Shown here: positions 1-64,000 of the stretch, piece after piece
Position numbering within the stretch: position 1 is the first letter of the stretch
Layout of the letters: each line of letters begins with the position of its first letter
DNA from: Croceicoccus mobilis
Lineage (GTDB): Bacteria; Pseudomonadota; Alphaproteobacteria; Sphingomonadales; Sphingomonadaceae
DNA: 64,000 bases
Assembly: GCF_001661965.1 (NCBI RefSeq)
Contig: NZ_LYWZ01000020.1
Location: 248,001-312,000, forward strand
Direction of reading: 5' to 3'
The notes under the pieces: generated by a model
What the model saw: the letters and a program-made list of their open reading frames with translations, nothing else
What the model was told of the DNA's origin: nothing
Database searches by the model: none
Made by a program: the position numbers and the translations under genes

Positions 1-49
1 TTCAACAGGTGACCGACTGGCATTTACATACCGCGGTGATTTGAGATGA
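1..49 (+). CDS. 3' end of an unidentified upstream gene (partial)
   Basis: The first 45-50 bases lie before the nitrile hydratase accessory gene. One frame stays open from base 2 to a TGA at 47-49 and would overlap the next ATG as ATGA. Another frame stays open from base 3 to a TGA at 42-44. Either could be the tail of the preceding gene, and about 15 residues are too few to identify it. Context suggests a nitrile hydratase subunit or metallochaperone, but this is inference only. Confidence 0.3.
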   Translation, partial: STGDRLAFTYRGDLR

Positions 50-444
50 CATCGATGCAAAACGGTAAAGTACAGATGGAATACTCTACCGCTACGCCGT
101 TCCGGTTGGGCGAGGCTAGGAATGATCTGCCGAATTTTGACGAGCCTTGGCAGGCCTATGTCTTTTCGCTGACGGTGGCGTTGGTGGAATCGGGAAAGTT
201 TGACTGGCCGGAATGGATATCCAGCTTTGGCTGCTTGCGCAGTCCCGAGGTGCTCGGTTCAGACGAAGAGGAGCCAGGGGCGTATTACGAGCACTGGATA
301 CAGAGCTTGTGCGGCATCCTTCAGGAAAAAGGCGTGGCTTCTATCGCCGAGGTGACAAGCTGTGCGGAACGCTGGCGTCGTGCCTATCTGGCTACTCCGC
401 ATGGACATCCGGTCAAGCTGGAAGCCGGTAAACCAATTTTCTGA
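46..444 (+). CDS. nitrile hydratase accessory protein
   Basis: The product is 132 residues and resembles the small nitrile hydratase accessory family, which is related to the N-terminal part of the nitrile hydratase beta subunit. Family-like features are the FDEPWQAYVFSL segment near residue 31, the FDWPEW segment near residue 53, a Y-x-x-W helix, and the closing TPHGHPVKLE near residue 117. In characterised systems such proteins help insert metal into, or assemble, the nitrile-hydrating enzyme (nitrile to amide). The catalytic subunits are not in the window and presumably lie to the left. A CbiM-like cobalt permease follows after 27 bases, which points to a cobalt-type enzyme. In-frame ATGs at 46 and 55 are both possible starts. 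Confidence 0.75.
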   Translation: MTSMQNGKVQMEYSTATPFRLGEARNDLPNFDEPWQAYVFSLTVALVESGKFDWPEWISSFGCLRSPEVLGSDEEEPGAYYEHWIQSLCGILQEKGVASIAEVTSCAERWRRAYLATPHGHPVKLEAGKPIF

Positions 445-471
445 GCCTGGCACTTCTGAAGGGAAAAGCAA

Positions 472-1149
472 ATGCATATCGAACCGGGCGTGGTCGTAGG
501 GGCAAAGGCGATACTTGGATTGGTCACCGCGGCGGCGGCTGTCTTCAAGACTGGACGGGCATTCCGTAATGACCGGCACCGCGATGCTCTCGCAACTATC
601 GCGATGCGCAGTCTGGTAGCAACCATGATCGTGATCGCGATTTTCCAGTTCCTTCCGCATCCGCCCGTCGGCGTTTCCGAAGTGCATTTGATCCTGGGAT
701 CCACCCTGTTGCTGACTTTGGGTGTGGCACCGGCGGCCATCGGCCTTGGGGTGGGCCTGCTGTTGCAAGGGATACTCTTCGCGCCCGCGGATCTGCCGCA
801 ATTCGGCATGAATCTGACCACGTTGCTCCTTCCGCTCTTCGCAGTCGATGCACTCGCGCAGAGAATTGTTCCCATCGAGACCGCTTATGTGGATTTGACC
901 TACAGCCAGGTCTTGCGCCTCTCAGCCACATATCAGGCCGGGATCGTAGGCTGGGTCGCTTTCTGGGTCCTTTACGGAGAAGGCGTATCCGTTGGCAGCC
1001 TCCAGTCCCTTGCTTCCTTTGCAGCAGTGTATGCGAGTATCATCGTGATTGAGCCGATCATCGATCTCGCAGTTCTCGCGGCGGCACGCAGCGGTAAGGG
1101 GAGTCTGATTGAGACGGTCTTCGACGCCAAGGTATTTGCGCCCAGTTGA
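472..1149 (+). CDS. CbiM-like energy-coupling-factor cobalt transporter permease
   Basis: The product is 225 residues, strongly hydrophobic, with about six membrane segments. It starts Met-His-Ile followed by an acidic/Pro/Gly turn (MHIEPGVV), as in CbiM-type substrate-binding proteins of cobalt ECF transporters, where the free N-terminus and His2 coordinate Co2+. It directly follows a nitrile hydratase accessory gene, so its likely job is cobalt supply for a cobalt nitrile hydratase. No CbiN, CbiQ or CbiO gene is visible. The stop codon sits at the edge of a truncated insertion sequence, so the native C-terminus may have been changed. A start at 472 keeps the metal-binding N-terminus. Confidence 0.7.
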
Positions 1150-1278
1150 AGCTACTGTCAGCGGATCCTGCGGATCCTGCGGACACTCGAGGCCGAGAAC
1201 GCGAAGCTCAAGCGGCTTCTGGCCGATGCGATGCTGGACCAGGCTGCCTTGAAGGATCTTCTGGCAAAAAAGTTGTGA
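1150..1278 (+). pseudogene. IS3-family OrfA, 3' remnant
   Basis: A reading frame continuous with the cbiM frame encodes a Leu-rich helical tail ([18 protein letters not shown]) typical of the C-terminal leucine zipper of IS3 OrfA. It ends at TGA 1276-1278. The N-terminal helix-turn-helix half is missing. A slippery heptamer A_AAA_AAG at 1266-1272, in the OrfA zero frame, is the classical site for the -1 frameshift that makes the OrfAB transposase. The orfB GTG at 1275 overlaps the orfA stop (GTGA). Confidence 0.7.
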
Positions 1279-2151
1279 CGCCCGCCGCCAAGCGGGAAGC
1301 TGTCGCTCATCTCCAGCTATGTCGCGGGATGAGCGAACGGCGGGCGTGCCGTGTCATCGATGCCAATCGCAAGAGCATGCGTTACCGTTCGACCCGGGAC
1401 GATGATGCCGGTCTGCGCGAGAAGCTGCGCCAACTGGCCAACCAGCGTCGCCGGTTCGGCTATCGGCGTTTGCATATCCTGCTGCGCCGCGAGGGGATCA
1501 TGATCAACCGGAAGAAGACCCAGCGGCTTTATCGCGAGGAAGGCTTGGCGGTCAGGCGACGACGGGGCCGCAGGCGTGCTGTTGGCACAAGAGCACCTGC
1601 TACGGTTCTGGCTCTGCCGAACCAGCGCTGGAGCCTCGACTTCGTCCATGATCAGATAGCCTCGGGCAGACGGTTCCGGATCCTCAACGTGGTCGATGGC
1701 GTGACGAGGGAGTGCTTGGCCGCACTGCCGGACACCTCGATCTCGGGGCACCGTGTCGTACGCGAGTTGACCCGGCTGATTGCCCAGCGGGGCAAGCCCG
1801 GCATGATCGTCAGCGATAATGAGACTGAGCTCACCAGCAACGCCGTGCTGGCCTGGTGCGGCGAGATCGGCATTGAGTGGCATTACATCGCTCCGGGAAG
1901 GCCGATGCAGAATGGCTATGTCGAGAGCTTCAACGGCCGCATGCGCGACGAGCTTCTCAACGAGACCCTGTTCCTCAGCATGGCACATGCACGAGTCGAG
2001 ATCGCCGCTTGGGTCGAAGACTATAACCGGGAGAGGCCGCACTCCTCCCTCGACTACGCAACCCCGGCGGCATTCGCCGCCAAACTGGATAAGCGCTCAT
2101 GCGCAAAACAACCGCCCGGCTCTAATCCCAGCTGGAGGAAAGCTGGGGTCA
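1150..2151 (+). mobile_element. IS3-family insertion sequence, truncated at its left end
   Basis: It holds the end of an OrfA and a full OrfB-type DDE transposase. The right terminus is supported by a sequence ending GGAAAGCTGGGGTCA at 2137-2151, which resembles IS3-family terminal repeats. The matching left repeat (it would read TGACCCCAGCTTTCC) is absent upstream, where the cbiM-like gene runs directly into OrfA sequence. The element has therefore lost its left end and the first part of orfA and is probably immobile. The left boundary (about 1147-1170) is uncertain. A 9-base tandem repeat (CGGATCCTG twice) lies near the junction. Confidence 0.75.
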
Positions 2152-2237
2152 CGTCACACGCCCTAAAAAACATGTCCGAGAAGGTGGCTGTTTCCCACTT
2201 CGCTAAAATCCACAGCGTGATTTCTTCTTTGGGCTAA
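1275..2237 (+). CDS. IS3-family transposase OrfB (DDE integrase core)
   Basis: The GTG start at 1275 overlaps the orfA stop. An N-terminal region with the [14 protein letters not shown] block is followed by an rve-type catalytic core. The first Asp is in RWSLDFV, the second in SDNET, and the Glu is in YVESFNGR, with 35 residues between the second Asp and the Glu, as expected for IS3 transposases. The usual SDNGTE reads SDNETE here, a Gly-to-Glu change beside the catalytic Asp. The frame runs 86 bases past the IS right end, so the last 28 or so residues come from flanking DNA. Because the IS lacks its left end and OrfA, activity is doubtful. Confidence 0.8.
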
Positions 2238-2391
2238 CGTCGGCTCTTTGAGGTTAGGAAACTAGGTCCGAAAGTCCGGCATTAGGGCGCAATCCCAACG
2301 TTCCTATCAGTCGGATACGCCGGATCTGTTTCCCCATTGGGACCCAAATTCAATGCCGTCGACATTATTGGCATCTAAGCTTTTGAAAAAT
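2152..2391. other. flank between IS right end and tRNA-Thr
   Basis: About 240 bases hold only the read-through tail of the transposase frame (to 2237) and unassigned sequence. No integrase or other gene is visible. The junction of accessory DNA with the tRNA 3' end would lie here if the left side is an integrated island. Confidence 0.4.
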
Positions 2392-2467
<76 letters not shown>

Positions 2468-2510
2468 ACATGTCAGGCGGGAAATCGCCTTGCGATTGGC
2501 GCTCTTTGCT

Positions 2511-3389
2511 TCAAGGCGCGCCGAAGGTCCAGCCCTCCGTTTGCGCGACATGTTCGATTTTTTCGGGCTTCCACAGGGTTTCGTCACCTGCGGCGATCCG
2601 CATCCATGCGGCAGAGAGCAGGGCATCGGCGCTGTGGTCGTCGATGCTGCCACTGCCCGTGGGGGCGGCGGAACCCAGCGCGGACAGCGCCTGCGCCAGT
2701 TCCTCATGACTGCGGATCTTCGACGTGCCCGCGCGGCGACCTGCGGCAACGGCGGGGATGGTCGTGTAGATTTCTACTATGGCGCTGCCGGTGGCAGGCA
2801 GCCGGTCGATCGGCCAGACGGGGATGCGCCCATCCAGCCGGTGCAGAACGCGCATCCCGGTCAGGCTCGATTTTCCCACCTGCGCCGCCCCGACAAGGTT
2901 GAAATTGGAATAGGGCTTGCAGCCGAGCAATTGCTGCCGTTCTTCGGTCACGCGGAAACGACCACGGCGGTGAGCGGCGCCGGGCGCGTGAAACAGCGCG
3001 CCTTCGCGACCGTTGTGGCGGCGGAAATAGGCGGATAGCTCGGGGTGGTCGACGAAGCTCGTGGCCGAGAGATGCGGATCGCCCGCGCAGATATCGTCGA
3101 TCAGCGCCCACAGGCTTTGGGCATCGGGCGGGCTGTCGGCCCAGCCGGGAAAGAACGCGCCGCAATCGGCGAAGGGTAGCGATATGCCAAGGTCGAGCCC
3201 GACCAGCGTATCGTCAGGCAAATCCTCGCGCAGCAAGGCCAATACATCCTCGCGGGACCATCCCCGTCCGGCATCGACCAGCACCGGCGCGCCGCCACCG
3301 GCATGGGCCAGCGCCATGGCGATACCGCCGGGGCGCTCGGTCGCCGCGCCCGACCAGTCAACGGCGAGGAAATGGCGGAAGCGGGGCAT
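2511..3389 (-). CDS. DUF429-like protein (predicted RNase H-like fold)
   Basis: The product is 292 residues. The N-terminal LAVDWSG motif is typical of DUF429/predicted RNase H-fold nucleases, with a second acidic motif GLDLGISLPF and a C-terminal DDHSADALLSA segment. These acidic positions could form a metal site, but no function is established. I chose the ATG at 3389 because it overlaps the stop of rarA as ATGA, implying translational coupling. The frame could be extended 12 codons upstream, which I consider less likely. Confidence 0.7.
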   Translation of the reverse strand: MPRFRHFLAVDWSGAATERPGGIAMALAHAGGGAPVLVDAGRGWSREDVLALLREDLPDDTLVGLDLGISLPFADCGAFFPGWADSPPDAQSLWALIDDICAGDPHLSATSFVDHPELSAYFRRHNGREGALFHAPGAAHRRGRFRVTEERQQLLGCKPYSNFNLVGAAQVGKSSLTGMRVLHRLDGRIPVWPIDRLPATGSAIVEIYTTIPAVAAGRRAGTSKIRSHEELAQALSALGSAAPTGSGSIDDHSADALLSAAWMRIAAGDETLWKPEKIEHVAQTEGWTFGAP

Positions 3390-4711
3390 CAGCCCTGTCT
3401 TTCGGCGCGCTTTTTCGCCCACCATTCCATGCGTTCGATCACCTGCCGTTCGAAACCGCGCGGGACGGGCTGATAGTAATCCTGCGCCGCCATCCCTTCG
3501 GGCCAGTAGTTCGCGCCCGAAAACCCGCCTTCGGCATCATGGTCATAGGCGTAATCCTTGCCATAGCCGATGTCCTTCATCAGCTTCGTGGGTGCGTTGA
3601 GGATGTTGGAAGGCGGCATCAGGCTGCCGGTTTCCCGCGCGCTTTTGAACGATGCCTTGAACGCTTTATACGCCGCGTTCGATTTGGGCGCGGTGGCGAG
3701 ATAGAGGCAGGCCTGCACGATGGCGAGTTCGCCTTCCGGGCTGCCAAGGAATTCATAGCTGTCCTTCGCGGCAAGGCACTGCACCAGCGCCTGCGGATCG
3801 GCGAGGCCAATGTCTTCCGATGCAAAGCGCACGAGGCGGCGAAGGACATAGAGCGGGTCTTCGCCTGCCGTCAGCATGCGGGCAAGGTAATAGAGCGCGG
3901 CCTGCGGATCGGAGCCGCGCAGCGACTTATGCAGCGCGCTGATGAGGTTGTAATGTCCGTCGCGGTCCTTGTCGTAAACGGCGACGCGGCGCTGCAGGAA
4001 TTGCCCCAGCGCGGCGGGATCCAATGGCGCGTCGATCTTCGCGGCATACAGCGTCTCCGCCTGATTGAGGAGGAAGCGCCCGTCGCCATCGGCGCTGGCC
4101 ACCAGCGCGGCGCGTGCGTCTTCGGTCAGGGGCAGGGGCCTGCCGGTCAGCTCTTCGGCACGGTCCAGCAGCTTTGCAAGCGCCTCGGCATCGAGGCGGT
4201 GCAGGATCAGCACCTGTGCGCGGGACAGCAGCGCGGCGTTGAGGGCGAAGCTGGGATTTTCGGTCGTGGCGCCGACCAATGTGACGGTCCCGCGTTCGAC
4301 AAAGGGCAGGAAGCCATCCTGCTGCGCGCGGTTGAAGCGGTGAATCTCGTCCACGAAGAGCAGGGTGCGTTTGCCTGCTTTCTGCATGGTATCGGCCTCG
4401 GCGAAAGCCTTTTTCAAATCGGCGACGCCGGAAAATACCGCGCTGACGGCGGCGAATCGCATGCCCACGCTATCGGCGAGAAGGCGCGCGATGCTGGTCT
4501 TGCCGGTGCCGGGAGGGCCCCACAGAATCATGGATGTCAGCCGGCCCGCCGCCACCATGCGCCCGATCGCGCCCTCGGGGCCGGTCAGATGCTCCTGCCC
4601 GATGACATCCGCCAGCGATGCGGGGCGCAGGCGATCTGCCAGCGGGCTATCGTCGGGCATGGCTTCGGTAGCGGTCCCGGCAGGGCTGTCGCTGGCAAAC
4701 AGGTCGTCCAT
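3389..4711 (-). CDS. rarA: replication-associated recombination protein RarA (MgsA)
   Basis: The product is 440 residues, a clamp-loader-like AAA+ ATPase acting at stalled replication forks. Walker A GPPGTGKT is at residues 65-72 and Walker B FVDEIHRF near 119-126, followed by a sensor region with GATTENPSF. The C-terminal MgsA region contains [16 protein letters not shown] and [16 protein letters not shown]. Length and domain order match the family. It is divergent from the PadR regulator and overlaps the following DUF429-like gene. Confidence 0.95.
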
Positions 4712-4771
4712 GCCGGGCTAGATAGGCGGTGCGGCGAAAATTTCCCACCGCGTCTTGCGGAAACTCAAATA

Positions 4772-4792
4772 CGATATATCTTAGTTCTATCG
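4772..4792. promoter_or_regulatory. inverted repeat upstream of padR (candidate operator)
   Basis: CGATA (4772-4776) and TATCG (4788-4792) are perfect arms in an AT-rich patch that also contains the palindrome GATATATC. It lies 22-40 bases before the padR start, in the divergent rarA/padR intergenic region. PadR proteins often autoregulate by binding such palindromes, so assigning it to this regulator is inference. Confidence 0.45.
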
Positions 4793-4813
4793 AAAACAGG
4801 AGTTACGATAAAA

Positions 4814-5611
4814 GTGCTATTCGATGAGAACATGAGAGGCGGGCGGGGGCGTAAGGGTTTCCGCATGGGCCGCACCGAAGGCGAAGGCCGTGGCCGGAAA
4901 CGCCATCGTCGCGGCGGCTGCGAACGTGAAGGGCGGATGGAGCGCATGTTGCGCAATGGTCCCGCTGATGCCGGTGCCCGGATGGGGCCGTGGGGAGAAG
5001 GCCCATTTGGCGGCCCGATCGGTCGCGGCCCATGGGGTGATGAATTAGGCGCCGGTCCCCGTGGCCGTGGCGACCGGGGCCGGGGCGGCCGAGGCAGGGG
5101 CGGCGAAGGACGGGGCCATGGCCGCGGACGCGGCGAAGGTCGCGGCCCGCGCGGGCGCCGGATGTTCCGCCAGGGCGAATTGCGGCTCGTGCTGCTTGCG
5201 CTGATCGAAGAGCGGGGTCGTCACGGCTATGAGCTGATCAAGGCGATCGAGGAACTGACGGGCGGCCAATATGCACCCAGTCCGGGCGCGGTCTATCCGC
5301 AGCTCAGCCTGCTGACGGACGAGGGGCTGATCGCCGAAGCCCCGAGCGTCGACAGCCGCAAGCCCTTTACCCTGACCGACGCCGGCAAGGCCGAACTGGA
5401 ACGGGGCCGGACGATCGCCGAATCGGTGATCGCGCGGCTGAAGCAGATGGGCGCGGATGAACCTCGCGAAAGCCCGCCGATCCGCCGCGCGGTGGGCAAT
5501 CTCCTGACTGCCGTTCGCAACCGGGCCATGCAGGAGGGGTTTGCCGACGATACCGCGAAAGAGATCGCGGCGATCCTTGACGAGGCCGCTGGCAGGATCG
5601 AGCGACTCTAG
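4814..5611 (+). CDS. PadR-family transcriptional regulator with Gly/Arg-rich N-terminus
   Basis: The C-terminal half is a PadR winged helix: from the start at 4832, residues 111-185 contain LRLVLLALIEERGRHGYELI and the SPGAVYPQLSLLTDEGLI recognition region. A helical tail, probably the dimerisation arm, follows. The first ~110 residues are unusual: residues 52-110 are almost entirely Gly, Arg, Pro and Glu (GRGDRGRGGRGRGGEGRG and similar) and look disordered. The start is uncertain: GTG 4814 has AGGAG at 4798-4802, and ATG 4832 is in frame. PadR proteins usually repress genes for detoxification or efflux, but no target is obvious here. A small membrane protein follows after 100 bases. Confidence 0.8.
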   Translation: MLFDENMRGGRGRKGFRMGRTEGEGRGRKRHRRGGCEREGRMERMLRNGPADAGARMGPWGEGPFGGPIGRGPWGDELGAGPRGRGDRGRGGRGRGGEGRGHGRGRGEGRGPRGRRMFRQGELRLVLLALIEERGRHGYELIKAIEELTGGQYAPSPGAVYPQLSLLTDEGLIAEAPSVDSRKPFTLTDAGKAELERGRTIAESVIARLKQMGADEPRESPPIRRAVGNLLTAVRNRAMQEGFADDTAKEIAAILDEAAGRIERL

Positions 5612-5711
5612 GGCGCGACGAGCCGCCTTTCCTGTTGCCGACCGTGCCTTTGCAATGCCGTCCATGCGGTGTAGCAATGGCACGGGAAAAACTGACGGGG
5701 AGACAGACCTT

Positions 5712-6146
5712 ATGGCGAGCAAGGCAGCAAAAGTGCCGGCAAGCTTTTGGATTATCGCGGGCTTGAGCTTGGTGTGGAATTCGCTCGGGGCGTTCCAATA
5801 CGCGATGACCCAAGCGGAAAATGCCGCCTACCTTTCCAATTTTTCGCCTGAAGAGCGGATGTATTTCACCAGGCTGCCAATGTGGCAGATTGCTTTCTGG
5901 GCATTGGGTGTCTGGGGTTCCGTAGCAGGTTCGCTGCTGCTTCTCTTGCGTTCGCGCTGGGCGCTTGCCGCTTTTATCGTGTCGCTGCTCGGGTTGGTGA
6001 TCACCACGCTCGTGTCCTTGTTCCAGCCTGCGCCGGAAAGCCTGACAGGGCTAGTGAATTGGGTGATGACCGGGGTCGTCTGGGCGATCCTGATCGCATT
6101 GATCTGGTATTCGCGCCGGGCCATGGCCCGCGGCTGGATCGCCTGA
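5712..6146 (+). CDS. small integral membrane protein, function unknown
   Basis: The product is 144 residues with four predicted membrane segments (about residues 9-28, 55-75, 82-101 and 115-135). The start at 5712 is supported by a GGGGAGA ribosome site just upstream. Similar short proteins in related bacteria often carry a 'sugar transporter' name with no experimental basis that I know of. It may be co-transcribed with padR, which could make it a PadR target. It converges on the glycosyltransferase gene. Confidence 0.65.
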   Translation: MASKAAKVPASFWIIAGLSLVWNSLGAFQYAMTQAENAAYLSNFSPEERMYFTRLPMWQIAFWALGVWGSVAGSLLLLLRSRWALAAFIVSLLGLVITTLVSLFQPAPESLTGLVNWVMTGVVWAILIALIWYSRRAMARGWIA

Positions 6147-6147
6147 T

Positions 6148-7314
6148 CTAGCCCTGCGGGGCGAGAAGCTGGCAATAGGCCGACAACACCGCGGAATTTA
6201 CCTCGTCCCAGCCATATTCGCTGGCGCGTGCCTCTCCGGCGGCGCCATGCGTGCTGGCAAGGGCGGGGTCGGTGCAATAGGCGGATAGTGCATCGGCGAA
6301 CCCGTCGATGTCGCCAGGTTCCACCAGCTTTCCGGACACGCCATCGGCGACAAGGCTCTGGCTGCCGGTCGCGACGGCGGCGACCACGGGCAGCGCACAT
6401 GCCATCGCCTCCAGCGTGACGTTGCCGAAGGTTTCGGTGACCGACGGGTTGAACAGCATGTCCATCGACGCGACCGCGCGGCCCAGATCCTTGCCCATCT
6501 GGTGGCCGACAAAGACCGCGTTCGACAAGCGCTCGGTAAACCAGCCGCGCGCAGGCCCTTCGCCGATGACCAGAACGCGGTGCTTTACCCCGCGCTTGTC
6601 CAGTTCGGCGCAGGCGGCGGAAAAAACGTCGAGGCCCTTTTCCATAACCAGCCGGCCCAGAAAGCCGATGACTTGTTCATCGTCGGCAATACCCAGTGAT
6701 CGGCGCCACGCCATGTCACGCGCTACGGGTGAGAAAATCTCCCGGTCGACGCCGCGCGTCCACAGCGAGACATTTTCATTCATGCCCTGCTCTTTCAGCA
6801 GGGTGACCATCGAATCGGATGGCGCGACCAGCGCGTCGCAGCGATTGTAGAACCGCTTCAGCCCGGCCAGTAGCGGCGCCTCCAGAAAGCCCATGCCGTA
6901 ATATTGCGGATAGGTTTCGAAACGCGTGTGCACCGAAGCCAGCACCGGAATATTGCGCGATCGCGCCCAGCTGACCGCGCGATGCGCGACCACATCGGGG
7001 CTGGAAACATGGACGACATGCGGCGCAAACCGGCCCAGATCGCGGCGCACGCGCGGCGACAGGGCCATCGGCACGCGATATTCGCTGCGGCCCGGAATAG
7101 GCAGCGCCGGTACGCCGACCAGCTCTCCGGTTGCCTCAAACGCGGGGTTTTCCACCTTGGGCGCATAGACCCGCACGTCGCAGCCCTGGCTCAGCAGATA
7201 GCCGACAAGCCGGTTGAGCGCCTGATTGGCGCCATCGCGCACGTAGTTGTAATTGCCGCTGAAAAGGGCAATCCGCAGGGGCGTTCTTTCAGATGTTGGA
7301 ACAATGTCTGCCAT
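6148..7314 (-). CDS. glycosyltransferase family 4 (GT-B fold)
   Basis: The product is about 388 residues with the GT-B two-domain plan. The N-terminal acceptor domain begins LRIALFSGNYNYVRDG and holds HVVHVSSPDVVAHRA. The C-terminal nucleotide-sugar domain has VIGFLGRLVMEKGLDVF, the FNPSVTETFGNVTLEAMA segment carrying the conserved Glu residues, and a terminal Trp-rich helix. It resembles enzymes that glycosylate lipids (mannosyl- or sulfoquinovosyl-type), but the substrate cannot be read from sequence. Start ATGs at 7314 and 7320 are equally possible. Confidence 0.85.
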   Translation of the reverse strand: MADIVPTSERTPLRIALFSGNYNYVRDGANQALNRLVGYLLSQGCDVRVYAPKVENPAFEATGELVGVPALPIPGRSEYRVPMALSPRVRRDLGRFAPHVVHVSSPDVVAHRAVSWARSRNIPVLASVHTRFETYPQYYGMGFLEAPLLAGLKRFYNRCDALVAPSDSMVTLLKEQGMNENVSLWTRGVDREIFSPVARDMAWRRSLGIADDEQVIGFLGRLVMEKGLDVFSAACAELDKRGVKHRVLVIGEGPARGWFTERLSNAVFVGHQMGKDLGRAVASMDMLFNPSVTETFGNVTLEAMACALPVVAAVATGSQSLVADGVSGKLVEPGDIDGFADALSAYCTDPALASTHGAAGEARASEYGWDEVNSAVLSAYCQLLAPQG

Positions 7315-7403
7315 GGCCATGGCGCGCGCTTTAGCCGTGTGATTCCCGTTTGGCGAGCCGCAAGCTTGCATGATCCACGCCGCCTGTCGCAATCTGCGCC
7401 GTG

Positions 7404-7423
7404 TTTGACATGAATTTGTCAAA
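7404..7423. promoter_or_regulatory. perfect inverted repeat TTTGACA-N6-TGTCAAA
   Basis: Arms at 7404-7410 and 7417-7423 lie in the ~260-base region between the divergent glycosyltransferase and gspC. The right arm could double as a -35 hexamer for the minus strand, but no convincing -10 follows. A second short palindrome (CTGTT-CA-AACAG) lies just to the right, at about 7442-7453. It is a candidate operator for an unknown regulator of either gene. Confidence 0.35.
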
Positions 7424-7577
7424 AAGCTGCGACATTGGCAGCTGTTCAAACAGCAGAAGGGCTGCTCCCCGTAAAGGATCGAGTCGCGGGAGCGCGCAGA
7501 TGCGTGGTGGGCATTGGCGCGCTGGCGCTTGTGTCGCGGCGGGCTGGCCCATAGTGCTAGGCAGTCACAATTGACGG

Positions 7578-8432
7578 GTGGGAAGAAAAATCTTGCGATT
7601 CGTTCGCACTAGATCTGGGGGCCTGCCTTTGCGGGCGCCGACATTGCACGATGTGATCTGGTGGTTGCTGGCCGCCGGGATCGTCATCGCGGGTGTGGCG
7701 CTGTTCTGGATGGTCGTCACCCCGGTGTCGCCGCTGGGGCAGTGGCGGCCGGCCAGCGTCAATGTCATGTCACCTGCTGCGCGCAGTGCGCTGATGGGCA
7801 GCTTTGACCCCTTCAACCGCATGCAGCCCCGGCCCGAACTGGCCGCAGGGCCCGAACGCGTGACCGATCTGCCCCTTACGCTGTACGGCCTGCGCTATAA
7901 CGCGGCGACGGGCAGCGGCACCGCGATCATTGCCGACAATGACGGAGAGCAGAAGATCTTCCGCATCGGCGATGAGGTCACGCCGGACGCCACCTTGGCG
8001 GGGATCGCGTTCGATCACGTGGTGATCAGCCGTTCGGGTGCGCGCGAACTTCTTTATCTCGACCAGTCGAAGCCCGCGCCGGTGGCGCAGGCGGCAACCG
8101 GGCCAAGCCGCATGCCGCAGCCCCCTTCCAGCGATGTCATCGACCCCAATGCCGTGTCCGCCTCCGCCCTGCGCGGCGGCGTGTCGGTGCAGCCCGAGAT
8201 GAAGGGCGCGAGCTTTGCGGGGCTGTCGGTCTATCCCAACGGCAATGGCTCGGCCTTCGATGCCGCGGGGCTGCAGGCCGGCGACATCGTGACCGCGATC
8301 GGCGGCAAACCCATTACTTCGGCGGGTGAGGCAGGCAGCCTCGTTCGCGCTCTTGTTCCCGGCAGGCAAGTCTCACTGACGGTGAGGCGCGATGGCCGGG
8401 ATGTTCCAGTCCAGTTCCAGGTGGCGCCATGA
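7578..8432 (+). CDS. gspC: type II secretion system protein GspC
   Basis: The product is 284 residues. A short cytoplasmic N-terminus and one membrane helix (about 28-50) are followed by the periplasmic homology region (LTLYGLRYNAATGSGTAIIA, FRIGDEVTPDATLAGI) that contacts the GspD secretin. A C-terminal PDZ-like domain has FDAAGLQAGDIVTAIGG. It is the first gene of the T2SS operon and its stop overlaps the gspD start. The start is uncertain: GTG 7578 or TTG 7593. Confidence 0.9.
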   Translation: MGRKILRFVRTRSGGLPLRAPTLHDVIWWLLAAGIVIAGVALFWMVVTPVSPLGQWRPASVNVMSPAARSALMGSFDPFNRMQPRPELAAGPERVTDLPLTLYGLRYNAATGSGTAIIADNDGEQKIFRIGDEVTPDATLAGIAFDHVVISRSGARELLYLDQSKPAPVAQAATGPSRMPQPPSSDVIDPNAVSASALRGGVSVQPEMKGASFAGLSVYPNGNGSAFDAAGLQAGDIVTAIGGKPITSAGEAGSLVRALVPGRQVSLTVRRDGRDVPVQFQVAP

Positions 8433-10654
8433 TGCGTTTTGATTCCCGTTCGGCCAGTGCCGCCCTTGTTTCCGCCGTCGCGATCTGCGCCAGCTCGGTC
8501 CCGGCCCACGCGCAATATGTGCTCAACATGCGCGATGCCGATGTGCGCACCTTTGTCGCCGATGCGGCGCAGGTGACCGGTCGGACCTTCATCGTCGATG
8601 GCCGGGTGAACCAGAAGATCAGCGTCGTCACCGATCGCCCGCTGACCCGCAGCGAATATTTCGAGGTGTTTCTTTCGACCCTGCGCGCCAACGGCCTTGT
8701 CGCGGTGCCGACCTCTGACGGGGCATTTCGTATCCAGCCCGCCAGCAATGCCGCTTCGCAGCCGACGCGGGTGGGCAGCCAGGGCGTGCCGGGAAACCAG
8801 ATGGTGACCGATGTCGTGCGTCTGGGCGCCGTCGCGGCGGAGGATGCGGTCAATACGCTGAAGCCGCTGGTCAGCCCGGAAGGTTCGATCACCGCCAATC
8901 GCGCGGGCAATTCGCTGGTGATCGTCGATTATGCCGATAATCTGCGCCGCATCCGCGCTTTGCTGACCCAGATCGACACCGACAATAGCTCGACCCAGAT
9001 GATCGCGCTGGACCACGCCGGCGCGCGCGAAATCGCGACCGCGCTGACCGAGCTGATCCCGCAGGGGCAGAACGGCAATGGCACGCTGGCCAGCGTGGTG
9101 GCGGTCGACAGTTCCAATTCACTGCTGCTGCGCGGGGAAAAGGCGACGCTGGAACGGCTGGCCGCGATGGCCCGCGAACTGGACAGCCGCGCCGCGCAGG
9201 GAAGCGAGATCAAGGTGATCTGGCTCGATTACGCCGATGCCAGCGCCATGGTCGCGACGCTGGAAAAGATCATGGGCGGAACGGGCAATTACACGCCCAC
9301 CACCACCGGCTCCACCCGCACCAGCGGATTGTCGAGCATGAGCGGCAGTTCGGGCAGCACCGGCGCGCAGGGCGGATCGACGATGGGCGGGCAGGTCGCG
9401 GCATCGTCGGGGACCAGCGCGGCGCAGCAGAACACCAATCTTGGCGGCGGCACTATCGAATTGTCGGGCGGGCGCGGCACGGCTGTCATAACCCGCTATC
9501 CCGGCGCTAACGCGGTCATCATCTCCGCCCCTGTAAACGTGCAGCGCCAGCTGGGCGAACTGGTGCGCCAGCTGGACGTTCGGCAGGATCAGGTGCTGGT
9601 CGAGGCGATCATCGTCGAGATTTCGGATTCGGTCGCACGCGAACTGGGTCTGCAGGTCCTGCTGGCGGGTGAGGACGTGCCCTTCGCGGTCACCAATTTC
9701 TCAAACGTTGCGCCCAATATCATCGACCTGGCAGGCGGCATCCTTGCCGATGAATTCGATCAGACCACCACGGTCATCAGCGGTGACACCATCACCACCA
9801 GCACCAATAGCACCGTATCCGACATGCTGCGTGAAAACGCGGCGACGGCGGCGTTGGGCGCGCGTGGCGGGTATACCGGCTATGGCACGAAGTTCGGCGG
9901 CAACAACTATCTGGGCGTGCTGCTGAACGCGGTGCAGGAAGATACGGATTCCAATATCCTGTCCACCCCGCACATCACGACCAACGACAATGTCGAGGCC
10001 TCGATCCTGTTCGGGCAGGAGATCCCTGTTTCGACGGGTGAGGCGCTGTCCGATAATTTCGACAATGCCTTCCGCACGATCCAGCGCCAGAACGTGGGTA
10101 TCGAGCTGGACGTAACCCCGCAGATCAATGCGGGCGACGAGGTGAAGCTGAACCTGCGGCAGGAGGTCTCCTCCATCGCCGGGCCGGTTTCGAGCGATTC
10201 ATCCGAACTGATCGTCAACAAGCGCGAAATCAGCACCACTGTCACTGTCGGCAATGGCGAGATCCTGGTGCTGGGCGGTCTGCTTGACGATAATGAGCGG
10301 CGGACGATCCAGAAAGTGCCGCTGCTTGGCGATATTCCGCTGCTGGGCGAATTGTTCAAATCGCGCGGCAGGAGCCATGTGAAGACGAACCTGATGGTCT
10401 TCATCCGCCCGACCATCCTGCGCACTGCCGCCGACCGGCAGGAAGTCACCGCACGCCGCTATGGCGTGATTCGTGACGCGCAGCGCGAATTCGATCCGAA
10501 GCGCGAACCGGGCATCGATGCGCTGATCGTCGATTATCTGGGCGCGGTGCCGCCCGCGATGCCGCGCAGTGAAGGCGACGTCGTGATCCGCCCGCGCGCG
10601 GTGGATTCGCAGCCCGTCGTGCAGGAAATTCCGCCGTCGAGCGCGGCGCAGTAA
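8429..10654 (+). CDS. gspD: type II secretion system secretin GspD
   Basis: The product is 741 residues. A signal peptide ends around AHAQ (residue 29). N0-N3 domains follow, with a Ser/Gly/Thr-rich loop in N3 (about residues 288-345). The secretin C-domain has VLLNAVQEDTDSNILSTP, the VGNGEILVLGGLLDD motif and VPLLGDIPLLGELFKSR. It forms the outer-membrane exit channel. ATG 8429 overlaps the gspC stop, and an alternative ATG lies at 8432. Confidence 0.95.
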   Translation: MMRFDSRSASAALVSAVAICASSVPAHAQYVLNMRDADVRTFVADAAQVTGRTFIVDGRVNQKISVVTDRPLTRSEYFEVFLSTLRANGLVAVPTSDGAFRIQPASNAASQPTRVGSQGVPGNQMVTDVVRLGAVAAEDAVNTLKPLVSPEGSITANRAGNSLVIVDYADNLRRIRALLTQIDTDNSSTQMIALDHAGAREIATALTELIPQGQNGNGTLASVVAVDSSNSLLLRGEKATLERLAAMARELDSRAAQGSEIKVIWLDYADASAMVATLEKIMGGTGNYTPTTTGSTRTSGLSSMSGSSGSTGAQGGSTMGGQVAASSGTSAAQQNTNLGGGTIELSGGRGTAVITRYPGANAVIISAPVNVQRQLGELVRQLDVRQDQVLVEAIIVEISDSVARELGLQVLLAGEDVPFAVTNFSNVAPNIIDLAGGILADEFDQTTTVISGDTITTSTNSTVSDMLRENAATAALGARGGYTGYGTKFGGNNYLGVLLNAVQEDTDSNILSTPHITTNDNVEASILFGQEIPVSTGEALSDNFDNAFRTIQRQNVGIELDVTPQINAGDEVKLNLRQEVSSIAGPVSSDSSELIVNKREISTTVTVGNGEILVLGGLLDDNERRTIQKVPLLGDIPLLGELFKSRGRSHVKTNLMVFIRPTILRTAADRQEVTARRYGVIRDAQREFDPKREPGIDALIVDYLGAVPPAMPRSEGDVVIRPRAVDSQPVVQEIPPSSAAQ

Positions 10655-10667
10655 AGGGGCGCAGACG

Positions 10668-12233
10668 GTGGCTTCGCGCGATCACGAAGATGTGCCGCTG
10701 GGCGAGGACGTGACCCTTGCCGGGGCCGTGCCTGCCGAGATGCCGCGTGTATCGCCCGCGCTTTCCTATGCCGAGGCGCGCGATCATGGCGTGATCGTCG
10801 CCGATGATCCCGATGGCCTGCGCCTGACGATGCGCAGCAGCGCCGATCCGCTGGTCCTGCTTGACCTGCGTCGTCGGTTTGGCCGGCCCTTTACGGTCGA
10901 AAAGGTGGAGCCGCAGCGGTTCGAGGCTTTGCTGGCCGACACCTATGGCGATGCCGGATCGCTGGCGGCTGACAGCATGGGCTTCGAAGCCAGCGCCGAT
11001 ACCGACATGATGGGCCTGCCCACCGCCGAGGATTTGCTCGACAGCGCCGATGATGCGCCTGCGATCCGGCTGATCAACGGGCTGATCGCGCAAGGGCTGC
11101 GCGAAGGCGCGTCCGACATTCATATCGAGCCTTACGAACAGGCCCTCGTCGTGCGCTTCCGCGAGGATGGCGTGCTGATCGAGAAATTGCGCATGCCCCC
11201 GCATGTCGCTCCGGTGCTGGTCAGCCGCATCAAGGTCATGGCTCGCCTTGATATCGCCGAACGCCGCGTGCCGCAGGACGGGCGCATCGGCCTCTCGCTA
11301 GGCGGGAAGCTGGTCGACGTGCGTGTCTCCACCCTGCCGAACCGCGCGGGCGAACGCGTGGTGCTGCGCCTGCTCGACAAGGAGAACGCGGGGCTGACCC
11401 TGAAGGACCTTGGTCTCGACGATCGGGCGGGTGAGGTGCTTGATCGCGCTTTGAAAGAGCCCAATGGCATCGTGCTGGTCACCGGGCCGACCGGTTCGGG
11501 CAAGACGACCACGCTTTATGCGGGGCTGCGCAGCCTGAACGATGGACAGCGCAATATCCTGACTGTGGAAGACCCTGTGGAATACGCTGTGGACGGGGTG
11601 GGGCAAACGCAGGTGAATGCGAAGGTCGGTCTCGATTTCGCGGCCGGTCTGCGGGCCATTCTGCGGCAGGATCCCGACGTGGTGATGGTCGGCGAAATTC
11701 GCGACAAGGAAACCGCCGATATCGCGGTGCAGGCATCGCTGACGGGCCACCTCGTGCTTTCGACCGTGCACACCAATGACAGCATTGGCGCGATCACCCG
11801 CATGCGCGACATGGGGGTCGAACCTTTCCTGCTGGCCAGCACTTTGCGCGGCGTGGTCGCGCAGCGGCTCGTCCGCCGGCTGTGCCCGCATTGCAAGCGC
11901 GAGGGCGGGATCGACCCGGCGCTTGGCGCGATTCTTGGCATCAAGCCGGGCAGGGCGGTATACGAACCGGTCGGCTGCGAGCAATGCGGCGAAACTGGCT
12001 ATTCAGGGCGCATCGGCGTGTATGAGGCGGTTCGCATCGACGAGACGATCCGCCGCATGATCCACGAAAGCGCGGATGAAGAGCGGATTGCGGACTATGC
12101 GTTCGGCAAGACCGCCGAAGGCAAGCGCCGCGGCACGCGGCTTGCCCGCGCGGCGAAACGGCTGGTGCTGGAAGGCGTGACCTCTGCCGCCGAAGCGGCA
12201 CGTGTCGCCCGGCGCGAGGACGAGGGCGCCTGA
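10668..12233 (+). CDS. gspE: type II secretion ATPase GspE
   Basis: The product is 521 residues. It is the cytoplasmic hexameric ATPase powering pseudopilus assembly. Walker A GPTGSGKT is at residues 273-280, with Asp/His boxes (EGASDIHIEPYEQ near 147), Walker B (RQDPDVVMVGEIRD) and a Cys4 zinc element near residue 405 (CPHC ... CEQC). The GTG start follows gspD by 13 bases, and the stop overlaps the gspF ATG. Confidence 0.95.
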   Translation: MASRDHEDVPLGEDVTLAGAVPAEMPRVSPALSYAEARDHGVIVADDPDGLRLTMRSSADPLVLLDLRRRFGRPFTVEKVEPQRFEALLADTYGDAGSLAADSMGFEASADTDMMGLPTAEDLLDSADDAPAIRLINGLIAQGLREGASDIHIEPYEQALVVRFREDGVLIEKLRMPPHVAPVLVSRIKVMARLDIAERRVPQDGRIGLSLGGKLVDVRVSTLPNRAGERVVLRLLDKENAGLTLKDLGLDDRAGEVLDRALKEPNGIVLVTGPTGSGKTTTLYAGLRSLNDGQRNILTVEDPVEYAVDGVGQTQVNAKVGLDFAAGLRAILRQDPDVVMVGEIRDKETADIAVQASLTGHLVLSTVHTNDSIGAITRMRDMGVEPFLLASTLRGVVAQRLVRRLCPHCKREGGIDPALGAILGIKPGRAVYEPVGCEQCGETGYSGRIGVYEAVRIDETIRRMIHESADEERIADYAFGKTAEGKRRGTRLARAAKRLVLEGVTSAAEAARVARREDEGA

Positions 12234-13459
12234 TGGCGCGCTATGCCTATCTCGCGGTCGATCCGCAGGGGCGCGAAAGGCGCGGTGCGGTGGATGCCGC
12301 CAGCGTCCCCGCCGCGCGCGAGCAATTGGCGAAACGGCGCTGGCATGTGCTGAGCGTCGATGAAAAGCTGGGCGCGGCCTTGCCTGCGGCCAAGGGCGGC
12401 ATCCATCTCCCCAGTTTCAAACGCAAGCTGCGCCCCAAGCAATTGGCGCTTTTTACACGGCAGCTGTCCTCGCTGATGATGGTAAGTCCGCTGGAAGAAG
12501 CGTTGCGCACGATCAGCCGCCAGACCGAAAAGGAAAAGGCGCGCGCGATCCTGACCAATGTCCACGCCGGCATCGTCGAAGGCCTGCCTCTCGCCGATGC
12601 GCTGCGGCGCGAGGAAGCGAGCTTTCCCCCCGTCTATCGCGCGATGATCGCGGCGGGCGAGAATTCGGGCAGCCTGCCCAGCATCGCCGAACGGCTTGCC
12701 GACAGTCTTGAGAAAAGCGCCGAGGTCCGCGGCAAGATCATCGCCGCGCTCGCCTATCCGATCATCCTGTCGCTGGTGGCGGTTGCGGTGGTGACGGGGC
12801 TGATGGTCTCTGTCGTGCCGCGCGTGGTCGAACAGTTCGACAATGCCTCGCGGCAATTGCCGCTGCTGACGCGGATCGTGATCGTGCTTTCGGATTTTCT
12901 TTCGGCGTGGTGGTGGGCGCTGGGGCTGGTGATCGCGCTGGCCATCCTGGCTTTCCTGCGCGCGCTGAAGAACCCCGGTTTCAAATATCGCTTTGACGCG
13001 CTGATGCTGAAAACGCCTTTCGTCGGTAAGCTCATTCGCGACATGCATGCCGCCGCGCTTGCCCGCACGCTTTCCTCGATGATCGCGGCGCGCCTGCCGC
13101 TGGTCGACGGGCTGCGCCTTGCCAGCCGCACCGTGCATAATTCGGTGCAGCGCCAGGCGCTGGAGCAGATCACGGAAAAGGTGCGCGCGGGCACCTCGCT
13201 TTCCACCGCCATGCGCGAGGCCGGGACATTCCCGCCGCTCCTCGTCTATCTTGCCTCCAGCGGTGAGGCGGCGGGACAGCTTGGTCCCATGCTGGAGCGC
13301 GCGGGCGAATATCTGGAACGCGAATTCGCCAGCTTCACCGCTGCGGCCATGGCCCTGCTGGAGCCTGCCATCATCATCCTCATGGGCGCGGTGGTCGCGA
13401 CGATCATCCTCGCCATTCTGCTTCCCATCCTGCAATTGCAGGAACTGACCGGACTTTGA
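12233..13459 (+). CDS. gspF: type II secretion inner-membrane platform protein GspF
   Basis: The product is 408 residues. Two T2SSF domains (about 70-195 and 275-395) have membrane segments near 172-195, 220-245 and 375-400. Family motifs include FTRQLSSLMMVSPLEEAL and MIAAGENSGSLPSIAERLA, repeated in the second half as YLASSGEAAGQLGPMLERA. It translates from the TGATG overlap with gspE. Confidence 0.95.
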   Translation: MARYAYLAVDPQGRERRGAVDAASVPAAREQLAKRRWHVLSVDEKLGAALPAAKGGIHLPSFKRKLRPKQLALFTRQLSSLMMVSPLEEALRTISRQTEKEKARAILTNVHAGIVEGLPLADALRREEASFPPVYRAMIAAGENSGSLPSIAERLADSLEKSAEVRGKIIAALAYPIILSLVAVAVVTGLMVSVVPRVVEQFDNASRQLPLLTRIVIVLSDFLSAWWWALGLVIALAILAFLRALKNPGFKYRFDALMLKTPFVGKLIRDMHAAALARTLSSMIAARLPLVDGLRLASRTVHNSVQRQALEQITEKVRAGTSLSTAMREAGTFPPLLVYLASSGEAAGQLGPMLERAGEYLEREFASFTAAAMALLEPAIIILMGAVVATIILAILLPILQLQELTGL

Positions 13460-13463
13460 GATC

Positions 13464-13922
13464 ATGACCGACCACCAGAAACAGACCGACCCCGAAACCC
13501 GCAAACGTCGACGCAAGAACGGCTTCAGCCTTGTCGAGCTGATGGTGGTGCTGTTCATCATCGGCCTGCTTGCCAGCATCGTCATCATCAACGTGCTGCC
13601 CAGCCAGGACAAGGCGATGCGCGTGAAGGCGGAGGCCGATATCGCGACGCTGGGGCAGGCGATGGAGATGTACCGGCTCGACACGGCGACTTACCCAAGC
13701 GCGTCGGATGGCCTCAATGCGCTGGTCACGCCGCCTGCCAACCTGATGATGCCGCAGAACTATCGTTCGGGCGGCTATATCAAGGAACTGCCCAATGACC
13801 CGTGGGGCCGCGCCTATCAGTACCGGGTGCCGGGCGAAGGCGGCAAACCGTTCGAGATCTATTCGCTTGGGGCCGATGGCCAGCCGGGCGGAGAGGGCGA
13901 GAACGCGGACATCACTGACTGA
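13464..13922 (+). CDS. gspG: type II secretion major pseudopilin GspG
   Basis: The product is 152 residues. A basic leader ends in Gly20, and a prepilin peptidase site Gly-Phe is followed by Ser-Leu-Val-Glu, with the invariant Glu at mature position 5. One hydrophobic helix is followed by a globular domain containing YPSASDGLNALVTPP and the DPWGRAYQY block that binds calcium in GspG proteins. The next gene is gspL only 12 bases on; gspH, I, J and K do not follow. Confidence 0.95.
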   Translation: MTDHQKQTDPETRKRRRKNGFSLVELMVVLFIIGLLASIVIINVLPSQDKAMRVKAEADIATLGQAMEMYRLDTATYPSASDGLNALVTPPANLMMPQNYRSGGYIKELPNDPWGRAYQYRVPGEGGKPFEIYSLGADGQPGGEGENADITD

Positions 13923-13934
13923 GCTAGCTGACCG

Positions 13935-15089
13935 ATGGCCCGTTTCACCCAGCCCCTGCCTGAGCGCGATGCATCCGCCCCCGATGTGGGTGGCGTGATC
14001 GTGCTGCTTGGCGAACATCCGCGCGATGACTGGCGCTGGTGGCGCGTTGGTGCAGATGGCCTGCATTCGGAACATGGCTTTACCCCCGGCGATGATGCGG
14101 CATGGGGCGATGCGGGCCGCGTGGTCGCTATGGTCCCTTCGGTGCTTGCGCCTGTTCGCTTTTCGCCGCGTGGCGACATGTCCGGGCCGCAGGCGATCGC
14201 GGCGGCGCGACTGGCGCCAAAGGGGGCGGGCGCCACGGAAGAAACCCATGTCGCCGCCGCCTTGCTGGCCGATGGCGACACCATCGCAAGCTGCACCGTG
14301 GCGAAGTCGGACATGGATGTGTGGTTGGCCGAACTGGCCGCTGCGGGGCTTGATCCGCAGGCTGTCATTCCTGCTGCCATGGCGCTGCCGGAACCACCAG
14401 ATGGCGAATTGTTGTCAGGCACGCTGGGTTCGCAGGTTCTGGCGCGCAGTGCGCAAGCGGCTTTCGCCGGAGAGCCTGACATGATCGCGGCGCTGTCTGG
14501 CGACGCACGGCGGCGAGAGGCGGGTGCCGATGCGCTGGCCGATGCCTTGTTCACGGCCTGGGCCGACCCGCCGCTCGACCTGCGGCAAGGTGTTTATGCC
14601 CCGCCGCGCGTTTCGTTTTTCCGCCTGCCCGATTGGGCACAGCTGGCTCGCATGGCGGCGGTGCTGGCGCTGCTGGGTTTCCTGATCCTTGCCGTGGAAA
14701 CGGTGAAGCTGGAATGGGATGCCAATGCGCAGGAAGAAGCGGCCCTTGCCGCTGCGCGCGAACGGTTTCCCGCCGTTACCGATCTGGCCAGCGCCGAAAG
14801 CCAGATCAATGCCGAACTGCTGCGGCGCGGAGCGGGGGGCGCGAGTTTCGATGCGGTGACGCCAGCGGTGTTCGCCGCAATGCAGCCGCATCCATCGGTG
14901 CAGCTCAGGTCGCTGAGCTGGCAGCGTGACGGCACATTGGCCATTCGCGCCGCCGCACCACGGACGGAGGATCTGAACGCCATGCTGATCGCGCTGCAGG
15001 CCGATGGCTGGGTCATCACCGTGCCGCCATCCATCGCGCCCGACGCGACCGGCGCAACGGTGGCCGATATCACGGTGCGCGCGCCATGA
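13935..15089 (+). CDS. gspL: type II secretion assembly protein GspL
   Basis: The product is 384 residues. A cytoplasmic actin-like domain (about 1-225), one membrane helix (about 236-254) and a ferredoxin-like periplasmic domain fit GspL, which links the GspE ATPase to the inner membrane. Similarity is mainly in architecture and position, as usual for this divergent family. It overlaps gspM by ATGA. Confidence 0.85.
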   Translation: MARFTQPLPERDASAPDVGGVIVLLGEHPRDDWRWWRVGADGLHSEHGFTPGDDAAWGDAGRVVAMVPSVLAPVRFSPRGDMSGPQAIAAARLAPKGAGATEETHVAAALLADGDTIASCTVAKSDMDVWLAELAAAGLDPQAVIPAAMALPEPPDGELLSGTLGSQVLARSAQAAFAGEPDMIAALSGDARRREAGADALADALFTAWADPPLDLRQGVYAPPRVSFFRLPDWAQLARMAAVLALLGFLILAVETVKLEWDANAQEEAALAAARERFPAVTDLASAESQINAELLRRGAGGASFDAVTPAVFAAMQPHPSVQLRSLSWQRDGTLAIRAAAPRTEDLNAMLIALQADGWVITVPPSIAPDATGATVADITVRAP

Positions 15090-15571
15090 GCGGGCTGCTG
15101 GAACCCGTGCGCGACTGGTTCGCCGGATTGACCGGGCGCGAACGCTGGCTGGTCGGGATCGCAGGCGTGCTCGCCGCGATCGTGATCGGGATTTATGGCA
15201 TCGTGCTGCCACTGGGTGCTTTGCACGACGATGCGCATGTTCACCACCGTGAAGCGGTTGAGGCTTCGGGCCGCGTCATGGCGCGGCTTGAAGCGCTGGC
15301 GGATGCGCCGGACGCACCTGTTGCTGGCAGTGGACCCGTGGCGCAAATGGTCGCCGCCGCTGCCGATGCGCAGGGGTTGGTGCTGCAGGCGAATGAAGCG
15401 CGCGGTAATGACGCAACCCAGATCAGCGTGCCGACTTCCGCGCCCGGCGCGGCGCTGGCGCTGCTGGACGCACTTGGGAAACAGGGCATCAATGCCGAGC
15501 AGGTGACGATCACCCCATCGGCGGATGGATCGGTTTCCCTGAATGCGACTTTGACGCGGGCGACGCCATGA
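15086..15571 (+). CDS. gspM: type II secretion protein GspM
   Basis: The product is 161 residues. A short N-terminus with GLTGRERWLVGIAG is followed by a membrane helix (about 22-42) and a periplasmic domain. GspM partners GspL in the inner-membrane platform. ATGA overlaps at both ends place it inside the operon. Confidence 0.85.
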   Translation: MSGLLEPVRDWFAGLTGRERWLVGIAGVLAAIVIGIYGIVLPLGALHDDAHVHHREAVEASGRVMARLEALADAPDAPVAGSGPVAQMVAAAADAQGLVLQANEARGNDATQISVPTSAPGAALALLDALGKQGINAEQVTITPSADGSVSLNATLTRATP

Positions 15572-16326
15572 TAGGGCGCTGGATATTCATTCGCGACGGG
15601 CGGCTCAACCGCCGGACATGGGCTGCGATCGCACTTGCCACGCTTGCGGCGCTTTTGGCGATGCTGCCGCTTCGGCTGGTGCTGGGATTGGCGGGCAATG
15701 GCCGGACTTTAAGCGCGCAGGCGGTGGAGGGCGTTGCATGGGACGGGCTTGTCGGTGAGATGCAGATCGGGCCGCTATCGATGGGGCTGATGGAAGTGGA
15801 TCTGATGCCGCTGCCGTTGCTCGTCGGACAAGCGAAATTCGCGATTGAGCGGCCCGATTCCATGAACCGCGCACCGTTCAGGGCACGTGTCAGCAGCACC
15901 CTTGGCACAACAGGCATCGAGAATGCGACGGGTGAGCTTGCGCTTGCGGGCATGTTCGCCCCGCTTCCGGTCAGGGCGCTGACGATGCAGGATTTTTCTG
16001 CCAGCATCGCAGATGGGCAATGCGTGGCGGCTTCTGGCACGCTGGGGCTGGCCGTTCCGGCAATGGGCGCGTTCATGCCCGCCGAAACCGTGCTGGCAGG
16101 CGAAGCGCGCTGTGAAAACGGCGCGCTAGTCGTGCCGATGACAGGGCCGAGCGGGAACGAGCGGGTCGATCTTTCCATCAAGCCCGACGGGAGCTGGCGC
16201 GCGGTGATGTCGGTAGCGGGATTGCCGCCCGAAATGGCCGAACCATTGGAAGGCATGGGTTTTGTCGCGCGGCCCAATGGCGCGGGCCAGACGACAATGG
16301 GGCTGACGGCGAGCGGTACGCTCTGA
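15568..16326 (+). CDS. gspN: type II secretion protein GspN
   Basis: The product is 252 residues with one N-terminal membrane helix (about 17-37) and a large periplasmic beta-rich region, including the AVEGVAWDGLVGEMQIG segment typical of GspN. Its role in the T2SS is poorly defined and it is absent from many systems. It is the last gene of the operon and overlaps gspM by ATGA. Confidence 0.85.
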   Translation: MIGRWIFIRDGRLNRRTWAAIALATLAALLAMLPLRLVLGLAGNGRTLSAQAVEGVAWDGLVGEMQIGPLSMGLMEVDLMPLPLLVGQAKFAIERPDSMNRAPFRARVSSTLGTTGIENATGELALAGMFAPLPVRALTMQDFSASIADGQCVAASGTLGLAVPAMGAFMPAETVLAGEARCENGALVVPMTGPSGNERVDLSIKPDGSWRAVMSVAGLPPEMAEPLEGMGFVARPNGAGQTTMGLTASGTL

Positions 16327-16343
16327 CGCCAGCCCCATTGTTT
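16295..16343. terminator. long inverted repeat spanning the gspN stop (possible terminator)
   Basis: Eleven-base perfect arms CAATGGGGCTG (16295-16305) and CAGCCCCATTG (16330-16340) flank a 24-base loop containing the gspN stop. Only three T follow. It separates the convergent gspN and dps genes and may act as a weak two-way terminator. Confidence 0.4.
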
Positions 16344-16359
16344 CAGGTCGTTTCAGCGA

Positions 16360-16812
16360 TCAGCCGAGGATCGAGCTGAGGAACCAGGTGCGTTCCTCTG
16401 CCTGGTCGGTCCAGTCGTCGATCAACCCGTCGGTCGCATTGTCGCCTGCCTTCTCGGCCAGGTCTTTTACTTCCTTCAGCGTCTTGACCATGGTCGCGTT
16501 GTCGTCACGCAGCTGGCTGACCATGTCCATGGCTTCCAGATCGGTCGAATTCTGGTCGGCGACCTTGGTCTTTTCCATGATCGAACCGATCGAGGTCAGC
16601 GTCTTGCCTTCGATCTTGCGCACGCGTTCCGCGATCAGGTCGACATTGCCGAAGATCTCTCCGGCCTGTTCGTCGAACAGCAGGTGCAGGTCGCGGAAGT
16701 CGCGGCCCTTGACGTGCCAGTGGAAATTCTTGGTCTTCATGTACAGCGCGAGGTGGTCGGCCAGAAGGCCATTCAGTCCATCGATCAGCGCTTTCTTTGC
16801 ATTGTCGCCCAT
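16360..16812 (-). CDS. dps: Dps-family DNA-protecting ferritin-like protein
   Basis: The product is 150 residues. The four-helix ferritin fold carries the Dps ferroxidase residues (TKNFHWHVKGRDFRDLH, FDEQAGEIFGNVDLIAERV). Dps dodecamers oxidise and store iron and shield DNA in starvation or peroxide stress. I chose ATG 16812 because GGAGGA lies 7 bases upstream. The frame extends further but without a better site. Confidence 0.92.
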   Translation of the reverse strand: MGDNAKKALIDGLNGLLADHLALYMKTKNFHWHVKGRDFRDLHLLFDEQAGEIFGNVDLIAERVRKIEGKTLTSIGSIMEKTKVADQNSTDLEAMDMVSQLRDDNATMVKTLKEVKDLAEKAGDNATDGLIDDWTDQAEERTWFLSSILG

Positions 16813-17017
16813 TGCGGTTCCTCCGGGTGTTAATTTCGTGTCTGATATGGGTATGAAACGCACCGAAACAAATCGGGTTTCCCGTTTTTGGATGATTGAT
16901 GTAATCGATTTTGTCGATCAGTGACCGTGCACCCGCTTCGTCGATAGCGATTGACCGGACAGCCACCCACCGGTAACGCCCGAAACCATTAATGATGCAG
17001 CTGCGAAATTATCCTTC
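16813..17017. other. intergenic region between dps and the PfkB kinase
   Basis: About 205 bases between divergent genes must hold both promoters. I see no clear -35/-10 pair or palindrome that I can assign. Confidence 0.3.
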
Positions 17018-17998
17018 ATGACCAGTGACCAAGCGCAAATCGTGGCGCTGGGCGATGCCATCGTCGATGTGCTGGCCCAGCGGGACGAGGATTTCCTCGT
17101 CGATTGCGGCGTGCTCAAGGGCACGATGCGCCTGCTTGCCGATCAGGAGGCCGAGGATCTGGCCGCGGCCATGCATGGCAGCGGCACGGTTGAGGAAGTG
17201 CCCGGCGGTTCGGCGGCGAACAGCCTCGCGGGCGCTGCCGCACTGGGCGCGCGTTGCCGCTTTATCGGGCTGACCGGCAATGACCGTCTGGGCGAGCTTT
17301 TCAAGAAGCACATGGCCGATCTCGACATCGTGTTCGACACGCCGCCGCACGGGGACGCGCCGACGGGGCGTTGCTTCATCCTGGTCACGCCCGATGGCGA
17401 ACGCACGATGCAGACTTCGCCTGCCGCCAGCCATTGCCTGACGGCGGACGCGCTGGATGAAGAGGCGATCCGCGGCTGCGACACGCTTTTCCTCGAAGGG
17501 TATCTCTGGGGCCCCGATACGCCGCGCGCCGCCATGCGCCGCGCGATCGAGCTGGCACGGGGCGAGGGGCGGCGGATCGCCTTTACGCTTTCGGATTCGA
17601 TTGCCCTTCCGGGGCGGCGCGATTCCATCATGAAGCTCGTTTCCGATGGCGGCGTCGATGTGCTCTTCGCCAATGAATACGAAGCCAAGTTGATGACCGG
17701 CATCGACGACTTCCACATGGCGGTCCGGGCGCTGGGCGAAAAGGTGCCGTTGCCGGTCGTGACCTGCGGTGCAGGCGGCGCGGTTGCCGTGCAGGATGGG
17801 GAACTGATCGCCCGACCGGCGGTAAAGCCAGAGAAAATCGTCGACACCACGGGCGCGGGCGACCAGTTCGCCGCCGGCTTCCTTGCCGCGCTGATCGCGG
17901 GCCGCGATGTCACCCAATGTCTTGATACCGGCGCGCGCAATGCCGCCGCGGTGCTGGCCCATATGGGCGCGCGTCCGCTGAAACGAATGGAACTGTGA
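17018..17998 (+). CDS. PfkB-family carbohydrate/nucleoside kinase (adenosine kinase-like)
   Basis: The product is 326 residues of the ribokinase fold. An N-terminal substrate region has EVPGGSAANSLAGAAALG. The C-terminal PfkB signature DTTGAGDQFAAGFLAAL contains the catalytic Asp and anion hole. The overall pattern is like bacterial adenosine kinases annotated in alphaproteobacteria, but the substrate is not certain. The LOG-family gene follows after 4 bases, so the two are probably an operon acting on nucleosides. Confidence 0.88.
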   Translation: MTSDQAQIVALGDAIVDVLAQRDEDFLVDCGVLKGTMRLLADQEAEDLAAAMHGSGTVEEVPGGSAANSLAGAAALGARCRFIGLTGNDRLGELFKKHMADLDIVFDTPPHGDAPTGRCFILVTPDGERTMQTSPAASHCLTADALDEEAIRGCDTLFLEGYLWGPDTPRAAMRRAIELARGEGRRIAFTLSDSIALPGRRDSIMKLVSDGGVDVLFANEYEAKLMTGIDDFHMAVRALGEKVPLPVVTCGAGGAVAVQDGELIARPAVKPEKIVDTTGAGDQFAAGFLAALIAGRDVTQCLDTGARNAAAVLAHMGARPLKRMEL

Positions 17999-18002
17999 CC
18001 AC

Positions 18003-18581
18003 ATGGCCGAACTGAAATCCCTCGCCGTCTATTGCGGATCGGGCATGGGGCAGAACCCCGTCTATGCCGCCGCCACGGTAGAGCTGGGCAAGGCCATGGC
18101 GAAACGCGGCATCGACCTCGTCTATGGTGGTGGCAAGCTGGGGCTGATGGGCATCATCGCCGACACGGTGCTGGAAGCGGGCGGGAAGGCCTATGGCGTC
18201 ATCCCCGATGCCCTGTCGGCCCATGAAGTCGCGCATCTCGGCCTCACCGAACTTCATCAGGTCGCGGGCATGCATGAGCGCAAGGCGAAGATGACGCAGC
18301 TGGCCGATGCGTTCGTCTGCCTGCCGGGCGGCATCGGCACGCTGGACGAATTGATGGAGGCGTGGACCTGGAATGCGCTGGGCTATCACGCCAAGCCGTT
18401 CTGCCTGCTCGACATCCATGGCTATTGGCAGGGCTTTGCGCAATTCTGCGACACGGTGCAGGCCGAGGGTTTCATGAGCGTTGATCGCCGCCGCCAGTTG
18501 CTGGTCGCGCCCGATGTCGAAAGCTCTCTCGACATGCTGGCAGAGGCAGTTTCGGGCGCGGTGAACCAGCCGGTCTGGTAA
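18003..18581 (+). CDS. LOG-family nucleoside 5'-monophosphate phosphoribohydrolase
   Basis: The product is 192 residues (TIGR00730 type). It has the Rossmann-like N-terminus LAVYCGSGMG, the YGGGKLGLMG motif and the PGGIGTLDELMEAWTW signature containing the conserved PGGxGTxxE. LOG enzymes release free base from N6-substituted AMP or AMP itself. It pairs with the preceding PfkB kinase. Confidence 0.9.
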   Translation: MAELKSLAVYCGSGMGQNPVYAAATVELGKAMAKRGIDLVYGGGKLGLMGIIADTVLEAGGKAYGVIPDALSAHEVAHLGLTELHQVAGMHERKAKMTQLADAFVCLPGGIGTLDELMEAWTWNALGYHAKPFCLLDIHGYWQGFAQFCDTVQAEGFMSVDRRRQLLVAPDVESSLDMLAEAVSGAVNQPVW

Positions 18582-18584
18582 GCT

Positions 18585-19034
18585 CTATTCGGATTGCGCA
18601 TCAGGCAGGCGGCGGATGATCCAGCGATTGCCTGCATCCTCGACGTTCACCGATTGCCAAGTGCCGTCGGGCGCGATGCTTTCTTCATCGCAGCTCTTGT
18701 TGCCGTTCGATTCGGTACAGAACAACCCGCGTGACGGGGCGGTCCATGTGCCTGTTTCGGTGACCTGACCGTCCAGGCTGCTGCTATAGGTCCCGTCCTT
18801 GCGCACCTCCTGCACGATCACGACATCGCGGGTCGGAGAGCTGATCTCGAACCGGCCGGCCTGCGGCCCGCCATCTGCAGCGGGAAATTCAGGTGCCTCC
18901 CGCTCCGCCGCGGACTCCTCGGCAGGCTTCTCGTCCACCGAGCAGGCGGTGAGGGCCAGCGCGAGAAGCGCCGCGGCAGTGGATATGCGCAGGGTCGTCA
19001 GGTCATGTCGCTGGGGCAGCTTCGGCTTCTTCAT
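18585..19034 (-). CDS. predicted lipoprotein, paralogue of the next gene
   Basis: The product is 149 residues. A signal peptide ends in the lipobox LTAC, then an acidic linker. The C-terminal domain shares with its neighbour the spaced pattern DGGP-x2-G-x-FEI, VI-x-QE-x-R-x-DGT, GTWT, FC...C, DG-x-W, and W-x-(I/V)-x-R. The two cysteines may form a disulphide. Function is unknown. ATG 19034 overlaps the upstream paralogue's end by 32 bases. A longer start is possible but would bury the signal peptide. Confidence 0.7.
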   Translation of the reverse strand: MKKPKLPQRHDLTTLRISTAAALLALALTACSVDEKPAEESAAEREAPEFPAADGGPQAGRFEISSPTRDVVIVQEVRKDGTYSSSLDGQVTETGTWTAPSRGLFCTESNGNKSCDEESIAPDGTWQSVNVEDAGNRWIIRRLPDAQSE

Positions 19035-19440
19035 CCGCCATGCGTACCACGGTCCAGCTATCGGTTTCATCCGCGATATTGGTGGCTGTCCACACGCCAT
19101 CGGTAACCGTGTCGGCATAGCATGTTGTTTCGGTTTCACCCGCCATGGTCAGGCAGAAATTGCCATCACCATCGGTTGTCCATGTCCCTTCGGTCGGTTC
19201 GGTACCTTCGATCGTGTTCGTGACGGTGCCGTCTTCGCGAATGTCCTGCATGATGACAGTCGCGCCGTCGGCGGAAGTGACCTCGAACATTCCATATGCA
19301 GGCCCGCCGTCGGGTGCCGTGGCGACGGTTTCCGCTTCGGCGACCTCGGTCTCCATGGGTTCCGGGGCAGGCTCCTCGTTCTGTGAGCAGCCGGTCAGGG
19401 TGAACGCGGCAATGGCGGTGATGCAGACGATCTTCTTCAT
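19003..19440 (-). CDS. predicted lipoprotein, paralogue of the following gene
   Basis: The product is 145 residues. The signal peptide ends in LTGC (Cys18), then a Glu/Pro/Ala-rich linker. The DGGPAYGMFEVTS...GTWT...FC...C...DGVWTATN domain matches the downstream lipoprotein, so the pair arose by tandem duplication. Function is unknown. The ribosome site GGGAGA sits in a potential hairpin directly before the ATG. Confidence 0.75.
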   Translation of the reverse strand: MKKIVCITAIAAFTLTGCSQNEEPAPEPMETEVAEAETVATAPDGGPAYGMFEVTSADGATVIMQDIREDGTVTNTIEGTEPTEGTWTTDGDGNFCLTMAGETETTCYADTVTDGVWTATNIADETDSWTVVRMADEEAEAAPAT

Positions 19441-19443
19441 GGC

Positions 19444-19472
19444 AGTCTCTCCCTTTTTTCTGGGGGGAGACT
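19444..19472 (-). promoter_or_regulatory. 5'-UTR hairpin covering the ribosome site of the lipoprotein gene
   Basis: On the minus strand AGTCTC (19472-19467) pairs with GAGACT (19449-19444). The stem continues with one mismatch into CCC/GGG and has an A-rich loop. The right arm contains the GGGAGA ribosome site of the gene starting at 19440, so folding would hide it. Confidence 0.4.
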
Positions 19473-19578
19473 AGGCCTCGACCGGCTCTCGGCAAGCGAA
19501 ACCGGGGGCACGGGGGCAAGCCCCGCGAATATCTCGACTAATTGCCCGATATAACGACCGCCAATGCGGCGCGGTCGA

Positions 19579-20256
19579 TCAGGCTACCGAAAGCGACTCG
19601 AACACGCCTTCAAACAAGGCGCGGCCATCGGCGCTGCCCTGCGCATCTTCGATAGCGCGTTCGGGGTGCGGCATCATGCCCAGCACGTTGCCTTTCGCGT
19701 TCAGGACACCCGCGATCTGCCGCGCAGAGCCATTCACGTTCTCACCATAGCGGAACGCGACGCGGCCTTCGCCTTCCAGCTCGTCCAGCGTTTCATCGTC
19801 GGCGTAGTAATTGCCGTCGTGATGCGCGACCGGGATCTGGATCGTGCTGCCGGTTTCATAGCGGCTGGTGAACAGGGAAGATCCGTTCTCGACCACCAGC
19901 GGCACGGTGCGGCATACGAAATGGATGCCGGCATTGCGCATCAGCGCGCCGGGGAGCAGCCGCGCTTCGGTCAGCACCTGAAAACCGTTGCACACGCCCA
20001 GCACGGGCACGCCGCGATCCGCTGCCGCGATGACGGAACGCATGATCGGGCTGTTCGCCGCCATCGCGCCCGAACGCAGGTAGTCGCCATAGGAGAACCC
20101 GCCCGGCACCGCGATGAAATCGATATTGCCGGGAAGATCCGCATCGCCGTGCCACAGGCGCAGCGGTTCGCGGCCCGAGATGTCACGGATGGCCACGGCC
20201 ATGTCGCGGTCGCAGTTCGAACCGGGGAAGGTGATGACGCCAGCGGTGAATGCCAT
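19579..20256 (-). CDS. purQ: phosphoribosylformylglycinamidine synthase, glutaminase subunit PurQ
   Basis: The product is 225 residues, a class I glutamine amidotransferase. FPGSNCDRD is at the N-terminus, the nucleophile Cys is in GVCNGFQVL, and the catalytic His/Glu are in PHPERAIED. It supplies ammonia to PurL with PurS as a bridging subunit. It sits 25 bases after purS. The large subunit purL is not in the window. Confidence 0.95.
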
Positions 20257-20281
20257 GATCGCGTGCTCCCTTAAGGAAAGC

Positions 20282-20512
20282 TCAGAGCTTCTCGATGCGG
20301 TAGTTTTCGATCACCGTATTGGCGAGCAGGCGGCGGCACATGTCCTCCAGCGCCTCGTCACTGGTGTCGTCGGCGACTTCCAGCGCGATTTCGCGGCCAA
20401 CGCGGACATCGGAAACGCCGCCAAAGCCAAGACCTTCCAGCGAGTGATGGATCGCACGGCCCTGCGGATCGAGAACGCCGGGCTTCAGCGAGACATGGAC
20501 CAGCACCTTCAT
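20282..20512 (-). CDS. purS: phosphoribosylformylglycinamidine synthase subunit PurS
   Basis: The product is 76 residues. [18 protein letters not shown] at the start and a [10 protein letters not shown] core match PurS, the small dimer that joins PurQ and PurL. ATG 20512 gives the family's normal length; the longer frame does not. Confidence 0.93.
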
Positions 20513-20581
20513 CGCACGAACCTTCCTGTTAGCTGCGCTGGCGAGTGACAAAAGGGCCAGCGGGAATCCGTGCGCCAGCCC

Positions 20582-23557
20582 CTATGGCGAAGCGGTCGCT
20601 GGCGCAAGCGGTGGATCGATGGAAATCGGGGAAGGCACGCCTTCGGGCAGTACGAAAAAGGTCAAAGCCCCTCCTTCGGGCAGCCAGCGGCGGGCATCGG
20701 CCTGCAATGCCTCCACCGTCACGGCCTCTGCGCGCTCGCGGATCGCGGCGGTGCGGGCAAGGCGGTCCGCTTCGCTTTGCGCGCGATCGGCCAGTGCCAG
20801 CCAGCCCTGGTTCGATTTCAGCATATTGTCGAAACTGGCCATATAAGGCTCCCGCGCTCGGTCGAGCAGATCCTGTGAAATCGGCCCATCACGCAGTTTC
20901 GCGATGGTCGCGGTCAGGGCCTGATCCGCCGCCGCAATCGCGTCGGCATCAACCTGCGCGCGAATGGTGAAGCTGCCATATCCCGGATAGATCGAGCTCA
21001 TCGCATTGGAGGCGGATGGCGAATAAGCCTGCCCCAGTCGCTCGCGCAGCTCGTCGGTCAAGGCAATGCGCACCATGCGCTCGAGGATCTCCATCCGCGT
21101 GTTGAGCATGGCGTCGCTGTCATCGCGCGTCGGCCAGATCTTCTGCACCAGCGCCTGCGTCGCTTCGCCTTGATGACGCAGTACCACGGTTCCGCGCCGC
21201 TCGGTGAAGCTGCGCGCCAGCGCGGCGGCATCGGGGGTGAAGCTGGCCTCTCGCCTGGGCAGCGCGCCCAGCGTTTTCGCGACCAGATCGATGGCACGGT
21301 CCTCGTCGATGTCGCCGACGATGGCGATTTCGATCGGGGCATTGTCGAACACGGGCTGCATGATCTGGCGCAGCTGCGCGAAGTCGAGCGCGCGATAGGC
21401 GTCGATCGGTTGCTGGCTGAAGCGTGGATCATCATCGCTCATGATCGCGCCCGCCTCGCTCGCAAAGGTGGAGGAGGGCGTTGCTTTCAGCCGTGCGAAA
21501 TAATCGGGAAGCATGCCGCGAAACCGCGCCACAGGCTCTGCGCGCCAGCCCGGATCGGTGATCAGCGCAGCCATCAGCTGAAGCTGCATGGCAAGGTCGT
21601 CGGGCCGGGTCGAACCCGTGGAGGTGAAGGCGTCGGTACCGGCACTGAAGTTAAAGGAGACGCGCTTGCCCGCAAGAATCGTTTCGAGCTGGTCGGCATC
21701 ATGCGCGCCCAGCCCGCCAGCCGGAATGCGCGACGCCAGTTCCACCGCGAGCGGATCTTCGCGGCTTTCCAGCAGCCTGCCGCCGCTCAGAGTCATCCGC
21801 ACGAAAATGACATCCTTGTTGATGTCGGTATGCTTGAGGTTGAGCCTGACATTATTGGCAAAGCGGATCGTGCGAATGCCGAAAATGGGCTCTATCTCGT
21901 CCGCCACCACATCACCGGGCATCCCGAAATCAGTATAGGCGAAGTCCTGCGCCTCTTCCCGTGCCTGTTCCGGTAGCGGGGCGGCCAGCGCCTCTTCCCA
22001 TGCGGCGCGCAGGGCAGGGCCGCCGTCCTCGGGTTCGCTCCGTCCGCGAAAGCGGATCAGCGCATTCTCGTCCAGCGGCACGGCTTCCTCTTGCAGCGCC
22101 TCCATGATGGCATCGGGCGTGATTTCGTCGCGCATCGCGAAGTACCGTTCGGCCGCTTCGGGGCCGGTCGTGGGTACGCGCCCTTCGGAAATCCAGCGTG
22201 AGATGCGGTTGACGAAAAATTCGTTAGACCGCGTCGCCTCACCCGCTGCGGCCTGTTCATAGCGTTCGTCCAGTTCGGCGAGCTGTTCCGCGATCTCGGC
22301 GCGGGTGAAACCCTGCTCCATCGCGCGGCGATATTCGCTGGTGGCAGCGATCAGGCCCCGTTCCCACTGGCCATCGACGCTGTCGACCACCAGCCGCGTC
22401 ACGCGCGCCATGCGGAAGACGTTGCCGGTGCCAAATCCTGCCGACCGGAACGGTGCGTCAGCCTCACGCGCAAGGCTTTTCAGCCGGCGGTTGATCGCGT
22501 CATAGCCGATCTGGCGCAGGACGGCTTCGCGCCGCTCTGCGCTGTCGTCAGCTTCGTTCTGGGCAGGGGCGACGCGAAACACGGTGAGCCGTTCGGACAG
22601 CGCGGGGTGGATGTGGATGTCCTCTGCCGCGCCGCGATCGAATTCGACCGAACCGTAATCGCGTGGGGCAGGGGGCGGGCTGCCATCGGACCAATCGGCA
22701 AAACGCGCCTTGATCGCCGTTTCCACCGCGTCCGGATCGATATCGCCGACGACGATCAGGGCGGTGTTCTCGGGTCTGTAATGCCCGGCCCAAAAATCCT
22801 TCAGCCCGGCGCCGTCGGCAGCTTCCAGCGTTGCAACCGTGCCGCCGGCCCAGCGCTCGACATAGCGCGCGCCGGGTGTCTCGAAGCCATAGCGGTCCAG
22901 CGCCTCTTCGAGCTGGTAGTTATCCCGGTCGCGGCGTTCGGCCAGCAATACGCCGCGTTCCCGATCGACCGCGCCCTGATCGAATTGCAGCTCTCCCGCC
23001 ACTTCGCGCATCAGCATAAGCGCTGTATCGAGCAGTGCCGGGTCGCTCTGCGGCAGGCTCAGCCGATAGCTGGTATTTTCAAAACTGGTGGAGGCGTTGG
23101 TGTCCGCGCCAAAGGCCAGCCCCTCGCGCTCCAGCAGGGGCACCATCTCGCCTTCGGGCACATTGGTCGAACCGTTGAAGGCCATGTGCTCGACATAATG
23201 CGCCCAGCCGCGCTGCCGATCGGTTTCGTCCAGAGAGCCCGCATCGAAGACGAGGCGAACCTCTGCCGTGGAAGCAGGGGTGCCATTCTGGCGGATGGCG
23301 TAAAACATGCCGTTTGCCAGCCGCCCATGACGGATATCGCTGTCGGGCGTCAGATCGCTCTGCGCGAGTACCGTTTCGGGCAGCGGAACGCCCGCGCGGT
23401 TTGTTTGCGGCGCTTCTGCCTGAACGCTGGGAGCGGGAAGGGCGGAGCAGCCCGCGAGTGCGGCCAGTGCCAGCAGGCCCGGGGCGAGAGCGGAAAGAGG
23501 AAGGCGGAAACGGGCGCGACCCACGCGAAAATCAGCCAAGCATGACCCCCGGGTCAC
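20582..23557 (-). CDS. M16-family zinc metallopeptidase, predicted lipoprotein
   Basis: The product is 991 residues. The signal peptide ends in LAGC, so it is likely outer-membrane or periplasmic. The inverted zinc motif HYVEH (HxxEH) lies near residue 123, and the third ligand is probably in ERGVLLAERRD. Four ferredoxin-like M16 domains follow, as in PqqL/pitrilysin-type proteases. It is encoded between purC and purS on the same strand, although its predicted location has nothing obvious to do with purine synthesis. Confidence 0.9.
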   Translation of the reverse strand: MTRGSCLADFRVGRARFRLPLSALAPGLLALAALAGCSALPAPSVQAEAPQTNRAGVPLPETVLAQSDLTPDSDIRHGRLANGMFYAIRQNGTPASTAEVRLVFDAGSLDETDRQRGWAHYVEHMAFNGSTNVPEGEMVPLLEREGLAFGADTNASTSFENTSYRLSLPQSDPALLDTALMLMREVAGELQFDQGAVDRERGVLLAERRDRDNYQLEEALDRYGFETPGARYVERWAGGTVATLEAADGAGLKDFWAGHYRPENTALIVVGDIDPDAVETAIKARFADWSDGSPPPAPRDYGSVEFDRGAAEDIHIHPALSERLTVFRVAPAQNEADDSAERREAVLRQIGYDAINRRLKSLAREADAPFRSAGFGTGNVFRMARVTRLVVDSVDGQWERGLIAATSEYRRAMEQGFTRAEIAEQLAELDERYEQAAAGEATRSNEFFVNRISRWISEGRVPTTGPEAAERYFAMRDEITPDAIMEALQEEAVPLDENALIRFRGRSEPEDGGPALRAAWEEALAAPLPEQAREEAQDFAYTDFGMPGDVVADEIEPIFGIRTIRFANNVRLNLKHTDINKDVIFVRMTLSGGRLLESREDPLAVELASRIPAGGLGAHDADQLETILAGKRVSFNFSAGTDAFTSTGSTRPDDLAMQLQLMAALITDPGWRAEPVARFRGMLPDYFARLKATPSSTFASEAGAIMSDDDPRFSQQPIDAYRALDFAQLRQIMQPVFDNAPIEIAIVGDIDEDRAIDLVAKTLGALPRREASFTPDAAALARSFTERRGTVVLRHQGEATQALVQKIWPTRDDSDAMLNTRMEILERMVRIALTDELRERLGQAYSPSASNAMSSIYPGYGSFTIRAQVDADAIAAADQALTATIAKLRDGPISQDLLDRAREPYMASFDNMLKSNQGWLALADRAQSEADRLARTAAIRERAEAVTVEALQADARRWLPEGGALTFFVLPEGVPSPISIDPPLAPATASP

Positions 23558-23625
23558 ACCGCTTTTGCGTTTGCCTGTTTCCGATTGTCTTTCCTCTCAC
23601 CGTTCTTCTTTTTGCAGGCTGCGGC

Positions 23626-24408
23626 CTATTTCTTGCCCCTCAGCTTGCGGTGATGGCTGAGGTCGAAAACCTCGCTCGGCCCGTCATCCTGCAACACGCC
23701 AAGGCGGCGGGCAACCTCGGTGTAGGCGTCTTCCTCACCGCCAAGGTCGCGGCGGAAGCGGTCCTTGTCCAGCTTTTCGCCGGTTGCCATGTCCCACAGG
23801 CGGCAGCCGTCGGGGCTGATTTCATCGGCCAGGATCACGCGGCTGTAATCGCCGTCCCACAGGCGGCCGAACTCCAGCTTGAAATCGACAAGGCGGATGC
23901 CGACCGCTGCGAACATGCCGCACAGGAAATCGTTGATGCGGATCGCCATCGACGACATGTCCTGCATCTCCTCGTTCGAGGCCCAGCCGAAGCATGCGAT
24001 ATGCTCTTCCGCGATGAGCGGATCGCCCAGCGCATCGTCCTTGTAGTAATATTCAAGGAGCGTGTGCGGCAGCGGTTCGCCTTCCTCGATGCCGAGGCGT
24101 TTGGAGATCGAACCGGCCGCGACATTGCGCACGACAACTTCCAGCGGGATGATGTCGACCTGGCGAACGAGCTGTTCGCGCATGTTCAGGCGGCGGATGA
24201 AATGCGTCGGGATGCCGATATGCGACAGGCGGGTGAACACGAACTCGCTGATGCGGTTGTTGATCACGCCCTTGCCGTTGATCGTGCCCTTTTTCTGAGC
24301 GTTGAAGGCGGTGGCATCATCCTTGAAATACTGGATCAGCGTGCCCGGTTCCGGGCCTTCGTAAAGGATCTTGGCCTTGCCTTCGTAGATCTGGCGGCGA
24401 CGGTTCAT
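23626..24408 (-). CDS. purC: SAICAR synthetase PurC
   Basis: The product is 260 residues. [19 protein letters not shown] at the start, [16 protein letters not shown] and the [11 protein letters not shown] and [12 protein letters not shown] signatures identify phosphoribosylaminoimidazole-succinocarboxamide synthase. It leads the purC - M16 protease - purS - purQ run. Confidence 0.96.
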
Positions 24409-24495
24409 GTGAAGAGCTTTCCAACGCTTTGCCGCCGGTCATTGGCATCGCTGCGCGAAGGGGCGGGCGACATGGCCGTGGGCATGAAATACCGA

Positions 24496-24560
24496 GCCCC
24501 GGCCTGACCGGCCCACGATGATTCGGGCAGGGCGGGCCGGGGCGTTTCCGCCCCGCCTAT
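24496..24560 (-). terminator. GC-rich hairpins between the TonB receptor and purC
   Basis: In the 203 bases between the two genes, arms GCCCCGGCC (24496-24504) and GGCCGGGGC (24535-24543) form a strong stem. On the minus strand an overlapping hairpin GGGGCG-GAAA-CGCCCC is also possible. No T-run follows, so termination is only possible, not shown. Confidence 0.35.
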
Positions 24561-24611
24561 AAGCCAGCTTATGCGCAAAAGCAAAAGCTCTGCGCGGGTG
24601 CCGCCAAGTAC

Positions 24612-27221
24612 CTAGAACCGCTTGCGGAAATCGATCTCCAGCAGGCGTCCGGCAGGGTCGGCGAAGGCGGGGAGGTAGTTTGTCGGCACCTCTCCACTCT
24701 CATCGGTGACGCGCTGCTGTGCATCGAAGATATTATCGATGGAGAAGGAGAGCCGCGCCCCCTTGAAGAAGGGCACCTTGTCGGCCAGCCCGCCCGCGCG
24801 TTCGAGATCGGCGAAGAAGCGCACGTCGAAGGTCGCGATCGGATCGAAGTCGAGCGAGGAGCCGGTGCCGCTCGTATCCTCGATGCTCGCGCCGCCAAGG
24901 TAATCGCCGGAAAGCCGCATGCCGAACCCGTTGTAGAAGGCGCGGGCCTGAAGCTCGACCTCATGCCGGGCGACGGGTGTGGAGGTGATCGATTCGCCGT
25001 CCAGCAGGTCGAGCACCTGCGTGCCTTCGGCGATCTGCACGCTCTGTTCGAAACGCACGGTGTGATAGATGCCGAAACCCCAGCGCCCGCCACTGCGGTT
25101 GCGGCGGCTTCCGGGCATGCCGGGCGCTCCGCCGCCCTGCCGGCCCTGCTGGCCTTCGCCGCGCTGGCCCGATTGCTCTTCGCTCTCCTTGCCCTTGATC
25201 CGGCCCGACAGGTCGATGCCATAGCGCAGGCGCCGCCCGTCCTGCCTTGCATAGGTGACAGGACGCTGGTCGATGCTGACCAGATTGCCGCTGGAATCGC
25301 GTGTCACCCGGTCCGGGAAAGCAGCTTCGATCGCGGGGGTGAGGGCGGGGAAGCCGCTCGACACGTCGGTCGAGTGTTCGTCGTAATATTCGGCGATGAA
25401 GCGTGAGCGGTCCAGAAACGGCAGATCGTAGTTGAAGGCGAATTTCCAGTCGTTCTGCTTTTCCTCGACCAGATTCGGATTGCCGCCGGTGATGAGGTCG
25501 ACAAGCACGCTTTGCCCCGTGGTAATGTCATAAATCGTCGCGCCGCTGGTGATCAGCGAGGGCGCGCCCAGCTGGCTGAGCGTCGGGGCCTTTTCGGCGT
25601 AGATCCGGCTTGCCTGGAAATTGATGCGCTCAAGCGGCGACCAGTTCAGGCCTGCGCTCCAGTTATAAAGCGCGCCGAAATCGGAGAGATGGTTGACGCC
25701 GCCCGACAGGTCGATGGTGATATCGCCCACCGCGTCGAGGATGCCTTCTCGCCTGCTGGTGACGGGAATGCCGACGGTCAGGCCCGCATTGGCATCGCCG
25801 CGGGTCAGATCGGTTTCGCTGCCCAGGGTCTGGGTCTGGCGCGACACGATATTGCTCCAGTCGAACCCGGCTTTCACCGTCAGCGCAAGTTCGCCGCCCG
25901 GCAGCAGCACCGGCCGCCCCGTAAGCGTGGCAAGCGAGCTGGCGTCTTCGGAATTGGAATAGCTGCGGTTGGTGGAACGCGAGCCGAGATAGGCAGCCAG
26001 ATCATCGACAGGCGCGGTGATCGCGATATCGCCTGCCAGCGCTGCGGCCTCCAGCGAATCGGTGTCGAGCCCGATACCCGATGCGGTCACTGTGTCGTCA
26101 TGCGTCCAGCGGCCGGTCACGGTAAGGTCCCAGTCGCCTAGCGGCTTGTTGAAGGTCGTGCCCAGTTCGAACCCGGAACTGCGGCTCTGGCGTACACGAT
26201 TGCCAAGGCCAAGTGCGCTGGAAAGCAGCACGCGCTGCGCTGTCGCTCCGCCTGCATCCTCCAGCGTCACCGTGTCGGGGCCCTGCAGCGACAGCGAATC
26301 GCTGCGTGTGACGGTGCCGTTGACCGTCACCGATCCGCCAAGCCCGCCTTCGCCAATGCCGCGCGTCCACACGGTGTTCAGCGTAAGGTCGCGCGTATCG
26401 GGCGACAATGAGCGATAGGCCGAAGGATCGGCATCGCCTGCCATCGGCGTAAAGCCATAGGACGACACGCCGCGTTCGCTTTCACGCAGGAGCGACGAAT
26501 TTTCCGCCTCGATCGCGATGTTCAGCCGGTTGGGGCCGTTGATCGTCAGCATGGATGCCTCGATCTCGCTCGTGTGATAGCCGCCCTTGTCGGGCCAGCC
26601 ATATTCGGCGGAGATTTCCTGCGAGGAATAGTTTTCCTTGAGGATGAAATTGATCACGCGCTGATTGGGCGAAAAGCCGAAGCGGATGGCAGTTTCCTCG
26701 GGCAGGATCTCGACCCGGGCCAGCGCCTCGGGCGGATAGTTGCGCATCTCGCGAAAGCCCGAAATGCGCTGCCCGTTGACGAGGATCGCGGGCGGGCCGC
26801 CAGATCCGCGACCGCTGGCGGAATTCGATTGCGGTGCCAGTTCCTCAAGCAGTTCGGCCAGCGACGATGCGCCCACGCTCTCGATCTCGGCCTCGTCCAG
26901 CACGGCGATCGGGGCCTGCGGGACATCGACCTGTCCGCGCAGGCGCGGCGCGGTGACGATGATCTCGTTGATCATGCCATCGTCATCCTCGCGCGGTTCG
27001 ATATCCTGAACGCTAGTGCCCTGCTGGACCGCCTCGTTCGCGGCGGCCGCGACTGGCATTGCACAAATGCACGCTGCTAGCGCAATGGCGCAGACTTTCG
27101 GCTCGACGCTGCTGATCGCGCGCGCCGGTACGCCTTGCGGCAATGGGAATTCGGGGTCGCGCGGGGCGCGGCCATTGGAAGCGGTAAGGGGCAAGGCGGT
27201 CAGTCTACTCTTTTTGCGCAT
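24612..27221 (-). CDS. TonB-dependent receptor
   Basis: The product is about 869 residues. A long basic N-terminus and signal-like segment end around AAAA-NEA. The plug domain has EIIVTAPRLRGQVDVPQAP, VNGQRISGFREMRNYPPEAL and RVEILPEE. The 22-strand barrel ends in a Phe (EIDFRKRF), as outer-membrane proteins do. A Gly/Gln/Arg-rich extracellular loop lies about two-thirds along. The subfamily is common in sphingomonads, and the substrate is unknown. ATG 27221 was preferred to the longer frame. Confidence 0.88.
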   Translation of the reverse strand: MRKKSRLTALPLTASNGRAPRDPEFPLPQGVPARAISSVEPKVCAIALAACICAMPVAAAANEAVQQGTSVQDIEPREDDDGMINEIIVTAPRLRGQVDVPQAPIAVLDEAEIESVGASSLAELLEELAPQSNSASGRGSGGPPAILVNGQRISGFREMRNYPPEALARVEILPEETAIRFGFSPNQRVINFILKENYSSQEISAEYGWPDKGGYHTSEIEASMLTINGPNRLNIAIEAENSSLLRESERGVSSYGFTPMAGDADPSAYRSLSPDTRDLTLNTVWTRGIGEGGLGGSVTVNGTVTRSDSLSLQGPDTVTLEDAGGATAQRVLLSSALGLGNRVRQSRSSGFELGTTFNKPLGDWDLTVTGRWTHDDTVTASGIGLDTDSLEAAALAGDIAITAPVDDLAAYLGSRSTNRSYSNSEDASSLATLTGRPVLLPGGELALTVKAGFDWSNIVSRQTQTLGSETDLTRGDANAGLTVGIPVTSRREGILDAVGDITIDLSGGVNHLSDFGALYNWSAGLNWSPLERINFQASRIYAEKAPTLSQLGAPSLITSGATIYDITTGQSVLVDLITGGNPNLVEEKQNDWKFAFNYDLPFLDRSRFIAEYYDEHSTDVSSGFPALTPAIEAAFPDRVTRDSSGNLVSIDQRPVTYARQDGRRLRYGIDLSGRIKGKESEEQSGQRGEGQQGRQGGGAPGMPGSRRNRSGGRWGFGIYHTVRFEQSVQIAEGTQVLDLLDGESITSTPVARHEVELQARAFYNGFGMRLSGDYLGGASIEDTSGTGSSLDFDPIATFDVRFFADLERAGGLADKVPFFKGARLSFSIDNIFDAQQRVTDESGEVPTNYLPAFADPAGRLLEIDFRKRF

Positions 27222-27491
27222 TGCGTCCCACGATAGGATGTGGGCACCGGAAAGGCATGTAATATTCTGTCGCAATGCAGCATGAACGAAATTGATCCGC
27301 GCCAGTCATCAAATTTGACGGCGATCAGCGCGGTTCACGCCGCTAAATGGCAGTCGGTCAGTCGCGCCACCGTCTGGGCGCCAGACGTTGAAAAGCAACT
27401 CCGCTCTTTCCATATTGGCCGTGCGGCGCTATGGGCGCGCAGGTTTTTCCCTAACACTTTAGCGAAAGGATGGGTGCACGGCGCCCAAGGC
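27222..27491. other. intergenic region between TonB receptor and infA
   Basis: Divergent promoters should lie here. The infA frame stays open to 27240, but those extra residues do not look like IF-1. I see no clear operator or RNA gene. Confidence 0.35.
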
Positions 27492-27737
27492 ATGGCGAAA
27501 GAAGAACTCCTCGAAATGCGCGGCACTGTTGTGGAGCTGCTTCCCAACGCGATGTTCCGCGTCCGCCTGGAAAACGATCACGAGATCCTGGGTCACACCG
27601 CAGGCAAGATGCGTAAGAACCGCATCCGCGTGCTGGTGGGCGACGAGGTGCTGGTGGAACTGACGCCTTACGACCTGACCAAGGGTCGGATCACCTATCG
27701 CTTCATGCCCGGCCGCGGCGGCCCCGGGCCGAGCTAA
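27492..27737 (+). CDS. infA: translation initiation factor IF-1
   Basis: The product is 81 residues. The S1/OB fold begins [19 protein letters not shown] and contains [16 protein letters not shown] and GRITYRF. It binds the ribosomal A site during initiation. It is about ten residues longer than usual through the tail [13 protein letters not shown] 27492 matches the canonical start, and maf follows after 11 bases. Confidence 0.95.
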
Positions 27738-27748
27738 TCCGCGCCGGC

Positions 27749-28333
27749 ATGGCTGGCCCCACATCAACCGCACTGGTATTGGCATCGGCCAGCCCCCGGC
27801 GGCGCGAACTGATCGCGCGGCTGGGCGTGGAACCGGTGCGCATCGATCCTGCCGACATCGACGAAACGCCGCATGACGGGGAATTGCCGCGCGCCTATGT
27901 GGCGCGCATGGCGCGGGAAAAGGCTGCTGCCGTCGACGGCAGGGGCGCTTATGTTCTGGCAGGCGACACCGTCGTTTCCGCCGGGCGACGCATCCTGCCC
28001 AAGGCCGAGGACGAGGCGACCGCGCGTGAGTGTCTGACGCTTCTGTCGGGCCGGCGCCACCGCGTCATGTCGGGCATCGCGCTGGCCGCGCCCGATGGCA
28101 CCATCCGCGAAAAGATCAGCGAGACGGTGGTGCGCTTCAAACAGCTCTCCCAGGAAGAAATCGACGCCTATATCGCCAGCAGCGAATGGGACGGGAAGGC
28201 GGGCGGCTATGCTATCCAGGGCCATGCCGAGGCGCTGATTGCATGGATCCAGGGTAGCCATTCGGGCGTCGTGGGACTTCCCCTTTATGAAACGCGGGCG
28301 CTGCTGAAGGCGGCGGGTTTTGCCATTGCCTGA
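27749..28333 (+). CDS. maf: Maf-family nucleoside triphosphate pyrophosphatase
   Basis: The product is 194 residues. The Maf signature LASASPRRRELIARLG is at the N-terminus, with KAAAV and GDTVVSAGRRILPK metal/substrate motifs and a WDGKAGGYAIQG block. It hydrolyses modified or non-canonical NTPs. Its stop overlaps the start of the RNase E/G gene, consistent with the conserved infA-maf-rng-yacG cluster. Confidence 0.93.
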   Translation: MAGPTSTALVLASASPRRRELIARLGVEPVRIDPADIDETPHDGELPRAYVARMAREKAAAVDGRGAYVLAGDTVVSAGRRILPKAEDEATARECLTLLSGRRHRVMSGIALAAPDGTIREKISETVVRFKQLSQEEIDAYIASSEWDGKAGGYAIQGHAEALIAWIQGSHSGVVGLPLYETRALLKAAGFAIA

Positions 28334-29300
28334 TTGGCTGGTCGAACGCGGCATCGGCGAAACGCGCGCGGTGCAGCTTTCGGGCGGCAGGATCGTGGCG
28401 GCGAAGATCGCATGGCCGGGCGAACTGGCCGCAGGCGCTGTGGTTGAGGGCGTACTCGTATCCCGCGCCGCCGGATCGAAACGCGGCACCGTGCGGCTGG
28501 AGGGCGGCGAGGAAGTGCTGGTCGATCGCTTGCCGAAAGATGCGAGCGAAGGGGCGCCGATCCGCATCGAGATCCACCGCGCCCGCATTGACGAGGGCGC
28601 AAGGTCGAAACGCGCGCAGGGCCGGCCCAGCAATGCCGCATTGTCCCCTGCGCCCGATCTGGCAGACAGGTTGAAAGCCGCAGGCCAAGCGGTGCGCATC
28701 GTGCCGCGCTTTCCGGCATGCGATTGGAACGAGCTGGTCGCAGAGGCGATAGACCGCGTGATCGCATTCGATGGCGGTGCGCTGCATTTGTCGCCCACGC
28801 CTGCCATGACCTTGATCGACATTGACGGCACGCTGCCGCCGCGTGCGCTGGCGCTGGCGGCTGTGCCTGCCGTTGCCGATTGTCTGCGCCGACTGGATAT
28901 CGGCGGATCGATCGGTATCGATTTCCCGACATTACAGGAAAAAGCCGACCGGCGCGCGGTGGACGAGGCGCTGGCGCTGGCGCTGGACGGTTTTCCGCAT
29001 GAACGCACCGCGATGAACGGGTTCGGCTTTGTCCAGATCGTCGCGCGGCTGGAAGGGCCGTCGATCCTGCAGCGGCTTGCGCGCCATCGCCTCTCGGCGG
29101 CCGCGCGACTGCTGTTGCGGCGGGCCGAGGCGGTGACGGAACCCGGCGCGATCCTGCTGAGGGTGCATCCCGCGCTGGAGCCGCGATTGACCGATGACCT
29201 GCTGGCCGAGCTTGGCCGACGGACAGGACGCGAAATCCGCATCGAAACCGATCCGGCCCTTGCGCCAGAGGCCGGGATGGCGCAGGCGGTGCCCCTATGA
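28320..29300 (+). CDS. short ribonuclease E/G-family protein
   Basis: The product is 326 residues, much shorter than RNase E or G. It has the first catalytic Asp region (LIDIDGTLPP), the second (IGIDFPTLQEKADR) and the NGFGFVQIVARL helix. The N-terminal S1 domain is reduced and the zinc-link CPxC motif is not seen. The TTG start at 28320 overlaps maf, and TTG 28326 is possible. Probably an RNA endonuclease of tRNA/rRNA maturation; activity is inferred. Confidence 0.8.
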   Translation: MPLPDWLVERGIGETRAVQLSGGRIVAAKIAWPGELAAGAVVEGVLVSRAAGSKRGTVRLEGGEEVLVDRLPKDASEGAPIRIEIHRARIDEGARSKRAQGRPSNAALSPAPDLADRLKAAGQAVRIVPRFPACDWNELVAEAIDRVIAFDGGALHLSPTPAMTLIDIDGTLPPRALALAAVPAVADCLRRLDIGGSIGIDFPTLQEKADRRAVDEALALALDGFPHERTAMNGFGFVQIVARLEGPSILQRLARHRLSAAARLLLRRAEAVTEPGAILLRVHPALEPRLTDDLLAELGRRTGREIRIETDPALAPEAGMAQAVPL

Positions 29301-29488
29301 GCCAGACACCGATGAAACGCGCGGTGAAGTCCTGCCCGATGTGCGGCAAGCCGCGTTCCGAAACCCACGCCCCGTTCTGTTCCTCTGCCTGCAAGGACCG
29401 CGATCTCGTCCAGTGGCTGCAGGGCGGTTATGCGATTCCCGGCGAACCGGCGCATGTGCCGACGGGCGAAGAGGATGAAGATTACTAG
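29297..29488 (+). CDS. yacG: DNA gyrase inhibitor YacG (zinc protein)
   Basis: The product is 63 residues. A zinc site is formed by CPMC (residues 13-16) and CSSAC (28-32), followed by DLVQWLQGGYAIPGEP and an acidic tail, matching YacG, which binds GyrB. ATGA overlap with the RNase gene. Confidence 0.92.
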   Translation: MSQTPMKRAVKSCPMCGKPRSETHAPFCSSACKDRDLVQWLQGGYAIPGEPAHVPTGEEDEDY

Positions 29489-29626
29489 CCAAAACCGCCT
29501 GCCTGTGGATTTTCATCGCAACGGCGCATTTTCATGTTTGACAGCGCGCAAAGCTTTGGCCATAGGCGGCGCTCCCGACGCGAGGCACTTGTTTCGCCAT
29601 CGGGAATTCGCCCTTCTGTTGGCGAT

Positions 29627-29701
29627 GCCTGGGTAGCTCAGTGGTAGAGCAGACGACTGAAAATCGTCGTGTCGGTGGTTCGACTCCGCCCCCGGGCACC
29701 A
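29627..29701 (+). tRNA. tRNA-Phe (anticodon GAA)
   Basis: A 75-base tRNA: acceptor GCCTGGG pairs with CCCGGGC, D-arm TAGCTCAGTGGTAGAGC, anticodon loop CTGAAAA (GAA), T-arm GGTTCGACTCC, and an encoded CCA at 29699-29701. Its place after yacG is conserved in related genomes. Confidence 0.96.
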
Positions 29702-29777
29702 CTCCCTTTCCATAGCGATAACAATTGCCAACGGGGCTGGTGGCGCTTTGCGTCCGCGCTCCCTATCTTGCACCGCG

Positions 29778-31733
29778 ATGAGCCGCACCGAAGCCGGAAC
29801 CCCACCCAACCCCAAGGGCAGCGAACGCTTTCTGGAAGAGAAGGCGAGCGCCACGGTGCGCGGCAGCCAGCCCGACATCAAGGCCGGGATCGAGGCAATC
29901 CGCGAAGTGCAGCGCACCCTGCCACCGCGCCCCGGCGTCTATCGCATGCAGGATGCGCGCGGCGACGTGCTCTATGTCGGCAAGGCGCGGGCGCTGAAGA
30001 ACCGCGTGGCGAATTATCTGCAGGTCGAACGCCTGCCGCAGCGGCTGAAGCGCATGGTCGCGCAGACCCGGTCGATGACCATCGTCACGACGAACTCAGA
30101 GGCCGAGGCGCTGCTGCTGGAAGCGCAGCTGATCAAGCGGTTTCGCCCGCCCTACAACGTGCTTTTGCGCGACGACAAAAGCTTCCCCTTCATCCTGCTG
30201 CGCGGCGACAATGATTTTCCGCGCATCATGAAGCATCGCGGTGCGCGACGGGCAAAGGGCAATTATTACGGCCCCTTCGCCAGCGCCGGTTCGGTCAATA
30301 CCACGATCAACGCGCTGCAGAAACTGTTCCTGCTGCGCAGCTGCACCGACAGTTTTTTCAGCCGCCGCGACCGGCCATGCCTACTTTACCAGATCAAGCG
30401 TTGCAGCGCGCCATGCGTCGGGCGGATCGACAAGGACGGCTATGACGAGCTGGTTCGGCAGGCGAAGGATTTCCTGGCCGGCAAGTCCAGCGCCGTGCAG
30501 CAGGAGATCGAGAGCCAGATGGCCAAGGCGGCGGAGAATCTCGATTTCGAGACGGCCGCCATGCTGCGCGACCGCCTCCGTGCCGCGACCTTTATTCAGG
30601 GTTCGCAGGCGATCAATGCGCAAGGGGTGGGCGACGCCGATGTCTTCGCCATGGCGGAGAAGGGCGGCCAGATTGGCGTGCAGGCCTTTTTCATCCGTGG
30701 CGGGCAGAACTGGGGTCACCGCGCCTTCTTCCCGCGCCACACCGATGGGCTCACGCAGGAAGAGGTTTTCAGCGCCTTCCTCGCCCAGTTCTATGAGGAA
30801 GTGCCGCCAGCGCGCACCATACTCGTCGACCGCGAATTGCCAGATTTCGAGCTTTTGACCGAGGCCTTCACCGCCGCTGCCGAACGCAAGGTGGAGATCA
30901 GCGTGCCCCAGCGCGGCGACCGCCGCCGATTGATCGAACAGGCCAGCCGCAACGCGATTGAGGCGCTGGAACGCCGTCTTGCCGAAAGCGGGACGCAGGC
31001 GAAGATCTGGCGCGAAATGGCCGAATTTCTCGACCTGCCCGAAATACCTCAGCGGGTGGAGGTCTATGACAACTCCCACATTCAGGGCGCGAATGCGGTA
31101 GGCGCGATGGTGGTCGCGGGGCCGGAAGGCTTCATCAAGAACCAGTACCGCAAGTTCAACATCAAACAGGCGCAGACCAACGACGATTTCGCCATGATGC
31201 GCGAAGTCATGAACCGCCGCTTTGCCCGCGCAATGAAAGACGATCCCGAACGCGAGACGAGCGGGAAGGACGATGCGGTCTGGCCCGATCTCGTGCTGAT
31301 CGATGGCGGGAAGGGCCAGCTGTCGTCGGTGATGGACACGCTGGAGGAGCTGGGCATCGAGGATGTCGCCGTGGTCGGCATCGCCAAGGGGCCGCATCAC
31401 GGACGCGAAGGGCGCGAGGTGTTCCACTTTCCGGACGGGCGTGAAAAGATGCTGCCGACCAATTCGCCGGTGCTGTTCCACCTGCAGCGCCTGCGCGACG
31501 AGGTGCACCGCTATGTCATCGGCGCCCACCGCGCCAAGCGCAGCCGTTCCATTCAGGCGAGCCCGCTGGACGACATTCCCGGCATCGGCCCCGCACGTAA
31601 ACGGGCACTGCTTCTCCATTTCGGCACGGCAGGCAAGGTGCGCGCCGCCGCGCTTGATGACCTGCGCCGCGTCCCCGGTGTGTCGGACAGCGTCGCGAGA
31701 CAGATTTATGATTTCTACCACCCCGCACGTTAG
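29778..31733 (+). CDS. uvrC: excinuclease ABC subunit C
   Basis: The product is 651 residues. The N-terminal GIY-YIG nuclease has RPGVYRMQDARGDVLYVGKA. A Cys-containing linker (CLLYQIKRCSAPCVG), the UVR motif, the RNase H-like second nuclease (EVYDNSHIQG, VLIDGGKGQ) and two C-terminal helix-hairpin-helix motifs (DDIPGIGPARKRALL) follow. It makes both incisions in nucleotide excision repair. ATG 29778 was chosen over the upstream frame. Confidence 0.96.
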   Translation: MSRTEAGTPPNPKGSERFLEEKASATVRGSQPDIKAGIEAIREVQRTLPPRPGVYRMQDARGDVLYVGKARALKNRVANYLQVERLPQRLKRMVAQTRSMTIVTTNSEAEALLLEAQLIKRFRPPYNVLLRDDKSFPFILLRGDNDFPRIMKHRGARRAKGNYYGPFASAGSVNTTINALQKLFLLRSCTDSFFSRRDRPCLLYQIKRCSAPCVGRIDKDGYDELVRQAKDFLAGKSSAVQQEIESQMAKAAENLDFETAAMLRDRLRAATFIQGSQAINAQGVGDADVFAMAEKGGQIGVQAFFIRGGQNWGHRAFFPRHTDGLTQEEVFSAFLAQFYEEVPPARTILVDRELPDFELLTEAFTAAAERKVEISVPQRGDRRRLIEQASRNAIEALERRLAESGTQAKIWREMAEFLDLPEIPQRVEVYDNSHIQGANAVGAMVVAGPEGFIKNQYRKFNIKQAQTNDDFAMMREVMNRRFARAMKDDPERETSGKDDAVWPDLVLIDGGKGQLSSVMDTLEELGIEDVAVVGIAKGPHHGREGREVFHFPDGREKMLPTNSPVLFHLQRLRDEVHRYVIGAHRAKRSRSIQASPLDDIPGIGPARKRALLLHFGTAGKVRAAALDDLRRVPGVSDSVARQIYDFYHPAR

Positions 31734-31797
31734 TGCATGGTGACGCACGGGGTGGGAGCACCTATCTGGACGCCATGCAGAACAGAAAGACCCGCGC

Positions 31798-32406
31798 ATG
31801 AGCAGCCTTGTCGGCCCCGATGAAGACAACCCACTGGGCAAGCCCCCGGTCCCCGAAGACGTGCAGGAGGCGATCCGCACGCTGATCCGATGGTCGGGCG
31901 ACGATCCGGAACGCGAAGGGCTGCTCGACACGCCCAAGCGCGTGGCGCGTGCGTGGAAGGAATATTGCATGGGATACGAGGAAGATCCCTCGGTCCACCT
32001 GTCACGCGTGTTCGAGGAAGTGGGCGGCTATGACGAGGTCGTTCTTCTGAAGGACATTCCCTTTCAGTCGCATTGCGAACATCACATGGCCCCGATCATC
32101 GGCAAGGCGGCCATCGCCTATCTGCCCCGCGATCATGTAGTGGGCATTTCCAAGCTGGCGCGGGTGCTGCACGGTTTCGCCCGGCGCCTGCAGATCCAGG
32201 AAAGGCTGACGGCAGAAGTCGCCCAGTGTATCTGGGATCATCTGCAGCCGCATGGCGTGGCCGTCGTTATCGAGGCGAGCCATGCATGCATGACAGCCCG
32301 CGGCGTGCGTACGCCGGGTGTAGGCATGGTGACCAGCCGCATGATGGGCACTTTCCTGGAGGATCAGCGCTCGCGCAAGGAAGTGCTCTCGCTGATGGGG
32401 TACTGA
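31798..32406 (+). CDS. folE: GTP cyclohydrolase I
   Basis: The product is 202 residues. Zinc ligands are in SHCEHHMAPI and the later Cys of SHACMTARGV. The GLLDTPKRVARAWKEY and KLARVLHGFARRLQIQERLT signatures are complete. It performs the first step of tetrahydrofolate synthesis (GTP to dihydroneopterin triphosphate). Confidence 0.96.
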   Translation: MSSLVGPDEDNPLGKPPVPEDVQEAIRTLIRWSGDDPEREGLLDTPKRVARAWKEYCMGYEEDPSVHLSRVFEEVGGYDEVVLLKDIPFQSHCEHHMAPIIGKAAIAYLPRDHVVGISKLARVLHGFARRLQIQERLTAEVAQCIWDHLQPHGVAVVIEASHACMTARGVRTPGVGMVTSRMMGTFLEDQRSRKEVLSLMGY

Positions 32407-32429
32407 CAGCAGGGCGGTTCGGACCAAAT

Positions 32430-32465
32430 TAAACACCGCTCAATTTCATTATTGAACAGTGTTTA
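32430..32465. promoter_or_regulatory. AT-rich nested inverted repeat between folE and the DUF2339 gene
   Basis: Outer arms TAAACAC (32430-32436) and GTGTTTA (32459-32465) enclose inner arms TCAAT (32440-32444) and ATTGA (32451-32455). It stands out in a GC-rich genome and contains TTGAACAGTGTTTA, resembling two half-sites. It could be an operator for the downstream gene or a hairpin ending folE. Confidence 0.45.
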
Positions 32466-32545
32466 TTTGACTGCTAATCCACTCCCCGTGATAGTGGGTG
32501 AGTGCGGCCGGCTGGCCGTGCGCGCCTGTCAGACGGGGGTGTTGC

Positions 32546-35272
32546 GTGGAATTCTTCCTCTTACTCGTTGGTGCGGGCCTGCTCGCAGCACTTTGGAAGC
32601 GGGTCGACGGGCTGGAAAAGGAGCTGCGGGAAACCCGTGGCGATCTTGCCGCGATCGAGGCTCGGGAGATGGCGCATGGGCGTGCGCCAGCCGCTCGCGA
32701 TGCCGAGGCGGCGGAGGCGGCCTCGCGCCGACCCGCGACCGTGGCGCGCAGCGCTTCTGTGCCGACCATCCGGCCGAAGTCTGCACCGGCGAAATTTGAC
32801 GAAACTCCCGCTCCCACAACCTCGACACCCTTGGTCGAGCCTTCCGCACCTGCTGCTTCTGCACCTTCGCGCTCTTTCGGGGAGCGTGTCGCCGGGCTCG
32901 ATTTCAGTCTTGATTTCGAGGAACTGTTCGGCCGGCAGCTGTCCATGTGGGCGGGCGGCATCACCCTTGCTGTCGCGGGCTTCTTCCTTGCGCGCTATGC
33001 GATAGATGCGGGTATTCTCGGCCCCGAAGTGCGTGTGGTTCTGGGGCTGCTGTTCGGTTTTGCACTGCTGGGCGGGGCGGAGCTGGCATATCGCTTCAAG
33101 GAACGCGTCGCCGATCCCCGCGTGCCGCAGGCGCTTGCGGGGGCTGGCCTCGCCACGCTTTATGCCAGCATCTATCTAGCAGGATCGCTCTACGGCCTGA
33201 TCGGGACCGGCACCGCCTTTGTCGGCCTCGCGCTGGTAACCGCGGCGGCATTGGGGCTGTCCTTCCGCTTTGGCCTGCCATGCGCGGTCCTGGCGCTGGT
33301 GGGCGGTTTTGCCGCCCCGGCATTGGTCGGCAGCGAAGAGGGCAATATCACCCTGCTGGCCATCTATCTTTCACTGGTTGCAGGCGGGCTTGGCCATGCG
33401 GCGCGCAGGCAGGGCCGTTTCGACGAAGGCGGCGGCTGGGCGCGTGGCGGCTGGCTTGGCCTTGCAGGCATCGTGGGCGGTCTTGGCTGGGGGCTGTTCA
33501 TGCTGCTGGTCGATCCGACCAGTCGGGGTGATCTGGTCAGCGTCGGCCTTTATCTCGTCATCGTGGGCGCACTGCTGCCTGCGTTGGTGTTGCCTGAGTT
33601 GAAGGAAAGCCGCTTCCTTCGCATTGCATTGGGTGGATTTGCTGCTTTGCAGATGGCGGTGCTGCTCGAGAATTCGGGTTACGAGCCGCTGAGCTGGGGT
33701 CTTTACGCCCTTTTGGGCGGCGCGTTGGCAGGTCTGGGGTGGAAGAACCCCGGCCTGCGTGAAGCTGCAGCGATAGCAGGCGGCGTCTCGGCATGGATGA
33801 TGGGTTTCTGGTTCGATCCCGATCCATGGACCTTCGGGCTGGTCGGCGCGGCCATGGCGGCAATCTTTGCCGGTGTGCCGCTTGCGCATGTCTTTCTCGG
33901 CCGGGGCAAGGGAGCCGATGTGGCCGCTCTTGCCGTCATGCCGCCTGCGCTGATTCTTGCCGCCTATTGGCATTTCGTGCCGGGTATCGACGAATTCGTG
34001 CTGCCGATCGCTCTGGCCGGGCTGGCGCTGGCCGTGCTGCCGGCGCTGGGCGCATGGCGGATCGGGGCTTCGGGTTGGCGCGCAGGCATCCTCGAAGCGT
34101 CCTGTGTTGCCACCGCCTATGCCGGGGTGACGCAGGTACTGCCTTTGGACTGGATGGCATGGGCGACGGCCATCACCGCGCTTGGACTGGTGTTCGGTCT
34201 GCCGCAGCGGAACTGGGCTGCACGCACGAGCCTTGCGATCGTGCTGGTCTGGGCGGCCTATCCCTTCGCATGGTGGCTGGGCGCATCGGGCTTCACTCTT
34301 TCCGGCTCGCCGGGGCTTGTCAGCGATTTCCCCGGGTTCAAGGACATGCTGCAATTCGTGGCCCCGGCAGCGGTCGTGGCGGCGGCGCTGGGCTGGGCGC
34401 ACGGGCACATGGCCATCGTGCCAAGATGGATGATGCGCGCTGGAGCGGGAATTCTTGGCCTGTCGGTCTTCCATGTCGGGTTCAAGCTGGTCTTCGCGAT
34501 ACGCGAACGGTCCGACAGCATCCCTGAATGGCGCGATTTCGTTACCTACGGCCTTGCCGAACGCACGGTGTGGGAAGCTCTGCTGCTGGGCGTCGCCGTG
34601 CTGGCATGGCAAATGCGCGACCGGCTGCCTGCGCTTCGCCGGGTGGCCGCGGTATTCGCCGGCCTCAGCCTCGGGCATTTCGTAATTTATACCGGGTTGA
34701 TCTTCAACCCACTCTGGGCCGATCAGGCGGTCGGGGCCACGCCGGTCGCGAACCTGCTCATCATCGCCTATGGCATTGCGATCGCGGCGCTGCTGATGGG
34801 CCGCGTGATGCTGCCAGCGGATGAAGAACAATCCCGCTGGGTCAGGGTGGCAAGCGACGGGGCGCTGATGGCGCTGATCGGATTCCTGGCGCTGTCGGAA
34901 CTGCGCCAGGCATTTGCAGGCAGTGTCCTGACCAGCCCGCCGGTCGGTCAGACAGAGGATCTGCTCCGTTCGCTTCTTGGCATCGTTCTTGCCATCGGCT
35001 TCTTGCTTTGGGGCGCGAAATCGGGAACGCGCAGCTGGCGCATCGGCAGTCTCGTGCTGATGCTGGCGGCGGTGTGCAAGGTGTTTATCTATGACACGCA
35101 GGGGCTGGACCAGCTTGCCCGCATCGCGAGCTTTACAGGTCTCGGCTTTTCACTGATCGGGATCGGCTGGTTCTATTCCAAGATATTGCGGTCTGCTTCT
35201 GCCGAAGAAGTCACGCCTCCGGCAGAGCCTCCGCTTCCGCCCGTTCCCGGCGGTTCCAGCGAACCGAGCTGA
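32546..35272 (+). CDS. DUF2339 family multi-pass membrane protein
   Basis: The product is about 908 residues. An N-terminal hydrophobic stretch is followed by a coiled-coil region, then a Pro/Ala-rich linker (to about residue 125) and more than 20 predicted membrane helices through the rest, typical of DUF2339. Function is unknown in the family. The GTG at 32546 gives a start MEFFLLLVGAGLL. The 3' end overlaps the convergent DUF475 gene by 62 bases. Confidence 0.8.
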   Translation: MEFFLLLVGAGLLAALWKRVDGLEKELRETRGDLAAIEAREMAHGRAPAARDAEAAEAASRRPATVARSASVPTIRPKSAPAKFDETPAPTTSTPLVEPSAPAASAPSRSFGERVAGLDFSLDFEELFGRQLSMWAGGITLAVAGFFLARYAIDAGILGPEVRVVLGLLFGFALLGGAELAYRFKERVADPRVPQALAGAGLATLYASIYLAGSLYGLIGTGTAFVGLALVTAAALGLSFRFGLPCAVLALVGGFAAPALVGSEEGNITLLAIYLSLVAGGLGHAARRQGRFDEGGGWARGGWLGLAGIVGGLGWGLFMLLVDPTSRGDLVSVGLYLVIVGALLPALVLPELKESRFLRIALGGFAALQMAVLLENSGYEPLSWGLYALLGGALAGLGWKNPGLREAAAIAGGVSAWMMGFWFDPDPWTFGLVGAAMAAIFAGVPLAHVFLGRGKGADVAALAVMPPALILAAYWHFVPGIDEFVLPIALAGLALAVLPALGAWRIGASGWRAGILEASCVATAYAGVTQVLPLDWMAWATAITALGLVFGLPQRNWAARTSLAIVLVWAAYPFAWWLGASGFTLSGSPGLVSDFPGFKDMLQFVAPAAVVAAALGWAHGHMAIVPRWMMRAGAGILGLSVFHVGFKLVFAIRERSDSIPEWRDFVTYGLAERTVWEALLLGVAVLAWQMRDRLPALRRVAAVFAGLSLGHFVIYTGLIFNPLWADQAVGATPVANLLIIAYGIAIAALLMGRVMLPADEEQSRWVRVASDGALMALIGFLALSELRQAFAGSVLTSPPVGQTEDLLRSLLGIVLAIGFLLWGAKSGTRSWRIGSLVLMLAAVCKVFIYDTQGLDQLARIASFTGLGFSLIGIGWFYSKILRSASAEEVTPPAEPPLPPVPGGSSEPS

Positions 35273-36263
35273 GGAAGGCAAGCCCGATCAGCACCGCGCC
35301 GATCAGGCCGGTGACGACTTCGGGAATGTGGAAGCGCACGTTGAGGAACATGATCGCGGCCAGCACGATGATCGCATAGAACGCGCCGTGTTCGAGATAG
35401 CGATACTCGCTCATGGTGCCCTTATGGACGAGGTAGATCGTCATCGAACGCACGAACATCGCACCGATGCCAAGGCCGATGGCGATCACGAACAGGTTGG
35501 TCGAAAGCGCGAATGCACCGATCACCCCGTCGAAGGAGAAGCTGGCGTCCAGCACTTCGAGATAGAGGAACGAGGCAAGGCCCGAGCGGGCGGCGGCCTC
35601 GGTCGTGCCTTCGGGCGCGCCCAGCACATCGCCGATCATTTCCACGCCGATGAAGGTGACAAGGCCGAAGAGGCCCGCGGTGAGGAAGGTCAGCTGTTCT
35701 TCGCCATCCAGCAGGGTCGAGGTGCCCCGCAGGGCCAGGATCATAACGCCGATTTCGAACGCCTGCAGGCGCCCGAATTTCACCAGCGGGCGTTCAAGGA
35801 TGCGGATCCAGTGCACTTCCTTGTCCGCGTCGAAGAAATATTTGAGGCCGACCATGCCGAGGAAAGCGCCGCCAAAGCCCATCAGCCCGTTATGCGCATC
35901 CTCCATGATCGAGGCGTAACGCTCCGGCTCCTCGATCGCGAGCATCAGCGCGCCCCATGGGCCAAGCGACGCGGCGATCGCGACGATGACGATCGGGAAT
36001 ACGATTCGCATGCCGAATACGGCGATCGCGATGCCCCATGTCAGGAAGCGGTGCTGCCATTTCGGGTCCATGTCCTTCAGCACCGTGGCGTTCACCGCGG
36101 CATTGTCGAACGAGAGCGAGGTTTCCAGAACCGCCAGCACGACGCAGATCCAAAGCGTTGAGATCATGCCCGAAAACGTGCCGGAATATTCCCAGCCCAC
36201 GAATGCGCCCAGCGCAAGCGCGATGACGGTGAAGATGATCGAACCGGTGAAATGTTTGAGCAA
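35211..36263 (-). CDS. DUF475 / TerC-like integral membrane protein
   Basis: The product is about 350 residues with about nine membrane helices. It has the TerC-superfamily acidic motifs LETSLSFDNAAVNA (helix 2-3) and LDASFSFDGVIGAFAL in the second half, suggesting metal-ion export or tellurite-type resistance. The likely start is TTG 36263 (then LKHFTGSIIFTV), preceded by an AGAGG-like site; the open frame extends to 36338. Antisense overlap with the DUF2339 tail. Confidence 0.82.
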   Translation of the reverse strand: MLKHFTGSIIFTVIALALGAFVGWEYSGTFSGMISTLWICVVLAVLETSLSFDNAAVNATVLKDMDPKWQHRFLTWGIAIAVFGMRIVFPIVIVAIAASLGPWGALMLAIEEPERYASIMEDAHNGLMGFGGAFLGMVGLKYFFDADKEVHWIRILERPLVKFGRLQAFEIGVMILALRGTSTLLDGEEQLTFLTAGLFGLVTFIGVEMIGDVLGAPEGTTEAAARSGLASFLYLEVLDASFSFDGVIGAFALSTNLFVIAIGLGIGAMFVRSMTIYLVHKGTMSEYRYLEHGAFYAIIVLAAIMFLNVRFHIPEVVTGLIGAVLIGLAFLSSVRWNRRERAEAEALPEA

Positions 36264-36412
36264 GACAGGCCTCTGGCGGGAGGGGTAAGGGACGGGCGTC
36301 AGGGCTTCGGGCGAAGCGGATTGCCGCCTCAAATGCACGAGAGCACCTGCACGAGATCAACTGGCTGGGCAAGCAGTGGGTTCCCGCCTGCCTCTCGTTC
36401 CTTTGGCCGCGG

Positions 36413-37858
36413 TCAGTTTGGCGCAGGTGCTTCGGCTTCCTGCACGGGAGCGTCCGGCGTTCCGCCCAGCGCCTTGTACAGGGCGACTGCGGCCTGCGCC
36501 GCCTCGGCCTTTGCCGCAACGGCTGCGCGGGTGCGAGAGAGCAGTTCCAGCCGCGCCTGGTCGAGGGACAGGCGATTGTCCTCCCCCGCGTCGAAACGCT
36601 GCATGGAAAGGGCAAAGGCGCGTTCCTGATCGGCTGCTGCCTTTGTCGCCGCGTCGGCGCGCCCTTTCGCCTGCATAAAGCGATTGATGGCCGCTTCGCT
36701 GTCGTTCAGCGCCTCGACCACGGCCTGTTCATAGGCTGCGGCTGCGGCATCGCTGGCGGCATCGGCGGCGCGGATCTTCGCCCGGATAGAGCCGCCCGCA
36801 AAGATCGGCCATGAAAAAGCAGGCCCGATGGAAAATCGGGTTGAGGCGGGGTCGAACAGATCGCCCGCATCGCGCGCCTGCGTGCCCAAACCGCCCATCA
36901 GCGAAAAGCGGGGGAAGAGATCGGCGGTCGCGACACCCACCTGCGCGGTCGCTGCGGCAAGATGGCGTTCGGCAGCGCGCACATCGGGGCGGCGGCGCAA
37001 AAGGTCGGAGCGCAGGCCCACGAGGATGCTTTCGGGCGCGTCTGGCAACGGGGCGGACTGGCGCAGGGCAGGCGGGATATCCTCGGGCTTTCGCCCGGTC
37101 AGCGCGGCCAGCCTGTAGCTTGCCGCAGCCTCGGCAGTCGCGGCCTGCGCCGCGGCATCGCGCGCGGAGCCTGCCTCGGCGCTGGCGGTATCGGCCTGCT
37201 GGCGATTGGCCTCGCCCGCATCGTAAAGCTGCGTCGTCAGCGCAGAAAGTTCATCCGCCGTATCCGCCGCCTCCCGCGCGAGGGCGGAAGACTGCTGCGC
37301 TGCGCGCAGGTCCATGTAGCTGCGCGCGATCTCTGCCGTCAGCTGGACCAGAGCGCCCTGATATTGCGCCTCGGCTGCTCCCGCCTGCGCATTGGCGGCT
37401 TGCGCCTCGCGAGTGCGGCGGCCCCACAGGTCGATTTCCCAGCTGGCATCAAAGCCGAGGTCGAACAGGCTGTATTCCGGCGAGAATCCGGGGATTGAGG
37501 AAACCGGGAGCTGCCCGTTTTCGCTCAACCGGTTTTCTGTCGCGGCGCCGCTGGCAGACAATTGCGGCAGCCGCTGGCCCAGCACGGCATCGCGATTGGC
37601 GCGCGCCTCGGTCAATCGTGCCCGCGCTTCGGCAAGCGTCGGGCTGCCTGCCAGCGCTTGCTCGATCAGGGCGGTCAGTTCGGGATCGCCGAAATTCTGC
37701 CACCATGCCGGATCGATAGTGCCGGTCTCCGCCTGTTCGACCCAGGCGTCCTGCACCTGCGTATCGGGCGCGGCATAATCGGGGCCGACCGTGCAGCCGG
37801 ACAGGATCAGGGCGAGCGTGCTGCAGGCGAGAGAAGTGCGGAAAGGGCGGGTGGACAT
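36413..37858 (-). CDS. NodT-family outer-membrane efflux lipoprotein
   Basis: The product is 481 residues. The signal peptide ends in LSGC, and VGPDYAAPD follows as in NodT/OprM channels. Two OEP repeats (about 60-250 and 270-465) have long helices and AxxNRDAVLGQRLPQL and LLRRRPDVRAAERHLAAA motifs. It forms the outer-membrane duct for the upstream ABC exporter. It starts 4 bases after the last permease. Confidence 0.93.
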   Translation of the reverse strand: MSTRPFRTSLACSTLALILSGCTVGPDYAAPDTQVQDAWVEQAETGTIDPAWWQNFGDPELTALIEQALAGSPTLAEARARLTEARANRDAVLGQRLPQLSASGAATENRLSENGQLPVSSIPGFSPEYSLFDLGFDASWEIDLWGRRTREAQAANAQAGAAEAQYQGALVQLTAEIARSYMDLRAAQQSSALAREAADTADELSALTTQLYDAGEANRQQADTASAEAGSARDAAAQAATAEAAASYRLAALTGRKPEDIPPALRQSAPLPDAPESILVGLRSDLLRRRPDVRAAERHLAAATAQVGVATADLFPRFSLMGGLGTQARDAGDLFDPASTRFSIGPAFSWPIFAGGSIRAKIRAADAASDAAAAAYEQAVVEALNDSEAAINRFMQAKGRADAATKAAADQERAFALSMQRFDAGEDNRLSLDQARLELLSRTRAAVAAKAEAAQAAVALYKALGGTPDAPVQEAEAPAPN

Positions 37859-37862
37859 CGGA

Positions 37863-38966
37863 TTACTCCATGCGCGCGCGGAACAGCCAGCCCGCGGCGG
37901 ATATGGTGATGGTGGCGATCAGCAGGAGCGGCCAGAGCAGGCCGAAGACATCGGCGGCAGGCATGTCCTTGAGGAACTGGCCAAGCGAGAGTTCGAGGAA
38001 ATAGCGCGCCGGATTTCCATAGGTGATGAATTGCAGCCAGCCGGGCATGTTCTCGACCGGACTGGAAAAGCCAGAGAGCAGGATGACCGGGACAGTCGCG
38101 ACAAAACTGCCCAGAAATGCCTGCTGCTGCGTCATCGACAGCGAGGAGACGAACAGCCCCACGCCGATCAGCGAGAGGAGATAGGCCGACAGGCCGAGGT
38201 AGAACAGCGCCAGCGAGCCGGTGAAGGGCACGCCGAACACCAGTGGTGCGACGATCAGATAGACCGTGCCGTTGAACAGCCCCACGCAGAACGGCGGGAT
38301 CATCTTGCCGATCAGGATCTGCGGCACGGTCAGCGGGCTGACCATCAGCTGGTCGAATGTGCCCATCTCGCGTTCGCGCGCGACCGATTGCGCGGTCACC
38401 GAAAGCCCGGCGACCGAGACGATGATGACCAGCAGGCTGGGCATGTTGAACCAGATATATTCAAGGTTTGGATTGAACCAGTTTATCGGGGCGCTTGCCT
38501 CGCGTGAGGCAAGCGGACTGCCCGACACCACCGCCCCCGTGCTGGCCGCGATCCGCGTGAGATAGCCGCCTACGATCTGCGCCGCGTTCGATTTGCGCCC
38601 ATCGAGAATGACGCCGACACTCGCCGGTTGTCCGCGCACGATGTCGCGGTCGAAATCCTGCTCGATCACAAGCGCGGCGATCACGTCCTGTGTCTCGACG
38701 GCGCGGCGCACCTCCTCCATCGAATGGAGCAGCTTTACCTCGTCGAAACTGGGGCTGGCCTCGATCTGCTGGATCAGTTCGATGCTGGCCGACCCGCCCG
38801 ACCGGTCGAGCACGGCGACATCGACGTTGTTGACGTCGAGCGTGACCGCGAAGCTGAAGATCACCAGCTGGATCATCGGCGGCAGCACCAGCGTGATGCG
38901 CCCCTTGGGGTCGCGCAGCAGGGCCCAGAACTCCTTGATGATCGTGGCTTTCAGCGCGCCCCCCAT
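37863..38966 (-). CDS. ABC-2 type exporter permease (YbhR/YhhJ-like)
   Basis: The product is 367 residues. One N-terminal membrane helix (about 22-45) is followed by a large periplasmic domain and five C-terminal helices, the ABC2_membrane_3 plan. TVPVILLSGFSSPVENMPGWLQ is the conserved turn before the last helices. ATG 38966 overlaps the preceding gene's stop (ATGA). Confidence 0.92.
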   Translation of the reverse strand: MGGALKATIIKEFWALLRDPKGRITLVLPPMIQLVIFSFAVTLDVNNVDVAVLDRSGGSASIELIQQIEASPSFDEVKLLHSMEEVRRAVETQDVIAALVIEQDFDRDIVRGQPASVGVILDGRKSNAAQIVGGYLTRIAASTGAVVSGSPLASREASAPINWFNPNLEYIWFNMPSLLVIIVSVAGLSVTAQSVAREREMGTFDQLMVSPLTVPQILIGKMIPPFCVGLFNGTVYLIVAPLVFGVPFTGSLALFYLGLSAYLLSLIGVGLFVSSLSMTQQQAFLGSFVATVPVILLSGFSSPVENMPGWLQFITYGNPARYFLELSLGQFLKDMPAADVFGLLWPLLLIATITISAAGWLFRARME

Positions 38967-40093
38967 CAGTCGAGGCTCCTTTTCGTGACACGGATGCACA
39001 GGGCGAAAAAGCCCGCGCCGAACAGAAGGAGGATCCCGATATTGGGAATAATCAGCGCCCAGATGTCACCCGCCAGAAACACGCTTTGCAAAGATGGCAC
39101 GAAATAGCGGGCTGGGACCATATAGGTGATCGCCTGGATCCATGTCGGCATGGACGATATCTCGAACAGGAATCCCGAGAGCAGGAACGTCGGCAGAAAG
39201 CCTGTCAGCAGCGCGACCTGGCTTGCCACGAACTGGTTTTTCGTCGCGGCCGAGATGAACAGGCCTTGCCCCAGCGCAGGCATCAGATAGGCCGCCGAAA
39301 TGGCGAGCAATCCCCAGATCGATCCGCGCAAAGGCACGCCGAAAACGAACACGGCAAGCAGCGTGCACAATACCATCGAGACCAGCGCCAGCAGGAAATA
39401 GGGCACGATCTTGCTGGCGAGGAATTCGGCCATGTGCATGGGGGTGGCCATCATCGCCTCCATCGTGCCGCGTTCCCATTCGCGCGCGATGATAAGAGAC
39501 GTCAGCAGCGTTCCAATCATCGTCATGACGATGGCGATGGCGCCGGGCACGAGGAACATGCGGCTCTGCAGCGATGGATTATACCAGAAGCGCAGCGATA
39601 GCGAGATCGGCGGTTCGAGTGAGGTGCCCCTGTCGGCAGCCTCGTTCGCTAGCCATGTCTGAAGCACCCCTTCTGCATAGGAGCGGGTGAAGTTCGCGGT
39701 ATTGGGCATGGTGCCATCGGTAATGATCTGCACGCGCGGCGGATTGCCGCGCGCATAGCCCTTGCCGAAATCCTGCGGGATCACGACGATGCCGCGGATC
39801 TCGTCGGAGATCATCATATCCCTTAGCGGCTGGACCGTCCGCGCCATGTGCACGTCGAAATAGCGGCTGTTCTGGTAAGCGCCTGCCAGGGACTGCGCGG
39901 CGGCGCTTTCATCCTCCAGCGCGATGCCGATGCTGGTGTGCGTGGAATCGAGATTGAGCGCATAGCCGAACAGGAACAAAAGCAGGATCGGCAGGAAAAA
40001 CGCGATCAGCCCCGTCGCCGGATCGCGCAGGATCTGCCGCGTCTCCTTGGCGATCATGGCGAAAAGGCGCCTCTTGTCGATGGCCGCGCTCAT
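38966..40093 (-). CDS. ABC-2 type exporter permease (YbhS-like)
   Basis: The product is 375 residues with the same plan as its partner: helix near 25-45, periplasmic domain, then five helices ending in ARYFVPSLQSVFLAGDIW. FLPTFLLSGFLFEISSMPTWIQ is the conserved turn. The two permeases probably form a heterodimer. ATGA overlaps at both ends. Confidence 0.92.
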   Translation of the reverse strand: MSAAIDKRRLFAMIAKETRQILRDPATGLIAFFLPILLLFLFGYALNLDSTHTSIGIALEDESAAAQSLAGAYQNSRYFDVHMARTVQPLRDMMISDEIRGIVVIPQDFGKGYARGNPPRVQIITDGTMPNTANFTRSYAEGVLQTWLANEAADRGTSLEPPISLSLRFWYNPSLQSRMFLVPGAIAIVMTMIGTLLTSLIIAREWERGTMEAMMATPMHMAEFLASKIVPYFLLALVSMVLCTLLAVFVFGVPLRGSIWGLLAISAAYLMPALGQGLFISAATKNQFVASQVALLTGFLPTFLLSGFLFEISSMPTWIQAITYMVPARYFVPSLQSVFLAGDIWALIIPNIGILLLFGAGFFALCIRVTKRSLD

Positions 40094-41844
40094 GCCGCTT
40101 CGCTCTCTTGGCGGGATGCGTCGCTCGCCTCGATCATGGCGATGAACGTGTCTTCCATCGTCGGATCGTCGAGATCGGCCATTTGCGCGGCTTCGGCTTT
40201 CAACTCGTCAGGCGTGCCGCCCGCGATCTGTTCGGAGCGATAGATCAGCGTGATTTCGTCGCAATATTCCGCCTCTTCCATGAAATGCGTGGTGACGAGG
40301 ACGGCGACACCTTTTTCGACAAGGCCGTTGATGTGCATCCAGAATTCACGCCGCGTGACCGGGTCGACGCCGCTGGTCGGCTCATCGAGGAACAGGACGG
40401 GCGGTTCGTGAAGCACGGCCGCTGCCAGCGCGAGGCGCTGTTTAAAGCCAAGGGGGAGGGTGCCGGCATCGGTCCTGAGCCGGTCGCCCAGCTCGAAAAT
40501 ATCGGTCACGCGTTCGACTGCAGCCCGCGCATCGGAGCCCTTCAGCCCGTAGGCGCCGGCGAAAAAGTTCAGGTTCTGCTGGACGGAGAGTTCGCCATAG
40601 AGCGAGAATTTCTGCGCCATGTAACCCAGCGCCGCGCGCGCCTCTCCGCCCGATGTGCGCAAATCATGGCCTGCCACCGCGCCCGAACCATCGGTCGGGG
40701 TGAGGAGGCCGCAGAGCATCTTGAACGTGGTCGACTTACCCGCGCCATTGGGACCAAGAAGTCCGAAGATGGACCCGTAAGGCACTGAAAAACTGACATC
40801 ATGTGCAGCGGTGAAGTCGCCGAAACGCTTGGTTAGCCCTTGCGCTTCGATAGCCGGGCCCGACCCTGGCTCAATCCTGCGATAGCGTTCGGCAAGTGCG
40901 CTCGTCCCCTTGGGTCCGCCGCCCAGCCGTTCGATGAAGCCATCTTCGAAGCGCGGGGTAGCGGGGGTGACATCGAAACCGGACTCGCCCTTCAGCGCGT
41001 CCTTGTCCTGCAGCAAAAGCCGGACCGAGCGGCCCTGGATCGTGCCATCGAGGACGTCGCTGCGATCCAGCATCCGTGTCAGCACCTGCCGGCGGCGCGG
41101 CTCAAAACCGGTAAGGCGGACGACGCGGTCGTCGACGGAGCCTGTGAGCCGGGCGGGATCGCCCTCGAACAGGAGTTCGCCCTCGCTCAGCAGATAGACC
41201 GTGTCGCATTTCTCGGCTTCGTCGAGATAGGCGGTGGACCACAGCACACCCATCTGCCCGGTTTCCGATCCATCGCCCAGCAGGTCCTGCACCATGGCCC
41301 AAAGCTCGCGCCGCGAGATCGGATCGACGCCGACACCCGGTTCGTCGAGCAGCAGCAGGCGCGGCGTCTTCACCAATGCGCAGGCAAGGCCGAGCTTTTG
41401 CTTCATGCCCCCTGAAAGATTGCCCGCCAGCCGCTCGCGAAAACGGTCGAGATCGGTGAATTTCAGAAGCCGCGCAAAGGTCTCGTCATGATCCTCCCGC
41501 GGCAGGGCACGCATCTCGGCATAGAGTTGCAGGTTCTGTTCGACCGAGAGGTCTTCATACAGCCCGAAGCGCTGCGGCATGTACCCGATGTCGGCGAGAT
41601 CCCTGCCCGGTTTGCCGCCAAGCACCTCGACTTCGCCGCCATCGGCTTTCATCAGCCCGGCGAGGATGCGGATAAGCGTGGTCTTGCCCGCACCATCGGG
41701 GCCGACAAGTCCGGTCACGCGGCCCGTCAGGATTTCCAGCGAAACATCCGACAGGGCAGGCTTTTCCGCGCCATCGAAATTCTTCGACAGCCCGGATACG
41801 CGGGCAACCGCGTCCCTGTGGTGGGCATCGCCCGTCACGCTCAA
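40090..41844 (-). CDS. ABC transporter ATP-binding protein with two nucleotide-binding domains (YbhF-like)
   Basis: The product is 584 residues. The first domain has Walker A GPDGAGKT and signature NLSGGMKQKLGLA. The second has Walker A GPNGAGKS and Walker B VLFLDEPTSGVDP. In the second, the signature reads LPLGFKQRLALA rather than LSGGxxQ, a common YbhF variation. It energises the two permeases. Confidence 0.94.
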   Translation of the reverse strand: MSVTGDAHHRDAVARVSGLSKNFDGAEKPALSDVSLEILTGRVTGLVGPDGAGKTTLIRILAGLMKADGGEVEVLGGKPGRDLADIGYMPQRFGLYEDLSVEQNLQLYAEMRALPREDHDETFARLLKFTDLDRFRERLAGNLSGGMKQKLGLACALVKTPRLLLLDEPGVGVDPISRRELWAMVQDLLGDGSETGQMGVLWSTAYLDEAEKCDTVYLLSEGELLFEGDPARLTGSVDDRVVRLTGFEPRRRQVLTRMLDRSDVLDGTIQGRSVRLLLQDKDALKGESGFDVTPATPRFEDGFIERLGGGPKGTSALAERYRRIEPGSGPAIEAQGLTKRFGDFTAAHDVSFSVPYGSIFGLLGPNGAGKSTTFKMLCGLLTPTDGSGAVAGHDLRTSGGEARAALGYMAQKFSLYGELSVQQNLNFFAGAYGLKGSDARAAVERVTDIFELGDRLRTDAGTLPLGFKQRLALAAAVLHEPPVLFLDEPTSGVDPVTRREFWMHINGLVEKGVAVLVTTHFMEEAEYCDEITLIYRSEQIAGGTPDELKAEAAQMADLDDPTMEDTFIAMIEASDASRQESEAA

Positions 41845-42842
41845 TCCTCTGCGGGCGCGCGAGCGGCGAGGACATTGACCGTGACCGGCTGCCCCTGCCT
41901 CAGCCCATCGTCCGGGTCGGACACGATGATGCGCAGGCGATAGACCAGATCGGTGCGCAAATCCTCGGTCTCGACCTGCTTCGGCGTGAATTCCGCGCGC
42001 GGTGAGATAAAGCCGATAGTGCCCTGATATTCCTTGGGATTACCGTCTGCAGTCACCGTGACTTTCATACCGGGGGAAATACGGGACAGATCGGTCTGCG
42101 CGACATAGGCGCGGACCCGCATCGGCCTGTCGATCGCGATGGTAAATGCGGTCGCGCCCGGTGCGACCAGGCTGCCCGGTTCAACGGCGCGGGTCATGAT
42201 GACGCCATCGACCGGCGCCTCCAGCCGCGTAAATGACAGGTCGGTATCAACCGAGCCACGCGCGGCCTCTGCCGCCTGTAGCTGAGCGCGGGCGGCGGCA
42301 ATGTCTTCGCGCCTTGCGCCCTGCCGCGTCAGCGATGCCGCCTCTGCCGCTTCGCGATACTGTGCCTGCGCGGTTTCCAGCGCGGTCTCGGTCGCCTTCC
42401 AGTTCGCGCGGCTGATCGCGCCGGTTTCCAGCAGCGGTTGGCGGCGATCATAATCCTGCTGCGCCTTGTCCAGCGCGGCGCGGGCGGCGGAAAGCCGCGC
42501 ATTGGCGCTGGCGATTTCCTGCGGGCGATTGCCTGCCTGCAGCTTGGCAAGACTGGCGCGTGCCTGCGCCAGCTCCGCATCGGCCTGCCGCAAACGGTCC
42601 TGCGCCTGCGACGCATCGATGCTGGCAAGCAGATCGCCTTTCTCGACGCGTTCGCCTTCCTCGACCGGGATTTCCTCGACCCGGCCCGACGCCTGAAAGG
42701 CCATCTCGACCTCTCTCACATCGACATTGCCATACAGGGTGAGCGGGCCGGCGGGCCGCGCGATCAGGCCAAAGCCGCTGGTGGCTATGGCGATGACGAC
42801 AAGCGCGGCAATCGCGATACCGACGATGATGCGGCGTTTCAT
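41841..42842 (-). CDS. HlyD-type periplasmic adaptor (YbhG-like)
   Basis: The product is 333 residues. N-terminal membrane anchor (about 7-25), a barrel-sandwich half with DVREVEMAFQASGRVEEIPV, a long alpha-helical hairpin rich in Ala/Gln (about 75-185), and the second half-motif (PVDGVIMTRAVEPGSLVAPG). It bridges the inner-membrane ABC exporter and the NodT channel. Confidence 0.93.
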   Translation of the reverse strand: MKRRIIVGIAIAALVVIAIATSGFGLIARPAGPLTLYGNVDVREVEMAFQASGRVEEIPVEEGERVEKGDLLASIDASQAQDRLRQADAELAQARASLAKLQAGNRPQEIASANARLSAARAALDKAQQDYDRRQPLLETGAISRANWKATETALETAQAQYREAAEAASLTRQGARREDIAAARAQLQAAEAARGSVDTDLSFTRLEAPVDGVIMTRAVEPGSLVAPGATAFTIAIDRPMRVRAYVAQTDLSRISPGMKVTVTADGNPKEYQGTIGFISPRAEFTPKQVETEDLRTDLVYRLRIIVSDPDDGLRQGQPVTVNVLAARAPAED

Positions 42843-43465
42843 TCAGAGCTCTCCATATCGGCGGTCAGCACGAGTTCGGTGTTGGCGTGGAACTGGTCGA
42901 TCAGGATGCGGGCGGTCGCGGTGTCGAGCGTTTCGACGCCCATGACCCGGCACACCGATGCACGTGTTATGCGCAAGGTCATGGCCTGCCCCCAAAGCGC
43001 GACGGCGCAGGCGCGCGCCTGCGGTTCGCTCAGGTCGCTTCGCGCGCAGCGGATCAGGCTGACGACCGTTTCGATCACGCGGTTCATCATGCCGCTGTAA
43101 AGTTCGTCGAATGCCTTGGTCGGGGCCTGCTGTTCACGCACGATGAAGCCCGACCAGCGTTCCGATTGCGGATCGAGCATGATGCGGGCGAAACCTTCGA
43201 GAAGGGCGTGGAGGGCTTTGACGGCCTGATCGCGGCTTTGCCGGGCAGGATCGCCGATGGAATCGAGAATCGGATCGAAGCGGGCCGAGATATGCTCCGC
43301 GATATGGCGGGCGCAGGCGATGTAGAGCCCTTCCTTGCCGCCGAAATGGTAAGTGATTGACGACATGGCCGTATTGGCATCCGCCGCGATGGCGCGCGTC
43401 GCCGCACCCTCAAACCCAAGGCGCGAGAAATGGCAGGTCGCCGTTTCGAGAAGCTTTTCCTTCAT
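42839..43465 (-). CDS. TetR-family regulator with DUF1956-type C-terminus (CecR-like)
   Basis: The product is 208 residues. An N-terminal TetR helix-turn-helix (GFEGAATRAIAADANTAMSS ... YHFGGKEGLY) and a C-terminal ligand domain like E. coli CecR (YbiH). The E. coli gene order cecR-ybhG-ybhF-ybhS-ybhR is reproduced exactly, so it most likely represses this exporter operon in which it is the first gene. Confidence 0.9.
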   Translation of the reverse strand: MKEKLLETATCHFSRLGFEGAATRAIAADANTAMSSITYHFGGKEGLYIACARHIAEHISARFDPILDSIGDPARQSRDQAVKALHALLEGFARIMLDPQSERWSGFIVREQQAPTKAFDELYSGMMNRVIETVVSLIRCARSDLSEPQARACAVALWGQAMTLRITRASVCRVMGVETLDTATARILIDQFHANTELVLTADMESSE

Positions 43466-43482
43466 TGGGAGCTGGGTAATTC

Positions 43483-43494
43483 GTTCGACCGAAC
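43483..43494. promoter_or_regulatory. palindrome GTTCG-AC-CGAAC upstream of the TetR gene
   Basis: Perfect 5-base arms, extended by flanking TT/AA, lie 18-29 bases before the regulator's ATG. The spacing and symmetry suit a TetR operator controlling the efflux operon. Assignment is inference from position. Confidence 0.5.
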
Positions 43495-43629
43495 AAAGTC
43501 AAGATCGAACGGAAGCGCGCGTCGATTCGGCGCGTCGCGATCACGGGTTAAAACGCCCGCTGTTTCGAAAATTCAGGATTGTTGGGGAAGGGTGGGTTTC
43601 CGCCGCGGACAATGCCGGTTGGCGAAAGT

Positions 43630-43706
43630 TGGTCGGGACGAGAGGATTCGAACCTCCGACCCCCACACCCCCAGTGTGATGCGCTACCAGGCTGCGCTAC
43701 GTCCCG
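43630..43706 (-). tRNA. tRNA-Pro (anticodon GGG)
   Basis: A 77-base tRNA on the minus strand: acceptor CGGGACG pairs with CGTCCCG, D-arm TAGCGCAGCCTGGTAGCGCA, anticodon loop CTGGGGG (GGG), T-arm AGGTTCGAATCCT, and an encoded CCA at the 43630-43632 end. Confidence 0.96.
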
Positions 43707-43929
43707 ACCGGACAGCGGCCCTATAGGCGGGCATTTTCGATGGCGCAAGCCGTTGTGACATGGAAATTGTCACGGCCGGTTCATGCGGCATGTCTTCAGG
43801 TGCCGACGCGCCGGGTTTGCCTCGCTTGTTTAATACTGCTAGGCGCGCGGCCATCCATGGCGGACGGGTGGCGAAATGCAGCCCCGATGCCCATCCCATC
43901 TCTTTCTTGAAAGCATCGGTTCGTCTGAC
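43707..43929. other. intergenic region between tRNA-Pro and yajC
   Basis: About 220 bases with no gene that I can support. The yajC promoter should lie here. A weak frame continues upstream of yajC to 43876 but does not look like YajC. Confidence 0.3.
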
Positions 43930-44262
43930 ATGACCAGCACTTTCATGTTCCTCGCCGCCGCGACCTCTTCGTCCGCGCCGCCTGCGTGGATGCAGTTCCT
44001 TCCCCTGATCGCGATGGGCGCGATCTTCTGGTTCCTGATCCTTGGCCCCCAGCGCCGCCGGATGAAGGAGCACCAGGCCAAGCTTGCCGAGCTGAAGAAG
44101 GGCGACAAGGTCGTCACCGCCGGTGGGCTGATCGGCAAGGTGATCAAGCTTTCCGACGATTACGTCGAGCTTGAACTGGCGCAGGGCGTGAAGGTGCAGG
44201 CCGTGCGCAGCACGCTTGGCGATGTGATCCCCCCGGGCGGTGCAAAGCCCGCCAACGATTGA
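43930..44262 (+). CDS. yajC: Sec translocase accessory subunit YajC
   Basis: The product is 110 residues. One membrane helix (about 20-40: FLPLIAMGAIFWFLILGPQ) is followed by QRRRMKEHQAKLAELKKGD and VVTAGGLIGKV, which is diagnostic. It associates with SecDF. secD begins 15 bases later. Confidence 0.95.
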   Translation: MTSTFMFLAAATSSSAPPAWMQFLPLIAMGAIFWFLILGPQRRRMKEHQAKLAELKKGDKVVTAGGLIGKVIKLSDDYVELELAQGVKVQAVRSTLGDVIPPGGAKPAND

Positions 44263-44276
44263 AGGCATAGCTTTCC

Positions 44277-45869
44277 ATGCTTGATTTTCCCACGTGGAAG
44301 CGGGTCTGGCTGTGGGGCATAACCGCCCTCGGCATCCTGCTGGCCGCGCCGTCGATCGCCATGCTGGCGGGCGCGCAATGGCCGTCTTCCCTGCCCGATC
44401 CAGAGATTAATCTGGGTCTCGACCTTGCCGGCGGTAGCCACATCCTGCTTGAGGCCGATACTGCGCAGGTGCGCGGCCTTCGCCTCGCCGCGATGGAAGA
44501 GACCGTGCGCGATTCCATGCGCGAGAAGGGGATCGCCATCGGCGATATCTCCACCGCCGACGGCAATCTGTCCTTCATGCTGGAAGATGGCAGCGACGTC
44601 GACGCCGCACGCGAAGCTCTGCTTCCGCAGCTGGAAGGCGTGGGGCTTACCGGTCAGCGCAACTGGAACCTCGAGGTGATGGACGGGCAGCGCATCGTGC
44701 TGTCGCCCACCGACGTGGGGCTGGAGCAGGCCGTCGAAAACGCGATGGACACCGCGACCGATGTCGTGCGCCGCCGTATCGATGAACTGGGCACGCGTGA
44801 GCCGACCATCATCCGGCAGGGCGACAACCGCATCGTCGTGCAGGTTCCCGGCCTTCAGGATCCAGCCGCGCTGAAGGCGCTTCTGGGCCAGACCGCCAAG
44901 CTGGAATTCAAGCTGGTCGACACGACCGCGCTGCCCGACCAGCTGGCGCAGGGCATCGCCCCTCCGGGCGACCAGATCCTGCCTTTCGCGCCCGATGCCA
45001 GCCAGCAGGGCGTGATCGCGGTCAAGCGTCTGGGCGGTATTCAGGGCGACCAGCTGACCAATGCGCAGCAGGGCTATGACCAGAACGGCGCGCCGGTGGT
45101 GAACATCACCTTCAATTCCGAAGGCGGGCGCAAATTCGCGGCGCTCACGACCGAGAACGTGAACCGTCCTTTCGCCATCATTCTTGACGGTGAAGTGCTG
45201 TCGGCCCCCAATATCAACGAGCCGATCCTTGGCGGTCAGGCGCAGATTTCGGGCGGATTCAGCGTGGATACGGCGAATAATCTCGCCATCTCGCTGCGTT
45301 CGGGCGCGCTGCCGATCGACCTCGCCGTGGTGGAGGAGCGCACTGTCGGTCCCGACCTCGGTGCCGATTCGATTGAAAAGGGCGTGCTCGCGCTTTTGAT
45401 CGGCGGCGTGATCGTGCTGGTGTTCATGGTCGTCACCTATGGCCGCTTCGGCCTTTACGCCGATCTCGCGCTGCTGCTGAACGTGCTGCTCATCCTTGGC
45501 ATCATGGCTCTGCTTGGCTCCACGCTCACGCTGCCCGGTATTGCCGGTTTCGTGCTGACCGTGGGTGCGGCGGTCGACGCCAACGTGCTGATCAACGAAC
45601 GCATCCGCGAGGAACGCCGCCGCGGCCGCCGCGTGGTGCAGGCGGTGGAAGTCGGCTATCGCGAAGCGCGCCGCGCCATTCTCGACGCCAATATCACGAA
45701 CGTCATCGCGGGCGTGCTGTTGTTCCTGTTCGGCTCCGGCCCGATCCGCGGTTTCGCCATCGTTCTCATCATCGGCATCATCACCTCGGTCTTTACCGCG
45801 GTCGTGCTGACCCGCATGTGGGTCGCCGGTTACCTGCGGGCCAAGCGCCCCAGCGAACTCAACATCTAA
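44277..45869 (+). CDS. secD: protein translocase subunit SecD
   Basis: The product is 530 residues. An N-terminal helix, the D1 motif LGLDLAGGSHILLE, the periplasmic P1 domain and five C-terminal helices with AAVDANVLINERIREE (proton-path Asp) are all present. It uses proton flow to pull secreted proteins through SecYEG. Confidence 0.96.
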   Translation: MLDFPTWKRVWLWGITALGILLAAPSIAMLAGAQWPSSLPDPEINLGLDLAGGSHILLEADTAQVRGLRLAAMEETVRDSMREKGIAIGDISTADGNLSFMLEDGSDVDAAREALLPQLEGVGLTGQRNWNLEVMDGQRIVLSPTDVGLEQAVENAMDTATDVVRRRIDELGTREPTIIRQGDNRIVVQVPGLQDPAALKALLGQTAKLEFKLVDTTALPDQLAQGIAPPGDQILPFAPDASQQGVIAVKRLGGIQGDQLTNAQQGYDQNGAPVVNITFNSEGGRKFAALTTENVNRPFAIILDGEVLSAPNINEPILGGQAQISGGFSVDTANNLAISLRSGALPIDLAVVEERTVGPDLGADSIEKGVLALLIGGVIVLVFMVVTYGRFGLYADLALLLNVLLILGIMALLGSTLTLPGIAGFVLTVGAAVDANVLINERIREERRRGRRVVQAVEVGYREARRAILDANITNVIAGVLLFLFGSGPIRGFAIVLIIGIITSVFTAVVLTRMWVAGYLRAKRPSELNI

Positions 45870-45883
45870 GGGAGGGCTGAACT

Positions 45884-46870
45884 ATGCGACTTCTCAAGCT
45901 CGTTCCCGACGACACCAATGTCCGCTTCCTGCGCTGGCGCGTGCCGTTCTATATCATCTCGCTGCTGCTGATGGCGGCAAGCTGGGCGATGGTGGCCACC
46001 AATGGGCTCAATCTCGGCGTCGATTTCGTCGGCGGCCAGATGATCCGCGCCACCTTCACGCAGGACGCCGAAGCGCCCGTGGGTGAACTCCGCGACGAGA
46101 TTGGCGGCCTTGGCTATGGTGCGCCGATCATCCAGCGCTTCGGCGAGCCGAACGAGGTGTCGATCCGCATGCGTCTGCCCGAAAGCAGCGAAGGTGCGGC
46201 TGCGGCCAAGGATCTCGCCGACCAGATGGCGCGGCAGATCACCTCCAGCATGCAGGAAAATCACCCCGGGGTGCGTATCGACGGCGTCGATTCGGTATCG
46301 GGCAAGGTGTCGAGCGAATTGTTCGAGACCGGCATGCTCGCACTGCTGGCGGCCATGGTGATGATCGCGATCTATATCTGGATCCGTTTCGAATGGCAGT
46401 TCGGCGTGGGCGCCTTGTTCGCGCTAGTGCACGACGTGTCGCTCACGCTTGGCCTGTTCGCGGTCACGGGGATGGAGTTCGACCTCAACATCGTTGCCGC
46501 GATTCTGGCCATCATCGGCTACTCGCTGAACGACACGATCGTCGTCTATGACCGCATCCGCGAGAACCTGAAGAAATATCGCAAGATGCCGATGGCTGAA
46601 CTCCTCGACCTCTCGGTCAATGAAACGCTCTCGCGCACGGTCGTCACCTCGCTCACCACGCTGGTCGTGCTGGTCGCGCTGATGATCATCGGTCCGGCCA
46701 TGACCTTCGGCTTCGCCACCGCGATCGCCTTCGGCATTTTCGTCGGTACCTACAGCTCGATCTACATGGCAGCGCCCATCCTGATCTGGCTCAAGGTCAA
46801 GTCCGACAGCTTCGTGCCCAAGGAAAGCGAAACGGACCGGCAGGAACGCCTCGCGCGCGGAGAGGGCTGA
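45884..46870 (+). CDS. secF: protein translocase subunit SecF
   Basis: The product is 328 residues. NGLNLGVDFVGGQMIRA motif, six membrane helices, and GYSLNDTIVVYDRIREN in helix 4-5 are typical. It forms a complex with SecD, 14 bases downstream in the same operon. Confidence 0.96.
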   Translation: MRLLKLVPDDTNVRFLRWRVPFYIISLLLMAASWAMVATNGLNLGVDFVGGQMIRATFTQDAEAPVGELRDEIGGLGYGAPIIQRFGEPNEVSIRMRLPESSEGAAAAKDLADQMARQITSSMQENHPGVRIDGVDSVSGKVSSELFETGMLALLAAMVMIAIYIWIRFEWQFGVGALFALVHDVSLTLGLFAVTGMEFDLNIVAAILAIIGYSLNDTIVVYDRIRENLKKYRKMPMAELLDLSVNETLSRTVVTSLTTLVVLVALMIIGPAMTFGFATAIAFGIFVGTYSSIYMAAPILIWLKVKSDSFVPKESETDRQERLARGEG

Positions 46871-46899
46871 CCCTTCTTCGACACTTCCGGCGAAATCAG

Positions 46900-46937
46900 C
46901 GCCGGGGCAGGGCCAGCCGCCTTGCCCCGGCGTTTTC
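46900..46937 (+). terminator. intrinsic terminator of yajC-secD-secF
   Basis: A perfect 10-base stem CGCCGGGGCA (46900-46909) / TGCCCCGGCG (46923-46932), 13-base loop, followed by TTTTC. It lies 30 bases after the secF stop. Confidence 0.85.
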
Positions 46938-47219
46938 GCGTTTAGCGCCCGCATTAAACCGATTGTGGCGGTTTTGGGGCATTTCGTCGCGCCCGTCCTT
47001 GCTCGCCTTGGCGCGTTAACCATTGTAACGCGCAGTAACAGCGCAGTTCGATCGCTCGCAGCGATTCGTGGTCGACTGCCGACTTCAAGTAATGCCGATC
47101 CCTTCACGCTGACCCCGGCGGCGCGTTTTGCCGCTTTCCCGGTCCGCGACGACGCGAATTTCGCATGAAGGGAGGGCGTTTGTTTCTCGCCGTTTGTATC
47201 AACTATGTGAGCTGATATT
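46938..47219. other. intergenic region between the secF terminator and the GT2 gene
   Basis: The full gap from 46871 to 47219 is 349 bases and, beyond the terminator, holds no gene I can support. The GT2 promoter should lie here. The sequence GTTAACCATTGTAACGCGCAGTAAC repeats the GTAAC element but is not clearly an operator. Confidence 0.35.
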
Positions 47220-49202
47220 TTGCCGATACCCGCACGCGCCGATTTCGATCCGTGGATGCTGTTCCTGGGCCTGCTGACATTTTGTGTCGCGGTATGGTCC
47301 GCCTATCGCCGCGACACCATCGCGGGCGATCAGCAGCTGGGCGGGTGGATCAACCTGAAGGGCGATATGCGCATCGGCGGTTACCTGCCGCGCAATATCA
47401 TCGAGCTTTCGATCATCACCGCGCTCGCCTTTGGCGTGACGGCGGCGGTGTTTGGCGAGGTGCGTACCTTGCTGGTGCCGCTGGGCGCGTTCCTGCTCGC
47501 CCTGTCGCTGCGTCAGACCATGGGCTGGCGCCTGACCCTGCCGGGCATGGCATGGCTTTCGGTCGAGGCGCTTGCCGTTGCCGTCAGCTGGTGGTGGCTG
47601 TGCCTTCTCATCAACGAAATCGACCTGCCTTTCTGGAACGAGGCGGCGCTGTATCTGGCCGCGACCATCGCCATGGGCATCGGCTATCTTGGCTGGATCG
47701 AGCGTATCGCCCGCGAAGCATCGCTTACGCATCAGCACTGGCGCCTGCCCAATCGCGCCCCGCAGCCGGGCGAACAGCCGCTGCGCAGCCATCGCCGCGT
47801 TGCCGCGCACGAAGAACCGTTCGAGCCGCGCGTATCGGTGCACCTGCCGTGCTATGCCGAGCCGCCGCAGGTGGTGAAGCAGACGATGGATTGCCTTGCC
47901 GCGCAGGATTACCAGAATTTCGAAGTCATCGTCATCGACAACAATACCAAGGACGAGGCGCTGTGGCGTCCGCTGGAAGCGCATGCCGAGCTGCTCAATC
48001 GCCGGCTTGGGCGCGAGGTGTTCCGCTTTTTCCACGTCGCCCCGCTGCCCGGAGCCAAGGCCGGTGCTCTGAACTGGGTGCTCGACGGCCGCATGGACCC
48101 CACGGCGGAAATCGTGTCGGTGATTGATGCCGACTACCTCGCCACGCCCGATTTCCTGTCGCGTCTCGTGCCGTTCTTCCGTGACAAGCGCGTGGGATAT
48201 CTCCAGACCCCGCATGATTACCGCGAATACGAAGGCAATGCCTATCTGACCGGCTGTCACTGGGAATACATGCCCAACAACAAGGTCGATATGTGCGGCG
48301 TGTCCGAATATGGCGGCGCCTTCACCATCGGCACCATGTGCCTGCTGCGCGCCGAGGGGCTGCGCCGGGTCGGCGGCTGGGCCGAATGGTGCCTGACCGA
48401 GGATTCGGAAGTATCCGTGCGCCTGCGCGCCGCGGGCTATCGCGGCATGTATCTGGGCGAAACCTTTGGCCGCGGCCTGATCCCCGACGGGTTCGATGAT
48501 TACAAGAAGCAGCGTTTCCGCTGGACCGCAGGGCCGGTGCAGCAGCTGCGCCGCCACTGGAAGCTGTTCCTGCCCGAGCCTTATGCGCGGCCCATGCCGG
48601 GCTGGACGAAGCTCTTGGAAGTGCTGCGCTGCTCCGCGCCACTGCATACCCTGTCGGGGTTGGTGCTGGGCCTGATCGGCGTCACCGCCATCGCGGTTGC
48701 CGTGCTGCTGGGCGCGATGGATCCGATCCAGCTTGCCCCCATCACCTGGCCGATGATCGGGCTGGGCCTCGCCACGGGCCTTGTCCGCAACTGGCACCGC
48801 TATCGCCTGACGGGATGCCACCGCATCCCCGACATGATCCGTGGTGAGATCGCGCGCGCATCGCTTACCTATATCGTGCTGATTTCAGGCGTGGCAGGCC
48901 TGTCGAACAAGCCGCATGCGTGGCGCCGCACCCCCAAGTTCGGCGAAAGCGGCGGGTTCGTCTCGGCGCTGTCGTGCACGATCCCGGAAATGGTGCTGGG
49001 TGCGATCACCTTCGCCATTGCCGCTTTCATGCTCTGGTCCACGCCGGTGCTGGGCACGGGCTTTGCCCTGCTGGTCGGCAGCGTCTACGGCTTCCTGTCG
49101 CTGCGCTTTTTCGCCGCGCCCTATATGGCGCTGCTCGCACTGGCCAAGCCGGTGCCGCAGGGTGAAGCGCCAGCGGAAGAGGGCAAGCTGATCGAGGGCT
49201 GA
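47220..49202 (+). CDS. membrane-bound family 2 glycosyltransferase (cellulose-synthase-like)
   Basis: The product is 660 residues. Several N-terminal membrane helices (to about residue 160) precede a GT-A domain with VIVIDNN, SVIDADY, the TEDSEVSVRL acidic motif and QRFRW (the QxxRW processive signature), then C-terminal helices. It probably polymerises or transfers sugars for an envelope or exopolysaccharide; the sugar is unknown. An upstream in-frame stop at 47208 leaves TTG 47220 as the likely start. Confidence 0.88.
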   Translation: MPIPARADFDPWMLFLGLLTFCVAVWSAYRRDTIAGDQQLGGWINLKGDMRIGGYLPRNIIELSIITALAFGVTAAVFGEVRTLLVPLGAFLLALSLRQTMGWRLTLPGMAWLSVEALAVAVSWWWLCLLINEIDLPFWNEAALYLAATIAMGIGYLGWIERIAREASLTHQHWRLPNRAPQPGEQPLRSHRRVAAHEEPFEPRVSVHLPCYAEPPQVVKQTMDCLAAQDYQNFEVIVIDNNTKDEALWRPLEAHAELLNRRLGREVFRFFHVAPLPGAKAGALNWVLDGRMDPTAEIVSVIDADYLATPDFLSRLVPFFRDKRVGYLQTPHDYREYEGNAYLTGCHWEYMPNNKVDMCGVSEYGGAFTIGTMCLLRAEGLRRVGGWAEWCLTEDSEVSVRLRAAGYRGMYLGETFGRGLIPDGFDDYKKQRFRWTAGPVQQLRRHWKLFLPEPYARPMPGWTKLLEVLRCSAPLHTLSGLVLGLIGVTAIAVAVLLGAMDPIQLAPITWPMIGLGLATGLVRNWHRYRLTGCHRIPDMIRGEIARASLTYIVLISGVAGLSNKPHAWRRTPKFGESGGFVSALSCTIPEMVLGAITFAIAAFMLWSTPVLGTGFALLVGSVYGFLSLRFFAAPYMALLALAKPVPQGEAPAEEGKLIEG

Positions 49203-49207
49203 CCGGC

Positions 49208-49780
49208 CTAGAGCGCCCTGATCAGCAGCACCGCCTGCGCCAGCCAGGCCGGCTCCTTCACCACGATCTGGCGGTGACCAGCCCCTGGCGGCAGCAGCGC
49301 CACCATGTCATCGCTGAAATCAATCAACCGGCCAAAGGCAAAGCGCCCGCCGGGGCGCGGCACCAGCACGTCGCGATTAATGGCGCGGGCGCGATCGTGC
49401 GGCGCGATGTGCCGCATCCACAGCCGGTCGCCCACCCGGTACTCGCCCGCCATCGCGTCGATTTCCATCACCGAGAGCGGTCCGTTGCCCAGCATGGCGA
49501 TGGGTTCGGGCGCCTCTCGCGGGGCGGTCAGCGGTTCCGCGCCAGCTTCGGTCAGTTTTGCCACGACCATCACCGCTTCGTCGCGTTCGCTTTCCAGCAG
49601 CGCCTCTGGCGCGACCTGCAGCGCATCGGCGATGCGGTTCAGCCAGTCGATGGAAAGCGTGCGCATGCCCGTTTCCAGCCTGCCGATGGTCTGCGGCGTG
49701 GTGGGCGGCGTGCAGGCGGTGGCAAGCCCGGCCAGCGTCAGGCCCTTTTCCTTGCGGATGGTGCGGATGCGATTGATCAT
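49208..49780 (-). CDS. XRE-family regulator with S24-like C-terminal domain
   Basis: The product is 190 residues. An N-terminal helix-turn-helix (RTIRKEKGLTLAGLATACT ... TPQTIGRLETGMR) is followed by a beta-rich region resembling LexA/CI-type S24 domains (AMAGEYRVGDRLWMRHI, RFAFGRL). I cannot see the catalytic Ser-Lys pair with confidence. It is divergent from the DUF6456 gene and has a palindrome just before its ATG. Confidence 0.8.
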   Translation of the reverse strand: MINRIRTIRKEKGLTLAGLATACTPPTTPQTIGRLETGMRTLSIDWLNRIADALQVAPEALLESERDEAVMVVAKLTEAGAEPLTAPREAPEPIAMLGNGPLSVMEIDAMAGEYRVGDRLWMRHIAPHDRARAINRDVLVPRPGGRFAFGRLIDFSDDMVALLPPGAGHRQIVVKEPAWLAQAVLLIRAL

Positions 49781-49796
49781 GCGGTTATCCCGACGC

Positions 49797-49808
49797 GTTA
49801 AAATTAAC
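49797..49808. promoter_or_regulatory. palindrome GTTAA-AA-TTAAC before the XRE gene
   Basis: Perfect 5-base arms 17-28 bases upstream of the XRE start, in the 104-base divergent promoter region shared with the DUF6456 gene. Candidate autoregulatory operator. Confidence 0.45.
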
Positions 49809-49884
49809 CGGTCAGGTTTTATTTTCCTACACACCGCTCTCCCGCGCAAGCCCACCGTGGCAATTATCAAGAGGGAGCGCCGCG

Positions 49885-50406
49885 ATGAGCAAGAATGCCG
49901 CAAGTCTGCACGAAGGGGCTGGCGAATATGTCACCCGCGAACTGACCAGCGAGGGGCCGCGCCGCATTTCGAAAAGCTACAAGGGCGGCGCGTCAAGGCG
50001 TGGGCGTAGCGTCACCGTCAATCTCAAGGAATCGCCGCTGGGCTGGCTTTATGCGCATGGCCACCTGACCGAACGGCAATACGAGGCGGGCGAGCGCCTG
50101 CGCGCCGATTGGGAGCGGGCGCAGATGGCCCCGTCGATCACCATGCGCTGGGACCCGGTGCGCATTAGCGGCAGCAACTCCGACCGCGGGCTGGAGCCGG
50201 GCGAGCGACAGATCGCCGCCAAGGCGCGGTTCGACAAGGCAACCGCAATGGCGGGACCGGGGCTGTCCGACATTCTCTGGCGCGTCGTCTGCTCTGGCGA
50301 AGCGGTGGGCGCAGCGGAAAAGACGATGGGCTGGCCAGCGCGCAGCGGCAAGCTTGTGCTGGGCCTCGCGCTCGACCGGGTGGCGCAGTTCTATCGTATC
50401 GGCTGA
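49885..50406 (+). CDS. DUF6456 domain-containing protein
   Basis: The product is 173 residues. The core LGWLYAHGHLTERQYEAGER...W is typical of DUF6456 and resembles a helix-turn-helix, so it may bind DNA, but function is unknown. The C-terminus has LVLGLALDRVAQFY. GAGGGAG lies 8 bases before the ATG. Confidence 0.75.
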   Translation: MSKNAASLHEGAGEYVTRELTSEGPRRISKSYKGGASRRGRSVTVNLKESPLGWLYAHGHLTERQYEAGERLRADWERAQMAPSITMRWDPVRISGSNSDRGLEPGERQIAAKARFDKATAMAGPGLSDILWRVVCSGEAVGAAEKTMGWPARSGKLVLGLALDRVAQFYRIG

Positions 50407-50476
50407 GTCTTGATCGGGCGATGGCGGCGTGGCAATTCCCGTTTCCACGGAAACCAGATTCTTCAGGGTCGCTATC

Positions 50477-52276
50477 ATGCATCGCAGACAATTCCTTGCC
50501 GGCACCGGCACGGCCGCCATCGCCTTTTCCTTTGCCGGAACGGCTCTTGCCGAAACCACTGCTTCGACGCGGCTTGCTTCTGCCATGGATGCGATTTTCA
50601 TGCGCGACATGCAGATGAGCCCGATGGCGATGACCGATCTCGGCATCGATACGGGGCAGGGGGCATGGGCACGCCATCGGCTCGATGGGTTCGGTCGCGC
50701 CGCGGTCGATGCCCATATCTCCCATGCCGAGACCATGCTGGCCGATGTGCGCGCGATCCCTGCCGATGGACTTTCCGTACAGGAGCATATCCGGCAACAG
50801 GTGGTGGAACACATGCTCGAGCAGCGGCTTAATGGCCGCGAATTCGGCATGCAGGGGGCGGGCTCTCCGTATGTGATGAGCCACATGGGCGCGATCTACA
50901 GCTATGTCCCCAGCTTCCTCGACACCAAGCATCCGGTGCAGACGGTCGAGGACGCGGAAGCCTATCTCGACCGCCTGACCGCGCTGGGCGAGGCAGTGGA
51001 TCAGGAAAGCGCGCTACAGCGCGAACAGGCGGCAAAGGGCTATGCGGCGCCGGCATGGTCACTTGAAATCGCGAAGCGCGGTATCGATGCGATCGCCGGT
51101 GCCGATGCAGCGCAGACGCGGCTGGTCGGTTCGCTTGTCCAGCGGGCCGAAGCAAACGGGCTTTCCGGTGACTGGACGGCGCGCGCCACCACGATCGTAC
51201 AGAACATCGTGCAACCTGCCTTTGCCCGCCAGTCGGCCATGCTTGCCGACATCATCCCCGCCGCCGCCGCGGGCGATGGCATCTGGCGCGTGCCCCAAGG
51301 CGATGAGATCTATCGCCGCGGCCTTGCCCATTACACCACCACCAGCATGACGGCGGATGAAATACACAAGGTCGGCCTCGATCAGGTCGCGGAATTGACC
51401 GCCGAACTCGATATGCTGTTGGCGAAAGAGGGGCTTACGTCCGGTTCGGTGGGAGAGCGGCTGACCGCGCTGAACGAAAGACCCGACCAGATCTATCCCG
51501 ATACGCCCGAAGGTCACGCGGCGCTGATCGGTTCGCTGAACGAAGGCACGAAGGCGATGTGGGCCAAACTGCCGCAGGCTTTTGCCCGGGTGCCGACCCA
51601 GCCGATGGAGATTTACGCCGTCCCCGCAGAAATCGAGGACAGCGCCGCGATGGGCTATTACGAAAGCGCGTCGCTCGATGGCTCTCGCCCCGCGCGCTAT
51701 TACATCAACCTCAAGAACCCGGCGGACTGGCCGAAATACACGCTGCCAGCACTGACCTATCATGAAGGCGTGCCCGGTCATCACTTGCAGGGCAGCCTGG
51801 TGCAGGAGGCGGGCAATACGCCGCTGCTGCTCAAGAACTACTGGATGTCATCCTATGGTGAAGGCTGGGCGCTCTATGCCGAGCAGGTCGCCGACGAACT
51901 GGGCGGATATGAGGGTGTCGAAAAGCTCGGCGCGCTGCAGAGCTGGCTGTTCCGGGCGGCGCGGCTCGTGGTCGATACCGGCCTCCATTCCAAGCAGTGG
52001 AGCGTGGACAAGGCGACGCAATATTTCATCGATGCCGTGGGATATACTCCGGGCGCTTCACGCGCAGAGATCCAGCGTTACTGCATCTGGCCGGGGCAGG
52101 CCTGCAGCTACAAGATCGGGCAGAACAAGTGGCGCGAATTGCGCAGCCGCGCCGAAACGAAGCTGGGCAGTGCCTTCGACCTGCGCCAGTTCCACACCAT
52201 CCTCGACGAAGGTACGATGCCGCTAAGCCTATTGGAACAGCGCATCGACGTGTGGATCGAAAGCCAGATGGCCTGA
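50477..52276 (+). CDS. DUF885 family protein, exported zinc-peptidase-like
   Basis: The product is 599 residues. A twin-Arg-like leader ([19 protein letters not shown], cleavage near ALAE) suggests export. The C-terminal half has the zinc motif YHEGVPGHH (HExxxHH type) followed by [17 protein letters not shown], as in DUF885 proteins thought to be metallo-carboxypeptidases. ATG 50477 begins the signal; the frame is open further upstream. Confidence 0.82.
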
Positions 52277-52295
52277 CCTGCGAAGGAGGGGCGGC

Positions 52296-54098
52296 TCAGC
52301 TATCGAGCCGCTCCACTTCCTCGGCCAGTTCCAGCCAGCGTTCCTCGGCCGCGTCCTTTTCGCCGCGCAGTTTTTCGAGTTTCGCGGTCAGCTTCGCGAA
52401 CTTGTCGGGATTGGCGGTGTAGAGGTCGGGATCGGCCAAGGCTTCCTCGTTCGCCGCGATCTCGCCTTCCAGCTCTTCGATCCTGCCCGGAAGCAGGTCG
52501 TAATCGCGCTGGTCCTTGTAGCTGAGCTTGGTCTTCTTTTGTGGCGGGGGCGGCGGTGTGGGCGCGCTCTTCTTCGCAGCCGACCGGTTCTGGCCGACCT
52601 CCTTCCTCTTGCGCTCCCAGTCGGCGTAGCCGCCAGCAATGATGTCGACCGTGCCGCTGCCATCGAGGCCCAGGGTCACGGTGACGGTTCGGTCGAGGAA
52701 GTCGCGATCATGGCTGACGATCAGCACGGTGCCGTCATAATCCGCGATGACTTCCTGCAACAGGTCCAGCGTTTCGAGATCGAGATCGTTGGTCGGCTCG
52801 TCCAGCACCAGCAGGTTGGAGGTGCGCGAAAATTCCCGTGCCAGCAGCAGGCGCGAACGTTCGCCGCCGGACAAAGTGCCGACCTTGGCCTCGACAAGGC
52901 TTGGATCGAAGAGGAACTCTTTCAGATAGCCCTGAATGTGCTTTCTGACCCCGCGCACATCGATCCAGTCGCCGCCCTCGGCCAGCACGTCGCGCACGGT
53001 CTTTTCATCCGAGAGCAGGCTGCGCTGCTGGTCGATCATCACGCCCGACAGCGTATTGGCGAGCTTGACCTCGCCAGTGTCGGGCTCAAGCTCGCCCGTC
53101 AGCATTTTCAGGAGCGTGGTCTTGCCGGCGCCATTGCCGCCGACGATGCCGATGCGGTCGCCGCGCTGGATACGGAGGGAGAAATCCTTGATGACCGTGC
53201 GGTCACCGAATGACTTGGAAATATGCTCGGCGGTGATGACGCTCTTGGTCTTGTTGTCATCGCTGGCGAGCTTCATCTTCGCCGCGCCCTGCGGGTTGAT
53301 CATCGCCGCCCGCGTCGCGCGCATTTCCCAGAGCTTTTCGAGCCGCCCCTGATTGCGCTTGCGCCGCGCGGTCACGCCGCGCTGCAGCCAATGCGCTTCC
53401 AGCTTCAGCTTCGCATCCAGCTTTTCGGCCGCCCGCGCTTCCTCGGCATAGATCTGGTCTTCCCATGCCTCATAGCCGCCAAAGCCCACTTCCTTGCGCC
53501 GCAGCGATCCGCGGTCGAGCCACAGGGTCGCGCGGGTCAGGCGGGTGAGGAAGGTTCGGTCATGGCTGATGGTGACGAACGCGCCGGTGTAGCGGTTGAG
53601 CCAATCCTCCAGCCAGTCGATGGCGGTGAGGTCGAGATGGTTGGTCGGCTCGTCAAGCAGCAGCACGTCGGGTTCGCTCGCCAATGCGCGGGCGATGGCG
53701 GCGCGGCGCTTTTCGCCGCCGCTGGCCGCTGCCGGATCGCGGGTCATGTCGATGCCGATCTGGCTGGCGATCGCCTCCACCTCGAACTGCTGGGGCGCAT
53801 CTTCACCGCCCAGCGCATATTCCATCAGCGTCTTGCAGCCCGAAAAATCGGGCTCCTGCTCCAGCGTGACGACGCGGGTGCCGGGCACGATGACGCGCTT
53901 GCCCTTGTCCATCTCGATCTCGCCCGAGATCAGCTTCATCAGCGTGGTCTTGCCCGCGCCATTGCGGCCGATCAGCGCCAGCCGGTCGCGCGGGGCGATA
54001 TGCAGGTCGAGATCGCGGAAAAGCCAGCCATTGTTCGCCTGCAGGCCGCCCTGCTGCAAACCGATGTTTTCGAGAGAGAGTACGGGAGGTTGAGCCAT
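52296..54098 (-). CDS. ABC-F family ATPase (Uup-like)
   Basis: The product is 600 residues with no membrane domain. Two ATP-binding domains: Walker A GRNGAGKT and GGNGAGKT, signatures [12 protein letters not shown] and [12 protein letters not shown], and a linker between them. The C-terminal coiled coil (about 540-600) with a Lys/Pro-rich preceding region matches Uup, which acts on ribosomes or branched DNA. Confidence 0.9.
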
Positions 54099-54230
54099 AT
54101 AGACGCGCGCCTAGCCCGCCCGTTGGCGGCCCGCAAGCGGGAAGGGGCGAGACGCGTGCGCAAGCACCGGTTCATGGAACGCTTTGCATGGATAAGCCAT
54201 TGATCGGGGAAAGAGAGAGGAAATCCGACC

Positions 54231-54953
54231 ATGCAATCCATCGCCCGCACAATCGCTTTCGCCACCGTGGCTAGCGTTACCGCCGCCGCCCCCGCCATGG
54301 CAGCCGAAGTCGAGATCACCGCGGCCGGCCCCGTCGTGGAACTGCAGGTGTCGGAACAGGTCATGGGCGATCCCGACAAGGCGATGGTGAGCGCAGGCGT
54401 CACCACCCGCGCCGCAACCGCCACGGCAGCGATGCAGCAGGCGGCGGCGCAAATGGACCGCGTGTTAAAGCGGCTGGACGCGCTGGGTGTGCCAAGGGAG
54501 CGGGTGCAGACCAGCGGCATAACCTTGAACCCGCAGTATAATTATCAGAACAACCAGCCGCCGAAATTCATCGGTTACGATGCCAGCAACACCGTGTCGA
54601 TCGAACTGCGCGATACCGCCAATGTCGGTGAAGTGCTCGATGCGCTCGTCGCGGCTGGTGCGACCAATATCAACGGCCCGAACTGGGGGCTGGTCGATGA
54701 CAGCGAACCGCGGGCAAAGGCGCGCGAAGCCGCCTTTGCCAAGGCGTTCGTGCAGGCCCGCGAATATGCGCGCATGGCCGGATATTCGGATGTGAAACTG
54801 CTTTCAGTCGCCGAATCGATGGGGTTTTCCGCGCCGGTCGTTCGCACTGTCGCCGCCCAGGCTGCCGCTCCGCCGCCGCCGCCTTCACCGACGCGTCCGG
54901 GGCAGGTTTCGACGCAGGTCACGCTATCGACGAGCTTCGAACTTGTGAAATGA
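54231..54953 (+). CDS. SIMPL (DUF541) domain periplasmic protein
   Basis: The product is 240 residues. Signal peptide to about residue 24 (AMAAE), then a SIMPL domain with SVEL-type repeats (VSAGVTTRAATATAAMQQ, TSGITLNPQYNYQNN). Family members are linked to outer-membrane or oxidative-stress functions without a defined reaction. The C-terminus has a Pro-rich linker (APPPPPSPTRPG). Confidence 0.85.
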   Translation: MQSIARTIAFATVASVTAAAPAMAAEVEITAAGPVVELQVSEQVMGDPDKAMVSAGVTTRAATATAAMQQAAAQMDRVLKRLDALGVPRERVQTSGITLNPQYNYQNNQPPKFIGYDASNTVSIELRDTANVGEVLDALVAAGATNINGPNWGLVDDSEPRAKAREAAFAKAFVQAREYARMAGYSDVKLLSVAESMGFSAPVVRTVAAQAAAPPPPPSPTRPGQVSTQVTLSTSFELVK

Positions 54954-55064
54954 AACCCGTATGTTGCCCGCTATGTTGCACCTCGGTAACGCCCGTTGCT
55001 TTCCGATTGCCAAATGCAACATTCACGCCTTGTTCAATGCGATTGGCTTAGGCACGGTCTCATC

Positions 55065-55391
55065 ATGAGCCTTTTTCTCTCCTTGCGAAAAGCCGTTGCC
55101 GCGATTGCGCTGGCAGGTCTTGCCGTGCCTGCGGTTACCGTTCCTGCCCATGCCGATCAGGCCAAGGGCGGTCAGGGCGAGGCGCGGCGCGAATTGCGCG
55201 CGGGCAATGTGTTGCCCTTGCGCCAGATCGAGAAGAGCGTGATCCCCCGCATGCGCGGTGCCCGCTACCTCGGCCCGGAATTCGACAGCGGGGCGATGAT
55301 CTATCGGCTGAAATTCATGGAGGACGGCGGCCGCGTCGTATTTGTCGAGGTCGACGCCCGTTCGGGCCGGGTCATTCGCACGCGCCGATAA
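55065..55391 (+). CDS. small secreted PepSY-like protein
   Basis: The product is 108 residues. Signal peptide ends near AHAD (residue 31). The rest has a PepSY-like pattern (VLPLRQIEKSVIP ... YRLKFMEDGGRVVFVEVDARSG). It precedes an OmpR-type two-component system by 113 bases; periplasmic PepSY proteins beside sensors may modulate them, which is inference here. Confidence 0.75.
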   Translation: MSLFLSLRKAVAAIALAGLAVPAVTVPAHADQAKGGQGEARRELRAGNVLPLRQIEKSVIPRMRGARYLGPEFDSGAMIYRLKFMEDGGRVVFVEVDARSGRVIRTRR

Positions 55392-55504
55392 TTGGGGGGA
55401 CACTTGACCGGCCACGCCTTGACCCGAGGTAGCGCCAACCCCATCTTTTGCGCCGTAACATGGGGCCGCATTCCATTCCGCGGCCCGCCATATTCGGAGA
55501 GTGC

Positions 55505-56182
55505 ATGCGGATCCTGATCGTCGAGGATGAGCCAACGCTGGGTGGCCAGCTCAAGTCCACGCTGGAGGCGAACGGCTATGCCGTCGACCTGTCCACCGAT
55601 GGCGAGGATGGCCATTTCCTCGGTTCGACCGAGGATTACGATGCCGTCGTGCTCGACCTTGGCCTGCCTGAGATTGACGGTCTCACCGTTCTGGGCATGT
55701 GGCGCAAGGAGGGGCGCAATTTCCCCGTCCTCGTGCTGACGGCGCGTGATAGCTGGTCGGACAAGGTTGCCGGCCTTGACGCAGGCGCCGACGATTACCT
55801 CGCAAAACCGTTCCAGACCGAAGAGCTGATCGCCCGCCTGCGCGCGCTGATCCGCCGTTCGACCGGCAATGCGTCGAGCGAGCTGACCGCTGGCCCGGTG
55901 CGGCTGGACACACGCTCTGGCCGCGTCACGCTGCAGGGTGAGCCGGTGAAGCTGACGGCGCAGGAATACAAGCTCCTGTCGTATCTGATGCATCACAAGG
56001 GCAAGGTCGTCAGCCGGACCGAGTTGATCGAGCATATCTACGATCAGGATTTCGACCGCGATTCCAACACGATCGAGGTGTTCGTCACCCGCATCCGCAA
56101 GAAGCTGGGTGCCGATGTCATCACCACTATTCGCGGCCTTGGCTACAGCCTCGACGATCCGACGGACGCGCCGCGCAGCTAA
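55505..56182 (+). CDS. OmpR-family response regulator
   Basis: The product is 225 residues. The receiver domain has LIVEDEP (acidic pocket), the phospho-Asp in VVLDLGLPEIDG, and LTARDSWSDKVAGLDAGADDYLAKPF. The C-terminal winged helix has LTAQEYKLLSYLMHHKG and VFVTRIRKKLG. The kinase gene follows after 3 bases. Confidence 0.95.
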   Translation: MRILIVEDEPTLGGQLKSTLEANGYAVDLSTDGEDGHFLGSTEDYDAVVLDLGLPEIDGLTVLGMWRKEGRNFPVLVLTARDSWSDKVAGLDAGADDYLAKPFQTEELIARLRALIRRSTGNASSELTAGPVRLDTRSGRVTLQGEPVKLTAQEYKLLSYLMHHKGKVVSRTELIEHIYDQDFDRDSNTIEVFVTRIRKKLGADVITTIRGLGYSLDDPTDAPRS

Positions 56183-56185
56183 GGT

Positions 56186-57679
56186 ATGGCGGAAGGGTCC
56201 TCGCACCTCGAGCCGGGTGAGAGTGAACCCGCCAAGGCTGGCCAGTCCGAGCAAACGGTCGGGGGCGTGCAGCCGGGCGAATCTGCGCCAAAGGGGCCGA
56301 TCCGGCCGAAGATAAACCTTGGCGCGGGCCATACAGGTTCGCTCGCCCGGCGCATGATGCTGATCGCTGTGGGGTGGATCGCGGTGCTGCTGCTGGGCGG
56401 GGGCATTGCGCTCAACCAGACGCTCACCGGTCTCGTCACCCGCAATTTCGACGAACAGCTCGACTACATGCTCACCGCCATGGTCGCCTCGGTCGAGGTG
56501 GGGCAGGATGGCGACGTGTATTTCTCAAGGCCATTGGGCGACCAGCGTTTCCTTGAACCCAATAGCGGTCTTTATTGGCAGATCACCGGCAAGGGGCATG
56601 AGGATTTTCCCTCGCGCTCTTTGTGGGATCGCACGCTGACCGTGCGCGAATCCGATCACATGGAGCCGCAGGTCTATGACAGCGGGCAGTTTTCGGGAGA
56701 GCCGCTGCGCGTTATCCAGCGCCCCATCTTCCTGCCGGGCAGCGATACGCAATGGTGGTTCGTCGTCGCCGCCAGCCGCGAAGAGCTGGATGTGCAGCTG
56801 TCGCGCATCCGGCGCATCCTCTTGTTCTCCTTTCTGGCTCTGGGCGTCGGGCTGATCGCCATGGCGCTGGCGCAGACATGGCTGGGCCTGTCGCCACTTC
56901 GCGGCATTCGCCGCGCGATCCAGCGTATCCGCATGACCGGCGAAACCCGTGTGACGGAACCGCTGCCGCTGGAGGTCCAGCCGATGGTGGAGGAGCTCAA
57001 CATGCTGCTCGCGCACTCCGAAAAACAGGCCGAGGAAGCGCGCGCGCACGCAGGCAATCTGGCACATGCATTGAAAACGCCGCTCACCGTCCTCAACAAT
57101 GCCGCGCATGACAAGGCGCCGGGCCTGCCCGAAATGGTGGAGCGCGAGGTCGCGGCGATGCGGCGGCAGGTCGATCACCACCTTGCCCGCGCGCGCGCCC
57201 TGGGTCGCCGCGCGGCGGGCCTGTCGCGCGCCGACATGCGCGAAAGCGCCGATGCGGTGGAACGGGCGGTTTCGCGCCTTTACGCCCATGTCCGTTTCGA
57301 CCTGTCCGGCCCTTCGGCTGGATCGCCGCGCGCGATTGTCGCCATCGAGCGTCAGGATCTCGACGAGATCCTTGGCAATCTGATCGAGAACGCGGCGAAA
57401 TATGGCGGCGGGAGTGTTTTCGTGACGCTGGACGCGATGCCGGGTTCGCAGCTGTGCGAAATCTGGGTGGAGGATGACGGCGCAGGCATCCCGGCCAAGG
57501 ATCGCGAACAGCTTTTCGCTCGCGGCGCGCGGCTCGATACCAACAAGCCGGGCACGGGCCTTGGCCTCGCCATCGTGCGCGACGTGGTGGAGATCTATGG
57601 CGGCAAGGTCGAACTGGACGAAAGCGAAGACCTTGGCGGCCTGCTCGTCAAGCTTTCCCTACCGCGGGCGGCAGCCTAG
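56186..57679 (+). CDS. sensor histidine kinase
   Basis: The product is 497 residues. A ~50-residue acidic, Gly/Pro-rich cytoplasmic leader precedes membrane helix 1 (about 57-78). A periplasmic sensor (to about 205), helix 2 (about 210-235), HAMP, and the phospho-His in NLAHALKTPLTVLNN follow. The ATPase has NLIENAAKYG, VEDDGAGIP and GTGLGLAIV. PhoQ-like in plan. Partner of the preceding regulator; overlaps sufE tail-to-tail by 4 bases. Confidence 0.94.
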   Translation: MAEGSSHLEPGESEPAKAGQSEQTVGGVQPGESAPKGPIRPKINLGAGHTGSLARRMMLIAVGWIAVLLLGGGIALNQTLTGLVTRNFDEQLDYMLTAMVASVEVGQDGDVYFSRPLGDQRFLEPNSGLYWQITGKGHEDFPSRSLWDRTLTVRESDHMEPQVYDSGQFSGEPLRVIQRPIFLPGSDTQWWFVVAASREELDVQLSRIRRILLFSFLALGVGLIAMALAQTWLGLSPLRGIRRAIQRIRMTGETRVTEPLPLEVQPMVEELNMLLAHSEKQAEEARAHAGNLAHALKTPLTVLNNAAHDKAPGLPEMVEREVAAMRRQVDHHLARARALGRRAAGLSRADMRESADAVERAVSRLYAHVRFDLSGPSAGSPRAIVAIERQDLDEILGNLIENAAKYGGGSVFVTLDAMPGSQLCEIWVEDDGAGIPAKDREQLFARGARLDTNKPGTGLGLAIVRDVVEIYGGKVELDESEDLGGLLVKLSLPRAAA

Positions 57680-58092
57680 CCCTCAGCTGCGATGCGGCCT
57701 GCGGTTTCGCGGATCAGCGCGATCATGTTGGGCACCCCCTGCGTCCGGTTGGACGACAGCTGGTTCCTGAGGTCGAAGGGTTCGAGCAGCGCCGCAATGT
57801 CGGTCTCTGCCACCTGTGCGGCTGGCTTGTCCTGCACCGCGGCAATGACCAGCGCGACGATCCCCTTGGTGATGGCGGCATTGCTGTCGGCAAGGAAATG
57901 CAGCTTGTCGGTTTCTTCCACCCGCGTCGGATAGACCCAGACGGCGGCGGAGCATCCCTTTACCTGCGTCGCCTCGGTCTTCAATGCGGCGGGCATGGGT
58001 TCCAGCTCTCGGCCCAGCTCTATCAGCAGGCGATAGCGTTCGTCCCCTTCAAGGAACTCATATTCTTCGGCGATGTCGTCAAGGCTGCGCAT
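57676..58092 (-). CDS. SufE-family cysteine desulphurase activator
   Basis: The product is 138 residues. The active Cys lies in TQVKGCSAAVWV (Cys47), with LRNQLSSNRTQGVPNMIALI near the C-terminus. SufE accepts sulphur from SufS during Fe-S cluster assembly. It lies 44 bases after the last PspB-like gene on the same strand, with a hairpin between them, so co-transcription with the Psp operon is possible but unproven. Confidence 0.92.
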   Translation of the reverse strand: MRSLDDIAEEYEFLEGDERYRLLIELGRELEPMPAALKTEATQVKGCSAAVWVYPTRVEETDKLHFLADSNAAITKGIVALVIAAVQDKPAAQVAETDIAALLEPFDLRNQLSSNRTQGVPNMIALIRETAGRIAAEG

Positions 58093-58102
58093 GGTGCAGC
58101 GC

Positions 58103-58127
58103 GCTAGCGGGGCATGGGGCCGCTAGC
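58103..58127 (-). promoter_or_regulatory. hairpin in the sufE leader
   Basis: Perfect 8-base arms GCTAGCGG (58103-58110) and CCGCTAGC (58120-58127), 9-base loop, located 11 bases upstream of the sufE ATG. No T-run follows, so it is more likely an attenuator or RNA-stabilising stem than a terminator. Confidence 0.4.
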
Positions 58128-58136
58128 AAGGGGGGA

Positions 58137-58385
58137 TCAGAGATCGACCCCGCTGGCGATGGCCTCAAGGCGGCGGATGCGTTCTTTCAGATCCGCGATC
58201 TCGATGCGGGCAGCGGCGGGTGCCACGCCCTTGTCTTCGGGTTCGAGGGCGGGGCGGGCAGTGCCCTGTTCCAGCTCACGCGTTTTCAGCGCCAGCCAGC
58301 CCTGCCAGCCGTAAAGCAGGGCCCCTGTCACGACCAAAAGCGCAATAAACGAAAACAGGGGCAGGGCAGCGATTTCGAAGCTCAT
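58137..58385 (-). CDS. PspB-like small membrane protein (third extra copy)
   Basis: The product is 82 residues. One N-terminal membrane helix (about 9-28), an Ala/Pro/Glu linker, and a C-terminal helix IADLKERIRRLEAIASGVDL that parallels the PspB end (RIxxLExI). Shortest and most divergent of the set. It follows its neighbour by 11 bases. Confidence 0.65.
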   Translation of the reverse strand: MSFEIAALPLFSFIALLVVTGALLYGWQGWLALKTRELEQGTARPALEPEDKGVAPAAARIEIADLKERIRRLEAIASGVDL

Positions 58386-58396
58386 CTCTCAGCTCC

Positions 58397-58660
58397 TCAC
58401 TTGTCGCGCAGCAGCTCGATCTCGTCGGCGAGACCCAGCTTCTGCCGTTCGTCATAGGCGATGCGTTCCAGCACCTTCACCCGGTCCTTCAGCTCGGCAA
58501 CCTCGGCGCGCAGGCGTTCTTCCTCGGCGGTGTCGCGGCGGGCAACGGGTCTGCCTTCGTCATCGGTGGCGAAACCCACGCTGGCATTATGGCGCGAGCG
58601 CATGAACTGCGTGACCGAAACGATCAGCACGATCAGGACTATGGCGCTCCACAAACTCAT
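58397..58660 (-). CDS. PspB-like small membrane protein (second extra copy)
   Basis: The product is 87 residues. Membrane helix (about 4-20), a polar linker, and an acidic coiled coil RLRAEVAELKDRVKVLERIA with the VLERI motif followed by DEIELLRDK. Layout as in PspB but longer. Separated by 13 bases from the next copy. Confidence 0.7.
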   Translation of the reverse strand: MSLWSAIVLIVLIVSVTQFMRSRHNASVGFATDDEGRPVARRDTAEEERLRAEVAELKDRVKVLERIAYDERQKLGLADEIELLRDK

Positions 58661-58673
58661 TTCGATCTACTCC

Positions 58674-58964
58674 TCAAACCTCGTGACGCGGGCTGGTGAC
58701 GGGCGGGTTCAGCCGTTTGTCGCTGTCCTCGTCGCGCAGCGCCTCGATCTGGCGGGCAAGGTCATAGCCCTCTGCCGTCACAATGCGCTCCAGCACGCGA
58801 ACGCGCTCTTCCAGCTGCGACGTGTGCTGCGCATATTGCGCGGCCTTTTCAGCGGTGGCGCCCACCTGCATTTCGGCAAGTTTCGACTGGTGCTTGGTCC
58901 AGACGATGAAGCTGACCATTACAAACGGTGCGGCAACCGCAACCAGTCCGATGAGATCACCCAT
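58674..58964 (-). CDS. PspB-like small membrane protein (first extra copy)
   Basis: The product is 96 residues. Membrane helix (about 4-22), then a coiled coil with QLEERVRVLERIVTAEGYDL and RQIEALRDE. The VLERI-x-TAE block aligns with PspB's ALESI-x-DAE. It lies 27 bases after pspC in the same operon. Confidence 0.75.
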   Translation of the reverse strand: MGDLIGLVAVAAPFVMVSFIVWTKHQSKLAEMQVGATAEKAAQYAQHTSQLEERVRVLERIVTAEGYDLARQIEALRDEDSDKRLNPPVTSPRHEV

Positions 58965-58991
58965 GATATACAGTCCTCCTAAACTATTGTC

Positions 58992-59369
58992 TCAGCGCAG
59001 CTTTTCGATTTCGGCCGAAAGCTGGCGATTGGACGAGACGTAATATTCCTCGACATGGGCCAGGCGGCGATCGATGTCGCGGAACTTGGCCTTCACCTCG
59101 CGCGCCGAACGGGCCGGCGACTGGCGCACGCCCTGCCAGAACTTCTGCTGTTCCTGCGTGTCGGCATAAAGATGGGCGGGCTTCTTCGACGCCATCATGC
59201 CAAGCGCGAAATAGATGATCAGCGGCCAGCCCATCATCAACGTGGTGATGACAAAGCCGAGGCGGATCCAGATCGCGTCGATCCCGGTGTAGTCGGACAG
59301 TCCGGCGCTGACGCCCAGGAACTTCCCGTTGACCTTGTCGCGGTAAAAGCGGGTGCGTTCGGTAACCAT
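58992..59369 (-). CDS. pspC: phage shock protein PspC
   Basis: The product is 125 residues. The PspC domain starts RFYRDKVNGKFLGVSAGLSDYTGID and includes the membrane helix WIRLGFVITTLMMGWPLIIYF. A charged C-terminal helical tail (about 75-125) follows. PspC senses envelope damage and, with PspB, pulls PspA off PspF. ATGA overlap with pspB. Confidence 0.93.
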   Translation of the reverse strand: MVTERTRFYRDKVNGKFLGVSAGLSDYTGIDAIWIRLGFVITTLMMGWPLIIYFALGMMASKKPAHLYADTQEQQKFWQGVRQSPARSAREVKAKFRDIDRRLAHVEEYYVSSNRQLSAEIEKLR

Positions 59370-59656
59370 CAGCGGGTCCTTTCCTTCATCATGCGGTCAA
59401 GCTCGGCGAGCTTGGCGTTGTCGGCTTCCTGGTCCGCGATCAGGCGGGGCTTCTGAAAGTCGGTGTTCTCGGAGGCGACGAGCCTCTCGACTGTGTCCAT
59501 GCGGTCATCAAGGCGCTTGGCGAGGTTGTAGAGTTCCTCGAGCATGGCCTCGTCTCCCTGCGTCAGCGAAGGCGTGGTCTTCCACTTGGTGACATAGTGA
59601 AAGAGCATCCACGGCAGGCCAATGAAAATGCAAACGATGACGATGATGTCTTCCAC
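59369..59656 (-). CDS. pspB: phage shock protein PspB
   Basis: The product is 95 residues. MEDIIVIVCIFIGLPWMLFH membrane helix, HYVTKWK at its cytoplasmic edge, and the helix RLDDRMDTVERLVASENTDF. The GTG start at 59656 is supported by AAGGAGG nine bases upstream, inside the end of pspA. About 20 residues longer than E. coli PspB. Confidence 0.9.
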   Translation of the reverse strand: MEDIIVIVCIFIGLPWMLFHYVTKWKTTPSLTQGDEAMLEELYNLAKRLDDRMDTVERLVASENTDFQKPRLIADQEADNAKLAELDRMMKERTR

Positions 59657-59660
59657 GGCC

Positions 59661-60356
59661 TCAATCCTCCTTGCCCGTGCTGCCCTGCGCATCGCCCTTC
59701 AGGGCGCGCTTCATGGCTTCCAGTTCCTCGTCCACCTTGTCGGGGGCGGACAACCCTTCGATCTGCTGGGCCAGGCTGGGCTCGCCCTTCATCGCCATGC
59801 CAAGCGCATCGGCGTGGCCCTCGGCGTAATCCACCCGGCGTTCGAGCATTTCGAAACGGGCCAGCGCCTCGTCGACGCGTTCGGTGGTCATCAGCTTCCT
59901 GAGGCGCACGCGGTTTTCCGCGCTTTCGAGGCGGGCCGCGATCATCGACTGGCGGCTCCTTGCCTCGCGCAGGCGCTGCTGCAGCTTGGCGATGTCTTCC
60001 TCGTTCGCGCGCAGGCTTTGCTCAAGGACATCCATTTCCTCAGCCAGTTGCGCGGCCAGATCGGTCGCCTTGCGCTTTTCCATCAGCGCGGCGCGGGCCA
60101 GATCCTCGCGGTCCTTCGACAGGGCGAGCTGCGCCTTGTCGGCCCAGTCGGCCTGCAGCCGTTCCAGCTTGACCGCGTGGCGCTGCATTTCCTTTTGATC
60201 GGCGATGGTACGGGCAGCGCCTGCGCGCACTTCCACCAGCGTCTCTTCCATCTCGACGATGATCATGCGGATCATCTTTTCCGGATCGTCCGCCTTTTCG
60301 ATCATGTCCGAAAAATTCGCGGCGATGATGTCACGGGTTCGATTGAATATTCCCAT
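59661..60356 (-). CDS. pspA: phage shock protein PspA
   Basis: The product is 231 residues. It starts MGIFNRTRDIIAANFSDMIE, the amphipathic membrane-binding helix, then PEKMIRMIIVEMEETLVEVR and a long coiled coil; it ends in a disordered tail. PspA binds damaged membrane and restrains PspF. ATG 60356 has GGAG 9 bases upstream and gives the canonical length. The frame stays open 86 codons further, to ATG 60614. Confidence 0.93.
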   Translation of the reverse strand: MGIFNRTRDIIAANFSDMIEKADDPEKMIRMIIVEMEETLVEVRAGAARTIADQKEMQRHAVKLERLQADWADKAQLALSKDREDLARAALMEKRKATDLAAQLAEEMDVLEQSLRANEEDIAKLQQRLREARSRQSMIAARLESAENRVRLRKLMTTERVDEALARFEMLERRVDYAEGHADALGMAMKGEPSLAQQIEGLSAPDKVDEELEAMKRALKGDAQGSTGKED

Positions 60357-60614
60357 CAATTGGGCTCCGTTCTGCCTGAGGCTGTTGCCGCCGCGAAAGC
60401 GGATCGGGTCTTCCTCCCGTCCCTGATCGCTGCGTGAATTATTGTCCCGCGATTGACGCAGCCGCGCAACCTCCCGGTCAAAGCGCGAGCCGCGGGTCCG
60501 GCCCGCGTCCTTTTCGCTTTCTGCCCAGGGCGTGTCGCGCAGGGCGCGAATGTCGTCGGCCCTGTTTTGGGTCGGGGTCGGCGTCTCGGGGGAAAGATCG
60601 TTCTTGTCATCCAT
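60357..60614 (-). other. in-frame upstream extension of pspA (86 codons)
   Basis: An open frame continuous with pspA begins at ATG 60614 with AGAGGA just upstream. It encodes a highly charged, probably disordered segment (ADDIRALRDTPWAESEKD, RFRGGNSLRQNGAQL). If translated it would bury PspA's N-terminal helix. Otherwise it is a leader. Both starts have good ribosome sites. Confidence 0.5.
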
Positions 60615-60644
60615 GTCGCATCCTCTCGCGGGTTATCTCGACCT

Positions 60645-60827
60645 TCAGGCCAACACGTATGCGGTGATCGGTGCCGCGATCCGCGGGCTGCACACCGGCG
60701 AAAACCCCGAGATCTCGCCGGAGATGGCGTAGACGCTCAACGTCAGCATGGTCACGGTGGCAATCACGCTGACCATGGCTGGGCTCGCGGCCTTGGCGAT
60801 CAGTCTGGTTGCTGGTTCGAAGTTCAT
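60645..60827 (-). CDS. small predicted membrane protein, first in the Psp operon
   Basis: The product is 60 residues: a polar start (MNFEPATRLIAKAASPA), one hydrophobic segment (about 17-37: VSVIATVTMLTLSVYAISG) and a Pro-rich second half. It begins about 25 bases downstream of the predicted sigma-54 transcription start, with GGGGAC before the ATG. I do not recognise a family. The position suggests a PspA/B/C-type partner or a leader peptide. Confidence 0.55.
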   Translation of the reverse strand: MNFEPATRLIAKAASPAMVSVIATVTMLTLSVYAISGEISGFSPVCSPRIAAPITAYVLA

Positions 60828-60862
60828 GATGTCCCCACATCTTGGCGATACATGAACATATT

Positions 60863-60878
60863 AGCAGGAAGCGTGCCA
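60863..60878 (-). promoter_or_regulatory. sigma-54 promoter of the Psp operon
   Basis: Reading on the minus strand from 60878: TGGCAC-GCTTC-CTGCT, with GG and GC exactly ten bases apart (the -24/-12 signature). Transcription would start near 60852, 25 bases before the 60-residue ORF. PspF, encoded divergently, is the expected activator. Confidence 0.85.
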
Positions 60879-60897
60879 GTTTAAGATAAGCGCGTAT

Positions 60898-60910
60898 TAT
60901 CAATGACTTG
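60898..60910. promoter_or_regulatory. IHF-type site in the psp control region
   Basis: TATCAATGACTTG matches the IHF consensus WATCAANNNNTTR at every position. It sits about 46-58 bases upstream of the predicted start, between the sigma-54 promoter and the upstream repeat, where DNA bending is expected. Confidence 0.65.
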
Positions 60911-60938
60911 GCAGTTTTTGGCCGGAATTGCGTGCGAA

Positions 60939-60973
60939 ATAATTGCCAAGAGTTGGGATTTTACGCTAATTAT
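60939..60973. promoter_or_regulatory. inverted repeat ATAATT...AATTAT, candidate PspF enhancer
   Basis: Arms at 60939-60944 and 60968-60973, centred near -104 of the Psp operon start, in the range of PspF enhancers in E. coli. It also lies in the pspF leader, so PspF could autoregulate. Assignment is inference from position. Confidence 0.45.
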
Positions 60974-60992
60974 CGGCGCATGGCCAAGTCGC

Positions 60993-62051
60993 ATGGATAG
61001 AGGCAAGCAATTCGTCGGGCAATCGCCCGCCATTCTCGACGCGGTCGAGAGGGCGTCGCGCGCGGCCGCCCTGTCGCGTCCCGTTCTTGTTATCGGCGAG
61101 CGCGGCACCGGCAAAGAGCTGATCGCCGAACGACTTCACCACCTGTCCGACCGCTGGGGTGAGCCGCTCGTCGTCATGAACTGCGCCGCATTGCCCGAGA
61201 CCTTGATCGAGGCGGAACTGTTCGGTCACGAGGCGGGCGCGTTCACCGGCGCGTCAAAGGCGCGGGCAGGGCGGTTCGAAGAGGCCGATGGCGGCACGCT
61301 CTTCCTCGACGAACTCGGCACGCTGTCGATGGCGGCGCAGGAACGCCTGCTGCGCGCGGTCGAATATGGCGAAGTCACGCGCATCGGCGCATCCCGTCCG
61401 GTGCAGGTCGATGTCCGCATCGTGGCCGCCACCAATGAAGATCTGCCCGCCATGGCCGAGCACGGCGAATTTCGCGCCGACCTCCTCGACCGGCTGAGCT
61501 TCGAGGTCATCACCCTTCCGCCCCTGCGCGCGCGTGAGGGGGACATCATGGTGCTGGCCGATTTCTTCGCCCGCCGCATGGCGGTGGAACTGATGTGGGA
61601 GGAATGGCCCGGTTTCGCCGAAAGCGTGATGGACCAGCTGGAGGCCTATCCATGGCCCGGCAATGTTCGCGAACTGCGGAATGTGATCGAGCGCGCCGTC
61701 TATCGCTGGGACGACTGGAGCCGCCCGGTGGGCGAAGTCGTGTTCGATCCCTTTGCCTCACCCTGGGCGCCCAAAAGCAGTCATCGGGCGAAACCGGCAG
61801 AAGCTGCGGCTGGCACGCCGGCGCCTGTCGAAATTCGACCGATGTTCGATTTCGCTGCCGTTACCGACCTGCGCGCCGCGGTTGACGGGCATGAACGCGC
61901 CATCGTCGAAAGCGCCTTGGATCGCCACCGCTGGAACCAGCGCAAGGCGGCGGAGGCGCTGGGCCTCAGCTATGACCAGATCCGCCATTGCATCAAGAAG
62001 CACGCCCTGAACGAAGGAGCGGAAGAACGCGGCGGTGGAAAGGCGGCCTGA
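60993..62051 (+). CDS. pspF: psp operon transcriptional activator PspF (sigma-54 enhancer-binding protein)
   Basis: The product is 352 residues. A AAA+ domain begins almost at the N-terminus, with no receiver domain, as in E. coli PspF. Walker A GERGTGKE, the GAFTGA loop in [11 protein letters not shown], Walker [11 protein letters not shown] and R-fingers are present. A Fis-type helix-turn-helix ([19 protein letters not shown]) is at the C-terminus. ATG 60993 matches the E. coli start; the longer frame (60903) overlaps the control region. Confidence 0.94.
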
Positions 62052-62077
62052 GCAAGCGCCCAAGCGACTTGCTTTTT
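62052..62077 (+). terminator. intrinsic terminator of pspF
   Basis: GCAAGCGC (62052-62059) pairs with GCG-A-CTTGC (62064-62072) around a CCAA loop with one bulged A, followed by five T (62073-62077). It starts right after the pspF stop. Confidence 0.7.
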
Positions 62078-62210
62078 CGCGTACTTGCGCCTATCTGCCG
62101 ATTCATCCCGACATTGTCGTGCACAAGGCCGGGCCGGCGCCGCGAGGCACCGGCGCGATTTTCTGCATTTGTGGCACATGTCGGGGCCCAAGGATTTGCC
62201 AAGGAACCGA

Positions 62211-62801
62211 ATGACCGATCTTGCCCGCCTCACCGATCTGATCGAACAGGAAGTCACCGCTTGCGGTTACGATCTCGTGCGCGTGAAGCTGTTCGGTGCC
62301 GATGAGGAGCGCACGCTCCAGATCATGGCCGAGGATGGGAATACCGGTCAGCTGGTGATCGACCAGTGCATGGCGATCTCGCGCCGCGTTTCCGATGCGA
62401 TCGACAAGCGCGAAGAGATGGGCGACGAGCTGATCGAGGGCGCCTACCGGCTTGAGGTTTCCTCGCCGGGCATCGACCGCCCGCTGACCCGCCAGAAGGA
62501 TTTCGCCAACTGGGCCGGGCACGAGGCGCGCATCACCCTGTCGAAAAGCGCCGAGGCGCCGGTCGGCAACAAGCGCACTTTCCACGGCGATCTGATCGGG
62601 ATCGAGGGCGAGACCGTTTCCATCGAGGACGCCAAGATGGGCCGGGTCGAAGTGCCTTTCGCAGATATTCACGCGGCAAAGCTGGTTCTGACCAACAAGC
62701 TCATCGCCGCAACCACCCCGCTGGACACCACCGGGGCCGACGAAATTGAGGAATCAACATCCGAAGACGGGGCAGACAGCCTCGCCAATCAGGAAGACTG
62801 A
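62211..62801 (+). CDS. rimP: ribosome maturation factor RimP
   Basis: The product is 196 residues. N-terminal domain with ACGYDLVRVKLFG, the conserved EVSSPGIDRPLTRQKDF motif, and a C-terminal SH3-like domain (KRTFHGDLIGIEG). An acidic tail is added. RimP helps 30S subunit assembly. AAGGA lies before ATG 62211, and nusA starts 1 base after the stop. Confidence 0.94.
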   Translation: MTDLARLTDLIEQEVTACGYDLVRVKLFGADEERTLQIMAEDGNTGQLVIDQCMAISRRVSDAIDKREEMGDELIEGAYRLEVSSPGIDRPLTRQKDFANWAGHEARITLSKSAEAPVGNKRTFHGDLIGIEGETVSIEDAKMGRVEVPFADIHAAKLVLTNKLIAATTPLDTTGADEIEESTSEDGADSLANQED

Positions 62802-62802
62802 C

Positions 62803-64000
62803 ATGGCTAATGCGATTTCGGCGAACCGCGCGGAACTTTTGGCGATCGCCAACGCGGTTGCATCGGAAAAGATGATCGACAAGTCCATCGTGATCGAAGC
62901 GATGGAAGAAGCGATCCAGAAGTCTGCCCGCAACCGCTACGGCGCGGAAAACGATATTCGCGCCAAGCTCGATCCGCAGACCGGCGACCTGCGCCTGTGG
63001 CGCGTGGTCGAGGTGGTCGAAGAGGTCGAGGACTATTTCAAGCAGGTTTCCGTCGAGCAGGCGCAGAAGCTGCAGGATGGCGCGCAGGTTGGCGACTTCA
63101 TCGTCGATCCGCTGCCGCCGGTCGACCTTGGCCGCATCGACGCGCAGTCGGCAAAGCAGGTGATCTTCCAGAAGGTCCGCGATGCCGAGCGTGATCGCCA
63201 GTACGAGGAATTCAAGGACCGTGCCGGCGAAGTCATCACCGGCGTGATCAAGTCGGTCGAATTCGGTCACGTGATCGTGAACCTCGGCCGCGCCGAAGGC
63301 ATCATCCGCCGCGACCAACAGATCCCGCGCGAAGTCGCCCGTGTCGGCGAACGCATCCGCGCACTGATCCTCAAGGTCGAGCGTTCGAACCGCGGCCCGC
63401 AGATTTTCCTGAGCCGTGCGCACCCCGAGTTCATGAAGAAGCTCTTCGCGCAGGAAGTGCCCGAGATCTACGACGGCATCATCCAGATCAAGGCCGCCGC
63501 CCGCGATCCGGGCAGCCGCGCCAAGATCGGCGTGATCAGCCATGACAGCAGCATCGACCCGGTCGGCGCCTGCGTCGGCATGAAGGGCAGCCGCGTTCAG
63601 GCCGTCGTGCAGGAATTGCAGGGCGAGAAGATCGACATCATTCCCTGGAGTGAGGACACCGCGACTTTCGTGGTGAACGCGCTACAGCCCGCGACTGTCA
63701 GCCGCGTCGTCATCGACGAGGAAGAAAGCCGCATCGAAGTCGTCGTACCCGACGATCAGCTGTCGCTTGCGATCGGTCGCCGCGGTCAGAACGTGCGTCT
63801 GGCTTCGCAGCTGACCGAAAGCCAGATCGACATCATGACCGAGGCGGAATCGAGCGAGAAGCGCTCGAAGGAATTCGCCGAGCGTTCGAAGATGTTCGAA
63901 GAAGAGCTGGACGTCGACGAAACGCTTTCGCAGCTTCTGGTGGCCGAAGGCTTCACCGAGCTGGAGGAAGTGGCCTATGTCGAGCGTGACGAGCTGGCCG
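62803..64000 (+). CDS. nusA: transcription termination/antitermination factor NusA (partial, 3' end outside the window)
   Basis: About 399 codons are present. N-terminal RNA polymerase-binding domain (SEKMIDKSIVIEAMEEAI), S1 domain (ITGVIKSVEFGHVIVNLGRA), KH1 (GACVGMKGSRVQAVVQEL) and KH2 (AIGRRGQNVRLASQLTESQ) are all intact. The C-terminal repeats are cut by the window edge. It follows rimP in the conserved rimP-nusA order. Confidence 0.96.
   Translation, partial: MANAISANRAELLAIANAVASEKMIDKSIVIEAMEEAIQKSARNRYGAENDIRAKLDPQTGDLRLWRVVEVVEEVEDYFKQVSVEQAQKLQDGAQVGDFIVDPLPPVDLGRIDAQSAKQVIFQKVRDAERDRQYEEFKDRAGEVITGVIKSVEFGHVIVNLGRAEGIIRRDQQIPREVARVGERIRALILKVERSNRGPQIFLSRAHPEFMKKLFAQEVPEIYDGIIQIKAAARDPGSRAKIGVISHDSSIDPVGACVGMKGSRVQAVVQELQGEKIDIIPWSEDTATFVVNALQPATVSRVVIDEEESRIEVVVPDDQLSLAIGRRGQNVRLASQLTESQIDIMTEAESSEKRSKEFAERSKMFEEELDVDETLSQLLVAEGFTELEEVAYVERDELA

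Follow-up and report, generated by a model that had tools for sequence, protein, structure and literature searches.

A row of small membrane proteins with PspB/PspC-like tails encoded behind pspC in Croceicoccus mobilis

The window analysed here, a stretch of 64,000 nucleotides from Croceicoccus mobilis, contains a phage-shock (psp) locus with the following features, in the order in which the operon is read:

60903..62051, plus strand: pspF, divergent, encoding the sigma-54 activator (TIGR02974, 480 bits, above the cut-off)
60863..60878, minus strand: candidate sigma-54-type promoter TGGCACGCTTCCTGCT (match to a loose -24/-12 pattern)
60645..60827, minus strand: 60-aa small ORF at the operon head, containing a single hydrophobic stretch (from the ORF list)
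59661..60356, minus strand: core of pspA (TIGR02977, 259.7 bits)
59369..59656, minus strand: pspB, with a GTG start (TIGR02976, 83.1 bits; PF06667, 71.4 bits)
58992..59369, minus strand: pspC (TIGR02978, 118.2 bits, above the cut-off)
58995..59069, minus strand: C-terminal tail of PspC, register R-x4-E-x9-L-x3-I-x2-L (from the sequence)
58674..58964, minus strand: array gene 1, class I, 96 aa, i.e. a membrane helix, AEKAAQYA and a tail (conserved; below the cut-off with PF06667, E=0.0039, and with the C-terminal part of TIGR02978, E=7e-4)
58731..58814, minus strand: tail of array gene 1 (from alignments)
58397..58660, minus strand: array gene 2, class IV, 87 aa (TIGR02976, E=0.17, below the cut-off)
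58400..58492, minus strand: tail of array gene 2, with a turn longer by two residues (from an alignment)
58137..58385, minus strand: array gene 3, class V, 82 aa, i.e. a membrane helix, GWQGWLALK and ARIEIADLKERIRRLEAIASGVDL (class V is the final array gene in 33 of the 35 family loci)
57676..58092, minus strand: sufE-like gene, the downstream boundary, outside the array (PF02657, 118.1 bits)

The sigma-54 pattern was found 5' of pspA in 45/54 loci, a count obtained with a loose pattern and without a shuffled control. The 60-aa ORF matched no Pfam or NCBIfam family above the cut-off; small ORFs resembling it occupy the equivalent position in other loci. The pspA frame stays open further upstream to 60614, which corresponds to an N-terminal extension of 86 aa.

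The original prediction had read this locus as a phage-shock operon with four PspB-like proteins. The three ORFs it proposed in addition to pspB (58674-58964, 58397-58660 and 58137-58385) are indeed present on the minus strand, contiguous and 11-27 bases apart, the spacers pspC/gene 1, gene 1/gene 2 and gene 2/gene 3 measuring 27, 13 and 11 bases. The row of small genes is thus real, but it does not adjoin pspB, which is followed first by pspC and only then by the three extra genes. The shared plan is likewise seen in all three, i.e. a single membrane helix at the N-terminus, followed by a tail with an R-x4-E core (LEERVRVLERI, LKDRVKVLERI and LKERIRRLEAI in genes 1, 2 and 3, respectively); the tail of gene 3 ends right after this core.

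As to their identity as PspB, only pspB itself among the four small genes lies above the PspB cut-off. Genes 1 and 2 reached 17.6 and 11.3 bits with PF06667 (cut-off 25.6) and 18.8 and 12.2 bits with TIGR02976 (cut-off 51.7), and gene 3 matched neither model, so that the match to the PspB models is weak for gene 1, very weak for gene 2 and absent for gene 3. The PspB profiles detect little of the array family as a whole (PF06667 matched 3/19 array proteins at E<=0.01), and the strongest single link, between an array gene of genome G184 and TIGR02976 (E 2.4e-7, 32.6 bits), also stays below the cut-off of 51.7. Where array proteins align with PspB, only the tail does so, over 25-32 columns, and the juxtamembrane stretch HYxTxWK, found in PspB of these loci including that of the window, was seen by eye neither in genes 1-3 nor in the class consensuses. 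The claim of four PspB proteins therefore holds for the plan, the topology signal and the similarity of the tail, but not for membership, as none of the three exceeds the PspB cut-off and nothing beyond the tail aligns. Other identities were considered as well. Up to E=10, genes 1-3 matched no PspD or PspG model in Pfam or NCBIfam (beyond 0.1, most matches are removed by the HMMER filters), and no LapA match was above the cut-off, the one of gene 3 having E=0.29.

The profile-profile comparison suggested along with the original prediction was carried out by hhalign with sets of 26 class I, 39 class II, 50 remaining and 33 class V sequences, which differ somewhat from the class assignment, exclude the misframed L054_G020_2 and include eight class V genes taken from inspection. 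Three of these four array sets matched PspB at 86-92%, above the background of 7-13% given by the PspA coiled coil, e.g. 90.3% against 7.3% for the class I set and 92.1% against 9.2% for the remaining set, which holds gene 2. The same sets (I, II and the rest) also matched the C-terminal tails of PspC, at 78-94%. Gene 1 matched positions 76-121 of TIGR02978 (below the cut-off), and its tail and that of PspC match without gaps in the R-x4-E-x9-L-x3-I-x2-L register, while the PspC domain PF04024 had no match in genes 1-3. The array tail is as similar to the C-terminal end of PspC as it is to PspB. Compared directly, the PspB and PspC tails were not detected as related (hhalign 2.3%). Class V, to which gene 3 belongs, scored 94.7% against the gene-2 set, 0.3% against PspB and 0.5% against the PspC tails, with a core identity to PspB of 0.28 (0.09 for shuffled sequences); by sequence, it seems to join the array set only via the gene-2 set, without a direct link to PspB. 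We therefore consider the three genes a putative separate family of membrane-anchored proteins with a PspB/PspC-like tail.

A model of the tail, made from the array genes alone with one of them (L053_G019_2) left out, was run on the 7872 other ORFs of the loci, and its best 25 comprised 13 PspC, 11 PspB and 1 PspA. Among the ORFs that scored at all, the medians were 8.75 bits for PspC, 6.7 for PspB, 2.7 for PspA and -2.6 for the rest. With reversed sequences the scores dropped (best 10.2, 25th place 2.6; medians -0.7, -1.3, -2.2 and -2.6 in the same order), but PspB and PspC still made up 13 of the best 25. Part of the tail likeness is therefore compositional, which somewhat lowers the weight of the tail evidence, although the forward scores stay well above the reversed ones. 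That the shared tail is a generic amphipathic coiled coil, carried by unrelated membrane proteins that came to lie next to pspC by chance, is in our view very improbable. Such a reading would fit tails that are short, charged and helical, with weak matches also to bZIP and a crescentin rod, the high, if low-scoring, placement of reversed PspB and PspC, and the missing PspB match of gene 3. It does not fit the position of PspA, a long coiled coil, far below PspB and PspC in both the tail model and hhalign, the excess of forward over reversed scores, the gapless register common to gene 1 and PspC, or the conserved synteny with pspC described below.

The conservation that the original prediction had expected among relatives was found, as an array of 1-8 genes lies 3' of pspC in 35/35 psp loci examined in the family of the window (genus Croceicoccus); three genes is accordingly not a fixed number. 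A 36th family genome, G030, had neither a pspC match nor a gene-1 match. At E<=0.01, 45/60 genomes, the window's own included, had a match to gene 1, whether as orthologue or as paralogue. Other members of the order commonly have just one copy, which in the 8 loci inspected lay apart from the psp operon. The copy numbers are biased, since the named loci are the best 80 of 391, chosen by resemblance to class I; counts of classes and of their order are lower bounds, with the best 22-27 candidates per genome scored. Genes were called with a home-made codon-score caller, which overlooked the pspC of L121 and read stretches of L108, L136 and L153 in a wrong frame.

The proteins of genes 1-3 each have a single hydrophobic stretch at the N-terminus, and all their K/R residues follow it. 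Hydropathy and K/R counts gave a single N-terminal helix with a C-terminus-inside signal for 148/148 array proteins (genes 1-3 included, the misframed L054_G020_2 excluded) and 53/54 PspB, with a script whose choice of starts favoured hydrophobic N-termini. AlphaFold models were of low information, for gene 1 (a single helix, pLDDT 71, pTM 0.28) as for PspC (pTM 0.29), and were set aside as evidence. A sequence search of solved structures with PspC and PspB returned no relative, with no match for PspB and two for PspC, the best at E 2.8.

The array classes differ in their juxtamembrane motifs and usually follow a fixed order. They were set by regular expressions, i.e. by the juxtamembrane motif for I, IIa and IIb and by the C-terminal end for V, so that motif conservation within I, IIa and IIb is partly circular, while the GWxGWLxLK of class V is not; class IV is a loose bin and 13/149 array proteins were unclassified. 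Between classes, identity was 0.25-0.67 in the core (0.09 shuffled) and 0.21-0.40 in the N-terminal 45 aa. The array genes are under purifying selection, with median dN/dS of 0.21-0.31 (pspC 0.28) within the genus, at near-saturated dS. They are tightly packed (median gap 14 bases, 41/140 overlapping), and the loose sigma-54 pattern occurred inside 0/37 arrays, which says little about internal promoters since only about one match was expected by chance from letter frequency. Most likely, the array genes are produced together with pspABC from the sigma-54/PspF promoter, presumably as a single transcript.

Evidence on the relation to PspB comes from 12 Novosphingobium genomes in which pspB is missing at the psp locus and the PspB cut-off was reached nowhere in the genome. 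These genomes keep pspF and pspA (12/12), pspC (12/12 by model) and the array, which may therefore substitute for PspB. They form one group in the PspA tree (support 100/99), class V was lost together with pspB, and the loss looks like a single event; it may also be a loss of PspB function rather than a replacement. The same genomes bear on the possibility that the array proteins are dampers or decoys, whose tails would restrain induction through competition, either with PspB/PspC for PspA or for one another. Carrying the same tail without a PspC domain would suit a decoy, and additional copies, produced along with the operon, would provide negative feedback, but a decoy of PspB has no competitor where pspB is gone, and needs no variable copy number in distinct classes; we regard this as improbable.

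We rather favour, as the probable reading, that the array consists of additional PspB-like adaptors, which differ in their inputs but share one output, to PspC/PspA. The three genes would belong to a lineage-specific family whose proteins cross the membrane once, each combining an anchor helix with a 'leucine-zipper'-type tail as in PspB/PspC. Each class would detect its own membrane or partner cue via its membrane helix and juxtamembrane part, and all would signal through the common tail, by binding PspC or PspA, to the PspC/PspA switch, thereby helping to release PspF from PspA or docking PspA onto the damaged membrane. That there may be several inputs, as originally proposed, is favoured by the class-specific juxtamembrane motifs and by the pspB-less genomes that keep the array.

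Work on E. coli bears on the output. A PspC zipper mutant neither bound PspA nor fully induced psp, PspB and PspC made contact via the membrane part with the PspB zipper dispensable, and the PspC zipper was assigned to a putative periplasmic region, with two topologies, in the accessible part of that study (PMC3068692). Given the last two points, the shared tail alone predicts neither a common partner nor a side of the membrane. The first would also suit array proteins that are effectors rather than sensors, i.e. membrane anchors of PspA, abundant after operon induction, which would fix PspA rods or rings to multiple membrane sites or lipid environments: the genes closely follow pspC, the tail resembles the very zipper needed for PspA binding, and high copy number suits scaffolding. 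The largely fixed class order and the class-specific juxtamembrane parts suggest distinct jobs rather than dose, and class V has no second half of the tail, which makes an effector role somewhat unlikely compared with the adaptor reading. Going further, it is tempting, if tentative, to see the Psp response in the window's family as a modular multi-input system, in which up to 8 ordered adaptors with interchangeable membrane and juxtamembrane inputs and one PspA/PspC-directed tail evolved from a gene that was present once and away from the psp operon, and could replace PspB fully, an example being one Novosphingobium clade.

Which signals PspB and PspC perceive is a long-standing question of the Psp field. 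A natural series of paralogues that have the tail in common but not the membrane end offers a direct means of asking by which part each stress is read, and a clade without PspB but with the array a means of asking whether PspB is replaceable. The protein AOL22920.1 we take to be from Erythrobacter.

Among the matches listed in a literature search, no account of the array was found beyond one clause of Ravi et al. 2024 (PMC11237479), which mentions 'PspB duplicates' in the psp operon in a text that also refers to a 'divergent C-terminal PspB' of PspC. The accessible part of that paper has nothing on an array, classes, order, copy number or pspB loss, and the words Erythrobacter and Sphingo are absent from its main text. 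In the available portions of other papers, paralogues of PspA and PspC but none of PspB are discussed (PMC9239133), Zymomonas PspA/B/C change under stress with no extra genes mentioned (PMC11186258), and psp is touched on only in passing (PMC5443232, PMC9241875).

Among known systems, PspD of E. coli compares by position, as pspD follows pspC in pspABCDE according to the accessible part of PMC9239133, as gene 1 does here. With PspB (PF06667, TIGR02976), the array proteins share the operon, the size, the single N-terminal helix with its C-in signal and the R-x4-E tail core; they differ in their membrane and juxtamembrane parts, in occurring as 1-8 paralogues in classes, with the window's three below the cut-off, and in the tails of genes 1 and 2, which extend into a second stretch like that of PspC. 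From PspC itself they are set apart by having no PspC domain and only one membrane helix, while the tail of gene 1 keeps the same register as the PspC C-terminal zipper (C-terminal part of TIGR02978).

The window contains a complete psp locus on the minus strand, with pspF divergent, in the following order:

60903-62051, divergent: pspF
60863-60878: sigma-54-type site
60645-60827: small ORF of 60 aa containing a single hydrophobic stretch, located after the sigma-54 site and before pspA
thereafter: pspA, pspB and pspC
58674-58964: gene 1 (class I)
58397-58660: gene 2 (class IV)
58137-58385: gene 3 (class V)
thereafter: sufE-like gene

The three small genes are close-packed as originally described (gaps of 27, 13 and 11 bases), but they do not adjoin pspB, since pspC intervenes. 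They belong to an array, i.e. a row of genes after pspC encoding single-helix membrane proteins with a PspB/PspC-like C-terminal tail. Gaps in the array loci had a median of 14 bases with the starts we chose (60 or fewer in 134/140, overlapping in 41), and a sigma-54-like site, by a loose pattern without shuffled control, lay upstream of pspA in 45/54 loci; we infer that pspA through the array forms one transcript. Counterparts of the 60 aa ORF occur at the same place in other loci; some of these contain an AYAA-like stretch. In L120, L124 and L131 a small ORF ahead of pspA overlaps an extended pspA start by four bases. The PspA frame of the window is open N-terminally by 86 aa (60357-60614) ahead of MGIFNRTRDI and includes SRFDREVARLR, with SRLEAEVEKLR and SRLDTEVEQLR as like stretches in other loci; ATG-started extensions of at least 15 aa were seen in 25/48 frames examined, some of them probably spurious.

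The original prediction counted four PspB proteins. The PspB cut-offs were passed by pspB alone, while gene 1 (PF06667, 17.6 bits, E 0.0039) and gene 2 (11.3 bits) matched below cut-off, and gene 3 gave no match to PF06667. A whole-genome PF06667 search ranked pspB (over cut-off) before gene 1 (E 0.025), with gene 2 (E 8.5) coming after an unrelated frame (E 0.15). Against the PspC model, gene 1 matched over the C-terminal region at E 7e-4. Profile–profile comparison by hhalign bore out the predicted likeness to PspB for class I, class II and the remaining 50 array proteins, gene 2 included: 86-92 % vs PspB, 7-13 % vs PspA, 78-94 % vs PspC tails and 98.8-99.7 % between these sets. As PspB compared directly with PspC tails reached only 2.3 %, the array bridges PspB and PspC. 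Class V, to which gene 3 belongs, joined the set of 50 (94.7 %) but not PspB (0.3 %), with 30 % vs class I, 11 % vs class II and 0.5 % vs PspC.

Conservation beside the psp genes was borne out as well. pspC was present in 54/60 genomes, including the window's own, giving 54 loci (the window and 53 others), 35 from its family, which we take to be Sphingomonadaceae in the GTDB sense and which as grouped here spans NCBI Erythrobacteraceae and Sphingomonadaceae, and 19 from other families of the order. Array genes were found in 35/35 family loci, 147 in total (mean 4.2 per locus; genes:loci 1:1, 2:2, 3:6, 4:15, 5:5, 6:4, 7:1, 8:1), and in 2/19 of the others, one gene each, both in one family. In one further family genome (G030), neither pspC nor a gene 1 match was found. 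With per-genome counts as lower bounds, the array model matched 180/197 genomes of the order sample: 136/136 from the window's family (at least two matches in 132) and 44/61 from other families (a single match in 37). Class-wide, it matched 6/241 genomes, four from the window's family, and PspB (E<=1e-6) was present in 29/241. Named matches come from Croceicoccus (to which the window belongs), Novosphingobium, Erythrobacter, Porphyrobacter, Qipengyuania, Parerythrobacter, Sphingopyxis and Sphingorhabdus, among others; the top 80 loci out of 391, selected for class I, hold 2-7 array genes each (genes:loci 2:3, 3:6, 4:25, 5:17, 6:27, 7:2).

In other families of the order, a match lay outside the psp operon in the 8 loci read; in genomes G048 and G058 an orphan follows a putative rpoD-like gene (judged from the protein start) and a second copy adjoins pspC. 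Two genomes from another family of the class (G205 and G285; L099 4337-4814 and L100 4062-4552) carry two small membrane-protein genes after pspC, one with a PspC-like and the other with a PspB-like tail, and this pair is the array plan repeated in another lineage. G212, of the same class and another order, has two adjacent tail genes (L097 4226-4709) around 80 kb from its psp locus (L101). A second, short PspC-domain gene adjoins pspC, which it follows in G048 and G058 and precedes in G016, G033 and G043; in G266 one lies between pspB and a tail gene. These genes are:

L078 4521-4677, L086 4429-4666 and L050 3598-3952 (oriented locus copies)
L066 3729-3942 and L074 3489-3735 (oriented locus copies)
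L098 4091-4334

Most family loci share the class order I, IIa, IIb, others, IV, V; exceptions include G014, G016 and G018. Class V is the final array gene in 33/35 family loci and never stands elsewhere; it is absent from the remaining two, one of which (G035) is on a contig ending there. The window has I-IV-V, as do three of its 13 genus mates, the other 10 having I-IIb-IV-V. The near-membrane parts vary from class to class. Classes I, IIa and IIb were selected by their motifs there (AEKAAQYA, HGYpledeW and GYPLEnsWGk, respectively); class V, with GWxGWLxLK plus RIelADLkER, was not. Between classes, identity was 25-67 % over core 16-mers and 21-40 % over the N-terminal 45 aa. The cores are closer to PspB (identity 0.28-0.38) than to PspC (0.17-0.30; shuffled cores 0.09). 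Median dN/dS within the genus was 0.25 (I), 0.21 (IIb), 0.31 (IV), 0.26 (V) and 0.28 (pspC), at a median dS of 0.7-1.1 and with pairs outside 0.05-2 dropped.

Within the tail, the PspC end (RRLAHVEEYYVSSNRQLSAEIEKLR) and that of gene 1 (ERVRVLERIVTAEGYDLARQIEALR) have the register R-x4-E-x9-L-x3-I-x2-L in common without gaps. A model built from array tails only was run against 7872 other six-frame ORFs from the 54 loci, among them 54 PspC, 54 PspB and 55 PspA. Its top 25 comprised 13 PspC, 11 PspB and one PspA, and its top 100 comprised 45 PspB, 39 PspC, 15 PspA and one other; scores were modest (maximum 16.3 bits), with medians over 1494 scoring ORFs of 8.75 (PspC), 6.7 (PspB), 2.7 (PspA) and -2.6 (other), vs -0.7, -1.3, -2.2 and -2.6 for reversed sequences. 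PspB and PspC still made up 13 of the reversed top 25 (their maximum 7.4 bits, place 25 at 2.6 bits), which counts against a shared tail, since composition thus explains part of the likeness.

Among the same best 80 named loci, a model scan found pspC and array genes but neither pspB nor class V in 12, all Novosphingobium; L127 and L157, cut upstream, are uninformative on this loss. pspF and pspA were present in 12/12, and the class V ending in 0/12. The pspA stop to pspC stop interval was 399-587 bases in the 11 measurable pspB-less loci vs 671-682 in four measurable related loci with pspB, leaving no room for pspB. Seven of the 12 were read gene by gene, four cleanly (L120, L121, L124 and L131; pspC uncalled in L121), the caller having taken a wrong frame over pspA in the other three. 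Genome-wide, TIGR02976 gave nothing over cut-off in 12/12 (positive control, one related genome with pspB: E 3e-24), and the best residual match lay in the array stretch in 5/12 and in a long unrelated frame in 7/12. In a midpoint-rooted tree of 75 PspA proteins (the pattern recovered no PspA from five of the 80), which has some long branches elsewhere, the 12 form one side of a branch with support 100/99 and a long stem (0.58). Therefore, PspB and class V were probably lost in a single event, with pspF, pspA, pspC and the array kept. If array proteins are able to replace PspB, as they may be, a loss of this kind is to be expected, although it is no proof. By eye, PspC of L108, L120, L124, L131, L136 and L153 seemingly has a longer basic stretch before the tail; together with the long PspA stem, it looks as if both had been readjusted.

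One clause in Ravi et al. 2024 (PMC11237479) states that psp operons can hold PspB duplicates, so their existence was already known, and its main text adds that PspC can bear a divergent PspB. In the open-access literature searched, we found no account of the ordered multi-class array or its range, nor of orphan relatives or pspB loss.

According to PMC3068692, an E. coli PspC zipper mutant loses PspA binding and full psp induction, the zipper is assigned to a putative periplasmic region with two topologies proposed, and PspB contacts PspC via the membrane part. By analogy, array tails could contact PspA or other Psp tails, and the membrane parts could determine the partners. We consider it fairly probable that the array proteins act as adaptors or sensors; a role as PspA anchors is a more doubtful proposal and one as dampers ranks behind both, all three readings overlapping. 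As for the known components, the second half of the array tail matches that of PspC, and PspB keeps the first half of the register (RMDTVERLV).
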